Shown piece by piece: positions 1 to 64,000 of a DNA stretch of 64,000 bases. The first letter of the stretch is position 1, and every line of letters starts with the position of its first letter. Made by a program: the position numbers and the translations under genes. The DNA comes from Terrisporobacter glycolicus ATCC 14880 = DSM 1288 (GTDB lineage: Bacteria; Bacillota; Clostridia; Peptostreptococcales; Peptostreptococcaceae): positions 1,612,001-1,676,000 of the forward strand of contig NZ_CP117523.1 in assembly GCF_036812735.1 (NCBI RefSeq), read 5' to 3'. The notes below the pieces were generated by a model. The model saw nothing but the letters and a program-made list of their open reading frames with translations. It ran no database searches and was not told the DNA's origin.

Positions 1-2
1 AT

Positions 3-272
3 ATGTTAATAAATGGAGTTATGGGACTTTGTGGTGAATCAGGAGAGGCGATAGACATTGTAAAAAAACATATAGCTCATAATCATGAATTGGATAAAGA
101 GCATTTGGCAAAGGAACTTGGTGATGTTGCTTGGTATTTAGCTGAAACAGCTACTGCTTTAGGATATTCATTAGAAGATATATTTAAAATGAATATTGAT
201 AAATTGAAAAAAAGATATCCTGATGGATTTGATAGTGAAAAATCTATTCATAGAAGAGAAGACGATATTTAA
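3..272 (+). CDS. MazG-like nucleotide pyrophosphohydrolase (5' end cut by window)
   Basis: Visible part is 89 residues. It carries the all-alpha NTP pyrophosphohydrolase signature: GESGEAIDIVKK near residues 11-22 and ELGDVAWYLAETA near 38-50, giving the EExxE/ExxD-type acidic residues that bind Mg2+ in MazG/dUTPase-like enzymes. The family hydrolyses (d)NTPs to monophosphate and pyrophosphate, often for pool cleansing. Single-domain relatives are usually somewhat longer at the N terminus, so the first Met seen here is probably internal and the true start lies upstream of the window. A rho-independent terminator follows directly, so this is the last gene of its transcript. Substrate cannot be told from sequence. 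Confidence 0.8.
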   Translation: MLINGVMGLCGESGEAIDIVKKHIAHNHELDKEHLAKELGDVAWYLAETATALGYSLEDIFKMNIDKLKKRYPDGFDSEKSIHRREDDI

Positions 273-280
273 AAATAATT

Positions 281-318
281 AAAATATCCTATTTTCATTT
301 GGAGAATAGGGTATTTTT
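281..318 (+). terminator. Rho-independent terminator after the MazG-like gene
   Basis: The arms AAAATATCCTATTTTC and GAGAATAGGGTATTTT pair with two G:U wobbles around a short loop, followed by a T run. It lies 9 bases after the stop codon. Confidence 0.8.
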
Positions 319-397
319 ATGTGAATTAATTGACATAAATGCATAAAATAAATTACCATTATAGTGGAAATACATATTATTGTACAGGGGAGATTTT

Positions 398-1147
398 ATG
401 ATGATAAAAATAATAGTAAGTGGTCTTGGAAATACAGGAAGAGAAATAGTAAAATGTATAAATGAAACTGAGGGAGTAGAAGTATTTTGTGCAGTTTCAG
501 ATCATGATTTAAAAGGGGTAGATTTTAAAATATATCCAAAGTTTAGTGATATACAAGGAAAAGCAGATGTAATAATAGATTTTTCGAAAGCATCTAGACT
601 AGAAGAAATTTTAGACTATGGTGTAAGTACTAAAACACCAGTAATTATAGGTACTACAGCTCACAGTGATGAACAAAATGAGAAAGTTAAAGAAGTATCA
701 AAATTAATACCAGTATTTAAATCTTCAAATACATCAATTGGTATAACTGTAATGCTTCAATTAGTAAAAACAGCCACTAGATTATTAGATGGATTTGATA
801 TAGAAATAATAGAAAAACACCACAATAGAAAAGAAGATTGTCCATGTGGAACGGCTTTTATGACAGCAGATGCTATAAAAGAAGTAAGAAATGAACTTAC
901 AAATATTTATGGAAGACATGGAAAAAATGCTAAAAGACAAGAAAATGAACTAGGCATACATACTATAAGAGGTGGAACAATTATAGGAGACAACGATGTG
1001 ATTTTTGCAGGAGATGATGAAGTACTAGAAATAAAACATAAAGCTGGTTCAAATATGATATTTGCCAAAGGCGCTGTTATGGCAGCTAAGTTTATTGTAA
1101 ATGCAGAAAATGGATTATACGATATGAATGATGTTTTACTAGGATAA
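398..1147 (+). CDS. dapB: 4-hydroxy-tetrahydrodipicolinate reductase
   Basis: Cytoplasmic NAD(P)H-dependent reductase of the lysine/diaminopimelate pathway, acting after DapA. About 249 aa, normal for the family. An N-terminal Rossmann fold begins IKIIVSGLGNTGREIV. The catalytic/substrate segment is EKHHNRKEDCPCGTA, the family E-HHxxKxDxPSGTA motif with Cys in place of the usual Ser. GTTAHSDEQ and RGGTIIGDNDVIFAG are also typical. The ATG at 398 (or 401) is preceded by AGGGGAG at proper spacing; an upstream in-frame ATG at 380 lacks a ribosome-binding site. It stands alone, with no dapA or lysC beside it and no lysine riboswitch visible in the 80 bases upstream. Confidence 0.93.
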   Translation: MMIKIIVSGLGNTGREIVKCINETEGVEVFCAVSDHDLKGVDFKIYPKFSDIQGKADVIIDFSKASRLEEILDYGVSTKTPVIIGTTAHSDEQNEKVKEVSKLIPVFKSSNTSIGITVMLQLVKTATRLLDGFDIEIIEKHHNRKEDCPCGTAFMTADAIKEVRNELTNIYGRHGKNAKRQENELGIHTIRGGTIIGDNDVIFAGDDEVLEIKHKAGSNMIFAKGAVMAAKFIVNAENGLYDMNDVLLG

Positions 1148-1242
1148 TAAATATAAGTGATAGAATATTATAAATATAATAAGTCAAAGATTTCTTCCTA
1201 TGATATAATAATCAAGGTATTGGTAAAATTAGGAGGAAAATA

Positions 1243-1956
1243 ATGAAGAATAAAAAATATTATATTGTAGTATCACTAGTATTAGTAGGTTTATCTGCTA
1301 TTATGTTTCTAATACATTACTTAGTATTTGGCCAAGCTGTAAACACAGCATATTATTCATTAATGAATTTATGTTTTATTCCTGTAAACAGTTTAGTTGT
1401 CACATTAATATTGGAAAGATTAATAGATTATAAAGCTAAGCAAGAAAGAATGGAAAAGCTTAGTATGTTAATTGGACTATTTTTTACTGAAGTAGGATAC
1501 AAATTGATGCGTCTAATTATAAAAGCAGATAAAGGAGGTAAAAACTCTATAACTTCTTTTAATAATTTGGATGAAGTAAAAAATCAAGTGGAAAAACATA
1601 ATTATACTATTGATATGAAGGATATAGATCTGGATGAAATAAAGGATGTTTTACTTGAAAATAGCAACCTATTAGTGAATTTAATCAGTAATGAAAATAT
1701 AACAGAACATGAAATATTTACAGATTTACTTATGTCCGTAATACATTTAAGAGACGAGATTATTTTTTACAAAAATGATAAAAACAATCAGTTAGATATT
1801 AGTCATTTAGAAAAAGATATTTTAAGAGTTTATAAAAATATTGCTATGCAATGGGTTGATTACTTAAAGTATTTAAATAAATCTTATCCATTTTTATACA
1901 ACAATGCAATTAGATTAAATCCATTTAGATTTAGTCAAGCTAAAAAGATTTACTAG
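1243..1956 (+). CDS. membrane-anchored protein of unknown function
   Basis: 237 aa, preceded by a strong AGGAGG. Two hydrophobic segments near residues 7-28 and 38-60 form an N-terminal hairpin in the membrane. The rest (about 65-237) is a hydrophilic, largely helical cytoplasmic region rich in Lys, Asp, Glu and Asn. No catalytic motif is recognised. The shape (two membrane helices plus a helical soluble domain) gives no specific function. Its stop codon lies inside the stem of the following terminator, so it is a monocistronic unit between dapB and the ABC pair. Confidence 0.75.
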   Translation: MKNKKYYIVVSLVLVGLSAIMFLIHYLVFGQAVNTAYYSLMNLCFIPVNSLVVTLILERLIDYKAKQERMEKLSMLIGLFFTEVGYKLMRLIIKADKGGKNSITSFNNLDEVKNQVEKHNYTIDMKDIDLDEIKDVLLENSNLLVNLISNENITEHEIFTDLLMSVIHLRDEIIFYKNDKNNQLDISHLEKDILRVYKNIAMQWVDYLKYLNKSYPFLYNNAIRLNPFRFSQAKKIY

Positions 1957-1983
1957 GTTATAAGACTTAGTAAATCTTTTTAT
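1942..1983 (+). terminator. Terminator overlapping the end of the preceding gene
   Basis: Stem AAAAGATTTACTA pairs with TAGTAAATCTTTT, followed by T-rich sequence. The 5' arm includes the last codons and stop of the upstream gene. Confidence 0.8.
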
Positions 1984-2065
1984 ATATTAGAATATAATGT
2001 TTGAAAGCCTAGGCAACTAACTCTATACTAATATTATAAAATAAAATGAAAATGGGGGATTTGTA

Positions 2066-2959
2066 GTGAAGATAATTGAAACTAAGAACCTAACAAAATC
2101 GTATAAGAAAAATAGAGGAATTGAAAATATTAATATAAGTGTAAATGAAGGAGAAATTTACGGATTTATTGGACCAAATGGTGCAGGAAAATCTACTACA
2201 ATAAAGACATTACTAAACTTCATATATCCAACTGGTGGAAGTGCAACCATATTTGGAATGGATATTGTAAAAGATAATTGTAAAATAAAAGAAAGCATAG
2301 GATATGTGCCTAGTGAAGTTAAATATTACGACACAGTTAAAGTAAAGGATATAATGAAATATGCTCAAAGTTTTTATCCAAATGTTAGTGATGAAGAATT
2401 ATCACAAATATGTACAGATTTAGAATTAGACATGGAAAAGAAAATGGAAGAACTTAGTTTAGGAAATAAGAAAAAAGTAGCAATTGCACAAGCTTTAGTT
2501 CAAAATCCAAAACTTTTAATTTTAGATGAACCTACTAATGGTCTAGATCCTCTAATGCAAAAAAAGTTATTTAATATATTAGTGAAAGAGAAGGAAAAAG
2601 GAAATACTGTTTTCTTATCATCTCACAATTTGAACGAAGTACAAAGTTTATGTGATAGGGTAGCTGTAATAAAAGAGGGAAAAATAATAGATGTAATTGA
2701 ACTTGAAAAGGCTACAAAGACTCTAGGTCTAAAAGTTACATTAAGCAGTAAGGGTATTAATGAAGAAATAATACTAAATTTAGGTGGAAAGATTTTAAAT
2801 AAGTCAAATAACAACTCATTTGTCTTCCTTTATTACAAAGATGCAAATTATTTAGTTAAAGAATTAAGCAAATATACTATTGATGAATTATTAATAGAAA
2901 AAGAAGACCTAGAAGATACTTTCTTAAATTATTATGAAAATAAGGAGGAAGATAAATAA
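2066..2959 (+). CDS. ABC transporter ATP-binding protein (BcrA-like/ABC-2 exporter type)
   Basis: 297-aa ATPase subunit that would power the membrane protein encoded next. Walker A GPNGAGKST lies at residues 36-44, the signature is the variant LSLGNKKK near 134, Walker B is LLILDEPTNGLDP near 152, and the H-loop is SSH. About 80 C-terminal residues form the accessory domain common in BcrA/NatA-like subunits. GTG start with GGGGGAT six bases upstream. The stop codon overlaps the ATG of the permease (TAATG), so translation is coupled. Position next to uppP and BceRSAB-type genes suggests a peptide-antibiotic or lipid export role, but the cargo is inference. Confidence 0.88.
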   Translation: MKIIETKNLTKSYKKNRGIENINISVNEGEIYGFIGPNGAGKSTTIKTLLNFIYPTGGSATIFGMDIVKDNCKIKESIGYVPSEVKYYDTVKVKDIMKYAQSFYPNVSDEELSQICTDLELDMEKKMEELSLGNKKKVAIAQALVQNPKLLILDEPTNGLDPLMQKKLFNILVKEKEKGNTVFLSSHNLNEVQSLCDRVAVIKEGKIIDVIELEKATKTLGLKVTLSSKGINEEIILNLGGKILNKSNNNSFVFLYYKDANYLVKELSKYTIDELLIEKEDLEDTFLNYYENKEEDK

Positions 2960-3774
2960 TGAATATATTTAAATTTGAGTTTAAAAGACTATTAAAATCA
3001 TGTCTTATTTGGTCAGTAGTTTGTGGTATGATGATAGCTTTATTTATGTCACTGTTTCCAAGTATGGCGGATATGGGAATGCAAGAATTGGTAAATGATA
3101 AGATGAGTGGCTTATCTGTAGATATGTTAAAGGCATTTAATATAGATGCAGGAACAGATTTTTCAGATATATTTAATTATATGGCATATGTTATTCAATA
3201 TATAGCCATGGCAAGTGCTGTATATGGAGCAATTTTAGGAGTTAACTCTCTTATAAAAGAAGAAAGTCAGGGAACAATAGAATTTTTATATTCAAAACCA
3301 ATAAAAAGAGGCAAAATCGTAAGTTATAAGTTATTATCAATAATTTCAATTTATTTTCTTTATATAGTAATTATAGGTGCAACTAATATATTTGTTTGTA
3401 TGGCAGTAAAACCAGATAATGTGGAACTTATGGATCTTTTGATAAATATTAAAATAGTATATATGGGAATGTTTATTTTAGGCCTTGTATTTATGTTTAT
3501 AGGAATGTTCATATCTGCTTTGGTTAAGTCAGATAAAGGAGGAATTCCTATATCAATTGGAATATTCTTTGTTTCTTATTTATTTGGCATAATAGGTAAA
3601 TTAAAAGAAGATTTTGAGTTTCTTAAGTATTTTTCGCCTTTTGATTATTATGTACCAGGAGACCTTTTAAAAAATGGATTTGAAATGAAATATGTTATAA
3701 TAGGTATTTGTATAATGATTGTATCCATTGTAAGTACTTACTTAATTTATAAGAGAAAAGATATGAATATTTAG
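2959..3774 (+). CDS. ABC-2 type permease subunit
   Basis: 271 aa with six hydrophobic segments (about 16-32, 75-95, 125-150, 170-192, 198-218, 243-264). The segment TIEFLYSKPIKRGKIVSYKLL near 108-130 is the conserved cytoplasmic coupling region of NosY/BcrB-like ABC-2 permeases (ITLLLSKPISR-type). It overlaps the ATPase gene by one base and is followed by a terminator, so the two genes form a complete two-component exporter. Substrate unknown. Context suggests envelope-stress or antimicrobial efflux. Confidence 0.85.
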   Translation: MNIFKFEFKRLLKSCLIWSVVCGMMIALFMSLFPSMADMGMQELVNDKMSGLSVDMLKAFNIDAGTDFSDIFNYMAYVIQYIAMASAVYGAILGVNSLIKEESQGTIEFLYSKPIKRGKIVSYKLLSIISIYFLYIVIIGATNIFVCMAVKPDNVELMDLLINIKIVYMGMFILGLVFMFIGMFISALVKSDKGGIPISIGIFFVSYLFGIIGKLKEDFEFLKYFSPFDYYVPGDLLKNGFEMKYVIIGICIMIVSIVSTYLIYKRKDMNI

Positions 3775-3827
3775 ATGTTGAAAGTTTTAGCTATATATTA
3801 TAAGCACAAAATTAAATAAAAACAATT

Positions 3828-3877
3828 AAGGTACTAGGGTGAATTTGCTTATGCAATTTATACCTAGTACTTTTTTA
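3828..3877 (+). terminator. Terminator after the ABC-2 exporter pair
   Basis: Long stem: AAGGTACTAGG...TTTGC pairs with GCAAATT-like sequence ending CCTAGTACTT, then TTTTTT. A few G:U pairs. It ends exactly where the uppP operator begins. Confidence 0.85.
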
Positions 3878-3952
3878 TTACATAGATGTAATCTTTGTGT
3901 AAGGTTTGCAGATAGATTAAATGTAAAATAAATAATAAAGTTTTAGTATAAT
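3878..3952 (+). promoter_or_regulatory. uppP promoter with BceR-type operator
   Basis: The perfect dyad TTACAT-AG-ATGTAA occupies 3878-3891. Nine bases later comes AAGGTTTGCAGATAG (3901-3915), and a -10 box TATAAT lies at 3947-3952. No good -35 is visible, as expected for an activator-dependent promoter. The same dyad, same 9-base gap, same 15-base motif and same distance to the -10 occur before the bceA-like gene. The inner part fits TTACA-N4-TGTAA, an arrangement like that of BceR-family operators. That the adjacent response regulator binds it is inference. Confidence 0.7.
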
Positions 3953-3981
3953 CAAATTTATTTTAAAGTGAGGTTGCATTT

Positions 3982-4812
3982 ATGGAATTGATAGAAATTT
4001 TAAAATCTATAATTTTAGGTATAATTGAAGGAATTACAGAGTGGCTTCCCATAAGTAGTACAGGTCACATGATCTTAGTAGATCAATTTTTACAACTAAA
4101 TATGTCAGAAGCTTTTAAAGAAATGTATTTTGTAGTAATACAGCTAGGGGCCATTATGGCAGTAGTAGCTTTGTATTGGGAAAGAATATTCCCCTTTGAT
4201 TTTAAAGATAAAGAAATAGTAAAAAAAGATATTTTTATTATGTGGGTGAAAATTTTTATAGCTTGTGTGCCAGCAGCAATAGTAGGGATATTGTGTGATG
4301 ATAAAATAAATGAGCTATTTTATAATTTTAAAAGTGTGGCCATAGTTTTAATAGTATTTGGTGTTTTATTTATAGTAATAGAAAATTATAACAAAGGGAA
4401 AAATCCAAAGGTGGATAATATAAATAATTTAAGTTTCAAAATTGCTATAATTATAGGCGTTTTTCAACTAATAGCCGCAGTATTTCCAGGAACATCACGT
4501 TCAGGAGCAACTATAGTAGGAGCGTTATTATTGGGAGTTTCCAGAGGGGTTGCTGCGGAGTTTACTTTCTTTTTAGCCATACCAGTGATGTTAGGTGCAA
4601 GCTTATTAAAGTTAATTAAATTTGGTGTTGTATTTACAAGTTTAGAAGGAATTGTTTTAATAGTTGGAATAATAATATCATTTATAGTATCTTTATTTGT
4701 TATAAAGTTTCTTATGGATTATATTAAAAAGCATGACTTTAAAGTTTTTGGGTGGTATAGAATAGTCTTAGGATGTATATTATTATTGGATGTATTATTG
4801 ATAAAATCATAG
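3982..4812 (+). CDS. uppP: undecaprenyl-diphosphatase (bacitracin resistance)
   Basis: Membrane enzyme that dephosphorylates undecaprenyl diphosphate, recycling the lipid carrier for cell-wall synthesis; extra copies protect against bacitracin, which binds the diphosphate form. 276 aa, typical length. Family motifs are both present: EGITEWLPISSTGH (residues 17-30, acidic pair E17/E21) and FPGTSRSGA near 166-174. About eight membrane helices. Start ATG preceded by GTGAGG. Located between an ABC-2 exporter and BceRSAB-like genes and carrying the same operator as bceA, it appears to be an inducible rather than housekeeping copy (inference). Confidence 0.95.
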   Translation: MELIEILKSIILGIIEGITEWLPISSTGHMILVDQFLQLNMSEAFKEMYFVVIQLGAIMAVVALYWERIFPFDFKDKEIVKKDIFIMWVKIFIACVPAAIVGILCDDKINELFYNFKSVAIVLIVFGVLFIVIENYNKGKNPKVDNINNLSFKIAIIIGVFQLIAAVFPGTSRSGATIVGALLLGVSRGVAAEFTFFLAIPVMLGASLLKLIKFGVVFTSLEGIVLIVGIIISFIVSLFVIKFLMDYIKKHDFKVFGWYRIVLGCILLLDVLLIKS

Positions 4813-4879
4813 AGTAAATGTTATATTTATGATAAATATAAATAACTATTTGTAAGATAAATACTGGAGGAGGTGTAAT

Positions 4880-5572
4880 ATGAATAATATAATTTATATT
4901 GTGGAAGACGACATATCAATTAGCACCTTATTAAAAGATTACATGAATAAATATGGTTTCGAGGCAGTAATAGTTGAAAACTTTAATAATATTATGGAAG
5001 AGTTTGATGAGCTTAGTCCAAGTGTAGTGTTATTAGATGTTAACTTGCCAAAGTTTGATGGTTTTTATTGGTGTACAAAAATAAGACAAAAATCAAATGT
5101 ACCAATAATTTTTATATCGGCAAGGGACAGTGGAATGGATCAAATTAGGGCTTTGGAAAGTGGAGCAGATGATTATATAACTAAGCCATTTTATTACGAT
5201 GTGGTTATTGCAAAAATAAAAAGTTATATAAGAAGAGCATATGGTGAGTACTCTCCAAAGCTGGATGAACGAATTGTAGAACTTGATGGATTGAAATTTT
5301 ACCCAGAAAGATTAGAACTAAAGTATAAGAGTAAAGATTTAGTTCTAACTAAAAAGGAAGGAATACTTTTGGAATGCCTTATAAAAAAATATCCAAAAGT
5401 AGTGAGTAGAGATTATTTATTGGAAAAAATATGGGATGATATTGAATTTGTAGAAGAAAATACACTAAATGTGAATGTAAGTAGAATAAGAAAAAGACTT
5501 TATGATTTGGGAATAGAAGATGGAGTTCAAACAGTTAGAGGTGTTGGATACAAACTAAATAAAACTTGGTAG
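4880..5572 (+). CDS. BceR-like OmpR-family response regulator
   Basis: 230 aa. Receiver domain residues 1-115 with acidic pocket VEDD near 8-11, phospho-acceptor Asp in LLDVNLP near 53, Thr/Ser switch in FISARDS and the conserved Lys in ITKPF. Winged-helix DNA-binding domain from about 130, ending VQTVRGVGYKL. Strong GGAGGAGGTG before the start. The stop lies a few bases before the histidine kinase ATG. The kinase is of the intramembrane-sensing type linked to peptide-antibiotic transporters, so this regulator most likely activates uppP and the bceAB-like operon. Confidence 0.9.
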   Translation: MNNIIYIVEDDISISTLLKDYMNKYGFEAVIVENFNNIMEEFDELSPSVVLLDVNLPKFDGFYWCTKIRQKSNVPIIFISARDSGMDQIRALESGADDYITKPFYYDVVIAKIKSYIRRAYGEYSPKLDERIVELDGLKFYPERLELKYKSKDLVLTKKEGILLECLIKKYPKVVSRDYLLEKIWDDIEFVEENTLNVNVSRIRKRLYDLGIEDGVQTVRGVGYKLNKTW

Positions 5573-5580
5573 GTAAGAAT

Positions 5581-6561
5581 ATGAAATTATTTATAAGAGA
5601 ATATAAGGGATATGTTTTTGTTTATTATTTAGGACTTGTAATTACACTTTTTTATTGTAATATGATGAAATATATAAATTTTAGTGAAACTATATATATA
5701 TTATTGTTTAATACTTTTATAATAAGTTGTTTTATAATATACAGATACTTAAACTCTAAAAAAATATATAACTTTTTTGGAAAAAAAATAAATACTTTAG
5801 ACGGGTCCTTTGTGGACCTTGGAAGATCTGACTTAGGTAAAAATGTATCATTAATTTTAGAAAATCAATATGAGTTATACATAAATTCTTTGCAAGAGCA
5901 AAGGAAAAGGCATGAGGAGCATTTAACTTTTATAAATCACTGGATACATCAAATGAAAACTCCTTTATCAGTAATAAATCTTCAACTTCAAGATTATGAA
6001 GGAGAAGAAATTCAGTCAGAAATTATGCAGGAAGTAGATAAATTAGACAAAGGATTAAATATGGCAATGTATTTTGCACGACTAGATGAATTTGAAAAAG
6101 ATTTTGTAATTGAAAGAGTTAATTTATATGATGAAATCATGGAAATTGTAAATGAAGAAAAAAGATTATTTATAAAAAATAAAATAATGCCTAAGGTGAA
6201 TCTGAACAAGGACATAGAAGTACACACTGACAAGAAGTGGATAAAATTTGTAATAAAACAAATTATTATAAATGGAGTAAAATACTCAAAAGGTTATGGA
6301 AAATATATAACTATAGATTATGAAGAAAATGAAAAATATATTTCATTAGATATAATTGATGAAGGAGTAGGAATTTGCAAGAATGATATAAAAAGAGTTT
6401 TTGATTTATTTTTTACAGGTGAAAATGGACGTAAATATGGAGAGTCCACAGGTATGGGACTTTACATAGCAAAAACAGTTTGTGATAATTTAGGACATAA
6501 TATAGAAATAAAATCCCAAGAGAAAAAAGGAACGAAAGTATCCATATTATTTAATAAATGA
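5581..6561 (+). CDS. BceS-like intramembrane-sensing histidine kinase
   Basis: About 326 aa. Two N-terminal membrane helices (about 10-28 and 35-57) are joined by a very short external loop with no periplasmic sensor domain, the hallmark of intramembrane-sensing kinases of the BceS group. The H-box is FINHWIHQMKTPLSV, the form typical of BceS. N-box around IIINGVKYS, G boxes DEGVGI and GESTGMGLYIAK. ATG at 5581 follows AGGTAAG; an in-frame TTG at 5566 would overlap the regulator but lacks a ribosome site. In this family the kinase senses flux through the cognate BceAB transporter rather than the drug itself. Confidence 0.9.
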   Translation: MKLFIREYKGYVFVYYLGLVITLFYCNMMKYINFSETIYILLFNTFIISCFIIYRYLNSKKIYNFFGKKINTLDGSFVDLGRSDLGKNVSLILENQYELYINSLQEQRKRHEEHLTFINHWIHQMKTPLSVINLQLQDYEGEEIQSEIMQEVDKLDKGLNMAMYFARLDEFEKDFVIERVNLYDEIMEIVNEEKRLFIKNKIMPKVNLNKDIEVHTDKKWIKFVIKQIIINGVKYSKGYGKYITIDYEENEKYISLDIIDEGVGICKNDIKRVFDLFFTGENGRKYGESTGMGLYIAKTVCDNLGHNIEIKSQEKKGTKVSILFNK

Positions 6562-6593
6562 AAAGTCAGTGGTAAATGAACTACTGACTTTTA
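6561..6593 (+). terminator. Terminator after the two-component system
   Basis: AAAAGTCAGTGGT pairs with ACTACTGACTTTT (one G:U). It separates the kinase from the bceAB transcript, which has its own promoter. Confidence 0.75.
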
Positions 6594-6600
6594 AAATATA

Positions 6601-6681
6601 CAAACCTTACATGAATGTAATACTCTTGAAAGGTTTGCAGATAGTTACATTTTTAAATCTAAATTAAAATTGGTATATAAG
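6601..6681 (+). promoter_or_regulatory. bceAB promoter with BceR-type operator
   Basis: The perfect dyad TTACAT-GA-ATGTAA at 6607-6620 is followed after nine bases by AAGGTTTGCAGATAG (6630-6644) and a -10-like TATAAG at 6676-6681. Spacing is identical to the uppP promoter. Here an extra outer inverted repeat CAAACCTT (6601-6608) / AAGGTTTG (6630-6637) embraces the dyad. No clear -35, so activation by a response regulator is expected. Confidence 0.7.
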
Positions 6682-6714
6682 AAAAATCAATTAATTTAGA
6701 AAGGAAGAAGAATT

Positions 6715-7461
6715 ATGGAAATATTAAATATAAAAAATTTAAAAAAAGTATATGGTAAAAAAGTAATTTCAACAGCTCTAAATAACATAAGTTTTGCTAT
6801 TGAGGATGGAGAGTTTGTGGGTATAATGGGGCCTAGTGGTAGTGGAAAAACTACACTTTTAAATCTTATCTCAACTATTGATAAACCAACATCAGGAACA
6901 ATAACATTAAGAGGAGAAAATATTTTAAACCTAAAAGGTGATGACCTAGCTTTATTTAGAAGAAGAGAACTTGGATTTGTATTTCAAGACTTTAATTTAT
7001 TAAATACATTAACAATTGGTGAAAATATGATTTTACCTTTAACCCTAGACAATGTAGATTTAAAAGAACAAGAGAATAGATTAAATAAAGTTTCAAAAAT
7101 ATTGGGAATTGAAAACTTATTAGATAAAAGGACTTATGAAGTTTCTGGAGGACAGGCTCAAAGAACTGCCATAGGAAGGGCATTAATTAATAATCCTACT
7201 TTATTACTGGCAGATGAACCAACGGGAAATCTTGATTCTGCATCAGCAAGAGATGTAATGGAGTATTTGGAGAAAATAAATAAAGAAGAAAAAGTAACTA
7301 CTATGATGGTTACTCATGATCCTTTAGCAGCTAGCTATTGTAATAGAATACTGTTTATAAAAGATGGAGAGATTTACAACGAAATTTATAAAGGTGAAAA
7401 TAGAATTCAATTTTATCAAGAAATAATAGATGTACTTTCTTTATTGGGAGGTACTAAATAA
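6715..7461 (+). CDS. BceA-like ABC transporter ATPase (antimicrobial peptide resistance)
   Basis: 248 aa, MacB/LolD-type ATPase. Walker A GPSGSGKTT near 42-50, Q-loop VFQDFNLL, signature VSGGQAQRTAIGRAL near 145, Walker B LLLADEPTGNLDS near 166, H-loop VTHD. Stop overlaps the ATG of the large permease (TAATG). In BceAB systems this pair frees cell-wall precursors from peptide antibiotics such as bacitracin and also activates the kinase. Specific drug not predictable. Confidence 0.92.
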   Translation: MEILNIKNLKKVYGKKVISTALNNISFAIEDGEFVGIMGPSGSGKTTLLNLISTIDKPTSGTITLRGENILNLKGDDLALFRRRELGFVFQDFNLLNTLTIGENMILPLTLDNVDLKEQENRLNKVSKILGIENLLDKRTYEVSGGQAQRTAIGRALINNPTLLLADEPTGNLDSASARDVMEYLEKINKEEKVTTMMVTHDPLAASYCNRILFIKDGEIYNEIYKGENRIQFYQEIIDVLSLLGGTK

Positions 7462-9359
7462 TGAACTTTGTCCAATTTGCATATAAAAATGTAAAGAGAA
7501 ACACTAAGTCTTATTTAGGATATTTCTTTAGCATTTTAATATCTTCAGCTTTGTTATTTTCCTTTAATATGTTTATAAATCATCCCAATTTAGACACTTC
7601 AACATTTGATGATTATTTACTGTTAACAATTAAAGTATGCTCGATTATTGTATATGTGTTTTTATTTTTCTTTGTGTTTTATTCAGTAAGTGTTTTTTTG
7701 AAAGGTAGAAGTAAAGAGTTTGGAATATTATACAGTTTGGGAATATCAAGTAAACAAGTTCAAAAGATGATTTTTATAGAAAACTTCATTATAAATGCAT
7801 TATCATCTACTCTTGGTGTAGCAGTAGGACTGATTTTTTCTAAGATAATTTTAATTGCCATATCAAATTTACTGGGAATAGAGCCACTAAAGTTTTATAT
7901 TCCAGCAATGTCAATGATAGCAACCATAATTTACTTTATGCTACTTTCACTATTAATATCTTTGTTTATTTCTTTTGTAGTAAAAGAAGATAAAGTTTTA
8001 AAATTGTTAAAGGGGAGTGAAACTCAAAGACCAGAGCCAAAGTTTTCTATATTACTTGTTATATTGTGTATAGCTCTTTTTGTATGGTCATATTATAAAG
8101 CGGTGACAGTTACAAAAATACAATTGGTAAATACCATAGCACCAGTAACTTTTATGACTATTATAGCAACATATTTATTGTTTTCTCAACTTAGTGTATT
8201 TATTATAAAAACTATAAAAAATAATAAAAAATTTTATAAGAAAAATACTAATATGTTATGCGTATCAAATTTGTATTATAAAATGAAAGACAATACAAGA
8301 ATGTTTTTCTTAATATGCATAACTTCTGCAGTTGCATTTACTGCCATAGGTGCAGTATATGCCTATTGGAAAGATCAAACTAGACAAGTTGAGTTGGCTT
8401 ATCCTCAAGCAATACATTTTGCAACAAATAAAAGTATGCTTGATAATTTGGATGAATTTGATAAAAAAGATTATATGGATAAAGTTGATTTGTTGGAAAA
8501 TTCATTGAAAGAAGAAAAGATTCCTTATTATAAAATAAGTGGAGAGATAAAAACTGTTTTTTCAAAGGATAAAGAAAAATCGGTTAAAATAATTAAAGAA
8601 TCCAAGTATAAAGAGTTTGCCGAAAAATTAAATCAACAAACAGTGAACTTTAGAAAAAATGAAGCAATATCACTAACTTTATTAGAAAATAAAAAAGTAA
8701 ATAAAAAAGTTGTAGTAGATGATAATAATTTAAAAGTTGCTACACAAGTAGAAAAGTCTGTTATGCCAGCTTATTATGATATATACGTGGTTAAAGATGA
8801 TTTATATGATGAAATAAATAATAACTGTGTAGTAGATGAATTTACTACTTTTGATACACAAAATTATATGAAAACTTTGAATATATGTAAAAACTTTGAA
8901 AATACTCATAAAGAAGAATTAAATAATGGAACGTATAAATTCTTATCAAAATCTTTTGTACTTGATTATGGAAAAACAATTTTTTCTACCTTGTTGTTTT
9001 TAACTATATTTATAGGGTTAATATTTTTCGTTACAGCAAGTAGTTTTTTATACAACAAGATTTATATGGATTGTCAGGAAGACAAAGAAAAGTATATGAA
9101 GCTTAATAAGATAGGTCTAACATATAAAGAAATAAGAAAAATTTCAACAATAGAAATAGGAATATTGTTTTTAGCACCCTATGTAATAGCTGTAATGCAC
9201 TCAACATTTGCCCTTTTGGCAGTTAAAAATTCCTTTAATATGGAAGTGGCTTCTTCAGCATATATAGTTATGGGAAGTTTCTTTATAGTTTTAATTATTT
9301 ACTTCTTAATAATAAGAAGAAATTATTTAAAGGAAATAAGGGAATATTTAAATAAGTAA
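7461..9359 (+). CDS. BceB-like ABC transporter permease
   Basis: 632 aa, the usual size of BceB permeases. Ten hydrophobic segments are expected: FtsX-like block at about 17-250, TM7 near 275-300, a large extracytoplasmic domain at about 305-510 (the drug-sensing region, poorly conserved), then three more helices near 515-535, 560-590 and 600-622. SKEFGILYSLGISSKQVQKMIFIEN is the conserved FtsX-family cytoplasmic segment. Coupled translationally to the ATPase. Forms the sensor-transporter complex with the BceS-like kinase encoded just upstream. Confidence 0.92.
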   Translation: MNFVQFAYKNVKRNTKSYLGYFFSILISSALLFSFNMFINHPNLDTSTFDDYLLLTIKVCSIIVYVFLFFFVFYSVSVFLKGRSKEFGILYSLGISSKQVQKMIFIENFIINALSSTLGVAVGLIFSKIILIAISNLLGIEPLKFYIPAMSMIATIIYFMLLSLLISLFISFVVKEDKVLKLLKGSETQRPEPKFSILLVILCIALFVWSYYKAVTVTKIQLVNTIAPVTFMTIIATYLLFSQLSVFIIKTIKNNKKFYKKNTNMLCVSNLYYKMKDNTRMFFLICITSAVAFTAIGAVYAYWKDQTRQVELAYPQAIHFATNKSMLDNLDEFDKKDYMDKVDLLENSLKEEKIPYYKISGEIKTVFSKDKEKSVKIIKESKYKEFAEKLNQQTVNFRKNEAISLTLLENKKVNKKVVVDDNNLKVATQVEKSVMPAYYDIYVVKDDLYDEINNNCVVDEFTTFDTQNYMKTLNICKNFENTHKEELNNGTYKFLSKSFVLDYGKTIFSTLLFLTIFIGLIFFVTASSFLYNKIYMDCQEDKEKYMKLNKIGLTYKEIRKISTIEIGILFLAPYVIAVMHSTFALLAVKNSFNMEVASSAYIVMGSFFIVLIIYFLIIRRNYLKEIREYLNK

Positions 9360-9491
9360 ATGCAAATAAAAAATTATTAAATAATTGATAGGTTTTATTT
9401 TTAGAATTGATATATTTAGCCAATATGGCCTTCTGTATTAAAATTTCATGTATAATATATATGTTTGGAAATTTATATATGGGAGAATAAC

Positions 9492-10109
9492 ATGGATAAA
9501 AATAGGATTAAAAAGTATAGTAAAGATATATCCATTATTTTATTAGGAAATATATTTATGGGAATAGCTTATTCAAAGTGGATGGTTCCTAATGAAATTA
9601 TAAATGGTGGAGTTACAAGTATTTCTATGATATTAAATAAGTTACTATCAGTGCCACTTTTATACTTGAGCAATGGATTAACTTTACTATTATTAATAAC
9701 TTGTTATATATTTTTAGGTAAGGATAATTTTTCAAAGTCTATATTTGGCAGCTTATTCTATATCACCTTATTTTCATTATTTTACTCTCTACCTTTTTCA
9801 CTACATGTTAATACAGTAGTAGATTTAATATTAGCATGTATATTTATAGGAATGGGATATTATTGTTGCATTATTGTAAATGCATCAACTGTGGGAGTAG
9901 ACGTTATAGCACTTATTATGCATAAGAAGAATAATAATATAAATATAGCTAAAACAATAAGTAAAATTAACATAATAGTGTTGTTTGTTGGATTAATTGT
10001 ATATGGAGTTAAATCTATAATTATAGGAATGATTTTCACATCTATATACTCAAGGATATTAGAGTATTTCTTGAAAGTGAATCCTTTAAAAGTTAGTAAA
10101 TCAATTTAA
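9492..10109 (+). CDS. YitT/YczE-like integral membrane protein
   Basis: About 205 aa with five to six membrane helices. The N-terminal stretch (GNIFMGIAYSKWMVPN followed by GGVTSISMILNKL) resembles the YitT/DUF161 pattern of a glycine-rich first helix pair. ATG at 9492 follows GGGAG; an upstream in-frame TTG at 9465 has no ribosome site. A TATAAT lies at 9451-9456. The family has no firmly assigned biochemical role; some members have been linked to transport. Lacks the soluble C-terminal domain found in longer YitT proteins. Function left open. Confidence 0.75.
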   Translation: MDKNRIKKYSKDISIILLGNIFMGIAYSKWMVPNEIINGGVTSISMILNKLLSVPLLYLSNGLTLLLLITCYIFLGKDNFSKSIFGSLFYITLFSLFYSLPFSLHVNTVVDLILACIFIGMGYYCCIIVNASTVGVDVIALIMHKKNNNINIAKTISKINIIVLFVGLIVYGVKSIIIGMIFTSIYSRILEYFLKVNPLKVSKSI

Positions 10110-10114
10110 TGTGT

Positions 10115-10148
10115 AGTTACCTAGATTAATATCTAGGTAACTTTTTGT
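10115..10148 (+). terminator. Terminator after the YitT-like gene
   Basis: Perfect stem AGTTACCTAGAT / ATCTAGGTAACT with a four-base loop and a TTTTTG tail, starting six bases after the stop. Confidence 0.9.
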
Positions 10149-10166
10149 TTTGGTAAAAATTTACAG

Positions 10167-10195
10167 TTGACTAATGAGGGTTATAGAAATACAAT
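10167..10195 (+). promoter_or_regulatory. Promoter of the padR-HAAS operon
   Basis: TTGACT at 10167-10172 and TACAAT at 10190-10195, separated by 17 bases; about 60 bases before the padR start. Confidence 0.55.
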
Positions 10196-10256
10196 TTCTT
10201 TATAATACATAGAAATCCGAGGTATGATTTAATAAATTATTAAAGAAGGTGTTGTT

Positions 10257-10580
10257 TTGAATAAAGAGCTTATGAAAGGTAGTACAGTAACATTAATTTT
10301 AGATGCATTAAAAAATGAGCCCATGTATGGATATGGAATGATAAAAGAAATTGAAAATAAGTCTAATGGAGTATTTCTTTTTAAGGAGGGTACTTTATAT
10401 CCCCTATTACATGAGCTTGAAAAAAGTAAGTTAATCGAATCTTTTTGGAATGTGGAAAATGGTAGACGTAGAAAATATTATAAAATTACTAAAAAGGGAC
10501 TTCTGGAATTGAAAGATAGAAAAGATGAATGGGTTATATTTAGTAAAACAATGAATTTAGTATTAGGGGGACAGTATTAA
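10257..10580 (+). CDS. PadR-family transcriptional regulator
   Basis: 107 aa, the short (subfamily 2) form: winged helix with EPMYGYGMIKEIE, then FKEGTLYPLLHELEKSKLIES and GRRRKYYKITKKG, all hallmark PadR segments, followed by a short C-terminal helix for dimerisation. TTG start with GAAGGTG five bases upstream. Its stop overlaps the next ATG. Short PadR proteins of this kind commonly repress the membrane protein or ABC operon they are fused to, so the HAAS-domain protein is the expected target together with itself. Confidence 0.9.
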   Translation: MNKELMKGSTVTLILDALKNEPMYGYGMIKEIENKSNGVFLFKEGTLYPLLHELEKSKLIESFWNVENGRRRKYYKITKKGLLELKDRKDEWVIFSKTMNLVLGGQY

Positions 10581-11488
10581 TGAATACACAAAATAAATCT
10601 GTGGAAAAATTTTTACAATCTACTTGTAAATTTATTTCCACAGAAGAAAGAGCAAAAGATATACAAGATGAACTTAGAGATCATGTTTCTAGTTATATTG
10701 AAGAATTTACACAAGAAGGTATGGAATATGAAGAAGCAACAAACATGGCATTAAAGCAAATGGGAGATCCTGATATTTTAAGTGAAATTTATAAAAGTGA
10801 ATCTAATAAATCTAAAAGATTATTTAAAGCATTTCTCATAGGTATAACATTACTTTTATATGTTGGGGCTGAAATTGTAGATACCTATATAAGTAATTCT
10901 AATGTTTTTATATCTGCATCATTTGTAATACTTATGACTTTATGTTATGGATATTTCATATTTGATCTTATAAAAACACATAAAAAAGATTGTGAACTTT
11001 CTAAAAAAGAGCCGATTTTTTATATTCAGTCCTATAAAATGTCTACTTGGTATGAGAAAATGGCAAAATACATACAATATTTTTTTGTGGGATCAATTAT
11101 TTTAATTTTAGCAGCATTTTTAATAGAATTTAATGAGATACCTAAAAATGAAGTTTTAAAAGAAGTTTTAGAAATAATAATCCTATCAAAGAGTTACTTC
11201 ATTATGGTTGTTTTGTTCTCCATATTAAATCCTAAAAATAGTAATAATATTGTATATACAGATGGTATACTTACACTTATGAGCTTTATTCCTTTTAGTA
11301 ATGTATGTGGATATAGATGGACTAAAGAACATGTAAAGGGCAATGTTTGTCATACTCTTGAGTTAAAGCTTAAGAAAAAATCTAAGTTTTCTAATAACAA
11401 TGCTGTTATAAAGGTAAGCTCTTATCAAATTAATTTAATAGAGGAGTTGTTTAAGTCTCGCAGCATTGAGCAAGTGCGTTATTTTTAA
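10580..11488 (+). CDS. HAAS/permease-prefix domain membrane protein
   Basis: 302 aa. Residues 1-75 form the helical HAAS-type domain: VEKFLQSTCKFI...DIQDELRDHV...GMEYEEATNMALKQMGDP, a domain repeatedly found after padR genes. Four membrane helices follow (about 84-103, 109-128, 160-180, 200-216). The C-terminal 75 residues look like a small cytoplasmic PH-like fold (TDGILTLMSFIPFSNVCGYRW...) as in YcxB/bPH proteins. Translationally coupled to padR. The pair is a conserved module in Firmicutes thought to act in envelope stress; exact function unknown. Confidence 0.8.
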   Translation: MNTQNKSVEKFLQSTCKFISTEERAKDIQDELRDHVSSYIEEFTQEGMEYEEATNMALKQMGDPDILSEIYKSESNKSKRLFKAFLIGITLLLYVGAEIVDTYISNSNVFISASFVILMTLCYGYFIFDLIKTHKKDCELSKKEPIFYIQSYKMSTWYEKMAKYIQYFFVGSIILILAAFLIEFNEIPKNEVLKEVLEIIILSKSYFIMVVLFSILNPKNSNNIVYTDGILTLMSFIPFSNVCGYRWTKEHVKGNVCHTLELKLKKKSKFSNNNAVIKVSSYQINLIEELFKSRSIEQVRYF

Positions 11489-11527
11489 AAATAAAGAGAA
11501 TCTACTATTTTATTAAAGGAGTAAATA

Positions 11528-12361
11528 ATGAACTATGGAAATTTAATAAATGAAAAAATTATTCATATAGAGGGAGAGTGGATATATTATAGCAATATAT
11601 CTTCTGATGAAGGAAAATTATATAAAAAAAATTTAAAATTAAATGAAAAAGTAAAACTTTCAGATATAGAAGAGGTACAATACATACATAAAAGAGGAAA
11701 TGATATTTTTTATACAAGTGGAGCTAGTATATGTAAACTTAATCTTACTAATCTGGAAAATGAGATTATTTTCAAAGGTTCGAAAGATTATGGTAGTATA
11801 GATGATATGGTTCCATTGAATGATGATTTATTTTTTACTCAAGATGATATTTATAAAATGAATTTAAATACTAAAGAGAAGATAAAGATTGCTGAAAACG
11901 CATTTGGATTAAATGTATGTAAGTATAATATATATTACTCTGCAAATGATGGAGATGGATTATACAAATTAAATTTATCTACTAATACTATAATAAAACT
12001 ATTAGATACAAATGTTAGTGCTCCAATTGTTCAAGGGGAATTTATCTATTATTTCGATAATGATAGGGCAGGTTTTTTCAGAATGAATATGTTTAATAAT
12101 AATGAAGAAGAGAGAATAATAGAATTAGATAAAGATTTGATTGATTTTAACTTGTATAAAAACTATATATTTTTTAGTGATTTTTATTTGTATAAAATAG
12201 ATATTAAAGCTAAAAAAATAAGTAGAATAACCGATATTGATGCAGGTCGAATACACATATTAAATGAAAAAGTATGGTTTGTATCATATCAAGAAGATGA
12301 ACGTGAATTTAAATTATATCAAATGGATTTTGATGGAAAAAATTTAAAGTTATTTGATTAA
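11528..12361 (+). CDS. DUF5050-like propeller-type protein, cytoplasmic
   Basis: 277 aa made of repeated units of the form WIYYSN...LYKKNL, DIFYTSGASICKLNL, LFFTQDDIYKMNLNT, NIYYSANDGDGLYKLNLST and FIYYFDNDRAGFFRMNM, a pattern seen in DUF5050 beta-propeller domains (Y/F-Y/F-x...G-L-Y-K-M). Such domains are usually secreted, but no signal peptide or membrane helix is present here, so the protein should stay in the cytoplasm. Good AAAGGAG before the start, 39 bases after the HAAS gene, possibly in the same transcript. Function unknown. Confidence 0.7.
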   Translation: MNYGNLINEKIIHIEGEWIYYSNISSDEGKLYKKNLKLNEKVKLSDIEEVQYIHKRGNDIFYTSGASICKLNLTNLENEIIFKGSKDYGSIDDMVPLNDDLFFTQDDIYKMNLNTKEKIKIAENAFGLNVCKYNIYYSANDGDGLYKLNLSTNTIIKLLDTNVSAPIVQGEFIYYFDNDRAGFFRMNMFNNNEEERIIELDKDLIDFNLYKNYIFFSDFYLYKIDIKAKKISRITDIDAGRIHILNEKVWFVSYQEDEREFKLYQMDFDGKNLKLFD

Positions 12362-12497
12362 TGTTTTATATCTAAAAGTGTAATTTATTAATATTATAAA
12401 AAATTTTTCATTTTTAATAAAAAGGTTCCCAAATAAAACTTTCAATTTGCATATATAGTATATAGAAAATGAAATTGAATTTAACGGAGGAAATTAA

Positions 12498-12752
12498 ATG
12501 AAAAATATAAAATCTTTAATAACACTAACACTTATAGGAGGGTCAATAATCTTAACAGGATGCTCTGGAAATGTGGAAAGCGATGCAGCGGAATATAATA
12601 CTAAACAAACTACACAAGTTGAAACAACATCAAGTAATAATGCAGTTAATAATGTGGACATGGATTCTTTAGAGAAAGACTTAAAAGCTTTAGAAGATGG
12701 GAAATATAACGGAAAATGGGAAGATGAATTAGAAGCTAAGTTAATGAAGTAA
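12498..12752 (+). CDS. small lipoprotein of unknown function
   Basis: 84 aa. Signal sequence MKNIKSLITLTLIGGSIILTGC with lipobox LTGC, so Cys22 is the expected lipidation site. The mature part is a short Asn/Thr/Glu-rich, disordered-looking chain with an acidic helix at the C terminus (VDMDSLEKDLKALEDGKY). AACGGAGG precedes the start and a strong terminator follows. No recognised domain. Confidence 0.75.
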   Translation: MKNIKSLITLTLIGGSIILTGCSGNVESDAAEYNTKQTTQVETTSSNNAVNNVDMDSLEKDLKALEDGKYNGKWEDELEAKLMK

Positions 12753-12770
12753 AGATAATATAAATTAAAT

Positions 12771-12808
12771 AAAAATAGCCAATGATTAAGGTCATTGGCT
12801 ATTTTTAT
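12771..12808 (+). terminator. Terminator after the small lipoprotein
   Basis: AAAAATAGCCAATGA / TCATTGGCTATTTTT, near perfect, with T tail. Confidence 0.9.
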
Positions 12809-12944
12809 TTATAATTTTCATATATATTGATTTTATTTATAAAGAGCATAGAACTATAAAAATTATCAATTTTTATAAATTATTTTGATATGTTACTCTT
12901 AGTAATGTGAAGAACTAAATATATAGAAAGGTCTAAAAAAACAT

Positions 12945-13814
12945 ATGGAGAAGATAGTTGATTTTAAATGTACTTATAATAATTCAGCAGGAATAAATGA
13001 AGAAGTGACGAGAAATTTAAAATTAAGTTTTCCCCAGGCCTATAAATATTGCGAGACAATGACCTTAATAGCTAAAGAACTAAAAAAACATGATAATGCA
13101 GCTTTTTGTGAACTACCTTTTTGTCACACTGTAGAAGGAGAAGCAATGGGTGGAATTATCAATTATGGCGATGAGAAGATAGGACCTAGGGCAAAGGAAT
13201 ATGTGTGCAAAAGTGCTGAGGATGTATTAAATCTTAAAAGTATTGATTTTACAAAGGGTAGAATATCAGAAGTATTAAAAGCCTGCACATGTTTAAGAAA
13301 TGAAGGACAAAATATTGTTTTAGAAGTTAGTGGACCATTTACAATTTTAAATGTTCTAATGGACGCCACACGTGCATTTAAGATTTTTAGAAAAGAACCA
13401 GAGAAGATGAAACAAATATTTGATAAATTTCAAAATGAAATCCTTAACTTTATAGAAGAAGGACAAAGAGCTGGAGCTAATTTAATTAGTTTTGCTGACT
13501 CTTCAGGTGGTGTTAATATTCTTGGGCCTAAAATGATGAAAGAGAGTGTGGAAATGTTTACATATCCTTTCTTGAAAAAGGCTGAAAAGATTATAGATGA
13601 TAAGACCATATTATTACTATGTCCAAAAACAACATTTGCACTTCTTGGAACAAATAAAGCAAGTTTATATGACATTGAATTATCAAAACCTATGAAATAT
13701 GGTGAGGGCTGTATTGAAGTTATAGGAAAAACAAAAATAGTAGGTCAAATGTGTATTAAAAATATAAATTACGAATTGACCGAAGGTAAGATTAAGGGAA
13801 TCAAACTAATATAA
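12945..13814 (+). CDS. short URO-D-fold protein of a corrinoid methyl-transfer operon, zinc ligands altered
   Basis: 289 aa, first gene of a five-gene operon. Similar in pattern to uroporphyrinogen-decarboxylase-like methyltransferases (MtaA/MtbA group): CHTVEGEAMGGIINYGDEKIGPRAKEYV, VSGPFTILNVLMD, GANLISFADSSGGVNILGP. It is shorter than its two paralogues downstream. Where they have H-x-C (HICGQ, HVCGE) this protein has LLLCPKT, losing the histidine zinc ligand. It may therefore be a substrate-side methyltransferase (MT1), or a non-catalytic partner, rather than a zinc-thiol methyltransferase; that is inference. GAAAGG lies upstream. Confidence 0.75.
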   Translation: MEKIVDFKCTYNNSAGINEEVTRNLKLSFPQAYKYCETMTLIAKELKKHDNAAFCELPFCHTVEGEAMGGIINYGDEKIGPRAKEYVCKSAEDVLNLKSIDFTKGRISEVLKACTCLRNEGQNIVLEVSGPFTILNVLMDATRAFKIFRKEPEKMKQIFDKFQNEILNFIEEGQRAGANLISFADSSGGVNILGPKMMKESVEMFTYPFLKKAEKIIDDKTILLLCPKTTFALLGTNKASLYDIELSKPMKYGEGCIEVIGKTKIVGQMCIKNINYELTEGKIKGIKLI

Positions 13815-13838
13815 AAAAATAAAATAGGGGGGACAATT

Positions 13839-14507
13839 ATGTCATCAAAAAAAGAACTTTTAAAAAAATTAGCTGAGTGTGTAGTTGAAATGGAAGACGA
13901 AGAAGTGGTGGATGTTGCCAAAGAATATTTAAATGAAGGACATTCAGCTTTTGATGGAATAATGGATGGATTAGTTGAGGGAATGAATGAAGCAAGTAAG
14001 CTTTATGATGAAGAAGAATATTTTGTAACTGATGTATTGTTGTGTTCAGATGCCATGTATGCAGGGCTAGATGTCCTAAGACCTCATTTACCAGAACAAG
14101 AAGAAGATGCAAAAGTAAAAGGTGTTATAGGAGTTGTTGAAGGAGATACACATGACATAGGCAAAAACTTAGTTAGAATTATGTTTGAAACTGCTGGCTT
14201 TGAAATGCATGATTTAGGAAGAGATGTGGATCTAAAATCTTTTGTGAAAAAAGTAAAAGAAACAAATGCATCACTTCTTTGTATGTCAACATTAATGACA
14301 ACAACTATGGGTGGAATGAAAACAGTTATTGACATGTTAAATGAAGAAGGAATAAGAGATAATGTTACAGTTATGGTTGGAGGAAGTCCTATTTCACAAA
14401 AATATGCAAATGAAATAGGTGCAGATGGATATTCAAGTAATGCAGTTGAAGCAGTAAAAGTTGCCAAAGAGCTTCTACATGCTAAGAACTTAGTAAATGC
14501 TATTTAA
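13839..14507 (+). CDS. corrinoid (B12-binding) methyl-carrier protein
   Basis: 222 aa, the normal size of MtaC/MtbC/MtmC-type corrinoid proteins. Residues 1-90 are the helical cap domain. The C-terminal Rossmann B12 domain has EGDTHDIGKN (DxHxxG, His is the lower axial cobalt ligand) near residue 105, the CMSTLMTTTMGGMK loop and GGSPIS near 182. It carries the methyl group as methyl-Co(III) between a donor-specific methyltransferase and an acceptor methyltransferase. Strong GGGGGG before the start. Sits between two URO-D-fold genes. Confidence 0.93.
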   Translation: MSSKKELLKKLAECVVEMEDEEVVDVAKEYLNEGHSAFDGIMDGLVEGMNEASKLYDEEEYFVTDVLLCSDAMYAGLDVLRPHLPEQEEDAKVKGVIGVVEGDTHDIGKNLVRIMFETAGFEMHDLGRDVDLKSFVKKVKETNASLLCMSTLMTTTMGGMKTVIDMLNEEGIRDNVTVMVGGSPISQKYANEIGADGYSSNAVEAVKVAKELLHAKNLVNAI

Positions 14508-14522
14508 AATGAGGTTGATAAA

Positions 14523-15554
14523 ATGATTACACCAAAAGAGAGAATTAAAAAAGTATTTAATAATGAAGAAGTTGATAGACCGCCTTGCATATGTCCAGGT
14601 GGTATGATGAACATGATAACAACAGATTTAATGGATAGATCGAATGTATTTTGGCCAAATGCACACTTAAATGGAGAAAAAATGGCTGAACTTGCCAGTG
14701 CAAACTATGAAAATGGGTGTTTTGAAAATTATGGAGTTCCTTTTTGTATGACTATAGAAGCTGAAGCTATGGGAGCAAAAGTAACTTTAGGAACAAAAGA
14801 ATATGAACCACATGTAATTGAATATGCCATAAATAGTGTGGACGAATACGAAAATTTAAAAGAAATGAATATGCAAGAAGGCAGAGCAAAAGTAGTATTA
14901 GATGCTATAAAAATTTTAAAATCAAAAGGCAACAATGTACCTATAATAGGAAATATTACAGGACCTATAAGTACAGCCAGTTCTCTTATGGAGCCTGTTG
15001 TTTTTTATAAAGAATTGAGAAAAAAAAATAAAAAAGCTCATGAATTTATGTCATTCGTTACAGATGAAATTATTAATTTTGCTAGAGCTCAAATAGATGC
15101 AGGAGCAGATATAATTGCCATCTCTGACCCAAGTGGAAGTGGAGAAATTTTAGGACCAAGAGACTTTGAACAATTTGCAGTAAAATATATAAATAAAGTA
15201 GTTCATAGTTTGCAAGAAGAAAAAATAGGAACTATTGTACATATTTGTGGTCAAATGAGAAGTGTTTACAAAGAAGTAAATATGATACAAAGTAATGCTC
15301 TTAGTTTTGACTCAGTAGTTTCCATGAAAAATGCTAGAGCTAATTTGCCAAATAGAATTCTTATGGGAAATGTAAGTACATATACATTAGAATTTGGAAG
15401 TCCAGATAAAATTTCATTGCTAACTAACAAATGTGTGAAAGATGGATCAAATATTATATCACCAGCATGTGGACTTGGAACAAAATCTCCACTTAAAAAT
15501 ATACAGTCTATTTTAAGTACATTAAACACAGAGGAGATTGAAATAAATGTGTAA
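14523..15554 (+). CDS. URO-D-fold corrinoid methyltransferase (MtaA/MtbA-like)
   Basis: 343 aa. Starts MITPKERIKKVFNNEEVDRPPCICPG, typical of the MtaA/MtbA/URO-D family. The zinc site is visible: HICGQ near 240 (His-x-Cys) with a distal Cys in SPACGLGTKSPLKNI near 316. Family members move the methyl group between a corrinoid protein and a thiol, or in some bacterial systems act on methoxylated substrates. Overlaps the next gene by eight bases. Coenzyme M is not normally made by Clostridia, so the actual acceptor or donor is open. Confidence 0.87.
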   Translation: MITPKERIKKVFNNEEVDRPPCICPGGMMNMITTDLMDRSNVFWPNAHLNGEKMAELASANYENGCFENYGVPFCMTIEAEAMGAKVTLGTKEYEPHVIEYAINSVDEYENLKEMNMQEGRAKVVLDAIKILKSKGNNVPIIGNITGPISTASSLMEPVVFYKELRKKNKKAHEFMSFVTDEIINFARAQIDAGADIIAISDPSGSGEILGPRDFEQFAVKYINKVVHSLQEEKIGTIVHICGQMRSVYKEVNMIQSNALSFDSVVSMKNARANLPNRILMGNVSTYTLEFGSPDKISLLTNKCVKDGSNIISPACGLGTKSPLKNIQSILSTLNTEEIEINV

Positions 15555-17322
15555 AATTTTCATAGAAAAAGAAAATAAAACATTAATGGATGTTTTGTTA
15601 GATGAAAATATATTTGTTGATAATGCTTGTAATGGTAAAGGTGTTTGTGGCAAATGTAAAATTAAGCTTATTTCTGGGAATTTGGGAGAATTAAGTGAAA
15701 CAGAGAAAAAACTTTTATCACAAGAAGAAATTAATGATAATATACGTCTATCTTGTTTAGTAAAACCAAAAGAAGATATAAAAATAGAATTATTACAAAA
15801 AGAGAGAAAACATAAAGTATTAAGCAGTGGGTATATGCCAAAGTTTCAAGTTAATCCTTCCATACATAAAAAATTAATAAGTCTTGAAAAATCAACTTTG
15901 GAAAATCAAAGACCTTTGGAAAATGAAATTTTGAGACAATTAAATATTGATAAATTAGACTGGAAATTGTTAAAAGAAATAAAATCACAGGATGAAAAAA
16001 TAACAGCAGTTTTTAATAATGATGAAGTAATTTATATGGAAAAAAATGATACAAGAGATAAAATATATGGCGTGATTATGGATATAGGAACAACAACAGT
16101 AGTTACATCCTTAGTAGATATAAATTCTGGTGCAGAACTATGTGTTGAATCCATGATTAATGTACAAAAACAGTATGGATTAGATGTATTAACTAGGATT
16201 ACATATGAAGTGGAAAATGAAGAAGATGGGGTTGAAAATTTACAAAAAGCTATAGTAGCATCTATAAATGAAATGATAGAAAAGTTATGCAAAAAAGCAA
16301 ATGTAAATAAAAAACATATATACGAAATTACTGTGGCAGCCAACTGCACCATGATGCATATGTTGCTTGGAATAGACGCTAAATCTATTGGGAAATCACC
16401 ATTTGCACCTATATTTACTACTTCTAAAAATGTTTTAGCAAAAGATATAGGATTATTAGCTTGTGAGGAAGCAAGACTTTATTGTCTGCCTTCTGTATCT
16501 GCATATATAGGAGCTGATATAGTAGCAGGGGCTTATGTATGTGAATTAAATAAAACAGATGAAGATGTATTATTTATAGATATAGGAACAAACGGGGAAA
16601 TCGTTCTATCAAACAAAGGTAATCTTTTATCTTGTTCTTGTGCTGCAGGGCCAGCACTAGAAGGAATGAATATTAGTTGTGGAATGAGAGCAGCTAATGG
16701 AGCCATAGAAGATGTAATTATTAATGAAGAAGAAAATGTAATAAAGGTTATAGGAGAAGAAAAACCTATAGGAATATGTGGAAGTGGAATCTTAGCTGTA
16801 GTAAAAGAACTATTAAAAACAGGAATTGTAAGAGATAATGGTGCTTTTATTAAGCTAGAAAAATTAGAAGAAGATGATTATCGATTAAATAGAATACAAA
16901 TTAATAATAAAAAAAGAGAATTTATACTTTATGATGATAATAAAAATAAACTGTTGATCACACAAGGTGATATTAGACAAGTCCAGCTGGCAAAGGGAGC
17001 TATACTTTCTGGTTTTTATGCATTACTTAAAAAAGCTAATATTGAAATGAAAGACTTGAAAAAAGTAATGATAGCAGGTCAATTTGGAGCTCATGTTAGT
17101 GTGGACAGCTTAGTTGGAACAGGAATTTTACCAATGGAAGTAAAAGAAAAAATAGTTTATGTAGGTAACTCTTCAAAAACAGGAGCCTATATGGCATTAA
17201 TGTCTAAGGAAGCTAAAGAAGATATGGAATTATTATCTAAAAATATGGAATATATGGAGCTTGGAGCATCAGAAGGTTATGAAAGGTTATTTTCTAGTTG
17301 TTTAAAGTTTCCATCTAACTAA
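15547..17322 (+). CDS. reductive activator of corrinoid proteins (2Fe-2S plus ASKHA domain, RACo-like)
   Basis: 591 aa. N-terminal [2Fe-2S] ferredoxin-type domain with Cys28-x5-Cys34-x2-Cys37 and a fourth Cys in RLSCLVK near 75. After a linker, residues about 165-580 form the DUF4445/ASKHA ATPase domain: phosphate loops DIGTTTVVTSLVD and DIGTNGEIVLSN, CSCAAGPALEGMNISCGMRA, GICGSGILAVV. Such proteins use ATP to push an electron onto inactive Co(II) corrinoid, restoring Co(I). Start ATG has GAGGAG upstream and lies inside the end of the preceding gene. The Cys pattern is that of RACo, not of the 4Fe-4S RamA. Confidence 0.92.
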   Translation: MCKIFIEKENKTLMDVLLDENIFVDNACNGKGVCGKCKIKLISGNLGELSETEKKLLSQEEINDNIRLSCLVKPKEDIKIELLQKERKHKVLSSGYMPKFQVNPSIHKKLISLEKSTLENQRPLENEILRQLNIDKLDWKLLKEIKSQDEKITAVFNNDEVIYMEKNDTRDKIYGVIMDIGTTTVVTSLVDINSGAELCVESMINVQKQYGLDVLTRITYEVENEEDGVENLQKAIVASINEMIEKLCKKANVNKKHIYEITVAANCTMMHMLLGIDAKSIGKSPFAPIFTTSKNVLAKDIGLLACEEARLYCLPSVSAYIGADIVAGAYVCELNKTDEDVLFIDIGTNGEIVLSNKGNLLSCSCAAGPALEGMNISCGMRAANGAIEDVIINEEENVIKVIGEEKPIGICGSGILAVVKELLKTGIVRDNGAFIKLEKLEEDDYRLNRIQINNKKREFILYDDNKNKLLITQGDIRQVQLAKGAILSGFYALLKKANIEMKDLKKVMIAGQFGAHVSVDSLVGTGILPMEVKEKIVYVGNSSKTGAYMALMSKEAKEDMELLSKNMEYMELGASEGYERLFSSCLKFPSN

Positions 17323-17352
17323 TTATAAAATTATTGAACTGGGGGGATTACA

Positions 17353-18450
17353 ATGCATAAAGATGATCAAATGACTCCTAAGGAAAGACTAGCAGGATTT
17401 TTTAGTGGAAAAGAAATAGATAGAATACCAGCCCTACCATTTGTAACATCAGTATCAGGAAGAGTAGCTGGAATCACACATAAAGAAAAAAGAAGTTGTG
17501 CTAAAAACCAAGCTCAGGCACAAATAGCTTGTTATGAGAGATTTGGAAATGATAGTATTTCCATAGAGTATGGACTTCATGGCGTTGGTATTGCCTTAGG
17601 TAGTAAAACTAATGATCCAGAAGATGGAGTTCCAGCCATAATAGAGCATTATTTAAAAAATCTTAAAGATTTAAGTTCTTTAGATTTATCAAAAATAGAA
17701 AGAAAAAATGATCCATGGTATCAATTAAATTATGATGCGTATCATATTTGTATGGAGAAATATGGACATGAAGTTGGAGCATCTTTAAGTATTCATGGAC
17801 CAATAACGGCAGCTGGAAGTATTTATCCTGTGGAAAAATTATTAAGATCCATAAGAAAAGAACCTGAAAAAGTTCATGAATTATTAAGATTTAGTACGGA
17901 TGCCACTAAAATAGTAATGAAAGATTTCTTAGAAGCAGGAGCGGGAATATCTTTGTGTGATCCAATAGCTTCAGGAACACTAATAGATAAGAAAACTTAT
18001 AGAGACTTTGTTCTTCCATATACAAAAGAAATAGTAGATTATGTACATAGTTTTGGAAAATCCCTTACATATCATGTTTGTGGAGAAACTTCTCATATGA
18101 CTTTGGACTTAGTGGAAAGTGGTTGTAATATGTTAAGTATAGACAATAGAGTTAGTTTAGTTGATACAAAAAAACTTGTGGGAGACAGACTTCCTATTGT
18201 TGGAAATGTGGATCCAGTAGAAGTAATGATGCTTGGTAGTGTAGAAGATGTTTATGCAGGTGTAAAAAAATGCATAGAGGAGGGGTATGACAGTCCAAAG
18301 GGATATTTGCTAAGTACAGGATGTGGTATACCTATTAACTCTCCTATAGAAAATATAGATGCATTTATGGCAGCTGCAAGAAAATATGGTAAGTGGCCAA
18401 TAAATAGTGATAACTTTAATGAAGAAATATTAGCTAAATCAACTTTATAA
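17353..18450 (+). CDS. URO-D-fold corrinoid methyltransferase (MtaA/MtbA-like), last gene of operon
   Basis: 365 aa. MTPKERLAGFFSGKEIDRIPALPFV at the N terminus, SIHGPITAAGS, SLCDPIASGTLID, zinc motif HVCGE near 235 and a distal Cys in STGCGIPINSPIENI near 330. A paralogue of the 343-aa protein two genes upstream. GGGGGG ribosome site, 30 bases after the activator gene. Having two intact zinc-type members plus one altered member with a single corrinoid protein suggests donor-side and acceptor-side roles are split among them; which is which cannot be read from the sequence. Confidence 0.87.
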   Translation: MHKDDQMTPKERLAGFFSGKEIDRIPALPFVTSVSGRVAGITHKEKRSCAKNQAQAQIACYERFGNDSISIEYGLHGVGIALGSKTNDPEDGVPAIIEHYLKNLKDLSSLDLSKIERKNDPWYQLNYDAYHICMEKYGHEVGASLSIHGPITAAGSIYPVEKLLRSIRKEPEKVHELLRFSTDATKIVMKDFLEAGAGISLCDPIASGTLIDKKTYRDFVLPYTKEIVDYVHSFGKSLTYHVCGETSHMTLDLVESGCNMLSIDNRVSLVDTKKLVGDRLPIVGNVDPVEVMMLGSVEDVYAGVKKCIEEGYDSPKGYLLSTGCGIPINSPIENIDAFMAAARKYGKWPINSDNFNEEILAKSTL

Positions 18451-18477
18451 CTTTATAGTAGTATTAATAATTATAAA

Positions 18478-18522
18478 GCTACTGTAGATAAATTTATTAC
18501 AAATAAGTTTATTTATAGTAGC
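18478..18522. terminator. Convergent hairpin between the corrinoid operon and the minus-strand ABC operon
   Basis: GCTACTGTAGATAAATTTATT pairs imperfectly with ATAAGTTTATTTATAGTAGC around ACAA. The U tail is poor on both strands, so it is a weaker terminator call that could serve both directions. Confidence 0.5.
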
Positions 18523-18530
18523 ATTTAATG

Positions 18531-19289
18531 TTAGATACCAATTTCATGCATTTTTTGCGTGATTCTTTTTAATCTATCATCCAAATTAGTACCATCAAAT
18601 TTAGAAAGTTTTAATGCATGGATTATTTTACCATCTTTCATAAACATAATTTTGTCACTTTGGGCAGCAACTTTTGCATCATGTGTAACAAGGAGAATTG
18701 TAGTTCCATTCTTATTAAAATATCTTAAAATATCCATTATTTCCTGAGCAGATTTTGAGTTTAGGGCTCCTGTAGGTTCATCTCCAAAGATAATTTCGGG
18801 GTCGTTCATAAGAGCACGACATATTCCAGCACGTTGTAGTTGGCCACCAGAAACTTGTGCAATGCTACGATTTTCTAAATTTTCTAGACCGACTTTTTTC
18901 ATAAGTGAAAGAGCTTTATTAGTAATAGATTTTACATTTTTTTTGTTCAACCTGACAGAAGGAAGAATAATATTATCTAGAATATTTAAGTTTTTAAGAA
19001 GACTAGGCTGTTGAAAAACAAATCCCATTTTACTTAATCTTATATTTGCAAGTTCATCCACATTAAGAGAAGAGAGATCCTTATTATGAAATAAAATACT
19101 ACCACTGTCACATTTGTCCATACCACTTAGTATATACATAAGTGTGGATTTTCCAGAGCCTGAAGGCCCCATTATGGAAATGAACTCACCTGATTCTATG
19201 GAAATAGATACATTATTTAATATTTTTTGTTTATTTTTATCTTCGTTGAAAGATTTATTAATATCCTTACCAATTAGTATTTGACTCAT
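18531..19289 (-). CDS. MacB/LolD-type ABC transporter ATPase
   Basis: 252 aa. Walker A GPSGSGKST near 41-49, VFQQPSLLKNLNILDNI Q-loop, signature VSGGQLQRAGICRAL near 147, Walker B IIFGDEPTGALNS near 168, H-loop VTHD. Contains Asn instead of the usual Asp in the D-loop (GALNS), as often seen in this subfamily. Follows the permease gene by three bases with AGGAGT overlapping its end. Third gene of the TetR-small ORF-permease-ATPase unit. Confidence 0.92.
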   Translation of the reverse strand: MSQILIGKDINKSFNEDKNKQKILNNVSISIESGEFISIMGPSGSGKSTLMYILSGMDKCDSGSILFHNKDLSSLNVDELANIRLSKMGFVFQQPSLLKNLNILDNIILPSVRLNKKNVKSITNKALSLMKKVGLENLENRSIAQVSGGQLQRAGICRALMNDPEIIFGDEPTGALNSKSAQEIMDILRYFNKNGTTILLVTHDAKVAAQSDKIMFMKDGKIIHALKLSKFDGTNLDDRLKRITQKMHEIGI

Positions 19290-19292
19290 GAT

Positions 19293-21611
19293 TTACTCCT
19301 TTATATTATCTGAGATTTTAATTTTTTCTAAGCTAGAAGTGCTTAAAGTGGAAGCAATTATAACTGATAGAATTAACATTATTGGAAGTAGTAAATAAGT
19401 TGAAATTGGATTTATAATAAATTTAAATGTTGTTGCTCCAAAACTTCCAATAAGAGTACCAGCTAATTTTTCACCTAAGGTGTTTGAAAGTATTACTCCT
19501 AAAAATATTCCGATTATACAAATAAATATAGAGCGTGATATATATTGAATACTAAGATCTCTGTTAGTAAATCCTAAAGATTTCATTATTGCTATGGAAT
19601 ATTTATCTTTTGCGATAAGCATTCTTAAAAATAACATTGTAATAAGTATAGCAATAAATATGGCAACTACTTTTGACACATTTGAAGCAATTTTAATAGA
19701 ATCTCTTGTTGAACCAAAAGTTTGATTTACATATTCATCGACAGCAGATACTTTTGCATAATTAAAATTTTTTAAATAAGTTTGTGTTTCATTAATAATT
19801 ACAGAGGAATTTGTCATTTTTGCAGAAATTGTGCAGCTAAGTATTTCATCTAAATCGGTTGAAAAACATGCTTTTGCAGTTTCTCCACCATTTGTAATAT
19901 CCGAATAGATACCGCAAATTTTAAGATTTTTATCAACTCCATTAATATTTAAAATTATAAAATCCCCTATATTTTTATTAAGTTTATCAGCATTTAATGA
20001 AGAAAGTGCAATCTCATTATCATTAGTTGGCTCTTTTCCTTCGTAGTAACTAACAGGGAAAATACTATGGTTGCCCAAGTCAATTTTGATATTTTCATAA
20101 GAATTATCATGATTTTTAACTTGGAAAGCTTTTGTATATGTTATAGAGTATCTATCTATATTTTTATCATTTTTCATAAAGCTTGAGATATCTTTTGACT
20201 TTTCTAATATATTATCAGTTTGTTGTAAATTAATTATCATGTCGCATTGTCCTACACCAGTATATGTTATGAATTTTCTTGAAGATATGGTGTTTGATAG
20301 ATTTTGAGGAACAATAACTATAAAAGTTGAAAGAATTAAAATTATTAGCATGGTAGTATATAGTTTCTTTCTACAAAATACATCTTTTATACCCATAAAT
20401 ATATTTGCACCCAAAATACTACTTATATTAATATGACAAAGTTTTGAAGTAGAAGTTTTTTCTCCTGCATTACTAGAATGTAGTGAATGAGCAGCAGATA
20501 TTTTTTTAAACTTTTTCAATATTCCATTTATAAAAAACATGATTATTAGAAATATTAAACATACTCCAATCACAGAAAAGATAGGAGCCATATATCCATT
20601 ATTACTTTCTCCCAAAGATAATCTTATATTTTTAAGAAGTATACTTTGCAGTGGAAGAGATAATATTAATCCTAATATACAGCCAGTAAGAGATATAAAA
20701 ATGTATTTTGATAGATAAATTTTTTTTATATCTTTTGTAGTAAGTCCAATTGCTTTCATTACACCAATTTCTCTGTAATCATCTTCAATTTTTGCAAGTA
20801 AAGTAAATCGAATACACAAAAATGCAATTAGTAAAATTAAAATACTAACAATTAATATGACGGCTATCATAATTCCATCAGATATGGCATTTATCATTTT
20901 AAATAAATGATAGGTAATCGTAGGTCCGTTCATTTCCAAAGAAGCATTAATATAATCATTTTCAAAGTTACTAAGACTTGATAAATCTTTTAATCTAAAT
21001 TCAATTAAGTACTCAAGATTACCATAGTTTTTGATTTTTTCATAATCATTTTCACTAACTAAGTACCTTTTAGAAGAAGCTAAAAGAGAGTTCATTTGAG
21101 AATCACGAAGAAAACCTGCAACAGTAAATTCTTTGTCTTTAATTAAAACTTTATTTCCCACCTTTGCTAATTTATCTTTCAGAAAATATATGGGAAGATA
21201 AATTTCTCCATCATTAACTTTTATAATATTTCCATCCATATCTAAGAGATAATCGAAAGTTTCACTTTGTATAGAAAACCCATTGTCCTGAACATTATTA
21301 CTTAAAGATTTGTTATTTATAACTATATTAGCCCCATCTATATTTAAAAAATTTAAAACTTGATATTTATCAACTAAATCATTATTTTTAGCAAAACCAT
21401 TAAGGCGGTTCATGTTAATATACCCAGAGTGCATTTGCATAAAATGAGGTGTTTTAGCATTTATCATAAGTGTGTCTATGGATCCAAATAAATTAAATCC
21501 AAGGATCATAGCAAGGGAAACTAGCATGGAAGATAGACTTACAATTAATAATGTAACTAAGGTTACTAGTTTGCTATTTTTTATATCATTTATAATAATT
21601 TTTTTAAACAT
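19293..21611 (-). CDS. FtsX/MacB-family ABC transporter permease
   Basis: 772 aa, the large duplicated FtsX form. One N-terminal helix (about 17-40), a long extracytoplasmic region, three helices around 245-370, a second FtsX-like half starting near 410 with another extracytoplasmic domain, and three final helices between about 650 and 755. Two FtsX cytoplasmic signatures are present: DDYREIGVMKAIGLTTKDIKKIY and DKYSIAIMKSLGFTNRDLSIQY. Likely exports a lipophilic compound or peptide or does mechanotransmission with its ATPase. TetR control upstream suggests an inducible drug or envelope-stress exporter. Confidence 0.9.
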   Translation of the reverse strand: MFKKIIINDIKNSKLVTLVTLLIVSLSSMLVSLAMILGFNLFGSIDTLMINAKTPHFMQMHSGYINMNRLNGFAKNNDLVDKYQVLNFLNIDGANIVINNKSLSNNVQDNGFSIQSETFDYLLDMDGNIIKVNDGEIYLPIYFLKDKLAKVGNKVLIKDKEFTVAGFLRDSQMNSLLASSKRYLVSENDYEKIKNYGNLEYLIEFRLKDLSSLSNFENDYINASLEMNGPTITYHLFKMINAISDGIMIAVILIVSILILLIAFLCIRFTLLAKIEDDYREIGVMKAIGLTTKDIKKIYLSKYIFISLTGCILGLILSLPLQSILLKNIRLSLGESNNGYMAPIFSVIGVCLIFLIIMFFINGILKKFKKISAAHSLHSSNAGEKTSTSKLCHINISSILGANIFMGIKDVFCRKKLYTTMLIILILSTFIVIVPQNLSNTISSRKFITYTGVGQCDMIINLQQTDNILEKSKDISSFMKNDKNIDRYSITYTKAFQVKNHDNSYENIKIDLGNHSIFPVSYYEGKEPTNDNEIALSSLNADKLNKNIGDFIILNINGVDKNLKICGIYSDITNGGETAKACFSTDLDEILSCTISAKMTNSSVIINETQTYLKNFNYAKVSAVDEYVNQTFGSTRDSIKIASNVSKVVAIFIAILITMLFLRMLIAKDKYSIAIMKSLGFTNRDLSIQYISRSIFICIIGIFLGVILSNTLGEKLAGTLIGSFGATTFKFIINPISTYLLLPIMLILSVIIASTLSTSSLEKIKISDNIKE

Positions 21612-21629
21612 TTATATCCTCCAATTTTC

Positions 21630-21686
21630 TTACAGATTTAATATTGTGTAAATTGAATCAGTGTTATTAATTACTGAATTATTCAT
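21630..21686 (-). CDS. possible 18-residue leader peptide
   Basis: ATG with an excellent AAGGAGGT seven bases upstream opens the frame MNNSVINNTDSIYTILNL, then TAA, 18 bases before the permease start. The TetR stop codon overlaps its ribosome site. No domain. It could be a translational relay, an attenuation peptide, or an expressed micropeptide, or chance. The quality of the ribosome site is the only support. Confidence 0.35.
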   Translation of the reverse strand: MNNSVINNTDSIYTILNL

Positions 21687-21699
21687 TATAAAAACCTCC

Positions 21700-22323
21700 T
21701 TAATTAAATAACTGAGCTAAGAAATCAAAGCTACCTGGCTTTGTATTAAAAATACGTTCTAAATTATAAATAAAGGCTGATATTTTTTGACTTAACTCTT
21801 CCATGGAAGTAATATTATTGTTATCAAAAGTATTTAGAGCATAAATTAAAATCATTTCTGTACTTTCTTTTGGGAATGGAGTATTAAATATTTCTTTTTC
21901 AATTCCTTCATTTATAACTTTTGTAAAAATAGGAGTTATTCCATTAATTATGGCATCAATTTGTTTTTGATGCATAAGTGTATTTTTAGGATTATTAACA
22001 TGTTTAATAATTTCTCTTCCAGTATCACTATCTTCTATATTAAGAGATAAGATTATATTTATCATTTTTTGTGGTACTGTAAGGTTAGAGTCTTGGGCAA
22101 TGGAATTTGCATTTTTAAAAATATTAAGAGTAACTTGATTAATAATGGTATTCATAATATCTTCCTTAGACTTAAAGTAGTAATATAATGTGCCTTTGGC
22201 AATTCCAATTTCTTTTAAAATATCTGAAACACTAGTATTTTCATATCCTTTTTCATTAAAAAGTTGATTGGAAATATGAAGTATCTCGTTTTTTCTTTCA
22301 TCGGCATTTTTTATAACCCTCAT
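21700..22323 (-). CDS. TetR-family repressor of the ABC exporter
   Basis: About 207 aa. N-terminal TetR helix-turn-helix: KNEILHISNQLFNEKGYENTSVSDILKEIGIAKGTLYYYFKSKEDI. The C-terminal ligand domain is not conserved. ATG at 22323 has AAGGAG at ideal spacing; an upstream GTG would place that site inside the gene. A perfect GC-rich palindrome lies just upstream of its start, in the 5' leader of its own transcript, so the protein probably represses itself and the exporter genes that follow. Confidence 0.9.
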   Translation of the reverse strand: MRVIKNADERKNEILHISNQLFNEKGYENTSVSDILKEIGIAKGTLYYYFKSKEDIMNTIINQVTLNIFKNANSIAQDSNLTVPQKMINIILSLNIEDSDTGREIIKHVNNPKNTLMHQKQIDAIINGITPIFTKVINEGIEKEIFNTPFPKESTEMILIYALNTFDNNNITSMEELSQKISAFIYNLERIFNTKPGSFDFLAQLFN

Positions 22324-22361
22324 TATGATCTCCTTTTTGTCCACATGTTCTCTTTTTTTTC

Positions 22362-22421
22362 GACCGACCGTCGGTCTATATTTATAAAAGTAATTGTAGT
22401 TTGATTGGAAATTATTGTCAA
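22362..22421 (-). promoter_or_regulatory. Promoter and TetR operator
   Basis: On the minus strand, TTGACA (22421-22416), a 17-base spacer, then TACAAT (22398-22393). About 17 bases downstream lies the perfect 15-bp palindrome GACCGAC-C-GTCGGTC (22376-22362), very GC-rich for this DNA. Its place past the -10 fits repression by blocking early elongation or clearance. Confidence 0.8.
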
Positions 22422-22431
22422 GTATATTTGG

Positions 22432-22473
22432 TAAAAAAATAAGGATTATGTTTTATCAACATAATCCTTATTT
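22432..22473 (-). terminator. Terminator after the YhgE-like gene
   Basis: Perfect arms AAAATAAGGATTATGTT / AACATAATCCTTATTTT with loop TTATC; on the minus strand it is followed by a run of seven T. Symmetric enough to work in both directions. Confidence 0.9.
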
Positions 22474-22484
22474 TAAATAAATTA

Positions 22485-24698
22485 TTAAACTGCTAATTCA
22501 TCATCTATATTATCTTCAGTAAAATTATTATTATTAGATTTATATCTTACCTTAAACTCAAGGAATGCTATTGTTATTAATATCATTACTACAGCTATAG
22601 AAGCAAGGAAAATTAAATGATTTTCTATGCTAGGTCCACCAGATATTGTACTTCTAAATGCAGTAACTACGTGAGTAAATGGAAGATAATTAGTTATTTT
22701 AGATACAAAATCAGCTGATAATTCTAAAGGATAAGTACCTGTAGAACCAGATAGCTGAATAACCATAAGTACTAGAACTAAGAACTTACCAACTACTCCA
22801 AAGGCCACATTAAAGAAGTATATTATACTCATAAAGGTTATTGCGGCAACAACTGCAACTAATATAGTACTATTTAAATCAGCTGGGCTAAATCCATTGA
22901 AGAAGCTTAATGCTGATATCATTGCTATTGAAGCTAATATTATTGCAGGATACATAACACTTGCTTTGCTTAACCATAATCTAAAGCCTGATTTTAGTTT
23001 TGAACTATTTTTAGTTAATGGGTAAACTGTGCAGAATCCCATACATCCAACCCAAAGACCAACAACCATCATATATGCAGCCATGGCATGGCCATTATCC
23101 GCAACTTTAGTTATTTGAGTTTTAGATGAGTCTACAGGTGAAGCAAACATTTTTAATGTATCATTATTTATTTTAGAAGTAGTATCTTTTACAGATTTAG
23201 CTCCGTCATCTAAACTTGTTTGAAGAGTATTACTTCCATCATAAGCAGTTTTTAAACCGTCTTTTAAACTTACAGATCCATTTTTTAAATCATTAACACC
23301 AGATGATATTTTGTTTGTACCATCTGAAAGTGATGTCATACCAGATTTTAATTTAGGATTATTAGCTACAAGTTTGTCTGAGCCAGCTTTTAATTCATTG
23401 GCACCAGCACTCAATGTATTTAATCCATCTGAAAGAGTTTTTGTAGATGATTTTAAAGTAGTAAACATTCCTTCATAAGTAGAAAGATTTGAGTTTACCT
23501 CTTTTACAACTGCCTCGGCTCCTTTTTCAGCTGAACCTGCTGCAATTTTACTCATAGTACTAGATACTGATGGAGAAACTGCACTTGTTATAGAATCAGC
23601 AGTAATATTAGAAGATACACCTTTTAAAGTATTTGATACTATTCCAACAACTAAGCCTTGGGCTTGCTCTTTAGTATAGCCTGCTGATTGAAGTGCTCCT
23701 ACCATTTGAGTAATTTTACTATCGCTAAGTATTGCAGAAGACACTGCTTTAACTGTATTATCTGAAGTTAAAGTGTTACTTACTTTACTGCTAACTGCAC
23801 TACCTATACCAGAAGAAAGTTGATTAGAGTAATCAGAAACACTAGAAGCTGCTGTATTTTTTAAAGTGTTTTTTTGTTCTTCACTTAAAGATATATTTGG
23901 AATAGAGATTCCTTTAACAGCAGAATTTAACTGATTAGCACCATCTGCCAATTTGTTAGCACCATTTGCAAGTTCCCCAGAAGCTGAACTTAAAGTTTTT
24001 ACACCTGCTAAATAAGTATCTAAACCTTGTGATAAAGTATTTGTACCATTAGTAAATGTTAACATACTATTAGAAAGAGTGTTTAAACCATCACTTAGCT
24101 TTACACCACCATCTTTTAAATCACCTAAACCGTCCTTAAGCTCTAAAGAACCATTAGATGCTTCTTTAAGTCCATCACCTACAGTGTCAAATTGTTCAAA
24201 TACAACATCTGCATAAGTTTCAGTTACCTTTTCAGAAATTGAATTTTGAACTTTAGTTAAAGCTGTTTCACTCATTTTACTGGCGATATAGTTTTTACCT
24301 GGATTTGTAGCATATTCTAATACCATTTTTTTAGGCTTTTTATCTAATAAAGTGGTAGCATCTTTTGAAAAGTTTTTAGGTATAGTAATTACCATATAAT
24401 AAGTACCATTTTCTAAACCATCCATTGCTACTTTTTCATCAACAAAATTAAATGCTAAGGAGTCATTTTCTTTTAGACTATCAACAAGTCTTTCACCCAC
24501 ATTTACTTCCATATCCTCATAATCTATAGGATCATCATTATTTACAACAGCAACTGGAAGATTGCTGACTTTACCGTAAGGATCCCACATGGAACTTAAA
24601 AATAAAGTTGAATAAATAGTTGGGATTGCAATTATAGCAATAAGAGCCACAATTAGAAATTTGTTTTTGAATAAGTCTTTCCATTCTTTTTTTAGCAT
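22485..24698 (-). CDS. YhgE/Pip-family membrane protein
   Basis: About 737 aa. N-terminal helix (about 14-34) then the family motif SSMWDPYGKVSNLPVAVVNND. A long extracytoplasmic region (about 35-520) contains many short helical repeats of the form L.DGL..L..G (e.g. LKDGGVKLSDGLNTLSNS, LADGANQLNSAV), ending in five or six C-terminal membrane helices with ABC-2-like character. ATG at 24698 has AGAAGGGTG upstream. Pip proteins act as phage receptors in lactococci and relatives take part in surface protein secretion or efflux. It is divergent from a TetR gene with a shared operator, so expression is likely inducible. Confidence 0.9.
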   Translation of the reverse strand: MLKKEWKDLFKNKFLIVALIAIIAIPTIYSTLFLSSMWDPYGKVSNLPVAVVNNDDPIDYEDMEVNVGERLVDSLKENDSLAFNFVDEKVAMDGLENGTYYMVITIPKNFSKDATTLLDKKPKKMVLEYATNPGKNYIASKMSETALTKVQNSISEKVTETYADVVFEQFDTVGDGLKEASNGSLELKDGLGDLKDGGVKLSDGLNTLSNSMLTFTNGTNTLSQGLDTYLAGVKTLSSASGELANGANKLADGANQLNSAVKGISIPNISLSEEQKNTLKNTAASSVSDYSNQLSSGIGSAVSSKVSNTLTSDNTVKAVSSAILSDSKITQMVGALQSAGYTKEQAQGLVVGIVSNTLKGVSSNITADSITSAVSPSVSSTMSKIAAGSAEKGAEAVVKEVNSNLSTYEGMFTTLKSSTKTLSDGLNTLSAGANELKAGSDKLVANNPKLKSGMTSLSDGTNKISSGVNDLKNGSVSLKDGLKTAYDGSNTLQTSLDDGAKSVKDTTSKINNDTLKMFASPVDSSKTQITKVADNGHAMAAYMMVVGLWVGCMGFCTVYPLTKNSSKLKSGFRLWLSKASVMYPAIILASIAMISALSFFNGFSPADLNSTILVAVVAAITFMSIIYFFNVAFGVVGKFLVLVLMVIQLSGSTGTYPLELSADFVSKITNYLPFTHVVTAFRSTISGGPSIENHLIFLASIAVVMILITIAFLEFKVRYKSNNNNFTEDNIDDELAV

Positions 24699-24731
24699 AT
24701 ATATCACCCTTCTCAATATTAAGTTTTCATT

Positions 24732-24761
24732 AAACAACATGGTGTTGTTTTTTGCTATAAT
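24732..24761. promoter_or_regulatory. TetR operator in the yhgE/tetR divergent promoter region
   Basis: Perfect palindrome AAACAACA-TGG-TGTTGTTT at 24732-24750. A rightward -10 TATAAT for the regulator gene lies at 24756-24761, so the palindrome covers the expected -35/spacer of that promoter and the leader of the leftward transcript. Consistent with one regulator controlling both genes. Confidence 0.75.
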
Positions 24762-24873
24762 ATGAATTATAATTTTGTAAGGAATAATATTCAATCATTA
24801 AAAATTAAAAAAATGTATGATAAACGACATTTTTTTTGAAAATGTTGATTATTTTAAAGAAAGGAGTAAATTT

Positions 24874-25461
24874 ATGAATATAAAAAATGACCGTAGAATT
24901 AGAAAGTCAAAAGAATCTTTAAAGCAGAGTTTAATAAATTTAATGAAGGAAAAAGCAATAAATAATATTACAGTAAAAGAATTAGTTTCAGATGCAGATT
25001 TAAACAGATCAACTTTTTATAATTACTATTGTGATATACCAGATATGTTGGAAAAGTTAGAAACAGAGCTTTATAATGAATTTATGCGTATTTTAGAATT
25101 ACACGTTATTAAGGATAATAAGACACATGATCTTTATAAGGAAGCTCATGAATTTATTGAAGATATGTGTGATGTTATAAATGAGAACGTTGAGTTTTGT
25201 CAATGCATCTTTAGTCAAAATGGGGATATAACTTTCTTGTTTAAGTTGGAGGAACTAGTTGAAAACCATATTAAGGACCAACTTAGACAAGACTTTGATG
25301 GTAAGATGGATCATCTTGCTTATGTATATTCATTTGTTAAAAGTGGGTATATTGGTATATTAAAATCATGGATGAAGGGTGGATGTGTGGAATCTTCTCA
25401 GGAGATTGCTAACTTAACATATAATTTAGTAAAAGGTATTTTATATAGTTGTAAACTATAA
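24874..25461 (+). CDS. TetR/AcrR-family regulator
   Basis: About 195 aa. Helix-turn-helix segment RKSKESLKQSLINLMKEKAINNITVKELVSDADLNRSTFYNYY, followed by a C-terminal domain like that of DhaS/TetR_C_7-type proteins (helical, with FCQCIFSQNGDITF). ATG at 24874 follows AAGGAG; the frame is open further upstream but has no ribosome site there. Probable repressor of the divergent YhgE-like gene and of itself through the palindrome between them. Confidence 0.88.
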   Translation: MNIKNDRRIRKSKESLKQSLINLMKEKAINNITVKELVSDADLNRSTFYNYYCDIPDMLEKLETELYNEFMRILELHVIKDNKTHDLYKEAHEFIEDMCDVINENVEFCQCIFSQNGDITFLFKLEELVENHIKDQLRQDFDGKMDHLAYVYSFVKSGYIGILKSWMKGGCVESSQEIANLTYNLVKGILYSCKL

Positions 25462-25831
25462 TTTATTGATAATGCTATTAAATTTTTCAGGCAAATAAAA
25501 CTAAAAATTAAAAGTTTAGACAGCTCTTTATATACAATAATAAATTGTTATAGGGGGCTGTATTATTATATGAAAATAGTTTTACTTCATATTTAAATCT
25601 AATTTTTAAAGAAATATACATATTTAGTAAAAAAGTTATTGCAAAGAAATACAAATTTGTGTAATATATGAATATAAGAACATATGAACAATTATTCATA
25701 TATTGCTGTATAATTAGAATGAGAGGAGATAAACACAGTATTATATATTTACCAATTATTAAGGTAGACATATTTATTTAAATAGAAAATTAGTATATAT
25801 GCTAAAAAATAAGTAGATGGGAGATGATGGT
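25462..25831. other. 370-bp gap without a convincing gene
   Basis: After the TetR gene an imperfect hairpin (ACAGCTCTTTATA... / ...TATAGGGGGCTGT, about 25519-25563) may end its transcript, though the U tail is weak. The rest is AT-rich and presumably holds the promoter of the P1B ATPase. A short minus-strand frame here looks like low-complexity noise. No palindromic ArsR/CadC-type operator was obvious. Confidence 0.4.
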
Positions 25832-27988
25832 ATGAAGGAGTGCAGTATAGTAAAAAGAGAGCTTATACTGGGAGGATTAAATTGTGCACACTGTGCAGAA
25901 GAAATAAATGATAAAGTATCTAAATTGGAAGAAATAGCATCAGCTAATCTAAACTTTATAAGTAAAAAATTAACAATAGAGATAATAGTAGAAGAAAATA
26001 TTAATGAGGATTATGTAATTTGTAAAGTAAAAAACATAATAGATGAAACAGAGCCAGGTTTAGACATAAAATTAAATTCACAAGCAAATAGAAAAGTTGA
26101 AACTGAAGAAAAAAATAAAACAGAAGATGATAATGAGGTTTCAAATAAATCTGATTTAATAAAATTATTAGTGGGAGTTATAATGTATATATTTGGAATA
26201 TATCAAACTGCCACAGGATATGAAAGCAAATTTGTAAGCGTATTATTCTTAATTGTTTACTTTGTAGTAGGAGGGGATGTTTTAAAGAAAGCGTTAAAAA
26301 ATGCAACAAAAGGTCGTGTATTCGATGAAAACTTCTTAATGTCTGTAGCTACAGTAGGTGCAGTAATAATAGGAGAGATACCAGAGGCTGTTGGTGTTAT
26401 GTTGTTCTACAAAACAGGTGAATATTTACAAGGGTTAGCAGTTGGAAAATCTAGAAAATCAATAGCATCTCTTATGCAAATTAGACCAGATAGTGCAAAC
26501 TTAAAAGTAGGCTCACAAATAGAAGTAGTTCCACCTGAAGAAGTTATTATAGGTGACTATATAGTAGTTAAACCAGGAGAAAAAGTTCCCCTAGATGGTA
26601 TAGTTGTTGAGGGAATGTCAATGGTTGACACTTCAGCTCTAACAGGAGAATCAGTGCTTAGAGAAATTGGAGTGGGAGATAATGCATTATCAGGCTTTAT
26701 TAATAAAAATGCATTACTAATTATAGAAGTTACTAAGGAATTTGGAGAATCAACAGTTTCAAAAATATTAGATTTAGTAGAAAATGCAAGTAGTAAGAAA
26801 TCAAAAACAGAAAACTTTATTAGTACATTTTCAAAGTATTACACACCATTCGTTTTAATGGCAGCAGTGCTTATAGCAACTATTCCTCCTCTTGTAATTC
26901 CAGGGGCCATATTTACAGATTGGATATATAGAGGATTAGTATTTTTAGTTGTTTCTTGTCCATGTGCTTTAGTTTTATCTATACCACTTTCATTCTTCAG
27001 TGGAATAGGAAGTTCATCCAAACAAGGTGTATTAATAAAAGGAAGTAACTATTTAGAAGCGCTTAAAGATGTTGATACTGTAGTATTTGATAAAACTGGT
27101 ACACTTACAAAAGGTGTGTTTGAAGTAACAAAAGTAGTAACAAAAGATATAAAAGAAGAAGAGTTAGTTGAGTATGCAGCTTATGCTGAGTCAAATTCAA
27201 ACCATCCAATAGCAAAATCTATAGTTAGTTTTTATAATAAAAAAATAGATCTAGATAAAATAGAAGAATTTGAAGAAATAGCAGCTCATGGAATTAAAAT
27301 AAAATATAAAAACAAAGAAATTTATGTAGGTAATAACAAATTAATGAAAGTTGAAAATATTAGCTATAAACCTGCAACAGAAATGGGAACAGTAGTTTAT
27401 ATAGCTGTAGATAAAGTTTATAAAGGTTATATAATTATATCTGATGAAATTAAAAAAGACAGTAAAGAAGCCATAAGCAAATTAAAAGCTGGCGGAGTTA
27501 AAGAAGTTGTAATGTTAACTGGTGACAATGAAAAAGTTGCAAGTAAAATAGCAAGTGAACTGGCAATAGATAAGGTTTATGCTAACTTATTACCTAATGA
27601 AAAAGTTGATAGATTAGAGGAAATATTTGAAAATAAAGGTGAAAAAGAAAAAGTTGTTTTTGTTGGAGATGGAATAAATGATGCTCCAGTTCTTGCTAGA
27701 GCTGATGTTGGTATAGCTATGGGAGCTTTAGGTTCAGATGCAGCCATAGAAGCAGCTGATATAGTGCTTATGACAGACGAACCAAGTAAAATAGCTACAT
27801 CAATTGAAATAGCAAGAAAAACAAACAGAATAGTTAAACAAAATATAGTATTTGCCCTAGGAGTTAAAGCAATAGTATTAATACTAAGTGCAGGTGGTGT
27901 AGCAAATATGTGGGAGGCTATTTTTGCAGATGTGGGAGTATCTTTAATAGCAGTATTAAATGCAATGAGAATTATGAAATATAAGTAA
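25832..27988 (+). CDS. P1B-type metal-exporting ATPase (Zn/Cd/Pb class)
   Basis: About 718 aa. N-terminal HMA domain with LNCAHCAEEI (CxxC metal site). Conserved TGES in the actuator, SCPCALVLSIP (CPC in TM6), phosphorylation motif DKTGTLTKG, HP in NSNHPIAKS, GDGINDAPVLARADVGIAMG. The last helix has K in GVKAIVLILSAGG and D in FADVGVSLIAVLNAMR, the pair typical of Zn/Cd/Pb (ZntA/CadA) pumps rather than copper pumps. Starts at the ATG following GGGAG. A neighbouring metal sensor is not seen, so regulation is unknown. Confidence 0.93.
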   Translation: MKECSIVKRELILGGLNCAHCAEEINDKVSKLEEIASANLNFISKKLTIEIIVEENINEDYVICKVKNIIDETEPGLDIKLNSQANRKVETEEKNKTEDDNEVSNKSDLIKLLVGVIMYIFGIYQTATGYESKFVSVLFLIVYFVVGGDVLKKALKNATKGRVFDENFLMSVATVGAVIIGEIPEAVGVMLFYKTGEYLQGLAVGKSRKSIASLMQIRPDSANLKVGSQIEVVPPEEVIIGDYIVVKPGEKVPLDGIVVEGMSMVDTSALTGESVLREIGVGDNALSGFINKNALLIIEVTKEFGESTVSKILDLVENASSKKSKTENFISTFSKYYTPFVLMAAVLIATIPPLVIPGAIFTDWIYRGLVFLVVSCPCALVLSIPLSFFSGIGSSSKQGVLIKGSNYLEALKDVDTVVFDKTGTLTKGVFEVTKVVTKDIKEEELVEYAAYAESNSNHPIAKSIVSFYNKKIDLDKIEEFEEIAAHGIKIKYKNKEIYVGNNKLMKVENISYKPATEMGTVVYIAVDKVYKGYIIISDEIKKDSKEAISKLKAGGVKEVVMLTGDNEKVASKIASELAIDKVYANLLPNEKVDRLEEIFENKGEKEKVVFVGDGINDAPVLARADVGIAMGALGSDAAIEAADIVLMTDEPSKIATSIEIARKTNRIVKQNIVFALGVKAIVLILSAGGVANMWEAIFADVGVSLIAVLNAMRIMKYK

Positions 27989-28081
27989 AATATTAAATAA
28001 ATAGAAGACAACATATTTTCCACACATTTATGTGATAGAGTACAAATAGATGTAAGTTATAACATAAATGGAGGAATATGA

Positions 28082-29011
28082 ATGATTAATAAAAATGTAT
28101 TATCAGTAGCAACTATATTGGTTATGTCTTCAAGTGCAGCTACATTTGTAAATGGGCAAGAAATAAATATTGAAAATAAAAATATTACTAATAAATTTGG
28201 AACAGTAACACCACAGTCTGGTCTAAATGTGAGAAAAACACCTATGGTAACTAATAACAATAAATTATTTGCCATACCATATAATACAAAAGTAGAAATT
28301 TTAGGTAAACAAGATGGTTGGTATAAAATAAAGATAAATAGTAGACAAGGCTATGTAAGTGGAAAATATATAGAAACGATTACAAGTGATAATAGTACAA
28401 ATGTAATATATAAATATGTTAGTGAAAATAGAGTAAACTTTAGAACTGGCGCAAGTACAAATTCAAAAGTATTACAATTATTAAATAAAGATGAAAAGGT
28501 TAAATTTATAAGTAGTGCAGGAAGTTGGTCAAAAATAGAATATAATCATAAGATAGGCTATATTTATAGTGATTACTTATCTATTAAAAAAACACCACCT
28601 TCAACAGGTTCATCAGATACAAATACTTCAAATTCTAGCAAAAAGAAAAAGATAGTATCTACTGCAAATAACCAAATAGGAAAGCCATATGTGTGGGGAG
28701 CTCAAGGCCCTAATTCATTTGACTGTTCAGGATTAATGACTTATATTTACAAAACAGCGGCAGGAATTAATCTACCTAGAACATCAACACAACAATCAAC
28801 ATTTGGGACTACAATAAGTAAAAGTAATTTACAAGAAGGAGATTTGATTTTTTCTAGTACAAATGGAACTGGGAGAGTAAGTCACGTTGGTATATATGTT
28901 GGAAATGGGGAGATGATACATTCGCCAAAACCAGGAGACTCTGTGAAAAAAACTAGTATTAATAATAGTTACTGGAAAGGCGTATATTTGTGGTCTAAAA
29001 GAGTATTATAA
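28082..29011 (+). CDS. secreted SH3b-SH3b-NlpC/P60 peptidoglycan endopeptidase
   Basis: 309 aa. Signal peptide residues 1-24 (cleavage near VNG-QE). Two bacterial SH3 domains, about 36-100 (GLNVRKTPM...GWYKIKINSRQGYVSGKYI) and 112-170 (VNFRTGASTNSKVLQLL...IGYIYSDYL), a Ser/Thr/Asn linker, then NlpC/P60 from about 185: catalytic Cys in FDCSGLM, His in SHVGIYVGNGEMIHSP. Such enzymes cut the D-gamma-glutamyl-diaminopimelate bond of stem peptides in the cell wall. GGAGG before the start and own terminator after. The adjacent two-component system may regulate wall metabolism (inference). Confidence 0.95.
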   Translation: MINKNVLSVATILVMSSSAATFVNGQEINIENKNITNKFGTVTPQSGLNVRKTPMVTNNNKLFAIPYNTKVEILGKQDGWYKIKINSRQGYVSGKYIETITSDNSTNVIYKYVSENRVNFRTGASTNSKVLQLLNKDEKVKFISSAGSWSKIEYNHKIGYIYSDYLSIKKTPPSTGSSDTNTSNSSKKKKIVSTANNQIGKPYVWGAQGPNSFDCSGLMTYIYKTAAGINLPRTSTQQSTFGTTISKSNLQEGDLIFSSTNGTGRVSHVGIYVGNGEMIHSPKPGDSVKKTSINNSYWKGVYLWSKRVL

Positions 29012-29013
29012 AC

Positions 29014-29051
29014 AAAAGACTTCCTTAATAATATAAGGAAGTCTTTTGTTT
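29014..29051 (+). terminator. Terminator after the NlpC/P60 gene
   Basis: AAAAGACTTCCTTA / TAAGGAAGTCTTTT with TTTG tail; nearly perfect. Confidence 0.92.
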
Positions 29052-29144
29052 GTATAAATATTTTTTAATAAGGCTTTGTTTATAGAAGATATCGTAGAAA
29101 AGGTTGTTAAGATTAGTAAATTTTATATATTAAGGAGAGATATT

Positions 29145-29822
29145 ATGGCTAAAATATTAATAATAGATGACGAAGAAAAAATATGTGAATTTATAGCTGC
29201 TTATTTAATAAAAAGTGGTCATAGTGTTTATATTTCCAATAGTGGGGAAGATGGTTTGAATAAAATAAACAATGAAAAGATAGATTTAATTATTTTAGAT
29301 AGGATGATTCCAGATATAAGTGGGGATGAAATATGCAAATACTTGAAAAATAATAATATTAACACACCTATTATTATGATTACTGCTAAAACAGAAGTAG
29401 ATGATAGAATAGAAGGTTTTGAACTGGGATGCGATGATTATATTTGTAAGCCATTTAGTCCAAAAGAAATGGTAGTAAGAGTTAATGCTATGATAAGGAG
29501 ATGTAATATTAATAAGATTAATTATGTTAAATTTAATAATGGTTTAGAAGTAAATCAGGATACACGAAAAGTAAAAATAAGAGGAAAAGAAATCGAACTT
29601 ACAAAAACAGAATATGAAATAATAGATTTAATGACGCAAAACCCTCATAAAATCTATACTAGAGAAGAACTTTTAGATAAGGTTATAGATGAATCTTATG
29701 ATAAATTAGACAGAGTTATTGATACACATATAAAAAACTTAAGAAAGAAAATAGAAATAGATTCTAAAAAACCTAAAATAATAAAAACAGTATATGGAGT
29801 TGGATATAAATTTGAAGAATAA
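29145..29822 (+). CDS. OmpR-family response regulator
   Basis: About 225 aa. Receiver: IDDEEKICEF, phospho-acceptor Asp in IILDRMIPD, MITAKTEVDDRIEGFELGCDDYICKPF. Winged-helix domain from about 130: ELTKTEYEIIDLMTQNPHKIYTREELLDKV and the C-terminal VYGVGYKFEE. ATG at 29145 with AAGGAGA upstream (the longer open frame lacks a ribosome site). Overlaps the kinase gene. Confidence 0.92.
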   Translation: MAKILIIDDEEKICEFIAAYLIKSGHSVYISNSGEDGLNKINNEKIDLIILDRMIPDISGDEICKYLKNNNINTPIIMITAKTEVDDRIEGFELGCDDYICKPFSPKEMVVRVNAMIRRCNINKINYVKFNNGLEVNQDTRKVKIRGKEIELTKTEYEIIDLMTQNPHKIYTREELLDKVIDESYDKLDRVIDTHIKNLRKKIEIDSKKPKIIKTVYGVGYKFEE

Positions 29823-30924
29823 AACAGTATCAATAAATAAAAAGTTATTATATACATTTAGCCTACCTATGATTATATTTGTCATAATTCTAATGAGTAC
29901 AATTAATTTTGTATTTAAGAAAGAATTTGATCAATATGTAGAGTTGAGAAATAGTCATATAAGTGAAAATATAAATATATCAGTAAATGATAAGGAGAAT
30001 TTATCAAGAGCAGAAGATAAACTTTTTATTCATACAGTGACAAAGATATTTGCATTGGTTGTTATAGTTTGTATTCTATGTATATTATTTTTAACATTTT
30101 TTATATCAAAAAAGATTATTAGTCCAATAAAAAAAGTATCAGATACAGCAAAAGAAATAAAAGAAAATAATTATTACAATGTGGAATATAGTAGCGATAT
30201 AAAAGAAATTAATTATCTTATTAATACCATAAATAGTTTATCAAACTCCATTAAAAATCAAGAACGTATAAGAAAAAGATTGCTAACAGATGTATCACAC
30301 GAACTGAAGACACCAATAACTAGTATGCGTGGTCATTTGGAGGCAATAATAGATGGAATTTGGGAGCCTACACAAGATAGATTGATAAGTATCAACCAAG
30401 AATTAATTAGAATAATGTCATTAATAGAACAGCTTAAAGATTTGAATAACTTAGAGAACGGTTCTATTAATAAAGAATATAATGATATAAAATCTTTAAT
30501 TGTATCAGTTGTTCATAATATGCAAGCAATAACATTGAGTAAAAATATTAAAATAGAGTATGAACTAAAAGATGTTTATGCTTATGTAGATAGAGATAAA
30601 TTATCTCAAGTAATAATGAATATAATTTCTAATTCAATAAAATACTCACAAGATAACAAAAAGATTTTTATTCATTTATATAAGGATAATAATGAGATTA
30701 TAATTAAAATAAAAGACCAAGGTATTGGTATACCAAAAGAAGACGTTGATTATATATTTGAAAGGTTTTATAGAGTAGATAAGTCTAGAGGAAAAGAAAA
30801 TGAGGGTATAGGAGTTGGGCTTACTATAAGTAATATAATTGTTAAAGAACACGGTGGAACCATAGATGTAAATAGTACTTTAGGCGTAGGAAGTGAATTT
30901 ATTATAAGATTACCTGAAAAATAA
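29794..30924 (+). CDS. sensor histidine kinase
   Basis: Up to 376 aa. Membrane helices at about 22-42 and 78-103 flank a short external loop of some 35 residues. HAMP follows (SKKIISPIKKVSDTAKEIKEN). H-box LLTDVSHELKTPITSMRGHLEAI, N-box MNIISNSIKYSQ, G boxes DQGIGIPKEDVDYIFERFYRVDKSRG and GIGVGLTISNIIVKEHGG. The start is uncertain: the ATG at 29794 has no ribosome site, while a TTG at 29812 has GGAG upstream and still overlaps the regulator gene. Signal unknown; the loop is too small for a folded ligand domain. Confidence 0.9.
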   Translation: MELDINLKNKTVSINKKLLYTFSLPMIIFVIILMSTINFVFKKEFDQYVELRNSHISENINISVNDKENLSRAEDKLFIHTVTKIFALVVIVCILCILFLTFFISKKIISPIKKVSDTAKEIKENNYYNVEYSSDIKEINYLINTINSLSNSIKNQERIRKRLLTDVSHELKTPITSMRGHLEAIIDGIWEPTQDRLISINQELIRIMSLIEQLKDLNNLENGSINKEYNDIKSLIVSVVHNMQAITLSKNIKIEYELKDVYAYVDRDKLSQVIMNIISNSIKYSQDNKKIFIHLYKDNNEIIIKIKDQGIGIPKEDVDYIFERFYRVDKSRGKENEGIGVGLTISNIIVKEHGGTIDVNSTLGVGSEFIIRLPEK

Positions 30925-31020
30925 TAAATTTGTATTGAGATTAATATGAGTTAGTACTTTTTGTAGATTAAAATTAGCCATTGATAATTACACAAACTTT
31001 TATAATAATAAAAGACTAGA

Positions 31021-31067
31021 GAAAAAACTAAAAGGTCAGCTCCCATGGAATATGGTGAGCAGACCTT
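31021..31067 (-). terminator. Terminator after the YciI-like gene
   Basis: The stem AAGGTC-x-GCTC-CCAT / ATGG-x-GAGC-x-GACCTT reads on the minus strand into a T-rich tract (CCTTTTAGTTTTTTC). The plus-strand side has no T run, so it serves the leftward gene. Confidence 0.7.
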
Positions 31068-31096
31068 AGCTGTAGTTCAAAATCATTTCGATATTT

Positions 31097-31399
31097 TTAT
31101 ATGCTAAACCATTCTTTAGGTGATTCATTAAAGTAGTGAGGAGAGAATTCTATAACCTTATACTCTTGAATATCATGAATTTTTAAAGGTTCTTTAGATA
31201 AATAATCTTCTACTTCTTCAGGAGTTTCTGCCTTCATTATAAATATAACACCGCTAATATCTTCTTTAAGTCCTGTCATTAATATTGAGCCTTCCTTCAT
31301 AGCTTTTCCTGAATAAGCCATGTGTTCTTTCATTATATTATCATCTATTTGATCAGAACTTTTTAAATTACCTTCTACAATAAAATATTTCATTTTCAT
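31097..31399 (-). CDS. YciI-like protein
   Basis: About 100 aa. MKYFIVEGNL...HMAYSGKAMKEGSILMTGLKEDISGVIFIMKAETPEEVEDYLSKEPL follows the YCII fold, a ferredoxin-like alpha/beta domain with a conserved His (HMAY) and Asp. Some members are involved in small-molecule breakdown or act as accessory domains; no specific reaction can be named. AAGGAG supports the ATG at 31399 or the one two codons later; an upstream frame to 31468 has no ribosome site. Confidence 0.8.
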   Translation of the reverse strand: MKMKYFIVEGNLKSSDQIDDNIMKEHMAYSGKAMKEGSILMTGLKEDISGVIFIMKAETPEEVEDYLSKEPLKIHDIQEYKVIEFSPHYFNESPKEWFSI

Positions 31400-31638
31400 A
31401 TTCTCCTTTAAATAAGTATGATAAAAATTTAAACTAAGATTATTTATTATATTTTTATCTATTTGCAATAATAAATACCCAGATAAATGTATTCCTTAAC
31501 AACACATACTTAAATTAAATAATTGTACAACTCAATTTCATAAAATATATATTAATTTTGAATTTTAGGAAAATAAAATCTGTCCGTATATAAAATATAA
31601 ATAAACATAAAGACTGTATATTAATATGAAAAATTAAA

Positions 31639-31950
31639 TGGAGTTATATATGATTAATAAATTAAATAATACAAATACAGGCGAATTGAGTAATCATTTA
31701 AAAAATGTTCAAGAAAATCTTAATAAAGAAATGGTAATTAAAATAAAAGAAATGATATCAAAGGCTGAAAATATAGCAATAAAAATAGTTAAAGGAGAGC
31801 CTTTAACTTCTAAAGAAAAGGAGTTTATAAATAAGAACTACCCACAGCTAAAAGAATTTGCTAATAAAACATATAAAGAATCAAATGTGTTAAGAGTTTT
31901 TATAGATATGAGTAAATTAGGTGAAATACAAAATATGGATATTAATAATT
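31639..31950 (+). repeat. Direct repeat copy 1 (312 bp), includes ribosome site and start codon
   Basis: Begins TGGAGTTATATATGATTAAT and continues through the first protein repeat unit to just before the second TGGAGTTATATATG. Compared with copy 2 it lacks 63 bp; the break lies between two ATTAAATAAT direct repeats that in copy 2 flank the extra piece. Confidence 0.75.
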
Positions 31951-33236
31951 TGGAGTTATATATGATTAATAAATTAAATAATTTTAACTTAAGCAATAAT
32001 GATTTAGAGTTAAATAATATATACAAAAATGAAGAATTAAATAATGCAAATACAGGTGAATTAAGCAACACTTTAAAAGATGTTCAAGAAAATTTTAATA
32101 AAGAAATGGTAATTAAAATAAAAGAAATGATAGCTAAAGCTGAAAATATAGCAATAAAAATAGTTAAAGGAGAGTCTTTAACTTCCAAAGAAAAGGAGTT
32201 TATAAATAAGAACTATCCACAGTTAAAAGAATTTGCTAATAAAACATATAAAGAATCAAATGAATTAAAAATTTTCATAAAGATGAGCAAATTAGGTGAA
32301 ATACAAAACACAGAGAAAGATATTAATGAATTAATAAATAATGAAAAGATAAAAAACGATACATTGTTTAAAGATTGTAAAATAACAAAAAGTGAATGGA
32401 AAATAAAAGATGAATCAATAAATGAGGTTGAAAAATATTTTGTACAAATAAAGAAAGATTTTTCTAAACTTGAAAATATCTTATTGAAATTTATAAAAGG
32501 TAAGAATTTAACATCTGAAGAAAAAGAATTTATAGATAAAAAATACCCAGAGTCAAAAAATGTGGCTAATGATATAAAAAAAGAATATGAATCTTTGAAA
32601 AATACTATAAAAGAATGCAAATCAGATAAAGAACTAAATGAACTAGTTTCAAAAGAACTGAATAAATTAAAAAAAGGAGAAAACATAGAACAAGGTAATA
32701 AAGAAAACACACTAAAAACAATACTAGTAAAGTTAAAAAAACATATACTAAATGAAGTTTTAAAATCTTCTAAACAAACAATTAAAAATGAAGAAGTTGA
32801 CTTGAAAAAATTTGAATATATAAAAAATAACATATTAAAAGGAGAAAAAGTAACTTTAAAGGAACTTAAATTTATACAATCAAAAAATCCACAAATAAAA
32901 CAAATTATAGAAGAAACAGTAAAAGAAGTTATAGATTCAAGTATAAAAAAAGAAAATAATAATATTAAACTAGATAAGAAAGCAGTAATTTTAAAATTAA
33001 TAGAAGATACAAAAGAAAATGGAAGCAAGGGTTTATTATCTGAACTGGAAGTGAAAATAAAACTACTTATATTAGAAGATGAAGATGATATATATAGTAA
33101 AATTGTAAATCCAGAATCAATATATGCGATAAATACATTTGCATATTTTAAAACGAACTTAATGTCTTATAGTTTGATATGCCTTGGAATAGCAAGTTTA
33201 ATTTTAGTAGTATCACTGCTTTTGCATAATTACTAA
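31650..33236 (+). CDS. tail-anchored helical repeat protein of unknown function
   Basis: About 528 aa, extremely rich in Lys, Glu, Asn and Ile. It lacks a signal peptide; the only membrane segment is at the C terminus (LMSYSLICLGIASLILVVSLLLHNY), so the bulk should be cytoplasmic and held by a tail anchor. A unit of about 55 residues recurs. Copies 1 and 2 are nearly identical (AENIAIKIVKGE.LTSKEKEF followed by INKNYPQLKEFANKTYKES). Copy 3 (LENILLKFIKGKNLTSEEKEFIDKKYPES) and copy 4 (YIKNNILKGEKVTLKELKFIQSKNPQ) are diverged. ATG at 31650 has GGAG six bases upstream; an ATG four codons earlier contains that site. No family recognised. Confidence 0.75.
   Translation: MINKLNNTNTGELSNHLKNVQENLNKEMVIKIKEMISKAENIAIKIVKGEPLTSKEKEFINKNYPQLKEFANKTYKESNVLRVFIDMSKLGEIQNMDINNLELYMINKLNNFNLSNNDLELNNIYKNEELNNANTGELSNTLKDVQENFNKEMVIKIKEMIAKAENIAIKIVKGESLTSKEKEFINKNYPQLKEFANKTYKESNELKIFIKMSKLGEIQNTEKDINELINNEKIKNDTLFKDCKITKSEWKIKDESINEVEKYFVQIKKDFSKLENILLKFIKGKNLTSEEKEFIDKKYPESKNVANDIKKEYESLKNTIKECKSDKELNELVSKELNKLKKGENIEQGNKENTLKTILVKLKKHILNEVLKSSKQTIKNEEVDLKKFEYIKNNILKGEKVTLKELKFIQSKNPQIKQIIEETVKEVIDSSIKKENNNIKLDKKAVILKLIEDTKENGSKGLLSELEVKIKLLILEDEDDIYSKIVNPESIYAINTFAYFKTNLMSYSLICLGIASLILVVSLLLHNY
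31951..32325 (+). repeat. Direct repeat copy 2 (about 375 bp), in frame inside the same gene
   Basis: Starts with the same TGGAGTTATATATGATTAAT as the 5' end of the gene, so an old ribosome-binding site and start codon are now internal codons. It keeps a 63-bp (21-codon) piece at 31983-32045 missing in copy 1. Similarity fades after GGTGAAATACAAAA. Confidence 0.72.
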
Positions 33237-33346
33237 AAACGTAAGACAACTATATTTCAAAAATGTAATTATAATGTAATGTAAATAAATAGCGAAAAAT
33301 TCTCCTGTGATATAGAATGAATATATTAATTTGAGGGGGAAAACAA

Positions 33347-34075
33347 ATGAAAAAGTTTAATGCATTTCAAATAAAAATACTTCTAATTGCACTTATGTTA
33401 CTTGATCATGTATTTTTTGCATTTAATGGATTAATGCCAAGCTGGGTACATGCTTTAACAAGAGGTGTTGCGCCTATGTTTGCATATTTTTTGGTGGAAG
33501 GATATTTTTATACTAGAGATAAACGAAAATACGGAGCTAGATTATTTGGGTTTGCAGTATTTATGTATTTTGGAAATATGATAATAAATGATATATTTGC
33601 AAGTAAAAACATAATAGTTGATAATAATATATTTGCTACACTATTTGTAGGATTTATTGTAATAAGTATATTTGAAAGAGCTAAAAATAAAGAAGGATTA
33701 GTAAAAGTATTATTGATTGTAGTAGCCATAGTAGTGGCATTTTATGCTGCTAATTTAGTAGAAGGTGGATTTTCAGTTATACCATTTATAATGATTACGT
33801 ATTTCTTTAAAGGAAATAAGAAAAAGCAAATAATAGGATATTTGTTATTATCTATAATACTTTTCTTTATGTCATATGTTCATTATGACTCAATTAAGGA
33901 TACATTTGATATGTTAATGTATAACTCAGACTTCTTAGAAATTTTAGCTATACCAACGATACTTGTATATAACGGAAAAAGAGGTTTAAATAATAAGTTT
34001 GGTAAGTATTTATTCTATGTATTTTATCCATTACATTTATGGATTCTAGCATCTATAAGTTTTATGATTAAATAA
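33347..34075 (+). CDS. TraX-family membrane protein
   Basis: 242 aa with seven or eight hydrophobic segments. The N-terminal pattern FNAFQIKILLIALMLLDHVFFAF...LTRGVAPMFAYFLVEGYFYTRDKRKYGARL and the ending YVFYPLHLWILASI are characteristic of TraX-like proteins. TraX of F plasmid acetylates pilin; chromosomal clostridial copies are of unknown role and belong to the wider acyltransferase-3-like group. GAGGGGG ribosome site. No conjugation genes nearby. Confidence 0.85.
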   Translation: MKKFNAFQIKILLIALMLLDHVFFAFNGLMPSWVHALTRGVAPMFAYFLVEGYFYTRDKRKYGARLFGFAVFMYFGNMIINDIFASKNIIVDNNIFATLFVGFIVISIFERAKNKEGLVKVLLIVVAIVVAFYAANLVEGGFSVIPFIMITYFFKGNKKKQIIGYLLLSIILFFMSYVHYDSIKDTFDMLMYNSDFLEILAIPTILVYNGKRGLNNKFGKYLFYVFYPLHLWILASISFMIK

Positions 34076-34093
34076 GAAATTAAAATGCAAAAT

Positions 34094-34124
34094 AAAGCTT
34101 CCATTTATTAAATGGGAGCTTTAA
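34094..34124. terminator. Terminator between traX-like and the convergent small gene
   Basis: AAAGCTTCCATTTA / AAATGGGAGCTTT, followed by TTAATATT. It lies three bases before the stop of the leftward gene. Confidence 0.7.
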
Positions 34125-34126
34125 TA

Positions 34127-34387
34127 TTATCTTTTTTTCTTTTTCTTTTTTTTCTTGCCTTTATTTAGACGTTTTTGCTTAGCTTTATATGCTTGCTTTT
34201 CTGCAACTTTTTTAGCTTTTTCTTCTTCATTCCTTTTTTCTAATTTAGAAACGTATAGAGTTAGTAATAATAATGCTAACCCCATAGCAGCAAATATGTA
34301 GTTTTTAATATATAATCCCAAAACTATAATAGTACTATCAACTATAATACCTATGTGATTTTTATATTTCATATAAAAATTTTTCAT
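34127..34387 (-). CDS. small membrane protein with poly-lysine tail
   Basis: 86 aa from the ATG that follows GAGGA (a longer frame starts 18 bases upstream). Two hydrophobic segments (about 10-27 and 29-46), then a charged helical tail KLEKRNEEEKAKKVAEKQAYKAKQKRLN ending in a nearly uninterrupted run of ten Lys and a final Arg. With the positive tail inside, both termini would be cytoplasmic. No known family. The tail may bind nucleic acid or anionic lipid head groups (inference). Confidence 0.7.
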   Translation of the reverse strand: MKNFYMKYKNHIGIIVDSTIIVLGLYIKNYIFAAMGLALLLLTLYVSKLEKRNEEEKAKKVAEKQAYKAKQKRLNKGKKKKKKKKR

Positions 34388-34692
34388 ACTAGTCCTCTTT
34401 TTCACTTGAATTTTATATATCTATAATAAAAAAACATAGAGCATTAGTCAATAAAAATTTAAAAATGCATTTATTGAATGATAAAGACAAATTTATATGT
34501 TACAAGTAACAGAACATTAACGGTATTTGGATGTGAATAAAAAAAATCATACATTTAATATAAAATATATGATATTAAATTACAGGAAAAATTTGTTTTT
34601 GACAATAAAATGTTAATTTCGACAAAGGATATAGTTTATAATACAAATAGAGTGAATTAAAATAGAATAATTGAATTGTGGGGGAAGAAAAA

Positions 34693-35253
34693 ATGAGTAA
34701 AAAATTATCAGTATTAATGGCAGCAATATTATCACTAAGTATGATGTTAGTAGGATGTAAAAGTGAAAGTCCAACAGATGTAGTAAATACATATTTCACA
34801 CAACTAAAAAAGGGAGATAGTGAAGAAGCTAGTAAGTTTATTGAAGAGACTATTTCAGAAACTGAAGAAGAAACTGGAGATAAAGCTGCGAAGGAAAAAA
34901 CAGATGAAGCATTAAAAATATATCTTTCAAAAATGGATGCTAAAGTATTATCTGAGAAAGTAGATGGAGATAATGCAACTGTTGAAGTAGAACTTAGCAG
35001 TCTTAATTTTGGGAATATGTTAATAGAAGTAATGCAAGAAGGATTAGCAGATGCTTTTAGTGGAAAAGAAGTAGATGACGATTATATGAGTAAAAGTTTA
35101 TTAGAAAAAGTTAAGTCAGGTAAGGTGGAAACAAGAACTGGAAAAGTAAATTTAACAAAAAAAGATAAAGTATGGACAATAAAATCTGACGACGATATAC
35201 TAACTTTAATGCTTGGAAAAGCAAAGTTAGAAGATAATTCAACAAGTAAATAA
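34693..35253 (+). CDS. lipoprotein with DUF4878/DUF5105-like domain
   Basis: 186 aa. Signal MSKKLSVLMAAILSLSMMLVGC, lipobox LVGC with Cys22. The mature part begins SPTDVVNTYFTQLKKGDSEEASKFI, the NTF2-like start of DUF4878/DUF5105 lipoproteins, and ends with KVNLTKKDKVWTIKSDDDILTLMLG. ATG at 34693 is preceded by GGGGGAAG. Exported and membrane-anchored; no enzymatic role assigned. A strong terminator follows. Confidence 0.82.
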   Translation: MSKKLSVLMAAILSLSMMLVGCKSESPTDVVNTYFTQLKKGDSEEASKFIEETISETEEETGDKAAKEKTDEALKIYLSKMDAKVLSEKVDGDNATVEVELSSLNFGNMLIEVMQEGLADAFSGKEVDDDYMSKSLLEKVKSGKVETRTGKVNLTKKDKVWTIKSDDDILTLMLGKAKLEDNSTSK

Positions 35254-35262
35254 ATTATTATA

Positions 35263-35300
35263 CTAAAAAGGATATGCTTATAATAGCATATCCTTTTTAG
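35263..35300 (+). terminator. Terminator after the lipoprotein gene
   Basis: Perfect 16-bp stem CTAAAAAGGATATGCT / AGCATATCCTTTTTAG, loop TATAAT. Directly abuts the marR promoter. Confidence 0.92.
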
Positions 35301-35329
35301 TTGACATAAGTATAAATAGTAGTTATTAT
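35301..35329 (+). promoter_or_regulatory. marR promoter
   Basis: Consensus TTGACA at 35301-35306, 17-base spacer, TATTAT at 35324-35329, right behind the preceding terminator. Confidence 0.7.
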
Positions 35330-35364
35330 AGTTTAGTACAAAACAAATTTGTGGAGGTGTTTTC

Positions 35365-35802
35365 TTGACTAATAAAAATAAGCTAGGTCTTCATATTAGT
35401 AAAATAAATCATATAATTTCAAGAAAAATGGATAGTGCTGTAATTAAAGCTATTGATGATAACTTAACTGTATCACAAGCTTATGTAATAGATTTTATTT
35501 CTATGAAAGGTGAAAATAAAGAAATATTCCAGAAAGACTTGGAAAAAGAGTTTGATCTGAAACGTTCATCTATTAGTTTAATGTTGAATAACATGGAAAA
35601 GAGTGATTTGATAGAAAGAGTTCCTGTAGCAGAAGATGCTCGTTTAAAAAAAATAATTTTAACAAATAAGTCTAAGAAGCTTTATGAAGAAATTTCTAAA
35701 TCCATTGACTCAATAGAGCATAAGTTGTGTGAAAATATAACACCAGAAGAGATAAAGATATTTAAAATAGTACTTGATAAAATAAGAAATAATTTAGAAT
35801 AA
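35365..35802 (+). CDS. MarR-family transcriptional regulator
   Basis: 145 aa. Winged helix: LTVSQAYVIDFISMKGENKEIFQKDLEKEFDLKRSSISLMLNNMEKSDLIERVPVAEDARLKKIILTNKSKKL, including the conserved D-x-R of the wing. TTG start with GGAGGTG six bases upstream. Located 141 bases upstream of a MATE exporter, the usual MarR-efflux pairing; the space between contains a large inverted repeat. Probably represses the exporter (inference). Confidence 0.9.
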   Translation: MTNKNKLGLHISKINHIISRKMDSAVIKAIDDNLTVSQAYVIDFISMKGENKEIFQKDLEKEFDLKRSSISLMLNNMEKSDLIERVPVAEDARLKKIILTNKSKKLYEEISKSIDSIEHKLCENITPEEIKIFKIVLDKIRNNLE

Positions 35803-35823
35803 ATTATTAGCAATTATCTACAG

Positions 35824-35887
35824 CACTTCGACTAAGGTTATTATTTATAATAGGAAATTTTTTATACTTAATACCTTATACGAAGTG
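35824..35887 (+). repeat. Imperfect inverted repeat between marR and the MATE gene
   Basis: CACTTCGACTAAGGTTATT and AATACCTTATACGAAGTG pair with three mismatches across a 27-base AT-rich loop. No T tail. Could be a dimeric MarR operator pair or an RNA hairpin affecting read-through into the exporter. Confidence 0.5.
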
Positions 35888-35943
35888 AATTTTTATAGAA
35901 TGTTGTTTTGTGCAAAACATAAATGAATGAAGGAGAATAGAAT

Positions 35944-37320
35944 ATGTCAAAAGTATCTAATTTTACAGAGGGTAAAATATTCTCGCCCTTATTAAAATTT
36001 GCCATACCAATTTTACTTGCACTATTTTTACAAACAATGTATGGTGCAGTTGATTTACTTATAGTTGGTAGGTTTGGTCATGCAGCAGATGTGTCAGCTG
36101 TATCCACAGGTAGCCAAGTAATGATGACGATAACAGTAATAATTACAGGACTAACTATGGGTCTTACTATATTAATAGGTCAAAAATTAGGAGAAGGAAA
36201 GTCAAGAGAAGCTGGAGATGTTGTGGGAAGTGGTATTTGCATATTTGCAGTTATGGCTATTATTATTACCATTTTAGTTGTAAGTTTTGCTTCGCCCATA
36301 TCTTCATTTATGCATGCACCAAAAGAAGCTTTTAATGGAACTGTATCTTACATAAGAATTTGTGCTGTAGGTTCAGTTTTTGTAGTTTCTTATAATATTA
36401 TAGGCGGAGTTTTTAGAGGTCTTGGTGATTCAAAAACTCCACTTATAACAGTTGCAATTGCCTGTGTTACAAATATTATTGGAGATTTGATTTTTGTTGG
36501 AGTCTTTAAAATGGCAGCAGCAGGGGCAGCCATTGCCACTATTATGGCTCAAGGGTTAAGTGTTATTTTATCTTTGATAATTATTAGAAAGCGTGGATTG
36601 CCTTTTGAGTTTTCAAAAGAAAGTATAAAGTTCCATAAAAACTTAACATCAAAAATAATTAAATATGGTGCTCCAATAGCCCTACAAGACGGACTTGTAC
36701 ATTTATCTTTTCTTGTTATTATGATTATAGGTAATTCTATGGGAGTAATTCCATCAGCAGGAATTGGTGTTGCAGAAAAACTTGTTGGGTTTATAATGCT
36801 TATACCATCGTCGTTTTCACAAGCAGTATCTGCTTTTGTTGCACAAAATTATGGTGCTAAAAAATATGAAAGGGCTAAAAAAGTTCTTCTATATGCCATT
36901 TTAGCATCTTTATGTTGCGGTGTTTTAATGTTTTATATTACATTTTTCCATGGAAATTTACTAGCAGGAATGTTCTCAAAAGATAAGTATGTAGTTTTAG
37001 CAGCTTGGGAATATATGAAAGCTTATGGAATAGACTGCCTTTTAACTGCAATAATGTTTTCTATGGTAGGTTATTTTAATGGATGTGGAAAAACAACTTT
37101 TGTAATGATACAAGGAATAGTAGGTGCTTTTTGTGTGAGAATACCAGTTTCGTTTCTTATGAGTAAAATAGAGCCAGTGTCTCTATTTAAAGTTGGTCTT
37201 GCAACACCAATGTCCACCTTAGTTCAAATTATTTTATGTATAATTTACTTTGTGATTTTATCAAAAAAATTAAGAAAAGAAAATTTATTATCAGATACTA
37301 AATCAGTAAAAAAAGCATAA
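35944..37320 (+). CDS. MATE-family multidrug/metabolite exporter
   Basis: 458 aa with twelve membrane helices, in the usual 440-460 range. Motifs: FAIPILLALFLQTMYGAVDLLIVGRFG at the N terminus and internal repeat features GGVFRGLGDSKTPL and GYFNGCGKTTFVMIQG, which are the two matching loops of the MATE halves. Uses a Na+ or H+ gradient to expel cationic compounds. GAAGGAG ribosome site; likely controlled by the MarR gene upstream. Confidence 0.93.
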   Translation: MSKVSNFTEGKIFSPLLKFAIPILLALFLQTMYGAVDLLIVGRFGHAADVSAVSTGSQVMMTITVIITGLTMGLTILIGQKLGEGKSREAGDVVGSGICIFAVMAIIITILVVSFASPISSFMHAPKEAFNGTVSYIRICAVGSVFVVSYNIIGGVFRGLGDSKTPLITVAIACVTNIIGDLIFVGVFKMAAAGAAIATIMAQGLSVILSLIIIRKRGLPFEFSKESIKFHKNLTSKIIKYGAPIALQDGLVHLSFLVIMIIGNSMGVIPSAGIGVAEKLVGFIMLIPSSFSQAVSAFVAQNYGAKKYERAKKVLLYAILASLCCGVLMFYITFFHGNLLAGMFSKDKYVVLAAWEYMKAYGIDCLLTAIMFSMVGYFNGCGKTTFVMIQGIVGAFCVRIPVSFLMSKIEPVSLFKVGLATPMSTLVQIILCIIYFVILSKKLRKENLLSDTKSVKKA

Positions 37321-37321
37321 A

Positions 37322-37385
37322 TTTCAAGAAAAAAATTTTTATTGAAATAAAGCCATTAATGTAATAATTAGTGGCTTTATTTTAT
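37322..37385 (+). terminator. Terminator after the MATE gene
   Basis: Main stem AAAGCCATTAAT / ATTAGTGGCTTT (37349-37378, one G:U) with ATTTTATT tail; a smaller ATTTCAA / TTGAAAT hairpin precedes it. Confidence 0.75.
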
Positions 37386-37459
37386 TCACTCTTACATAAA
37401 ATATCTTTTAATGGCAAATTTAATATAAATAGCAAAAGTCATTAAAGGAGAAATGTAAA

Positions 37460-38875
37460 ATGAGCACAAATGAAAATAAGAAAAAATCATTTAAGTTACC
37501 AACGGCTTATACTGTATTATTAGCCATAACAGCGATTATTGCAATTGCAACATATTTCATACCAGGAGTTAAGAAAGCAACTCTGGCTAATTTTGTTATG
37601 GCACCAATAACTGGATTAAAGGAGTCAATTGATATAGCCATCTTCGTTTTACTGATAGGAGGATTTTTAGGAGTAACTACAAAAACAGGTGCCTTAGATG
37701 CAGGTATAGGAAATGTAGTTGCTAAGTTAAAGGGAAAAGAATTGATTTTAATACCTGTTTTAATGTTTTTATTCTCTCTTGGAGGAACTAGTTTTGGTAT
37801 GGCAGAAGAAACTATTGCTTTTACAGCTTTAGTTACAACTACTATGATAATAGCAGGATTTGATCCTTTAGTATCTGTAGCGTCTATTATTTTAGGAGCA
37901 GGCTGTGGTGTTTTAGGATCTACAGTTAACCCGTTTTTAGTTTCTGTAAGTATTGGTGCACTAAAAGGAGTAAACATAGCAACTAATCAAGTTATAGTAA
38001 TTGGTACAAATATAGCATTATGGTTATCGTCATTACTTATATCCATATTTTTTGTTATGAATTATGCTAAAAAAGTTCATGCTGATAAATCAAATACATT
38101 ATTGTCAGACTCAGAAATAAGACAAGCAAATGAAGCTTTTATAGGAAATAAAGATGGCAAAGAAGAAGTAATAGAGTTTACTGGACAGAGAAAAGTTGTA
38201 CTATCACTATTTGCTTTTACATTCTTAGTGATGGTAGCAGGAATTATTCCTTGGGAAGAATTTGGTGTAACCATATTTGCAAATACAGCATTTTTAACTG
38301 GAGCTCCACTTGGAAGCTGGTGGTTCTCTGAGCTAGGCATGTGGTTTGTAATTATGGCAATAATTATAGGTTTAGTTTATAGAATGACAGAATTAGAAAT
38401 AGTAAATTCATTCCTAGATGGAGCAGCAGAAATGGTTGGAGTTGCCTTGGTTATAGGTGTCTCAAAAGGTATATCAGTTATAATGAGCTCTACAGGATTA
38501 GATGCATATGTATTGTCAAAGGCATCTTCAGTATTAATTGGAATGTCACCAATTATATTCACAGTAGTTGCTTATTTAATTTATATGGCATTGTCATTTT
38601 TTATACCTTCTACATCTGGACTTGCAGGTTTATCAATGCCAATATTTGGGCCTTTAGCAGTTAGCTTAGGATTTCCACCAGAAGTTATAATCTCAATATT
38701 TAGTGCTGGTAGTGGTATTGTAAACTTAGTTACACCAACAAGTGGTGTTATAATGGGAACACTAGCTATAGCAAAAGTAGATTATTCATCATGGGTTAAG
38801 TTTGTAACGAAAGTATTATTAGCTATTTTCGTTGCATCAGCAATTATATTAAGTATTGCTATGATGATGGTATAA
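37460..38875 (+). CDS. YfcC-family (DcuC-like) amino-acid/peptide or dicarboxylate transporter
   Basis: 471 aa, about twelve membrane helices. Family segments: SFKLPTAYTVLLAITAIIAIATYFIPG at the start, GGFLGVTTKTGALDAGIGNVV, GGTSFGMAEETIAFTALV, GCGVLGSTVNPFLVSV and FFIPSTSGLAGLSMPIFGPLA. Substrate of YfcC proteins is poorly defined. Only 22 bases upstream of pepD with its own good ribosome site, so the two form an operon. The natural reading is uptake of dipeptides or amino acids, or export of the products (inference). Confidence 0.88.
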   Translation: MSTNENKKKSFKLPTAYTVLLAITAIIAIATYFIPGVKKATLANFVMAPITGLKESIDIAIFVLLIGGFLGVTTKTGALDAGIGNVVAKLKGKELILIPVLMFLFSLGGTSFGMAEETIAFTALVTTTMIIAGFDPLVSVASIILGAGCGVLGSTVNPFLVSVSIGALKGVNIATNQVIVIGTNIALWLSSLLISIFFVMNYAKKVHADKSNTLLSDSEIRQANEAFIGNKDGKEEVIEFTGQRKVVLSLFAFTFLVMVAGIIPWEEFGVTIFANTAFLTGAPLGSWWFSELGMWFVIMAIIIGLVYRMTELEIVNSFLDGAAEMVGVALVIGVSKGISVIMSSTGLDAYVLSKASSVLIGMSPIIFTVVAYLIYMALSFFIPSTSGLAGLSMPIFGPLAVSLGFPPEVIISIFSAGSGIVNLVTPTSGVIMGTLAIAKVDYSSWVKFVTKVLLAIFVASAIILSIAMMMV

Positions 38876-38897
38876 ATTAATTTTAAGGAGAAAGTAA

Positions 38898-40358
38898 ATG
38901 ACAATAAATATTGAAAATCCAAAACTACAATTAGTTTTTAAATATTTTTCGGAAATATCTAAAATACCTAGAGGTTCTGGAAATGAAAAGGGAATAAGTG
39001 ATTATTTAGTAAGTGAAGCTAAAAGACTTGGATTAGAAGTAATTCAAGATGAAACATTAAATGTAATAATTAAAAAAACAGGTACACAAGGATATGAAAA
39101 TAGTCCAGGAGTAATACTTCAAGGACATATGGATATGGTTTGTGAAAAAAATAAAGACACAGTTCATGACTTTACTAAAGATGAAATAAAATTAAGAGTA
39201 GATGGAGATTATCTATATGCCACAGGAACAACTTTGGGAGCTGATAATGGAATAGCAGTTGCCATGGGACTTGCATTACTAGCAAGTGATGATATACCTC
39301 ATCCTCCTCTTGAAGTGATTTATACAGTTAATGAAGAAGTTAGTATGATAGGTGCTATGAAGTTAGATGGAAGTATCTTCAAAGGAAGATATATAATAAA
39401 CGTAGACTCAGAGGAAGAAGGAAAAATAACTGTAAGTTGTGCTGGTGGTGTGACTGCAGTTATTACTATAGATAAAGAATACAAGGAGATTTCTTCATCA
39501 AAAGTAGCTTATAATATAGGAATAAAGGGTCTCCAAGGTGGGCATTCAGGGATGGAAATCGATAAGAAGAGAGGAAATTCCAATGTATTAATGGGTAGAG
39601 TTTTAAATCATATTTGCAAAAGTGAAATAAGTTATGATTTAGTTACTATTCATGGTGGGCTTAAAAATAATGCAATACCTCGTGAAGCAGAATGTGTAAT
39701 TCTTATAGATGATAATAATAAAGAAGATTTAGAAAAAGAAATTGGAAATATTTTAGATATATTGAAAAACGAGCTAAAAACTTCAGATCCAGGCGTAATT
39801 TTGGAATGTAATAAAAATGAAGAAACTTACAATAAAGCATTAAGTGATGATGTTAAAAATCAAATTATTGGAGTTTTAAACTTAATGCCGAGAGGAATTC
39901 AAACTATGAGCGCTGATATAGAAGGCTTAGTAGAAAGCTCTACTAATTTAGGTGTCGTAGTTACAAATGATAATGATATTAAATTTGAATTTGCAACTAG
40001 AAGTTCAGTAAAAAGTTTAAAAGAAGACTTAAATTATAGAATGGAATTACTTAGCGGATTTATAGGTGTAAAACTTGACTTAGAAGATGATTATCCTGAG
40101 TGGGAATATGCTAAAAACTCTAAACTAGAAAAAATTTGTGAGGATACTTATGAAGAAGTAACAGGCAAAAAACCAGAAATAGTGGCACTACATGCTGGAT
40201 TAGAATGTGGATTGTTACTTGACGCCATAAAAGGGGCAGAGGCCGTGTCAATAGGTCCAGATTTATTTGATGTTCACACACCTAATGAACATTTAAGTAT
40301 TAGTTCAACAGAGAGAATATGGGATTACTTAATAGCTATCCTTAAAAATATTAAATAA
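38898..40358 (+). CDS. pepD: aminoacyl-histidine dipeptidase (M20C)
   Basis: 486 aa, the usual length. Di-zinc M20 motifs: LQGHMDMVCEKN (His80-x-Asp82 type), LGADNGIAVAMG (bridging Asp), NEEVSMIGA (general base Glu-Glu), DSEEEG and a terminal His in DVHTPNEHLSI. Cytoplasmic enzyme that cleaves carnosine-like and many other dipeptides. Located immediately after a YfcC-type transporter; both end at a strong terminator. In amino-acid-fermenting Clostridia this supports use of small peptides. Confidence 0.95.
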   Translation: MTINIENPKLQLVFKYFSEISKIPRGSGNEKGISDYLVSEAKRLGLEVIQDETLNVIIKKTGTQGYENSPGVILQGHMDMVCEKNKDTVHDFTKDEIKLRVDGDYLYATGTTLGADNGIAVAMGLALLASDDIPHPPLEVIYTVNEEVSMIGAMKLDGSIFKGRYIINVDSEEEGKITVSCAGGVTAVITIDKEYKEISSSKVAYNIGIKGLQGGHSGMEIDKKRGNSNVLMGRVLNHICKSEISYDLVTIHGGLKNNAIPREAECVILIDDNNKEDLEKEIGNILDILKNELKTSDPGVILECNKNEETYNKALSDDVKNQIIGVLNLMPRGIQTMSADIEGLVESSTNLGVVVTNDNDIKFEFATRSSVKSLKEDLNYRMELLSGFIGVKLDLEDDYPEWEYAKNSKLEKICEDTYEEVTGKKPEIVALHAGLECGLLLDAIKGAEAVSIGPDLFDVHTPNEHLSISSTERIWDYLIAILKNIK

Positions 40359-40391
40359 TTATTTTTATAAATTTAAAAAATGATTTTATAT

Positions 40392-40441
40392 ACTTACCCA
40401 AAAATGACATCTAATTTATTAGATGTCATTTTTTGGTAAGT
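40392..40441. terminator. Very long terminator hairpin after pepD
   Basis: ACTTACC-C-AAAAATGACATCTAAT pairs with ATTAGATGTCATTTTTT-GGTAAGT: over 20 base pairs with a tiny loop. Confidence 0.85.
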
Positions 40442-40618
40442 AAGTATTAAAAAAGTTTATATTAACCTATTTCTAGGACAATAACAAAAATGTGTTTTTT
40501 ACATTTTATAGTATGATTTAAAAAAATTCAATACATATTTTAAAAATATATATTATTCTGTTAATTTTCTTATATTTTAAGCAACTAAGAATTGGGAAAG
40601 GGATTTATAAAAATATTA

Positions 40619-40684
40619 TTGACTTTCATAGTGTACTATATATATAATACACTATGAAGGGTGTATTATATATATAGTACACTA
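40619..40684 (+). promoter_or_regulatory. GntR/YtrA-type promoter-operator: 56-bp palindrome
   Basis: TTGACT (40619-40624) and TATAAT (40643-40648), spacer 18. From 40629 to 40684 lies a perfect inverted repeat: two 24-bp arms around TATGAAGG. Each arm is itself nearly palindromic (GTGTA...TACAC), so the site looks like two operators facing each other. The left arm covers the spacer and -10. The adjacent GntR regulator is the expected binder. Confidence 0.85.
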
Positions 40685-40713
40685 ACATTATTAATTCTGA
40701 AAGAAGGAGATAG

Positions 40714-41076
40714 ATGTTGAAATTCATAGTGAATGATAGAGAGCCTGTATATATTCAAATCATTAGAAATATAAAACAAAAAGTTGTGACTGGTGAATTA
40801 AAAATGGGTGAAAGACTTCCTTCAAGAAGGGAAATGGCAGTAAATATAAATGTCAATCCAAATACAGTGCAAAAAGCATATAAGGAGATGGAAGAAATGG
40901 GGCTTATTAATACAATAAAAAATAATCAAAGTACTATTACTGAAGATGAAATTTTTGTTAGACAAATAAGAGAAAGTTTAATTAATGAGGCTACGGAAAT
41001 TTTTGTTGAGCAAATGAAAGCTATTAAGGTGGGCAAAGAAGAAATTAAAAATATTATCAATGAAAAATATGATTAG
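40714..41076 (+). CDS. YtrA-type GntR-family regulator
   Basis: 120 aa, the short YtrA form with almost no ligand domain. Winged helix: PVYIQIIRNIKQKVVTGELKMGERLPSRREMAVNINVNPNTVQKAYKEMEEMGLI, diagnostic for the GntR fold, then a short helical tail. AGAAGGAGA ribosome site. First gene of a four-gene operon with an ABC transporter and behind a large palindrome, so it very probably represses its own operon until an envelope stress signal appears. Confidence 0.92.
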   Translation: MLKFIVNDREPVYIQIIRNIKQKVVTGELKMGERLPSRREMAVNINVNPNTVQKAYKEMEEMGLINTIKNNQSTITEDEIFVRQIRESLINEATEIFVEQMKAIKVGKEEIKNIINEKYD

Positions 41077-41092
41077 GGGGCTTTAGGTAAAT

Positions 41093-41785
41093 ATGATTGA
41101 AGTGAAAAATGTCAAAAAGAGATATGGAATAGTCAAAGCTTTAGATGATGTTTCTTTTAATATAGAAGAGGGGAAAATCACTGCTATTTTAGGGGTGAAT
41201 GGTGTTGGAAAGTCAACTATTCTTAAATCTATTGCAGGTCTTGTAAAATTAGACAGAGGGGAAATTATTATTGATGGAGAAAAGTTCAATCAAAAAATTT
41301 ACAATAAACTTGCCTTTGTACCAGATATAGATATACATTTTTCTCATTTGAATATTAAAGAGACTTTTGAGCTTATGAAAATTTTCTATAAAAATTGGGA
41401 TGAAAAAAGAGCTTATGAAATGCTTAAAATGTTTTCTTTAGAGGATAGTCAAAATATTAGTAAATTATCAAAAGGAAATAAAGCAAGGGTGAAAATTATA
41501 ATTGGTTTTGCACAAAGAGCAAAATACACTTTGCTTGATGAACCCTTCTCTGGAATAGATATTTTTAAAAGAGAAGAATTTATAAAAGCAATATTGGAGT
41601 TTATTGAAGAAGATGAAAGTATTATTATTACTACACATGAAATAGGGGAAATAGAACAAATTGTGGATGATGTAATAATTATCAATAATGGAAAAGTAGT
41701 AGATAAGTTTAATGCAGAAGAAATTAGAGAAAATGAGGGCATGTCAATAGTTGACAAAATGAGGGAGGTATATGATGGTAAATAA
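41093..41785 (+). CDS. ABC transporter ATPase of the Ytr-like operon
   Basis: 230 aa, short ATPase as in YtrB/YxlF-type exporters. Walker A GVNGVGKST near 34-42, signature LSKGNKAR near 129, Walker B YTLLDEPFSGID near 146, H-loop TTHE. The Walker A has Val where most have Ala/Ser (GVNGVGKS). Ends inside the start of the permease gene (11-base overlap with the likely ATG). Pairs with the next gene. Confidence 0.9.
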   Translation: MIEVKNVKKRYGIVKALDDVSFNIEEGKITAILGVNGVGKSTILKSIAGLVKLDRGEIIIDGEKFNQKIYNKLAFVPDIDIHFSHLNIKETFELMKIFYKNWDEKRAYEMLKMFSLEDSQNISKLSKGNKARVKIIIGFAQRAKYTLLDEPFSGIDIFKREEFIKAILEFIEEDESIIITTHEIGEIEQIVDDVIIINNGKVVDKFNAEEIRENEGMSIVDKMREVYDGK

Positions 41786-42605
41786 AATATGGGCATTGTT
41801 TGAGATAGAATTTAAAAGAATACAAAAGATATATTTTTCTATACTTGCTTTGTTATTTTTAAGTAATGCTGGATTTTTTACTTTCTTAATTAATTTAAAT
41901 CTTAAAGAATCTGAATCAATATTAGGTTATAAGGTGGGGATATCGGAATTAAAAGGAAATGCTGCAATGGAATTATTCAGTTCAAGTTTTGTAGCACAGA
42001 CGACTTATCAGTTAACATTTTTTCTTTTAATAGGTGCATTATTATGGTGCTTATATTACGGCTTGGCAATTTGGTACAAAGATTTTTCTAATAAGACAAA
42101 AACTATATATACTTTGTTTATGTTACCAGAAAATAAATTTATAATATTTATATCAAAATTAATAACGATGGTAACATTAATTTATGGAGTAATACTTGTG
42201 CAATTTTTATGCTGGTTAATAATGGGTACAATAATGAAAAATATAAGTGGACTATCTTTTGTGCATATTATAAATACTATAAATAATGCAAGACCAGATA
42301 TTTACATGATTTACGTACCACAAATAAGTAGAGTAGAGTTTATAATGATATTTATACTCGGCCCAATTCTTGCTATGACAGTTTTATTTACAGGAATTAT
42401 GATGCATAAAACAGTTAAGAAAATAGGTGGAATACTAGGAGTAATATATGTTATTTCAATAATGATGGTTTATTTGTCAATTACAATACGTTACAATACA
42501 TATTCAGATATTTTAATGAAAACACATTTAATCTTTTATATAGTAGTATTTGTCATGTCCGTATGTGTTTCGTATAGCACATTGACTAAGAAAATATATG
42601 TTTAA
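41775..42605 (+). CDS. ABC transporter permease of the Ytr-like operon
   Basis: About 276 aa with six hydrophobic segments (about 16-38, 72-98, 123-148, 185-212, 220-240, 250-268). The segment IWYKDFSNKTKTIYTLFMLPENKFIIFISKLI is the cytoplasmic coupling region seen in ABC-2 permeases of GntR-linked exporters. ATG at 41775 is five bases after GGGAGGT; the ATG just before it is too close. Cargo unknown. Confidence 0.85.
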   Translation: MVNKIWALFEIEFKRIQKIYFSILALLFLSNAGFFTFLINLNLKESESILGYKVGISELKGNAAMELFSSSFVAQTTYQLTFFLLIGALLWCLYYGLAIWYKDFSNKTKTIYTLFMLPENKFIIFISKLITMVTLIYGVILVQFLCWLIMGTIMKNISGLSFVHIINTINNARPDIYMIYVPQISRVEFIMIFILGPILAMTVLFTGIMMHKTVKKIGGILGVIYVISIMMVYLSITIRYNTYSDILMKTHLIFYIVVFVMSVCVSYSTLTKKIYV

Positions 42606-42619
42606 GGGGGGAGAAATAC

Positions 42620-43864
42620 ATGAATAAAAATATTGGGGAAAAATTTTTAAGCATCATATTTGTAGGACTTTTAGGAATAGGTATTTCTCTATTTTACCTG
42701 GGAAAAAATAATGAAGAAGTTGAAGATTTATATGGAAAAAGAAGCGAACTGGGGGATGTAAATATTTTACTTCAAAATAATAAAGGCATGTATGAAACTA
42801 ATGAGATAAAAATAAGTAAAGATGATATATCAATAGATTATATGGCAAAGCAAGGCGTTCCTAATTTTAATTTATCAAAGAATAATATAGAAGGAAGAAG
42901 TGCATTAGAAATTCTTACTTATGGTTTTGTAGATTATTCAGCGGCCCTATTAAAAGATGATGATAGATTTGCAGCAGTTCGTTTAAATAATGAATATGTA
43001 GATGCAGATAATTATGAATTAGTTGCAAATATAAAAATTAAATATAATAACAAAGATAAAGTTGAAAGCTATGATGTATCTTTAGGTGATCAAAGTGTTA
43101 ATAGTACAGGAGTAGTTTATTCTTCAGTTCCCATAAGCATAGACAAGGAGAATATATATATTGTTACACTTAAAAGTTATTATTCACAAGAATATATGAA
43201 AAAAAGAGAAAATTCCGATTATGAAGGAACTGTAAGTGATGATTTTGACAAAACTGAATTAAACTTATATAAGATTAATTTATCTAATAAAAATTCTAAA
43301 CATATTTTAAGTAAAGAATTTGATGGAAAAGATATTTATATAAAGGGTGAATTATGTTTTGCTAACAAAAATAAAGCTTATTTTTTAGTAAATAAAAAAG
43401 ATAAAGAAAAAGGATATAAATCTTCTTTATTGGAGTTTGATGCTTTTAGCAAAGACATAGATACCATAGATTTAGGAACTAAAGAAGATAACATAAAAAA
43501 ATTCTCTGTTGAGGATAATAAGATATTATTATTTTCTCATGGTGGAATTGAAGGTAAAAATGTAAAACTTAATAATGGTGACGCTAGAGAGATTGTAGTT
43601 GATTTAGAAAGTTCAAAGGTGGAATATATTAACCATATAAAAGTAGATGCTAATGGAGACGATATTTTACAAGTGCGAAAAGTTGGTAATAAAGTATATT
43701 ATATAACTATAGGTTATAATGAAAAAGGAAAAGATGCAGGAAAGTACTCTTATTATATTGGAGTATTTGATGAAGATAAAAATGAAGTAGTATATAAAGG
43801 CAGAATAAATCAAAACACAAATTATTATGGTGAAGTTGGAATTGTTAAAGAAGATGAGTTATAA
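42620..43864 (+). CDS. membrane-anchored extracytoplasmic protein, fourth gene of the Ytr-like operon
   Basis: 414 aa. One N-terminal helix (about 10-28, no lipobox, so a signal anchor), then about 385 residues outside the membrane. The sequence alternates short beta-strand-like units such as IYIVTLKSYYSQ, LNLYKINLSNKN, AYFLVNKKD and KVYYITIGYN, resembling propeller-type repeats. No catalytic motif. Strong GGGGGG ribosome site 14 bases after the permease stop. Probably a surface partner of the exporter; a new component relative to the usual Ytr set (inference). Confidence 0.75.
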   Translation: MNKNIGEKFLSIIFVGLLGIGISLFYLGKNNEEVEDLYGKRSELGDVNILLQNNKGMYETNEIKISKDDISIDYMAKQGVPNFNLSKNNIEGRSALEILTYGFVDYSAALLKDDDRFAAVRLNNEYVDADNYELVANIKIKYNNKDKVESYDVSLGDQSVNSTGVVYSSVPISIDKENIYIVTLKSYYSQEYMKKRENSDYEGTVSDDFDKTELNLYKINLSNKNSKHILSKEFDGKDIYIKGELCFANKNKAYFLVNKKDKEKGYKSSLLEFDAFSKDIDTIDLGTKEDNIKKFSVEDNKILLFSHGGIEGKNVKLNNGDAREIVVDLESSKVEYINHIKVDANGDDILQVRKVGNKVYYITIGYNEKGKDAGKYSYYIGVFDEDKNEVVYKGRINQNTNYYGEVGIVKEDEL

Positions 43865-43900
43865 ACAAGAGATGTTAGTAGAAATACTAACATCTCTTGT
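43865..43900 (+). terminator. Terminator 1 after the Ytr-like operon
   Basis: ACAAGAGATGTTAGTA / TACTAACATCTCTTGT, perfect 16-bp stem, GAAA loop. Confidence 0.8.
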
Positions 43901-43942
43901 TGAATAAAGGGATACACAAAAATGTGTATCCCTTTATTCAAC
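43899..43942. terminator. Hairpin 2 after the Ytr-like operon (ACACAAAAATGTGT type)
   Basis: GTTGAATAAAGGGATACACA / TGTGTATCCCTTTATTCAAC, perfect 20-bp stem with AAAA loop. Its tip TACACAAAAATGTGTA is shared with the hairpin at 54359-54386. Confidence 0.75.
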
Positions 43943-44049
43943 AAAACAATATGAAGATCAAGTATACTGATAAGAATAGTAAAAGACATAAAAAAATAGT
44001 GTTATAATATTATTAATATATAACTTATATTTATATATGGAGGGGGATT

Positions 44050-45273
44050 ATGTACAAAAAATTTTTTCATGTGGCAATTAATGAAGATAAAAATTGTAAA
44101 GAAGCTCTTTTAAGGCAAAAAGAACTATATTCAAGAAAAAATGATATGAGAAGTGAGTTTGAAAGAGATTATACTAGAATTTTACACTGTTTAGCATATA
44201 GAAGATTAAAACATAAGACACAAGTATTTTTTAACACACAAAATGATCATATTTGCACAAGAATGGAACATGTATCTCATGTAGAATCAGTAAGTTATAT
44301 TATAGCTAAAGCTTTAGGGTTAAACCATGAATTAACAAAAGCAATAGCAACAGGCCATGATTTGGGCCATGCACCCTTTGGTCATGAGGGGGAAAATGTT
44401 ATAAAAAATATACTAGAAGAAAATTTAAACTCTTCTTTTTGGCATGAAAAAAATGGTTTGAAAGTAGTAGACAAGCTGGAATTACTCCAAGATAATAAGG
44501 GAGATCTAAGTAATTTAAACCTTACATATGCAGTAAGAGATGGCATAATATGTCATTGTGGTGAGGTAGATGAAAATGGAATCTACCCTAGAAAAGACTT
44601 TATAGATTTAAATACCATAACAAATCCTGGACAGGTGCAGCCTTATACTTGGGAAGGTTGTGTTGTGAAAATTGCTGACAAAATAGCTTATCTTGGAAGA
44701 GATATAGAAGATGCACTTCTTTTAAAAATAATTAGTCGTAATGATTTAAAAGAAGTATATGAACTAGGTCATAAGTACGGCCAAAAAACAGTGAATACTT
44801 CAGTAATAATGCACGAATTAATGGGTGATCTTATTGAAAACAGCTCTATTGAAAATGGAATTTGCTTTTCTCATGAAAAACAGAACTTTATCGACTCCAT
44901 AAAAAAATTCAACTATGAAAAAATATACAATAATGAAAAGTTTAGTTATTATAAAAAGTATGCAAACTTAGTAATAAATAGCATATTTGAAGAACTATTC
45001 AAATATTATGACAAAGAAAATACAATAAATAATTTGCAAGCTAATATAGATAAGAAGTATAGATTTATTCTAAGTGATTTTAAAGGGTGGATAATAAAGT
45101 ATTGTGATGAAAGTATTTTTGATAGGAGAGATTTGAAAAATAGTCTAAATAATGTGAAAGTTTATGGAACTTTACATAGTGAAAATATATATAAAGAAGC
45201 CATAATAGATTATATTTCTTGTATGACAGATGCTTATGCTATTAAATGTTTCAATGAATTAATATGCTTTTGA
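44050..45273 (+). CDS. dgt: dGTPase-like HD-domain deoxynucleotide triphosphohydrolase
   Basis: 407 aa. Family start SRKNDMRSEFERDYTRILHCLAYRRLKHKTQVF, then the HD metal site: His in RMEHVSHVESV, tandem His-Asp in ATGHDLGHAPFGHEGE, and the later Asp in VVKIADKIAYLGRDIEDAL. The family removes triphosphate from dNTPs (dGTP in the founding enzyme; often broader). Length fits the shorter bacterial group. GGAGGGGG ribosome site. Monocistronic by spacing; no clear terminator after it. Confidence 0.9.
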   Translation: MYKKFFHVAINEDKNCKEALLRQKELYSRKNDMRSEFERDYTRILHCLAYRRLKHKTQVFFNTQNDHICTRMEHVSHVESVSYIIAKALGLNHELTKAIATGHDLGHAPFGHEGENVIKNILEENLNSSFWHEKNGLKVVDKLELLQDNKGDLSNLNLTYAVRDGIICHCGEVDENGIYPRKDFIDLNTITNPGQVQPYTWEGCVVKIADKIAYLGRDIEDALLLKIISRNDLKEVYELGHKYGQKTVNTSVIMHELMGDLIENSSIENGICFSHEKQNFIDSIKKFNYEKIYNNEKFSYYKKYANLVINSIFEELFKYYDKENTINNLQANIDKKYRFILSDFKGWIIKYCDESIFDRRDLKNSLNNVKVYGTLHSENIYKEAIIDYISCMTDAYAIKCFNELICF

Positions 45274-45473
45274 TGATAAAAGTTTAACAAAAAAGATGTA
45301 ATTGTTATAAAAAAGTGTGTTTAAATATTTTGAACAATAGACAATTTAGTTTTGCTAATTTTAAAATGGGTATAAATATATCATAAAAGACAAATAAATT
45401 TTGAGCAAAATAAGCAAAAATATGATAATATATTAAGTATTTCAATAATTAAAATTATCAAGGAGAAAAATTT

Positions 45474-45914
45474 ATGCAACAAGTAAATGAATTAAATTTA
45501 TTCATACAAAAGAATCAAAATTTTTATGAAGAAAAATTTAGAAAAATGGATGATTCAGGAAAGAGCATATCTTGGAACTGGGCAGCATTTTTTATGGGCA
45601 TATATTGGATGATATATAGAAAAATGTATTTTAAAGCAGGTGCATTTTTTATATTAAGCTTAGTAGCATCTTCTACACCATATATTGGAGGAATACTAAA
45701 CCTTGCAGTTTTAATTGGTATAGGAGTATATGCAAATGCATTATACCAGGATCAGATACGTGTAAATATGGAAAAAACAAAGGAATTATTACCGGAGGCA
45801 AAAGAGATAATTGCTAAGAAAAGAGGGGGAACGAACTTACCTCTTGCAATTGGATTATATGCAGTACAAACCATATTGGCCATAATAGTTTTATTTATGG
45901 TTTCAAAAATGTAA
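45474..45914 (+). CDS. DUF2628 membrane protein
   Basis: 146 aa. SISWNWAAFFMGIYWMIYRKMYFKAGAFFIL is the hallmark Trp-rich DUF2628 segment (W-N-x-A-A-F-x-x-G-x-x-W-x-x-Y-R-K-M); three or four membrane helices follow, with a charged stretch (about 88-118) in between. Good AAGGAG. Role unknown in all known members. Confidence 0.88.
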   Translation: MQQVNELNLFIQKNQNFYEEKFRKMDDSGKSISWNWAAFFMGIYWMIYRKMYFKAGAFFILSLVASSTPYIGGILNLAVLIGIGVYANALYQDQIRVNMEKTKELLPEAKEIIAKKRGGTNLPLAIGLYAVQTILAIIVLFMVSKM

Positions 45915-45916
45915 AT

Positions 45917-45956
45917 AAAATAGCATTCACTAATTTATTTTAGTGAATGCTATTTT
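45917..45956. terminator. Bidirectional terminator
   Basis: AAAATAGCATTCACTAA / TTAGTGAATGCTATTTT with A and T flanks on both sides, between convergent genes. Confidence 0.92.
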
Positions 45957-45959
45957 TGC

Positions 45960-46403
45960 TTATTTTAAACCTAAATCTGAAAGCATGCTTGATATTCCAT
46001 ATGTTTCATCATATTTTGAATAGTAATCTTTAAACACATCATCCACTTTGGAATCTTTAAATACCTCAAATTCAATTCCTTTAAATTCGCCTATAATACA
46101 TTTTAAATTAGTATTATTTAAGTAGTCCATTAATCTTATTATATACTTTTTTATATCTTCTTCAGGTAGTACATTTAATTCATCAATATTTTCAGCTACA
46201 ATGCAAGCAGACTCATTTAATTCTTCTGTTGAAATGCTATTACTTAATTTAGATATTATATTTTCCAACTCTTCTTTGCTAAGTTCTAAGTCATCTATAT
46301 TTTTATCATCTAAAATTTCTTGTATTTTATCTAAAATCATAGATTCATTCCAAGAATATTTATTAGAATTAGATGTTATTTTATTATCAATATTATTGTT
46401 CAT
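45960..46403 (-). CDS. acidic protein of unknown function
   Basis: 147 aa, soluble, strongly acidic, mostly helical (DKIQEILDDKNIDDLELSKEELENIISKLS...). The C-terminal half has a beta element CIIGEFKGIEFEVFKD followed by a helix and DVFKDYYSKYDETYGISSMLSDLGLK. GAGGAG precedes the start. No signal peptide or known motif. Confidence 0.7.
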   Translation of the reverse strand: MNNNIDNKITSNSNKYSWNESMILDKIQEILDDKNIDDLELSKEELENIISKLSNSISTEELNESACIVAENIDELNVLPEEDIKKYIIRLMDYLNNTNLKCIIGEFKGIEFEVFKDSKVDDVFKDYYSKYDETYGISSMLSDLGLK

Positions 46404-46582
46404 TTTACAAATCTCCTCAGTTTAATTTAATGTTATTATATCAAAAATTATGAATTTTATCAGTAGGGGTAGGTTATAGAATTTTTAATGGAGAATGAAG
46501 AAGAATAGTAAATTTTTATATGTTATAATAAGAAAAACATATTATCATAAAATAAATACATAAGAAAATTGGAAAGGTTGGG

Positions 46583-46999
46583 ATGAATATGATAAAACCA
46601 ATTATGAAAGACGTATTGTTTTTAGGAGAAAAATCTGAACTAGCTACTAAAAAGGATATACATGTAGTTAATGACTTAATTGATACATTGAGAGCAAATC
46701 TTGAAAACTGTGTTGGAATGGCAGCAAACATGATAGGAGTTAGGAAATGCATAATTGTATTTGCTGTAGGAAATGCAATAGTTCCAATGATTAACCCGGT
46801 TATAACTAAGAAAGAAAATAGCTATGTGACTGAGGAAAGCTGCTTATCTTTAATAGGTGTTAGACAAACAACAAGATATGAAACAATAGAAGTGGAATAT
46901 TTTGATAAAAGTTTCAAAAAACAAAAGAATACATTTAATGGATTTGTAGCACAAATTATTCAACATGAGGTTGACCATTGTAAGGGAATAATTATTTAG
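46583..46999 (+). CDS. def: peptide deformylase, variant motif I
   Basis: 138 aa, short type II-like clostridial form. Metal ligands are intact: Cys in EESCLS (usual EGCLS, with Gly changed to Ser) and two His in QHEVDHCKG (HExDH). Motif I, normally GxGxAAxQ, reads CVGMAANM at residues 43-50, so the conserved Gln is Met. It should remove N-formyl groups from new proteins, but the missing Gln, which normally helps stabilise the transition state, may lower activity. Isolated from fmt or ribosomal genes, so possibly a second copy. Confidence 0.85.
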   Translation: MNMIKPIMKDVLFLGEKSELATKKDIHVVNDLIDTLRANLENCVGMAANMIGVRKCIIVFAVGNAIVPMINPVITKKENSYVTEESCLSLIGVRQTTRYETIEVEYFDKSFKKQKNTFNGFVAQIIQHEVDHCKGIII

Positions 47000-47001
47000 A
47001 G

Positions 47002-47037
47002 AAAAGATACTAGTAAAAATACTAGTATCTTTTTTTC
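47002..47037 (+). terminator. Terminator after the deformylase gene
   Basis: AAAAGATACTAGTA / TACTAGTATCTTTTTTT, perfect 14-bp stem, AAAA loop, seven T. Confidence 0.93.
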
Positions 47038-47169
47038 AGAAATTTTTGAATAAAATGCACTATTTCACTGGGATTGTGTACAATTCAATCTTTTTATAAC
47101 AAAATAAGACATGGAATATTTTTCTATATTTAAAAATATAAAAAAATTTTAAAAAAAATTAAAAAAGGT

Positions 47170-48141
47170 GTGGAAAAAAATAAAAATAAGATGTATAATC
47201 GTTCTTGGCAAAAAAAATATTTAAATTTTAAGGGGGCTAAAGCAATTATGCTAACAGCAATTTTAGGCGCATTAGGCGTTATAACAGCAGGTTACACAAC
47301 AGTTTACGTAAATGACTTTAGAAAACACAGAGATGCATCGAAGGCAAACGTATTCAGATCAGGACTATTTATAGGATTTATAACAGATTTTCTAGATGCA
47401 ATAGGAGTAGGTTCTTTTGCAACTACAACAGCAATTTTAAAATTCAGTAAGAAAGTACATGTACCAGATAAGTTATTACCAGGAACATTAAACGTTGCAC
47501 ATGCATTACCGATGATAACGCAAGCGTTTTTATCACTTAATGCAATATCTGTAGACATGACTACATTAATATGTATGATAGTATCTGCAGTTGTAGGTTC
47601 TTGGATAGGAGCTGGTATAATATCAAAATTACCAGAGAAAAAAGTTCAATTAACTATGGGAGTTGCTCTTGCAGGAACAGCTGTATTATTAGTATTAGGT
47701 CAATTAGGATTAATGCCATCAGGTGGGGAAGCAATGGGTCTTACTGGTGGAAAATTAATAGTAGGTATAGTTGGTAACTTTATGCTTGGAGCATTAATGA
47801 CAGCAGGTATAGGATTATATGCGCCATGTATGGCTATGGTTGCACTTCTTGGAATGAACCCAAAGGCAGCATTCCCAATAATGATGGGTGCTTGTGCATT
47901 CGTTGGACCAATAGCAAGTACAAAGTTTGTTAAAGAAGGAGCTTATGAAAGACAAGTATCTATGGGTATAACTATAGGTGGGGTAATAGGTTCAGTTCTA
48001 GCATTATTATTCGTAACTAACATGCCAGTATACTGGCTAAAATGGTTAGTAGTTTTAGTTGTTGTTTATACTTCAGTAACTATGTTTAAAGCAGCTATGG
48101 CTAAAGATGTAGAAACTCAAACAGAAGCAAAAGCTAGCTAA
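47170..48141 (+). CDS. TauE/SafE (TSUP)-family permease
   Basis: Up to 323 aa with eight to nine membrane helices. GLFIGFITDFLDAIGVGSFATTTAILKF and the later matching GGKLIVGIVGNFMLGALMTAGIGLYAPCMAMVALLGMNPKAAFPIMMG are the two TSUP half-repeats. Family members export or import sulfite, sulfonates or similar anions. The start is unclear: GTG at 47170 and ATG at 47191 lack ribosome sites, while ATG at 47248 (MLTAILGALG) has AGGGGGC 11 bases upstream. The upstream stretch nevertheless reads like protein (RSWQKKYLNFKGAKA). No sulfur-metabolism neighbours. Confidence 0.82.
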   Translation: MEKNKNKMYNRSWQKKYLNFKGAKAIMLTAILGALGVITAGYTTVYVNDFRKHRDASKANVFRSGLFIGFITDFLDAIGVGSFATTTAILKFSKKVHVPDKLLPGTLNVAHALPMITQAFLSLNAISVDMTTLICMIVSAVVGSWIGAGIISKLPEKKVQLTMGVALAGTAVLLVLGQLGLMPSGGEAMGLTGGKLIVGIVGNFMLGALMTAGIGLYAPCMAMVALLGMNPKAAFPIMMGACAFVGPIASTKFVKEGAYERQVSMGITIGGVIGSVLALLFVTNMPVYWLKWLVVLVVVYTSVTMFKAAMAKDVETQTEAKAS

Positions 48142-48173
48142 TATTTAAAATTAAATTTAATTAAAAAATATAA

Positions 48174-48209
48174 AAGTCTACCTTTATGAAAATAAGGTAG
48201 ACCTTTTTT
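48174..48209 (+). terminator. Terminator after the TSUP permease
   Basis: AAAGTCTACCTTA / TAAGGTAGACCTTTTTT, strong stem with T tail. Confidence 0.88.
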
Positions 48210-48331
48210 ATGTAATTAAAAATCTTATAATAATGAAAGTTTTATTAATGATATATAATTACTAAATAACTTAAAAACTTACTATGTATGTTTAAAATAC
48301 TTTAATTAAATCACTTGTATTATTTTTAAAT

Positions 48332-48520
48332 TTACTTACTATTTTTCTTTTTAGAATTTCCTACTTTATATGATAATCCATTTCCAAGATTAATTGTAGT
48401 GCCTCTTTTGCTATTATGAGTTACATTGCCAACTTTTACAGATGTACTTACTCCAGATTTGCTAATATTCAACTTCAAATTTTCCCCTATTTTTATTGAT
48501 TTTCTAAAATTAAACCCCAT
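48332..48520 (-). CDS. DUF4236 protein
   Basis: 62 aa. MGFNFRKSIKIGENLKLNISKSGVSTSVKVG is an almost exact DUF4236 pattern (G-x-x-F-R-K-S-x-x-x-G-x-x-x-x-L-N-x-S-K-S-G-x-x-x-S). Beta-rich with a basic tail KKKNSK. AAAGGAG before ATG. Role unknown; the domain is often attached to other membrane or peptidoglycan proteins but here stands alone. Confidence 0.88.
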   Translation of the reverse strand: MGFNFRKSIKIGENLKLNISKSGVSTSVKVGNVTHNSKRGTTINLGNGLSYKVGNSKKKNSK

Positions 48521-48703
48521 AAAGATCTCCTTTTTTTACTTGAAATTTTTGTTATATTTTATCTTTTATAATATTATTATACTACAAATAGTTTCTACTA
48601 TATTGCTAGTATAGGTTACAATTTTTCTTATATATGAATATAATATAAAAGGCATATGAAATGTTTTACCTATTAAAAGTTAAGAATATAAATTTGAAAA
48701 AAC

Positions 48704-48733
48704 TTGACATTAAATTAAAAATACTAATATAAT
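48704..48733 (+). promoter_or_regulatory. Promoter of the M-box/mgtA transcript
   Basis: TTGACA at 48704-48709, 18-base spacer, TATAAT at 48728-48733. The predicted transcript starts about 15-20 bases before the M-box. Confidence 0.8.
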
Positions 48734-48749
48734 GGTATTACAAGTTAAA

Positions 48750-48910
48750 AAATCGGTAGGTGAGGTTACCTTAGGGATACGGGTTGATGCCGCGAAGTAG
48801 TGGAAACACTATTAGATGGTTAGCAGGACACATCGGAAAAAGAAGGTGTATTCTAATTCAATTACATTGCCCTAAGAAGCTAAAGCTTGAACGAGAATTA
48901 TTAATATATT
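48750..48910 (+). ncRNA. M-box (ykoK) magnesium riboswitch aptamer
   Basis: Conserved M-box segments in order: GGTAGGTGAGGTTACC (48755-48770), GGGATACGGGTTGATGCCGC (48774-48793), GAAGTAG-TGGAAACACTATTA, then the long variable arm. It senses Mg2+ and in high Mg2+ favours the terminator that follows. The magnesium pump gene mgtA lies downstream with no other promoter consensus as good as this one. Exact 3' boundary of the aptamer is approximate. Confidence 0.88.
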
Positions 48911-48923
48911 ATTTATTGTATAC

Positions 48924-48961
48924 AAATCCTTGTTTAGCTATGGCTTCACGAGGATTTTTTT
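48924..48961 (+). terminator. Riboswitch-controlled terminator
   Basis: AAATCCTTGT / ACGAGGATTT (one G:U) with loop TTAGCTATGGCTTC and a seven-T run. Position directly after the M-box marks it as its expression platform. Confidence 0.88.
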
Positions 48962-48998
48962 ATTGAATTCAAAAAATGATAAGAAGGAAGGTGAGATT

Positions 48999-49121
48999 GT
49001 GGAATCAGGTAGTCAGAGTAATAATTACTGTTGGAAAATAGTTGGTGTAAAACAAAAATTGGAATATGGGATTAGGATGTCTATTTGGTGTCATCATTCT
49101 CTCATAATATATACTTACTAA
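48999..49121 (+). CDS. possible 40-residue leader ORF after the M-box terminator
   Basis: GTG start with GAAGGTG-like site (AAGGAAGGTGAGATT) upstream. Encodes MESGSQSNNYCWKIVGVKQK and continues 20 residues, ending IIYTY. No recognised family; Cys/Trp/His rich for its size. Another frame in the same stretch reads MGLGCLFGVIILS, so this could be debris of a small membrane gene. Low certainty. Confidence 0.3.
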   Translation: MESGSQSNNYCWKIVGVKQKLEYGIRMSIWCHHSLIIYTY

Positions 49122-49305
49122 AATAAATAAAAATATATTTATATATAACAATTAACACCTCTTAATAATTTCTAATAGTAAGAAATAATAAAATAGTGAA
49201 TTTAGCTATTTAGTTATGCAAAAAAACTTTGGAGAGCAAGGGGTGTATTTTTGCGGTCTTTTTTAAGAAATATTGAAATGATGTATGAGAAAGGGGAGAG
49301 ATAAA
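49122..49305 (+). other. Gap within the mgtA leader
   Basis: 184 bases without a convincing ORF. Contains a hairpin with arms GCAAAAAAAC / GTATTTTTGC (49218-49254) followed by GGTCTTTTTT, which could be a second, weaker terminator in the long mgtA leader. Confidence 0.4.
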
Positions 49306-49623
49306 ATGTTAAAAGAAATTATAGTTTTACTTATGTTTAGTATTATGTTTATGATTGTGTCATATGCCTTATACACTGGTAAGGCATTAAAATATATGAA
49401 ATCTTATGAAGCAATGAGGGATGAAGACAAAGAAAAAATAAAAGTAATTCCACTTTGCAGAAATATAAGCGTGGCAATTTTCCTAGCCGCAATTATATTT
49501 TTTATAGCAGCGTGTTCATTAGAATTTAGAGAGAATTTCTTTCAATGGTTCATTGTAATTTGGACAATAGGTTGTGCTATTGATCTATGGTATATTAATA
49601 AATCAAAAAAATATGAAAATTAG
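49306..49623 (+). CDS. DUF3784-like small membrane protein
   Basis: 105 aa from the ATG that follows GGGGAGA. Three hydrophobic segments (about 3-24, 48-66, 76-92). GKALKYMKSYEAMRDEDKEKIKVIPLCRNISVAIFLAAI matches the DUF3784 pattern (a GxN..M..Y..M...EK.K...L.R sequence between TM1 and TM2). Lies within the riboswitch-controlled unit ahead of mgtA, so may be Mg-regulated. Function unknown. Confidence 0.75.
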   Translation: MLKEIIVLLMFSIMFMIVSYALYTGKALKYMKSYEAMRDEDKEKIKVIPLCRNISVAIFLAAIIFFIAACSLEFRENFFQWFIVIWTIGCAIDLWYINKSKKYEN

Positions 49624-49709
49624 GTTTTAATAGAAAAGCAAAATTTTCAGTGGCTAAATGCTTTTAGCGTTTATATAGATATTAAAAAGAAAGAAAAGAG
49701 GTGATGAAA

Positions 49710-49817
49710 GTGGATTCCCAAAGGAATAAAGGCATAAGAGGTCAAGGAAGCAAAATTAATAATAATGATGATGAAGTTCCTATAATTCATTTTTCATCAC
49801 AAATTTATAATAAATAA
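49710..49817 (+). CDS. 35-residue basic small protein before mgtA
   Basis: GTG start six bases after AGAGGTG; an ATG two codons earlier touches the ribosome site. Encodes MDSQRNKGIRGQGSKINNND and 15 more residues including VPIIHFSSQIYNK. Unlike random AT-rich reading it has Gly/Arg/Gln codons and a defined basic N-half. It sits 75 bases upstream of mgtA. It could be a leader peptide whose translation tunes mgtA, or a small partner of the pump. No family recognised. Confidence 0.5.
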   Translation: MDSQRNKGIRGQGSKINNNDDEVPIIHFSSQIYNK

Positions 49818-49891
49818 TTTAGACATTCCTACCTTTAATTTTGTGCCTAAAAAGCAGGTTGTTATAAAACAAAATTAAGGAGGTATTAGAA

Positions 49892-52672
49892 ATGAATACT
49901 ATAAAAAGATATGAAAATTTAAATGATAAAAGAAAGATTACTCAAGAGGTTGCTAATAAAAATTATAATATGGAAAATTTAAAATTGGCAGCATCTTTAG
50001 ATATTAAAATATTATTAGAAAAATTAAATTCTTCTGTACATGGTATGGAAGAAAAAGAAGTAATAAATAGTTGTAATACTCATGGTAAAAATGAGATTAC
50101 ACGCGAAAGAAAAAAGTCCTTAGCAAAAAGATTAGTAGAGTCATTTATTAATCCATTTACTATTATATTGTTTTGTCTTGCTATTGTATCAACAATAACA
50201 GATATTGTATTACCTTATATTCAAGGAGTTCCAGAGAATGTGGATCCTTTAACTGTAATAATTATTATGACAATGGTAGTAGCATCAGGAGCACTTCGCT
50301 ATATTCAAGAAACACGTTCAGGCAATGCAGCAGAAAAATTATTATCTATGATAACTACAACATGTTCAGTAGAAAGAAAAGAAAAGGGACAAAAAGAAAT
50401 TCCACTAGAAGAGGTAGTAGCAGGTGATATTATACATCTTTCAGCAGGAGATATGTTACCAGCAGATGTTCGCATAATTGAGGCAAAAGATTTGTTTATA
50501 AGTCAATCTGCTCTTACTGGAGAAAGTGAGCCAGTTGAAAAGATTCATACTAAGGCTACAAAAGATTGTGATGTTATAACAGAATATCATAACCTTGCAT
50601 TTATGGGTAGTAATGTTATCAGTGGTTCTGCTAAGGCAGTAGTAATAGCAGTTGGAGATAAGACAATGTTTGGCTCAATGGCTAGATCAGTAGCAGGAGA
50701 AGCAGTGGAAACTAACTTTACAAAAGGTGTAAATTCAGTATCTTGGGTATTAATTCGATTTATGTTAATAATGGTACCTATTGTATTCTTTGTAAATGGA
50801 ATAACAAAGGGTGATTGGTTAGAAGCTTTCTTATTTGCCATCTCCGTGGCAGTAGGTTTAACTCCAGAAATGCTACCAATGATAGTGACAACTTGTCTTG
50901 CAAAAGGTGCAGTTGCCATGTCTAAGAAAAAAACAATTATTAAAAATTTAAATTCTATCCAAAATTTCGGAGCTATGGATATACTTTGTACTGATAAAAC
51001 AGGAACACTAACTCAAGATAAAGTTGTTTTGGAGTATTATATGGATTTAAATGGAAAAGAAAATTCTCGCATATTGCGTCATGCATATTTAAATAGTTTC
51101 TTCCAAACAGGATATAAAAATTTAATGGATAGAGCAATTATTACTAGGACAGAAGAGGAAGAGGCTAAGGATAAGACATTGACAGATTTATCAGAGGCTT
51201 ATCACAAAGTAGATGAAATACCATTTGATTTTACACGTCGTCGTTTAAGTGTAGTAGTAGAGGATTCAAATGGTAAATCTCAAATGATTACAAAAGGTGC
51301 TGTAGAAGAAATGCTATCCATATGTGACTTTGCAGATTACAATGGTGAAATAGTACTGCTTACAACAAAAGTTAAAAAAGAAATACTTGCTAGAGTAAAT
51401 GATTTAAATGAAGATGGAATGAGGGTAATTGCTTTGGCTCAAAAAACAAATCCATCTCCAGTAGGATCATTTGGAGTAAAAGATGAATGTGAAATGGTAT
51501 TGCTTGGATACTTAGCATTTCTTGATCCACCAAAAGAAAGTACTAAAGATGCTATTAAAGTATTAAAGGAACATGGAGTAACAACAAAAATATTAACTGG
51601 TGATAATGAAAAAGTTACTCGTTATATTTGTAGCCAAGTTGGCTTAAGAGTAGAAAATATATTATTAGGATCTGATATAGAAAAAATGTCCCAAGATGAA
51701 TTAAAGGAAGCAGTTGAAAAAACAACAGTATTTGCAAAACTTTCACCAGAGCAAAAATCAATAATTGTTACTGTGTTAAGAGAAAATGGTCACACAGTAG
51801 GATTTATGGGAGATGGTATTAACGATGCTGTAGCTATGAAATCAGCAGATGTTGGGATTTCTGTAGATAGTGCAGTTGATATTGCAAAAGAATCAGCAGA
51901 TGTAATTTTACTAGAAAAAAGTTTAATGGTACTAGAAGAAGGCATTATTGAAGGACGTAAAACTTATGCTAACATGATTAAATATATCAAAATGACGGCA
52001 TCATCAAACTTTGGAAATATGTTTTCAGTATTAGCTGCAAGTGCATTACTTCCATTCTTACCAATGATGAGTGTTCATCTTATAATGTTAAACTTGATTT
52101 ATGATATATCTTGTATAGCTATTCCATGGGATAATGTTGATGAAGAATTTATTAAAGAGCCAAAAACTTGGGATGCTTCATCTATTGGAAGTTTTATGGT
52201 TTGGATTGGACCAACAAGTTCTGTATTTGACTGGACAACATACTTGATAATGTACTTTATAATATGCCCACAATTTGTATCAAATGGAGCATTATACAAC
52301 ATAATTGCAGATGGTACAATTATTCAAAGTGGTATGTTTGCTGGATTAGATATGAAAGCAACTTATGTAGCAATGTTCCAAGCAGGCTGGTTTGTAGAGT
52401 CTATGTGGACTCAAACATTGGTAATCCATATGATTAGAACTCAAAAAATTCCTTTTATTCAAAGTAGAGCATCAGCATCTTTAACGCTTCTTACTTGTAG
52501 TGGAATAGGATTATTAACAATTATTCCTTTTACACCATTTGGAAAGGCTCTTGGATTTGTTACACTTCCAGGAGTATACTTCTTGTACTTGGGAGCTACA
52601 GTATTTTTATATATGTACTTGGTAACTGTTTTGAAAAAAGTATATGTTAAGCGTTATGGCAGTTTAATGTAG
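49892..52672 (+). CDS. mgtA: magnesium-translocating P-type ATPase
   Basis: 926 aa, typical of MgtA/MgtB (P3B). Motifs: cytosolic N-tail, [13 protein letters not shown] in TM1-2, [28 protein letters not shown] in TM4, phosphorylation [10 protein letters not shown], nucleotide-binding [44 protein letters not shown], and the MgtA-specific [20 protein letters not shown]. Ten membrane helices. AAGGAGG ribosome site. Imports Mg2+ under shortage; expression should be governed by the upstream M-box. A terminator follows. Confidence 0.95.
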
Positions 52673-52685
52673 GATATAAAGTTGA

Positions 52686-52720
52686 GAAAAGCTACTAATT
52701 TAATATTAGTAGCTTTTTTA
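52686..52720 (+). terminator. Terminator after mgtA
   Basis: AAAAGCTACTAAT / ATTAGTAGCTTTTTT, perfect 13-bp stem. Confidence 0.92.
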
Positions 52721-52760
52721 ATAGAAAATAACTGATAAGTACTTTAACTTTTTTTAAGTT

Positions 52761-53264
52761 CTAAACTACCATATTCTTTTTTTCTTCGTAGAAATTCGTA
52801 ATAGTATCACATCGTTTGTTTATATATTTACTTATTAATACCAATACAACATTTAATGATATTATAGTAAGAAAAATAGCCAGATTATTTGATGATAGTA
52901 AAATAAGTTTTGCTTTTTCCATTGAATATATAAATGAAATCATAAGTATATTACATTCAATATAGAACATAAGAAGACTTAAGAAGTCTTTGTAAGTATG
53001 AGTCATATCTGAAATACTTTTTTTAAAAGTTGCTAAAGACACTACTTCACTAAAGATTCCATATTTTTTAAATATAATGATAGTAGTTTTTATTAGCTTA
53101 AATATTAGTATTAAAGGAATAAGGCAAATCATAATAAGTCTAATATTAATATATATATAAATTTTATCAGTATAAAGATTCTGACTTAACAGTAGTAATA
53201 GCGGTATATCAACAAATAATAATAGGGCATTTATTGAGATTTTATTGATTTTTATTTCTTTCAC
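52761..53264 (-). CDS. integral membrane protein of unknown function
   Basis: 167 aa with four hydrophobic segments (about 10-27, 38-63, 92-114, 124-146), both ends cytoplasmic by the positive-inside rule (KKRCDTITNFYEEKKN tail). GTG start with AAGGAGA upstream. No conserved motif recognised. Convergent with mgtA. Confidence 0.65.
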   Translation of the reverse strand: MKEIKINKISINALLLFVDIPLLLLLSQNLYTDKIYIYINIRLIMICLIPLILIFKLIKTTIIIFKKYGIFSEVVSLATFKKSISDMTHTYKDFLSLLMFYIECNILMISFIYSMEKAKLILLSSNNLAIFLTIISLNVVLVLISKYINKRCDTITNFYEEKKNMVV

Positions 53265-53658
53265 TGTTCTCTCCTTAAAAGTTTATATTAATTTATTTAT
53301 AAGTATAACATAAATTTCAGAAATTCATAAACAAATTGACGGAATATGACATATATTGTTATAAGATGGAGCTGTCTCTTTGAGGAAGCTCTTTTAAGTT
53401 TTATTGAATTAAGTAATAGATGATAGTAGCTATAATAGCTATAAATAAGGTTTATGATTAAAAGAAAAAATTAACATAAAAAGAATTATAATATGTAAAA
53501 AAACGAAAAAAACATAGTAAACTTATAGTAAGTTATAAATTAATAAACTTAAAATATCTAAAAATGATTAATAGTTAAAATTAATGTGTGTATAAAATAA
53601 GTAACTAATGGGGTGTTCTTATTTTAATATATAATGTGTTTAATCAGGGGGGATTTAG
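53265..53658. other. 394-bp intergenic region
   Basis: Between divergently oriented genes. Contains a small hairpin GAGCTGTCTCTTTGAGGAAGCTC (about 53371-53391) and, nearer the Sel1 gene, a -10-like TATAAT at about 53631-53636. Otherwise low-complexity AT sequence with no ORF or RNA gene I can support. Confidence 0.4.
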
Positions 53659-54310
53659 ATGGTTTTAAACCAAAGGGCTATACTTGATAATAGATTGCCA
53701 AATGATGTTAAATATTATCAAGAGTGCTTTAGTGTGGGGCTAAAGTATTACAATGGTGAAGTCTTTGAACAAAATTACAAAAAAGCATTGATGTGGTTTG
53801 AAAAATCAGCAGAAGGATCAAATATTAATGCTTGGATATATGTACTATGAAGGTATATGTGTGGAAAAAAACTATAAAAAGTCTTTCTTTTATTTTAAAG
53901 AATGTGCAAAGAAGGATAATAAGCAAGGATGGTATTTTGCTGGACTAATGTATAGAGAAGGGCAAGGCATTGATATAGACTACAAAACTGCATATTTATA
54001 TTTTAATAAGGCAGCACAAAAAGGAGTTGCTGATGCCTATTTCAGATTAGGTGAAATGTATTTTGATGGATTATACGTAGATCAAGATTATGAGCAAGGA
54101 GTGGAATTATTTAAAGAATCTGCTAGGCAAGGATATGTTTATGCCCAGTTAGAATTGTCGGAAATGTATTGTTATGGAGTATATGTTGAGAAAGATTTGA
54201 AGGAAGCCAACAAATGGTGTGAGATGGTTTTATCACAAAATGATAAATTTTATACGAATGTTTTAAAAGAAAACAAAATTCTTGAAATTTTAGGATGTGA
54301 AATTGTATAA
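53659..54310 (+). pseudogene. Sel1-repeat (TPR-like) protein broken by a frameshift
   Basis: Two overlapping frames carry one protein. The first (from 53659, GGGGGG ribosome site) ends GLKYYNGEVFEQNYKKALMWFEKSAEGSNINAW then stops at 53850. The +1 frame resumes with LGYMYYEGICVEKNYKKSFFYFKECAKK and three more Sel1 units to 54310. The Sel1 consensus (A..LG.MYYEG.GV..DY..A..WF..AA..G...) runs straight across, missing about two residues at NINAW/LGYMYYEG near 53832. Either a real inactivating deletion of 2, 5 or 8 bases, a sequencing error, or programmed frameshifting. Sel1 proteins are usually scaffolds. Confidence 0.8.
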
Positions 54311-54358
54311 TAAGGGACGTTAGGTTTAAATTTAGTTATAGATATTTGTTGGTTAATG

Positions 54359-54386
54359 AAGGGCTACACAAAAATGTGTAGCCCTT
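54359..54386. terminator. Hairpin after the Sel1 gene (ACACAAAAATGTGT type)
   Basis: AAGGGCTACACA / TGTGTAGCCCTT, AAAA loop. Same tip as the hairpin at 43899-43942. Confidence 0.75.
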
Positions 54387-54533
54387 AAAACTGTAATTTT
54401 AATAATGTTGTGTTAATAATATTGTATACAAAAAAAATTATATATAAATGATTGACCGCATATATAATTTCTGATATCGTTCTCTTAGGGGCATAAATGT
54501 ATTGACAGACATAAAAAAATTAGGAGGGGAAAT

Positions 54534-55886
54534 ATGGAAAACACTGTAAAAACAAAGAAGAAATACCCTAAAGGCTTTTATGTATGTGCATTTTCATTTA
54601 CATTAGAGCGTATGGCATTTTACTCTTGTAAATGGCTAATTGCATTATTTGTTGCAAAAACATTACTTGAAGGTGGCTTAGGCCTAACTGATGCAGATGG
54701 TGCAAAAATGAGTGCAAACTTAGTAGCATTTACATACTTAACACCTATATTTGGTGGTTATATAGCAGATAGATGGGTAAGTCCTAGAATCTGCGTACCT
54801 TTAGGAACATTTTTAATGGGTCTTGGATATTTATGTGGATGGCAATCTGCAACACAAGGCTCAGTTGCAATGATATGGTTAATGATTATTTTAGTTTCTA
54901 TTGGAACAGGTTTATTTAAAGGAAATATATCAGGTATAAATGGTAGATTATTTGAAGATAAAGCACAGCTGGATTCAGCCTTTACAATTCAGTATTCATT
55001 TGTAAATATTGGTTCATTTATAGGTACTACAGCTGTATCTTTTGTAGCTTATGGAGTAGGTTTTGGTCCAACATTCATAGTTTGTGCTCTATTATTATTC
55101 CTTGATACTCTATGGTTAATATTTGGAGGAAGAGCATACTTTGGTGATATAGGTAAAAAACCATTTAAAATCAATGAAACAAATATTGAAAGTGAAAAAG
55201 ATAAGCAAAAAAGCGATAGTGAACCTCTGACTAAAAAAGAAAAACATAGAGTTGCAGCTATTTTCCTTGTAACTTTATTCTCTGTAATTTTCTGGGTTGT
55301 ATGGTACTTAACATACATGCCAATTCTGTATCACTGGGGTCCTGATTTTGACTATGCTAACAAAGCAAACTGGATGATTGGTAACTTTACAGTTCCATCT
55401 GCATGGTTTGACTCATTAAACGCTTTATGTTGTATAGTACTAGGACCAGTACTTGCTGCTGTATGGACTAAGCGTGCTAATTCACCAAAAGGCGATTTAA
55501 GTATGTTTAAGAAAACTGCATTAGGTATGTTACTTCTTGGTATAGCATTTGTAGTAATGGCTGGAGCTGAGATAATAAGAGGAGAAGGTCAAGCGAACTT
55601 AATGTGGATTGTTGCAGTAGGTATATTAATGTCTCTTGGTGAAATGGTATTCTCGCCACTAGGAAACTCATTTATATCTAAGTTCTCACCACCTAGAGTT
55701 TTAGGACTTATGATGGGAGTATGGCCATTTGCAATATTTATAGCAGGTAAATCTTATGGATACTTATATGAATTTTTAGGTAAATATTCATTTGCACCAG
55801 CATATGGTATAGTTGGAGCAATCGTTCTTGTCTGCGGTATAATATTATGGTCATTAGATAAGAAATTCAATACTTTAGTAGAATAA
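54534..55886 (+). CDS. POT/PTR-family proton-dependent peptide symporter
   Basis: 450 aa, twelve to thirteen helices. PTR motifs: KGFYVCAFSFTLERMAFYSCKWLIALFV (the ExxER motif, with Met for Phe after it) in TM1 and YLTPIFGGYIADRWVSPR for the PTR2 signature; a cytoplasmic loop KFKINETNIESEKDKQKS-like charged segment around 215-240. Takes up di- and tripeptides with protons. TAGGAGGGG ribosome site. Fits a peptide-using fermenter together with PepD. Confidence 0.9.
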   Translation: MENTVKTKKKYPKGFYVCAFSFTLERMAFYSCKWLIALFVAKTLLEGGLGLTDADGAKMSANLVAFTYLTPIFGGYIADRWVSPRICVPLGTFLMGLGYLCGWQSATQGSVAMIWLMIILVSIGTGLFKGNISGINGRLFEDKAQLDSAFTIQYSFVNIGSFIGTTAVSFVAYGVGFGPTFIVCALLLFLDTLWLIFGGRAYFGDIGKKPFKINETNIESEKDKQKSDSEPLTKKEKHRVAAIFLVTLFSVIFWVVWYLTYMPILYHWGPDFDYANKANWMIGNFTVPSAWFDSLNALCCIVLGPVLAAVWTKRANSPKGDLSMFKKTALGMLLLGIAFVVMAGAEIIRGEGQANLMWIVAVGILMSLGEMVFSPLGNSFISKFSPPRVLGLMMGVWPFAIFIAGKSYGYLYEFLGKYSFAPAYGIVGAIVLVCGIILWSLDKKFNTLVE

Positions 55887-55925
55887 GATTAAATTAGTTA
55901 ATCTTTAAATATGAAAAATTAAAGA

Positions 55926-55973
55926 GGACCCTATACAAGTAGAACATTTTATGTGCCTTATTGTATAGGGTCT
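55926..55973 (+). terminator. Terminator after the POT symporter
   Basis: GACCCTATACAA / TTGTATAGGGTC with a 22-base loop and a TATTTTATTT tail. Confidence 0.75.
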
Positions 55974-56066
55974 ATTTTATTTACTAGGATATTATAATAT
56001 TATTTGAGCAAGGTCGTTACCTAAAATTTCATAACTCCCACCCAGTGGCTTAAGTAAATTGAATTT

Positions 56067-56687
56067 TTATATGTTTTTATAATAAAAAATAGCCACTTGA
56101 GTCCTGTCTCTCAAGTTTAACTTTTGGAGAATATTACTAAGAGTATTTCTAACAGTACCTTCACTTAAAAAAAGAATATTAGCAATTTCCTTATTACTAA
56201 GTCCTTCAGCTATAAGAGTAATAACTTCCAGCTCTTTTTGTGTAATTCCAAATTCAGAGAAATCTGTAGAATTAGAATTATCAAGAAGAGAAGGAAGTTT
56301 ACAGATGATATCATCACCAAAAACATTTTGACCAGCATAAACTGCCTTTAGTGAAGGAACTATACATTCAAAATTTTGCTTTATAATATAACCCTTAGCG
56401 CCAATATTTAAAGCCCTTATTATATATTCATTATCAGAAAAAGTAGTCAAAAATAATATTTTTGCATTACTATCTTCTTTTAAAATAGTTTCGGCTGCTT
56501 CAAGCCCAGTTAAACCATCCATACGAATATCCATAAGCAGGATATCTGGATTTGATTCATGATAAAGTTCGATAGCCTCATTACCATTACATCCAGTTGC
56601 CACCACTTCTATATCACTTTCAACTTCAAGTATGGTTTTTAGAGAAACACATACTAACTTATCATCATCAACAACTAATACACGCAT
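56067..56687 (-). CDS. NarL/LuxR-family response regulator
   Basis: 206 aa. Receiver domain: VDDDKLVCVSLKTIL, phospho-acceptor Asp in ILLMDIRMDGLTG, LTTFSDNEYIIRALNIGAKGYIIK. C-terminal LuxR-type HTH from about 145: FGITQKELEVITLIAEGLSNKEIANILFLSEGTVRNTLSNILQKLNLRDRTQ. AAGGGA upstream of ATG. Downstream of the kinase gene by 14 bases. Likely activates the divergent ABC operon. Confidence 0.93.
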   Translation of the reverse strand: MRVLVVDDDKLVCVSLKTILEVESDIEVVATGCNGNEAIELYHESNPDILLMDIRMDGLTGLEAAETILKEDSNAKILFLTTFSDNEYIIRALNIGAKGYIIKQNFECIVPSLKAVYAGQNVFGDDIICKLPSLLDNSNSTDFSEFGITQKELEVITLIAEGLSNKEIANILFLSEGTVRNTLSNILQKLNLRDRTQVAIFYYKNI

Positions 56688-56701
56688 ATTTTATATCCCT
56701 T

Positions 56702-57781
56702 CTAATCTAATTTTTTAGGAACAGAAATAAAAATTCTAAAACCATTGTCAGTACTTATATTTAAACTTCCATTAATGGAAGCAATCCTATCTTTTATATT
56801 TTTTATACCGATTCCATTTTCACTATTATACTTAATATTACTTCCATTATCGTAAATAACAAGCTGATGTAAAGATGGATGCTCACGAAGAAAAATAGAA
56901 ACTTCCGTAGCATTGGAGTGTTTTATAATATTAGATAAAGCCTCTTTTGTTATGGAAATAAAACTATATTTTATTTTCTTTGTGGGATTTGACTCCAAAT
57001 CATAATCAAGTTTTATGGAGCAAAACTCAAAATTATCAACTAATTGTTGAATTTCCACTTGAAGATCAACAGCATCTTCGTGTAGATCATGAACACTACT
57101 TCTAACACTATCCATAGCCTCTGACAAAGTATCTTTTATAAGTCCAAGGTTTAAATTAATATTTTCATCTTTATTAATAGCCAAAAGGGCTCCAATTTGA
57201 AGGATACATCTAGACAGTAAATGACCAACATTATCGTGAATATCCCTTGCAATTCTATTACGCTCTCTAAGTGTGGCTAAATTAACTTCATAATCTTGTT
57301 TTTCCAAAAGTTCTCTATTTTTATTTTCAAATTTTATAGACAACTCATTGGCACTATCGCTTATATAATAATAATTTTTCTTAATATGTTCGAAAGATTT
57401 AGTACGATAATTTAGAATATAGCTAATAAAAGTATAAGCAAGAATTAAAAATATTGATGAAGCACTTATTTTAAAACTATATATTAAAATTGAAAAAATT
57501 AAGATCAGCCATAACCACTTTATTTTATATGAAAATAAGTCATAGCACATAAGTGGGATAAAAAATAAATAGTCTAAATTAAAAAAACATAAAATCAAGA
57601 AAAACATAGACAGTATAATTAATACTTTGCCATTATCTTTATAACTAATAATTGAACTTAAAAACACACATACAAGTATGGGGATAATTAAATAAGCATT
57701 AGTCACATTATGTAAATAAATTGATAAACAAATAAATAAGACTACAACCTTATCAATTAATCTATTGATCAGTATAATCAC
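56702..57781 (-). CDS. DesK/NarX-type sensor histidine kinase
   Basis: Up to 359 aa. Five or six closely spaced membrane helices in residues 1-130 with no external domain. HisKA_3 segment LRERNRIARDIHDNVGHLLSRCILQIGALL (the H-D-N-V-G-H form), then ITKEALSNIIKHSNATEVSIFL and DNGSNIKYNSENGIGIKNIKDRIASINGSLNIS. The start is uncertain: GTG at 57781 overlaps a GAGGTG site, so initiation may be a few codons in. Polytopic sensor suggests detection of membrane state or transporter activity. Confidence 0.88.
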   Translation of the reverse strand: MIILINRLIDKVVVLFICLSIYLHNVTNAYLIIPILVCVFLSSIISYKDNGKVLIILSMFFLILCFFNLDYLFFIPLMCYDLFSYKIKWLWLILIFSILIYSFKISASSIFLILAYTFISYILNYRTKSFEHIKKNYYYISDSANELSIKFENKNRELLEKQDYEVNLATLRERNRIARDIHDNVGHLLSRCILQIGALLAINKDENINLNLGLIKDTLSEAMDSVRSSVHDLHEDAVDLQVEIQQLVDNFEFCSIKLDYDLESNPTKKIKYSFISITKEALSNIIKHSNATEVSIFLREHPSLHQLVIYDNGSNIKYNSENGIGIKNIKDRIASINGSLNISTDNGFRIFISVPKKLD

Positions 57782-57916
57782 CTCAATTCACAATCTCTTA
57801 AAATGATTTTATCATTAGATTCATACAGCAACAATAATATTATTACATTTGTCATAGTTATTTTGGAGTCTAGTCACTTATTCATTACATGAAAATCTAA
57901 TACAATAAAAGTATAA

Positions 57917-57937
57917 AAGGTTGAAGGTTGAAGGTTA
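57917..57937 (+). repeat. Three tandem heptamers AAGGTTG upstream of the ABC operon
   Basis: AAGGTTG, AAGGTTG and AAGGTTA follow each other directly in the divergent promoter region, 55-75 bases before the ABC ATPase start. Direct repeats on one face roughly every 0.7 turn; could be a regulator-binding array or simple slippage. Confidence 0.6.
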
Positions 57938-57992
57938 AAATTTAACTCAGGCAAATCTGTTGCTTAAATAAGAGATTTATGGAGGAATAAAT

Positions 57993-58925
57993 ATGGTTAT
58001 AAAAGTTAAAAACCTTGTTAAAAGATATGATGATTTATTGGCATTAGATCATCTAAATTTGGAAGTTAAAGAAGGAGAAGTCTTTGGACTTTTAGGACCA
58101 AACGGTTCAGGAAAAAGTACAGCAATAAATTGTATCTTATCTTTATTAGAATATGACAAAGGCGATATAGAAATTTATGGAAAAACAATGAGTCCAGAAG
58201 CTTATGATATAAAAAGAAATATAGGAGTAATAATGCAAAATGTTGCTGTGTTTGAAGAGTTAACAGTATATGAAAATATAGATTATTTCTGTGGTTTATA
58301 CATTTCAGATAAAAATCTTAGAAAAATATATGTGGAAGATGCCATAGAATTTGTTGGACTTGATGAATATAAAAAATTTTATCCTAAAAAACTAAGTGGT
58401 GGACTACTAAGAAGGTTAAATATAGCCTGTGGAATAGCACATAAGCCAAAGCTAATAATTCTAGATGAGCCAACAGTAGCAGTAGATCCTCAAAGTAGAA
58501 ACAATATTTTAGAAGGAATACAAAAACTAAATAAAGAAGGTGCTACAATTGTATACACATCTCATTATATGGAAGAAGTAGAACAAATCTGTACAAATAT
58601 TTCAATTATGGATAAAGGCAAAGTAATAGCAACAGGAAGTAGTGAAGAATTAAAAGGAATGATAAACTGTGGAGAAACAATTACAGTAGAAACTTTTAAA
58701 ATAGAAGAAGAAGTTATAAAAGGACTAAGAGAACTACCTAATATAACTTATGTAAAATACAAAGACAATTATTTAGTGGTTAAATCAAGTAAAGGAAAAA
58801 ATAATTTATCAATTGTAATAGATTATCTAAGAAAAAATAAGGTGCAAATAGGAAAAATCTATTCAGAGCCACCTACGTTAAATGATGTTTTCTTAGAGAT
58901 TACAGGAAAAGCGTTAAGAGATTAA
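57993..58925 (+). CDS. ABC transporter ATPase (DesRK-linked exporter)
   Basis: 310 aa. Walker A GPNGSGKST near 36-44, VIMQNVAVFEELTVYEN Q-loop, signature LSGGLLRRLNIACGIAHKP near 134, Walker B LIILDEPTVAVDP near 154, H-loop TSH. Long C-terminal accessory domain as in NodI/DrrA-type ATPases. TGGAGG ribosome site. First gene of a three-gene export operon with two permeases. Confidence 0.93.
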   Translation: MVIKVKNLVKRYDDLLALDHLNLEVKEGEVFGLLGPNGSGKSTAINCILSLLEYDKGDIEIYGKTMSPEAYDIKRNIGVIMQNVAVFEELTVYENIDYFCGLYISDKNLRKIYVEDAIEFVGLDEYKKFYPKKLSGGLLRRLNIACGIAHKPKLIILDEPTVAVDPQSRNNILEGIQKLNKEGATIVYTSHYMEEVEQICTNISIMDKGKVIATGSSEELKGMINCGETITVETFKIEEEVIKGLRELPNITYVKYKDNYLVVKSSKGKNNLSIVIDYLRKNKVQIGKIYSEPPTLNDVFLEITGKALRD

Positions 58926-58938
58926 GGAGGGAGAAAAA

Positions 58939-60081
58939 TTGTTTCTTCATAGTTATAAATATAGAGTTAAATGTATTATAAGAGATAAGAATATGATGTT
59001 TTGGACATTATTATTTCCCATATTATTAGCAACACTATTTAATCTATCTCTTTCAAATCTTTCAAGTGCTGAAGATTTTTCAGCAGTTAACATAGCTATT
59101 GTAAAGGATAAAGAATATGATAATAAAGAGTTTATAGATGTAGTAAATTCAGTTTCAGTGGGAGAAAGTGATGATCCTTTATTTAATATAAAATATACAT
59201 CAGAAGTTAAGGCAAAGGACTTATTAGACAATAATAAAATAGATGGATATTTATATTTGGATAAAGATATAGACATAGTAGTAAAAGATAGTGGAATAAA
59301 CCAGACTATAATAAAAAGTTTTGTAGATGAATACAAACAAACAGAATCTACAATAAAAAGAATTATAAAAGAAAATCCAATGGCAATGCAAAGTATTGGT
59401 GTAGATAACTTATTCAAAAAAACGGATTATATTAAAGAAGTAGCCATAAGCAAAACTTCTATAAACGAAAGTATAAATTATTTTTACACACTTATTGCAA
59501 TGGCTTGCTTATATGGTGGATTTTTAGGGCTTAAAGAAATATCTCAAATTCAAGCTAATCAATCTCCACAGGGAGCTAGAGTTAGTGTAGCTCCAACCCA
59601 TAAACTAAAAGTATTTATGTCATCTATGATAGCTGCAACAACAGTTCAATTATTTGATATTGGAGTACTTATGGCCTATCTTTCTTTTGTATTAAAAGTA
59701 AGTTTTTCAAATCAGATAGGATATATATTACTAGCATGTGTAGTAGGAACTATTACGGGAGTATCTTTTGGAACATGTTTAGGCGTAGTTCTCAAAAAAT
59801 CAGAGGGAGTGAAGGTAGGTATATTAGTAGGAGCAACTATGTCCATGTCATTTTTATCAGGTATGATGTACGATAAAATGAAATATATTGTAAATTCAAA
59901 AATGCCTATATTAAGTTATATAAACCCTGTAAATCTAATAGCAGATTCATTTTATTCACTATACTATTACGATACTACAACTAAGTATTTTATAAATATA
60001 GGATTACTTTGCATTTTATCCATAGTATGTAGTGGAATCACATACTTAGTTTTAAGGGGGCAAAAATATGCAAGTTTATAA
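58939..60081 (+). CDS. ABC-2 family permease with extracytoplasmic domain (1)
   Basis: 380 aa. One N-terminal helix (about 20-38), about 140 residues outside the membrane (VNIAIVKDKEYDNKEF...), then five helices in the C-terminal half. This is the ABC2_membrane_3/YhgE-like plan of LinearmycinR/DrrB-type transporters. TTG start with AAGGAGGGAG. Overlaps the second permease by 14 bases; together with the ATPase they give a heterodimeric exporter. Confidence 0.88.
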   Translation: MFLHSYKYRVKCIIRDKNMMFWTLLFPILLATLFNLSLSNLSSAEDFSAVNIAIVKDKEYDNKEFIDVVNSVSVGESDDPLFNIKYTSEVKAKDLLDNNKIDGYLYLDKDIDIVVKDSGINQTIIKSFVDEYKQTESTIKRIIKENPMAMQSIGVDNLFKKTDYIKEVAISKTSINESINYFYTLIAMACLYGGFLGLKEISQIQANQSPQGARVSVAPTHKLKVFMSSMIAATTVQLFDIGVLMAYLSFVLKVSFSNQIGYILLACVVGTITGVSFGTCLGVVLKKSEGVKVGILVGATMSMSFLSGMMYDKMKYIVNSKMPILSYINPVNLIADSFYSLYYYDTTTKYFINIGLLCILSIVCSGITYLVLRGQKYASL

Positions 60082-61237
60082 AGCTTTTTTCAAAGTTATT
60101 CGTAAAAATTTAGGTCAACTTTCAATATATATGGTAGTGTTTGTAGTATTTGCTATAGCACTTGGAAATTCAAATCAAAATCCAAAAGATATAAATTTTG
60201 AAGATACAAAAGTAAATATAGCATTTATAAATAAAGATGAAGACTCGAAAGTTGTAAATGGATTGAAAGAATACCTTAAGGCAAATACAAATATTGTGAA
60301 TATAGGAAATACGAAAGCAGATTTACAAGATGCACTTTATTTTAGGGAAGTGGAGTATATAATAACAATACCTAAAGGATTTACAGAAAAAATATTAAAT
60401 AATAGTGAAAAAGCAACTATTGAAAAAAATACAAGGCCAAATTCAATTAGTGAAGTTTATATAGATAATTTAGTAAATAGATATTTAAACACTGCAAAAA
60501 CATATACTTTAGCTTTAGGAAATATATCTCAGTCAGAACTTGTAAAGTATATAAGTGAGGATTTAGACTATAGCACAAAGGTAAAAGTAAGCACTTATGA
60601 AAATGGATATATAAGCAATACAGGATGTAAAAATTATTATAACTATCTAGCCTATTCCATGTTTGCAATATTAATACTTGGAGTAACAGCAGTTATGTTA
60701 ACATTTGAAAACAAGGATTTAAAAATGAGAAATTTATCTTCTGCATTAACCATGAGAAGTATGAATTTTCAACTAGTATTAGGAAATATTAGTTATGCAA
60801 TTGTTGCATGGCTTATTATGATATTAGCAAGCTTCGTAATGTACAAAGGTTATATGTTTAGTATGAATGGAATTTTATTTTTAGTAAACTCATTTATATT
60901 TACTTTAGCAGCACTAAGTGTAGGTCTACTTATTTCTACCATAGTTAAAACTAGAAGTGCAATGTCAGCAGCAGCCAATGTGGTATCTTTGGGATTTTGT
61001 TTTATAAGTGGAGTATTTGTACCACAGGAATATCTAGGAAAAGCAGTGATTTCTATAGCAAAATTTAACCCAACTTACTGGTATATAAAAGCAAATGAAG
61101 AAATTTCAGTATTGGTTAATTTTACTGAGACAAATGTAACGCCTATAATTTATAGCATGCTTATTGTACTTGGGTTTGCAGTAGCCATATTATCAGTAAC
61201 TCTTGTTATTATGAAACAGAAAAGATTTAGTAGTTAA
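60068..61237 (+). CDS. ABC-2 family permease with extracytoplasmic domain (2)
   Basis: 389 aa, same topology as the previous protein: helix near 20-37, external part with VNIAFINKDEDSKVVNGLKEYL and YIITIPKGFTEKIL, then five helices from about 195. Ends FVPQEYLGKAVISIAKFNPTYWYIKANEEIS, the segment before the last helix conserved in this group (compare VNLIADSFYSLYYYD in the partner). AAGGGGG ribosome site. The pair with the DesK-type system resembles LnrLMN-like lipopeptide/polyene export modules (inference). Confidence 0.88.
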   Translation: MQVYKAFFKVIRKNLGQLSIYMVVFVVFAIALGNSNQNPKDINFEDTKVNIAFINKDEDSKVVNGLKEYLKANTNIVNIGNTKADLQDALYFREVEYIITIPKGFTEKILNNSEKATIEKNTRPNSISEVYIDNLVNRYLNTAKTYTLALGNISQSELVKYISEDLDYSTKVKVSTYENGYISNTGCKNYYNYLAYSMFAILILGVTAVMLTFENKDLKMRNLSSALTMRSMNFQLVLGNISYAIVAWLIMILASFVMYKGYMFSMNGILFLVNSFIFTLAALSVGLLISTIVKTRSAMSAAANVVSLGFCFISGVFVPQEYLGKAVISIAKFNPTYWYIKANEEISVLVNFTETNVTPIIYSMLIVLGFAVAILSVTLVIMKQKRFSS

Positions 61238-61260
61238 AATAGTGTATATATTTAGATTAA

Positions 61261-61286
61261 TGGGAGCCTAAGTGGCTCCTTTTTTA
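61261..61286 (+). terminator. Terminator after the ABC export operon
   Basis: GGAGCC-TAAGT-GGCTCC followed by TTTTTT. Confidence 0.88.
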
Positions 61287-61460
61287 AGTTAAAAATTACA
61301 TGTATGTAGAAAATTGTTTATGTGAAATGTTTGTGAAGGAAATAAGACATAAAAATCATTTGTAATAAATTTGAACATATAAACACATTACAAGGAAAAC
61401 TATACTATAATTATATTGATGATTGTTAAAAATTACACATTTCATTAGGGGGGTACTTAC

Positions 61461-62045
61461 ATGATTCTTATGATTGATAACTACGACTCATTTGTATATA
61501 ACCTAGTTCAATATATAGGAGAATTGGGAGAAGAAATCGTAGTAAGAAGAAACAAAGAAATAACGTTAGAAGAAATTGAAACTTTAAATCCAGAAATAAT
61601 AGTTTTATCACCAGGACCATGTTCGCCTACAGAGGCCGGAATATGTATAGATGTGGTAAATCATTTTAAGGGGAAAAAGCCAATTCTTGGTATATGCTTA
61701 GGGCATCAAACTATAGGACATGTTTTTGGAGCAAGTGTAGTAAAAGCATTGGAGCCTGTACATGGAAAGGTTCATTCTATAAAACATAATAATAAAGGTG
61801 TATTTAAAGATTTAAATAACCCACTAAATGTAACAAGATATCATTCTTTAGTAGTAGACAAAGAAAATTTACCTCATGATTTAGAAATAACTGCTTTGAC
61901 AAATGAAGGAGAGATAATGGGTCTTAGACACAAAAATTACCTTATAGAAGGGGTACAATTTCATCCAGAAGCTATTTTGTCAGAGCAAGGTCATGAAATA
62001 CTTAGAAACTTTATAAAAGAAGCTAGAGAAAGGGTATGTGTGTAA
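61461..62045 (+). CDS. pabA: aminodeoxychorismate/anthranilate synthase glutamine amidotransferase subunit
   Basis: 194 aa class-I glutamine amidotransferase. Catalytic Cys in PILGICLGHQTIGH near 80, His-Glu in EGVQFHPEAILSE near 170. N-terminal MILMIDNYDSFVYNLVQYIGELG is canonical for TrpG/PabA. Supplies ammonia to PabB. No trp genes around and pabB/pabC directly follow, so the p-aminobenzoate (folate) role is preferred, though such subunits may serve both pathways. GGGGGG ribosome site. Confidence 0.95.
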   Translation: MILMIDNYDSFVYNLVQYIGELGEEIVVRRNKEITLEEIETLNPEIIVLSPGPCSPTEAGICIDVVNHFKGKKPILGICLGHQTIGHVFGASVVKALEPVHGKVHSIKHNNKGVFKDLNNPLNVTRYHSLVVDKENLPHDLEITALTNEGEIMGLRHKNYLIEGVQFHPEAILSEQGHEILRNFIKEARERVCV

Positions 62046-62046
62046 A

Positions 62047-63396
62047 ATGATAAAAGAAATTAATACAAAACTAAGTGCTTTTGAGATATTTACCATATTT
62101 AAAGATGAAAAAGATAGTTTTATTTTAGATAGTGCTATGGATAAAAATAAATTGGGCCGATATTCTTTTATTAGTAGCAATCCATTCAAAACTTTAAAAT
62201 ATAAAAACAGTAAAGAAAACCCACTTGATTTTTTACAAGAAGAGTTAAATAAATATAAAGTAGAAAATAACACGGAACTTCCTTTTGTAGGAGGAGCAGT
62301 AGGTTATTTGTCTTATGATTTAGGAAATTACATAGAAAATCTACCAAGAAGTGCAAAAGATGATTTAAATGGTTATGATTTGTACTTTGGTTTATATGAT
62401 CATGCAATAGTAGTTGATCATTTAAAAGAAAAAACATATATAGCAACACCAAATTTAGATATAAAAAAAGAAGAAAATATACTTTTAAATATTGAAAATA
62501 AAATTAATGAAGCTGAAACAAATGGAGTAAACCCAATTTGCTATGAAGAAAAAGAAGTTCTTCCAACAAAGCTTTCATCTAATTTTACAAAAAAAGAATT
62601 TGAAAATTCAGTTGAAAAAGTTAGACAATATATAAAAAATGGAGATATTTATCAAGCAAACTTAACGCAAAGATTTAGTGGTAAAACTACTTTATCCAGT
62701 TATGAATTATACAGAGATTTGAGAAAAGTAAGTCCTGCACCTTTTGGAGCATACCTAAACTTCGATGATTTTAATATTTTGTCAAATTCTCCTGAGAGAT
62801 TCATAAAATGTATAGACAGAAAATTAGAAACAAGACCAATAAAAGGAACAAGACCTAGGGGGAAAAATAAAGAAGAAGATTTAAAACTTCAAGAAGAATT
62901 GAGAAATAGCGAAAAAGATAAGGCAGAGCTACTTATGATAGTAGATCTAGAAAGAAATGACATAGGAAGAATATCAAAAATAGGAAGTGTTAAAGTACCA
63001 GAGTTATTTGTTATAGAGCCTTATGCCAATGTAAATCATTTAGTTGCAACAGTAGTAGGAGAGTTAGATGATGACAAAGATGCAGTAGATGCAATAAAAG
63101 CTACTTTCCCAGGAGGATCAATAACTGGAGCACCCAAAATTAGAGCAATGGAAATTATAGATGAATTAGAGCCAACTCAAAGAAATGCATACACAGGTTC
63201 AATAGGTTATATTGGATTTAATGGAGATATGGATTTAAATATAGCCATAAGAACTGTAGTAAAAAAAGAAGAGGATGTGTATTTTCAAGTAGGTGGAGGT
63301 ATGACATGGGGTTCCGACCCGAGTGAAGAATATCAAGAAACACTTGATAAAGCAAAGTCTATAATGAAAGCTTTAAGAGGTTACTATGAAGAATAA
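62047..63396 (+). CDS. pabB: aminodeoxychorismate synthase component I
   Basis: About 449 aa chorismate-binding enzyme. Signature residues: DIYQANLTQRFSG, SPERFIKC, ETRPIKGTRPRGKN (K of the PIKGT motif, characteristic of PabB, which uses it as nucleophile where TrpE has Ala), LLMIVDLERNDIGRI, FPGGSITGAPKIRAMEIIDELEPTQRNAYTGSIGYIG and QVGGGMTWGSDPSEEYQE. Converts chorismate plus ammonia to 4-amino-4-deoxychorismate. The ATG at 62047 lies just after the pabA stop; an in-frame GTG at 62038 would overlap it. Confidence 0.96.
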   Translation: MIKEINTKLSAFEIFTIFKDEKDSFILDSAMDKNKLGRYSFISSNPFKTLKYKNSKENPLDFLQEELNKYKVENNTELPFVGGAVGYLSYDLGNYIENLPRSAKDDLNGYDLYFGLYDHAIVVDHLKEKTYIATPNLDIKKEENILLNIENKINEAETNGVNPICYEEKEVLPTKLSSNFTKKEFENSVEKVRQYIKNGDIYQANLTQRFSGKTTLSSYELYRDLRKVSPAPFGAYLNFDDFNILSNSPERFIKCIDRKLETRPIKGTRPRGKNKEEDLKLQEELRNSEKDKAELLMIVDLERNDIGRISKIGSVKVPELFVIEPYANVNHLVATVVGELDDDKDAVDAIKATFPGGSITGAPKIRAMEIIDELEPTQRNAYTGSIGYIGFNGDMDLNIAIRTVVKKEEDVYFQVGGGMTWGSDPSEEYQETLDKAKSIMKALRGYYEE

Positions 63397-64000
63397 TGTA
63401 AGTTTTAATAGTGAGTTAAGCAAATTTGGTATTGGCTTATTTGAAACTATAAAAGTTGAAGAAGGTCCTCTTGATTTGGATTTACATATGAATAGAATGT
63501 TTAAATCTATTGAGTCACTAAATATGAATATTAAATATCATAAGGAATATTTAACACAAGCTATTTTAAATTATATAGATGATAATAAAATAAAAAACAA
63601 AGCATTAAGAATAACTGTATTTGATGAAGGTTATAATATTTCTACTAGACCTATAACTTATAATGAAGAAACTTATAATAAAGGATTTAAGCTAACGATA
63701 TCCCCCATAAAAAGAGGAGATAGTATAATATACAAGCATAAAACTACAAATTACTATGAAAATATTTATACTAAAAAATATGCTACTGAAAATAATTTTG
63801 ACGATGGATTATTTGTAAATTATGAAAATATTATATTAGAATGTTCTATGAGTAATATATTTTTTATAAAAGAAGATAAAATTTATACTCCACATAATGA
63901 GTTACCTATTTTAAATGGTATAATGAAAATAAAAATCTTAGATACTTGTAAAAAATTAAATATTGAAGTTATAGAAGGAGAAATAAAACTGAAAGACATC
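63386..64000 (+). CDS. pabC: 4-amino-4-deoxychorismate lyase (3' end beyond window)
   Basis: Read directly from the sequence: ATG at 63386, inside the end of pabB (11-base overlap), AGAGG five bases upstream, open to the window edge for 205 codons. Class-IV PLP-enzyme features: FGIGLFETIKVEEGPLDLDLHMNRM, catalytic Lys in YKHKTTNYYENIYTKKYA, then DDGLFVNYENIILECSMSNIFFIKEDKIYTP and LNGIMKIKIL. Releases pyruvate from ADC to give p-aminobenzoate. Completes the pabABC operon. Confidence 0.93.
   Translation, partial: MKNNVSFNSELSKFGIGLFETIKVEEGPLDLDLHMNRMFKSIESLNMNIKYHKEYLTQAILNYIDDNKIKNKALRITVFDEGYNISTRPITYNEETYNKGFKLTISPIKRGDSIIYKHKTTNYYENIYTKKYATENNFDDGLFVNYENIILECSMSNIFFIKEDKIYTPHNELPILNGIMKIKILDTCKKLNIEVIEGEIKLKDI

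Follow-up and report, generated by a model that had tools for sequence, protein, structure and literature searches.

We analysed a window of 64,000 nucleotides from the chromosome of Terrisporobacter glycolicus DSM 1288, whose genome consists of a chromosome of 4,039,277 bases and a plasmid, pTG1, of 21,319 bases (PMC10564238). Between positions 12945 and 18450 of this window the ORF listing contains five ORFs, all on one strand (see the table). They are spaced by 24, 15, -8 and 30 bases, and purine-rich sequences resembling ribosome-binding sites precede most of them. The carrier includes the cobalamin motif DTHDIG (of the form DxHxxG) and the reactivase the motif CNGKGVCGKC. Bounded by two terminator-like hairpins, the operon is a real, conserved unit. 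Control by a cobalamin or SAM riboswitch was considered and dropped, since an Rfam scan gave no match around the operon, and none at seven loci related to it. Elsewhere in the window, an M-box (magnesium) riboswitch at 48745-48905 is the sole match above the Rfam gathering threshold.

Table. Features of the methyl-transfer operon and its borders (window positions)
Feature	Position	Strand	Evidence
Upstream hairpin resembling a bidirectional terminator	12766..12811	.	20-pair stem, T-rich tails on both strands
UroD1, Mlp1-type URO-D-fold protein, 289 aa	12945..13814	+	Pfam URO-D 5.6e-22
Corrinoid (methyl-carrier) protein, 222 aa	13839..14507	+	Pfam B12-binding and B12-binding_2
UroD2, Mlp3-type methyltransferase, 343 aa	14523..15554	+	Pfam URO-D 2.3e-83
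RACo/Ram-type corrinoid reductive activase, 591 aa, 2Fe-2S and ASKHA	15547..17322	+	RACo_C_ter 1e-76, Raco_middle 7e-61, Fer2 1e-8
UroD3, Mlp2-type methyltransferase, 365 aa	17353..18450	+	Pfam URO-D 7.1e-68
Terminator-like hairpin 3' of the last gene	18478..18522	+	

The ORFs and their Pfam domains bear out the gene content described in the original prediction (a carrier, a 2Fe-2S/ASKHA reactivase and three URO-D proteins) and, as it stated, MttB, MtaB, MtmB and a pterin methyltransferase are absent from the operon. It had argued that URO-D-fold proteins must deal with donor and acceptor alike, unless the acceptor is to be sought elsewhere. This is supported by our results, and Kountz & Balskus reason in the same way (PMC10418091). 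Its further proposal, that the operon encodes an undescribed pathway, does not hold: the cluster type was already published in 2023 as the type 1 mlp gene cluster, composed of Mlp1, Mlp2, Mlp3, a carrier and Ram (PMC10418091).

In that work a cluster is defined by at least two Mlps together with a carrier and Ram, encoded in one direction with gaps of less than 2 kb and without a folate methylase within 20 kb (PMC10418091). The T. glycolicus operon shows all four properties: the required genes are present, no divergent gene lies between them, every gap is below 2 kb and the nearest PF00809 match is about 96 kb from the operon. Orthologs of both Mlp2 and Mlp3, which define type 1, were recognised from the tree, sequence identity and gene order by comparison with Clostridium drakei. 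By sequence, UroD1 is Mlp1, UroD3 is Mlp2 and UroD2 is Mlp3; this numbering rests on the C. drakei counterparts, gene order and tree shape. Identities to the C. drakei proteins are 63% (UroD1), 56% (UroD3), 69% (carrier), 68% (UroD2) and 66% (RACo). In a quick tree of 90 URO-D proteins with SH-aLRT supports, UroD1 falls inside the Mlp1 clade (support 100) and UroD2 inside the Mlp3 clade (support 92), while UroD3 groups with C. drakei Mlp2 in a separate clade (support 93; inner clade 99). UroD1 and UroD2 join (SH-aLRT 96) apart from UroD3, in agreement with the published topology, in which Mlp1 and Mlp3 are separated from Mlp2 (PMC10418091). The original prediction had itself named the clear placement of one of the three proteins in a known substrate-specific clade, with a matching neighbourhood elsewhere, as the outcome that would speak against it. 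This is largely what was found, since all three proteins lie in named clades and the neighbourhood recurs, for example in C. drakei.

The published C. ljungdahlii cluster has the order Mlp1-Mlp2-carrier-Mlp3-Ram, and C. drakei is named as another carrier of the cluster (PMC10418091). The C. drakei locus (CobW-UroD1-UroD3-carrier-UroD2-RACo) shows this order with an additional CobW gene. The T. glycolicus operon shares with these two clusters the three Mlps, carrier and Ram on one strand, the absence of a folate methylase and a His-Cys-Cys site in Mlp2 and Mlp3. It differs in its order (Mlp1-carrier-Mlp3-Ram-Mlp2), in the lack of an adjacent COG0523 gene and in the loss of the zinc-site His from Mlp1. 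We place the operon among the type 1 mlp gene clusters and consider it probable that it works as a three-methyltransferase, one-carrier system for sulfur or selenium methyl transfer, likely recovering selenium from methylated forms.

The five-gene set is not a chance assembly. Of 71 genomes from the host's family, 31 have matches to UroD1 and 32 have matches to UroD3, with 31 genomes common to both (Fisher p = 2.5e-19, a value that is indicative only as the genomes are related); close relatives of UroD2 occur in 28 of the 71. A scan of a genome collection with Mlp3 as query provided 80 named loci, 49 of them full-length. The fetched neighbourhoods include UroD3, carrier, UroD2, RACo, UroD1 and often a COG0523/CobW GTPase, in variable order. 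All five classes lie within about 21 kb in 38 of the 49 full-length loci, and an Mlp2-type protein, Mlp3, carrier and activase in 41 (the same 38 having Mlp1 too), counts that are upper estimates because the 'Mlp2-type' profile label is broad. The nearest relatives of the cluster are those of T. mayombei (proteins 95-99% identical) and T. petrolearius. Neighbours at some related clusters include methionine-type ABC genes (MetNIQ-like), NhaC permeases, a double-cubane-type HGD-D protein and DUF1638. Clusters of this type are present in many anaerobes of gut, environmental and industrial origin, where they probably feed or recover selenium and sulfur methyl compounds.

The COG0523/CobW GTPase gene adjoins many mlp clusters (loci L089, L093-L098, L110, L113-L130 and others; 21 of the 49 full-length loci). 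Its product is likely a zinc or cobalt metallochaperone. The proximity of COG0523 proteins to corrinoid methyltransferases, including in Clostridium botulinum, was pointed out in 2009 (PMC2770081).

For all three URO-D proteins the closest solved structure by sequence is MtaA (4AY7), with identities of 33.2% for UroD2 (1.7e-51), 26.5% for UroD3 and 25.6% for UroD1 (over 203 aa). UroD2 passes the NCBIfam models NF004889 ('methylcobalamin:coenzyme M methyltransferase'; 440 bits, cut-off 244) and TIGR01463 (MtaA/CmuA; 247, cut-off 235). It resembles the MtaA/MtbA methylcobamide:coenzyme M methyltransferases in fold, zinc ligands and the 33% identity, but remains under their equivalog cut-offs (MtaA: 245, cut-off 400; MtbA: 240, cut-off 600). 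The archaea Methanococcus voltae and M. maripaludis have a methyl-selenide system, SdmABC, that is similar in combining a carrier with Mlp-type URO-D methyltransferases and in being tied to dimethylselenide use. However, its presumed acceptor is coenzyme M, which is not expected in T. glycolicus.

The zinc ligands, a feature that the original prediction had missed, are informative about the chemistry. UroD2 carries H240, C242 and C316, and UroD3 likewise has His-Cys-Cys; UroD1 has Leu-Cys-Cys, a position at which Mlp1 may vary. The His-Cys-Cys set was found in 102 of 102 sampled Mlp2 (UroD3-type) and 95 of 95 sampled Mlp3 (UroD2-type) proteins. As these ligands are tied to sulfur and selenium chemistry (PMC10418091), the residues seen in Mlp2 and Mlp3 point towards chemistry on S/Se and away from O or N.

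This bears directly on whether the operon might be an aromatic O-demethylase operon of the OdmB, VdmB or MtvB kind. These O-demethylases and the chloromethane dehalogenase CdmB do have a URO-D fold and work with a carrier plus an activase, but they have different zinc ligands or none, and they have their own folate methyltransferase. Zinc O-demethylases typically show the motif E-x14-E-x20-H. The motif is absent from the proteins of the operon, in which Mlp2 and Mlp3 retain His-Cys-Cys and not carboxylate ligands. Moreover, the nearest solved structure is MtaA, matches to the O-demethylase-like CdmB being weak or absent, and the dedicated folate methyltransferase expected beside carrier and MT I is missing. 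We therefore rejected an O-demethylase identity, which we regard as highly improbable, on the zinc ligands, nearest structures and missing folate partner.

The third URO-D protein requires separate consideration. UroD1 retains C226 and C270 and carries Leu224 in place of the zinc-site His. In the alignment to MtaA its second Cys (GQMC) falls on the strand that precedes the canonical third ligand, and the C-terminal region that would contain this ligand is missing. The His is replaced, usually by Leu, in 71 of 89 sampled Mlp1 proteins (the window copy included), with both Cys invariant; the fraction is not a population estimate because the sample is enriched for relatives of the window UroD1. 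C9 and C55 are near-invariant among Mlp1 proteins, and His61 is kept in 65 of the 71 His-less proteins compared with 6 of the 18 others. Truncation or frameshifting of UroD1 was ruled out, as dozens of genomes encode homologues of 289 aa that begin and end at the same points. The AlphaFold model of UroD1 is of high confidence (pLDDT 94, pTM 0.92) and has MtaA as its best PDB match, with a TM-score of 0.65 of query length.

The published work mentions only 'several' Mlp1 exceptions to the zinc ligands (PMC10418091), and the systematic remodelling of Mlp1 is our main addition to that description. We suggest tentatively that Mlp1 is not simply a third copy: with its shortened URO-D barrel and rebuilt zinc site, it might bind metal differently and perform a step that Mlp2 and Mlp3 cannot (for example, use of a different methyl donor, or a selenide or thiol hand-over). 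The T. glycolicus copy is from the type strain of a cultured acetogen with Sec machinery, and the systematic loss of the zinc His offers a concrete, testable point.

For the T. glycolicus operon we infer the substrate, acceptor and direction, together with the role of Mlp1, by analogy. Mlp2 (UroD3), through its Zn-His-Cys-Cys site, would bind a methylated selenol or thiol (methylselenol, dimethylselenide or another Se- or S-methyl compound) and pass the methyl group to the Co(I) form of the corrinoid protein, freeing selenide or thiol. Mlp3 (UroD2), which is MtaA-like and also Zn-His-Cys-Cys, would then hand the carrier's methyl group on to an acceptor, for which a thiol is the most likely candidate. 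Another option is that a folate methyltransferase encoded elsewhere in the genome takes it from the carrier. The 2Fe-2S/ASKHA protein is predicted to re-reduce carrier accidentally oxidised to Co(II), and Mlp1 may serve a third methylated compound or act in support of the others. For this acetogen, which makes selenoproteins, the cycle would likely serve to recover selenium from methylated forms.

Either a thiol or a folate could act as acceptor. The zinc site of Mlp3 speaks for a thiol, reached through this protein, and so do species that have the cluster but no folate methylases elsewhere, namely C. sporogenes and H. thermocellum (PMC10418091). Were the methyl group instead to end on tetrahydrofolate through an unlinked methyltransferase, the operon would feed the Wood-Ljungdahl pathway, a proposal that bears on the acceptor alone and would fit either donor. 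The host has candidate enzymes that the original prediction had overlooked: AcsE within CODH/ACS, two short MetH-like proteins with a pterin domain and the pterin methyltransferase of an MttB cluster at 920 kb. In addition, the C. drakei cluster is induced on H2+CO2 (PMC10418091). On the other hand, the pterin-binding proteins found by a profile search of the genome all lie more than 95 kb from the operon, and within the fetched DNA a pterin-methyltransferase homologue occurs in only one of the 80 named loci, where it is antiparallel. With these observations and the two species lacking folate methylases set against it, we consider a folate acceptor unlikely.

The MttB-type system, which was likewise missed in the original prediction, lies outside the window at about 915,600-924,900 of the chromosome (L020:3589-12880) and is complete. 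Besides two carriers and a pterin methyltransferase of its own, it comprises BCCT transporters, an activase, DUF1638 and a PocR-like regulator. Its MttB-family protein reads without an internal stop (the non-pyrrolysine type).

Whether selenium or sulfur carries the methyl group can be approached through the systems already studied. Mlp2 of C. ljungdahlii has methylcobalamin:selenide activity, which was slow and observed in the reverse direction with free methylcobalamin (PMC10418091). The sdm genes of M. voltae are required for dimethylselenide use (as cited in PMC10418091), and the SdmABC-type locus of M. maripaludis is strongly induced under selenium depletion (PMC11097638). The mlp clusters have been linked to the metabolism of methyl-selenium, and a minority of them to that of methyl-sulfur; the sulfur-type clusters are tied to genomes that lack selenium traits and encode MarHDK homologues (PMC10418091). 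In T. glycolicus, SelA, SelB, SelD and a LysR regulator of selenium metabolism are all encoded on the 21-kb plasmid. Searches of the genome gave no second SelA or SelD and no PF00148 match (nitrogenase-like, MarHDK). The methyl-selenium branch thus fits best, given the presence of SelA, SelB and SelD, the absence of MarHDK and the folate methyl acceptors elsewhere in the genome. The combination of Sec machinery without MarHDK is a weak test, however: SelA occurs in 68 of the 71 family genomes, so that the presence of selenium machinery alongside the cluster hardly discriminates within this family and was dropped as a strong test. No selenium gene adjoins the operon.

A cluster of the same family could act instead on methyl-sulfur, in methionine salvage or on methylthio compounds, with selenium incidental. 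Its zinc sites are of the thiol type, methyl-sulfur is an equally good fit for the methionine ABC genes (MetNIQ-like) and the NhaC permeases next to some related clusters, and non-selenium clusters form the published minority (PMC10418091). The host nevertheless has SelA, SelB and SelD and is without a PF00148 match, unlike the published sulfur-type genomes, and we regard a sulfur role as doubtful next to methyl-selenium transfer.

The plasmid that carries SelA, SelD, SelB and proline reductase genes is conserved across Terrisporobacter, as already published (PMC10564238). Outside the window, at about 1,517,500-1,520,000 of the chromosome (L021:5497-6567 and 6841-8016), a second, solo Mlp2, 77% identical to UroD3, is located beside an NhaC-family permease. 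Similar Mlp2-NhaC pairs also occur within the clusters of relatives (L097 and L106).
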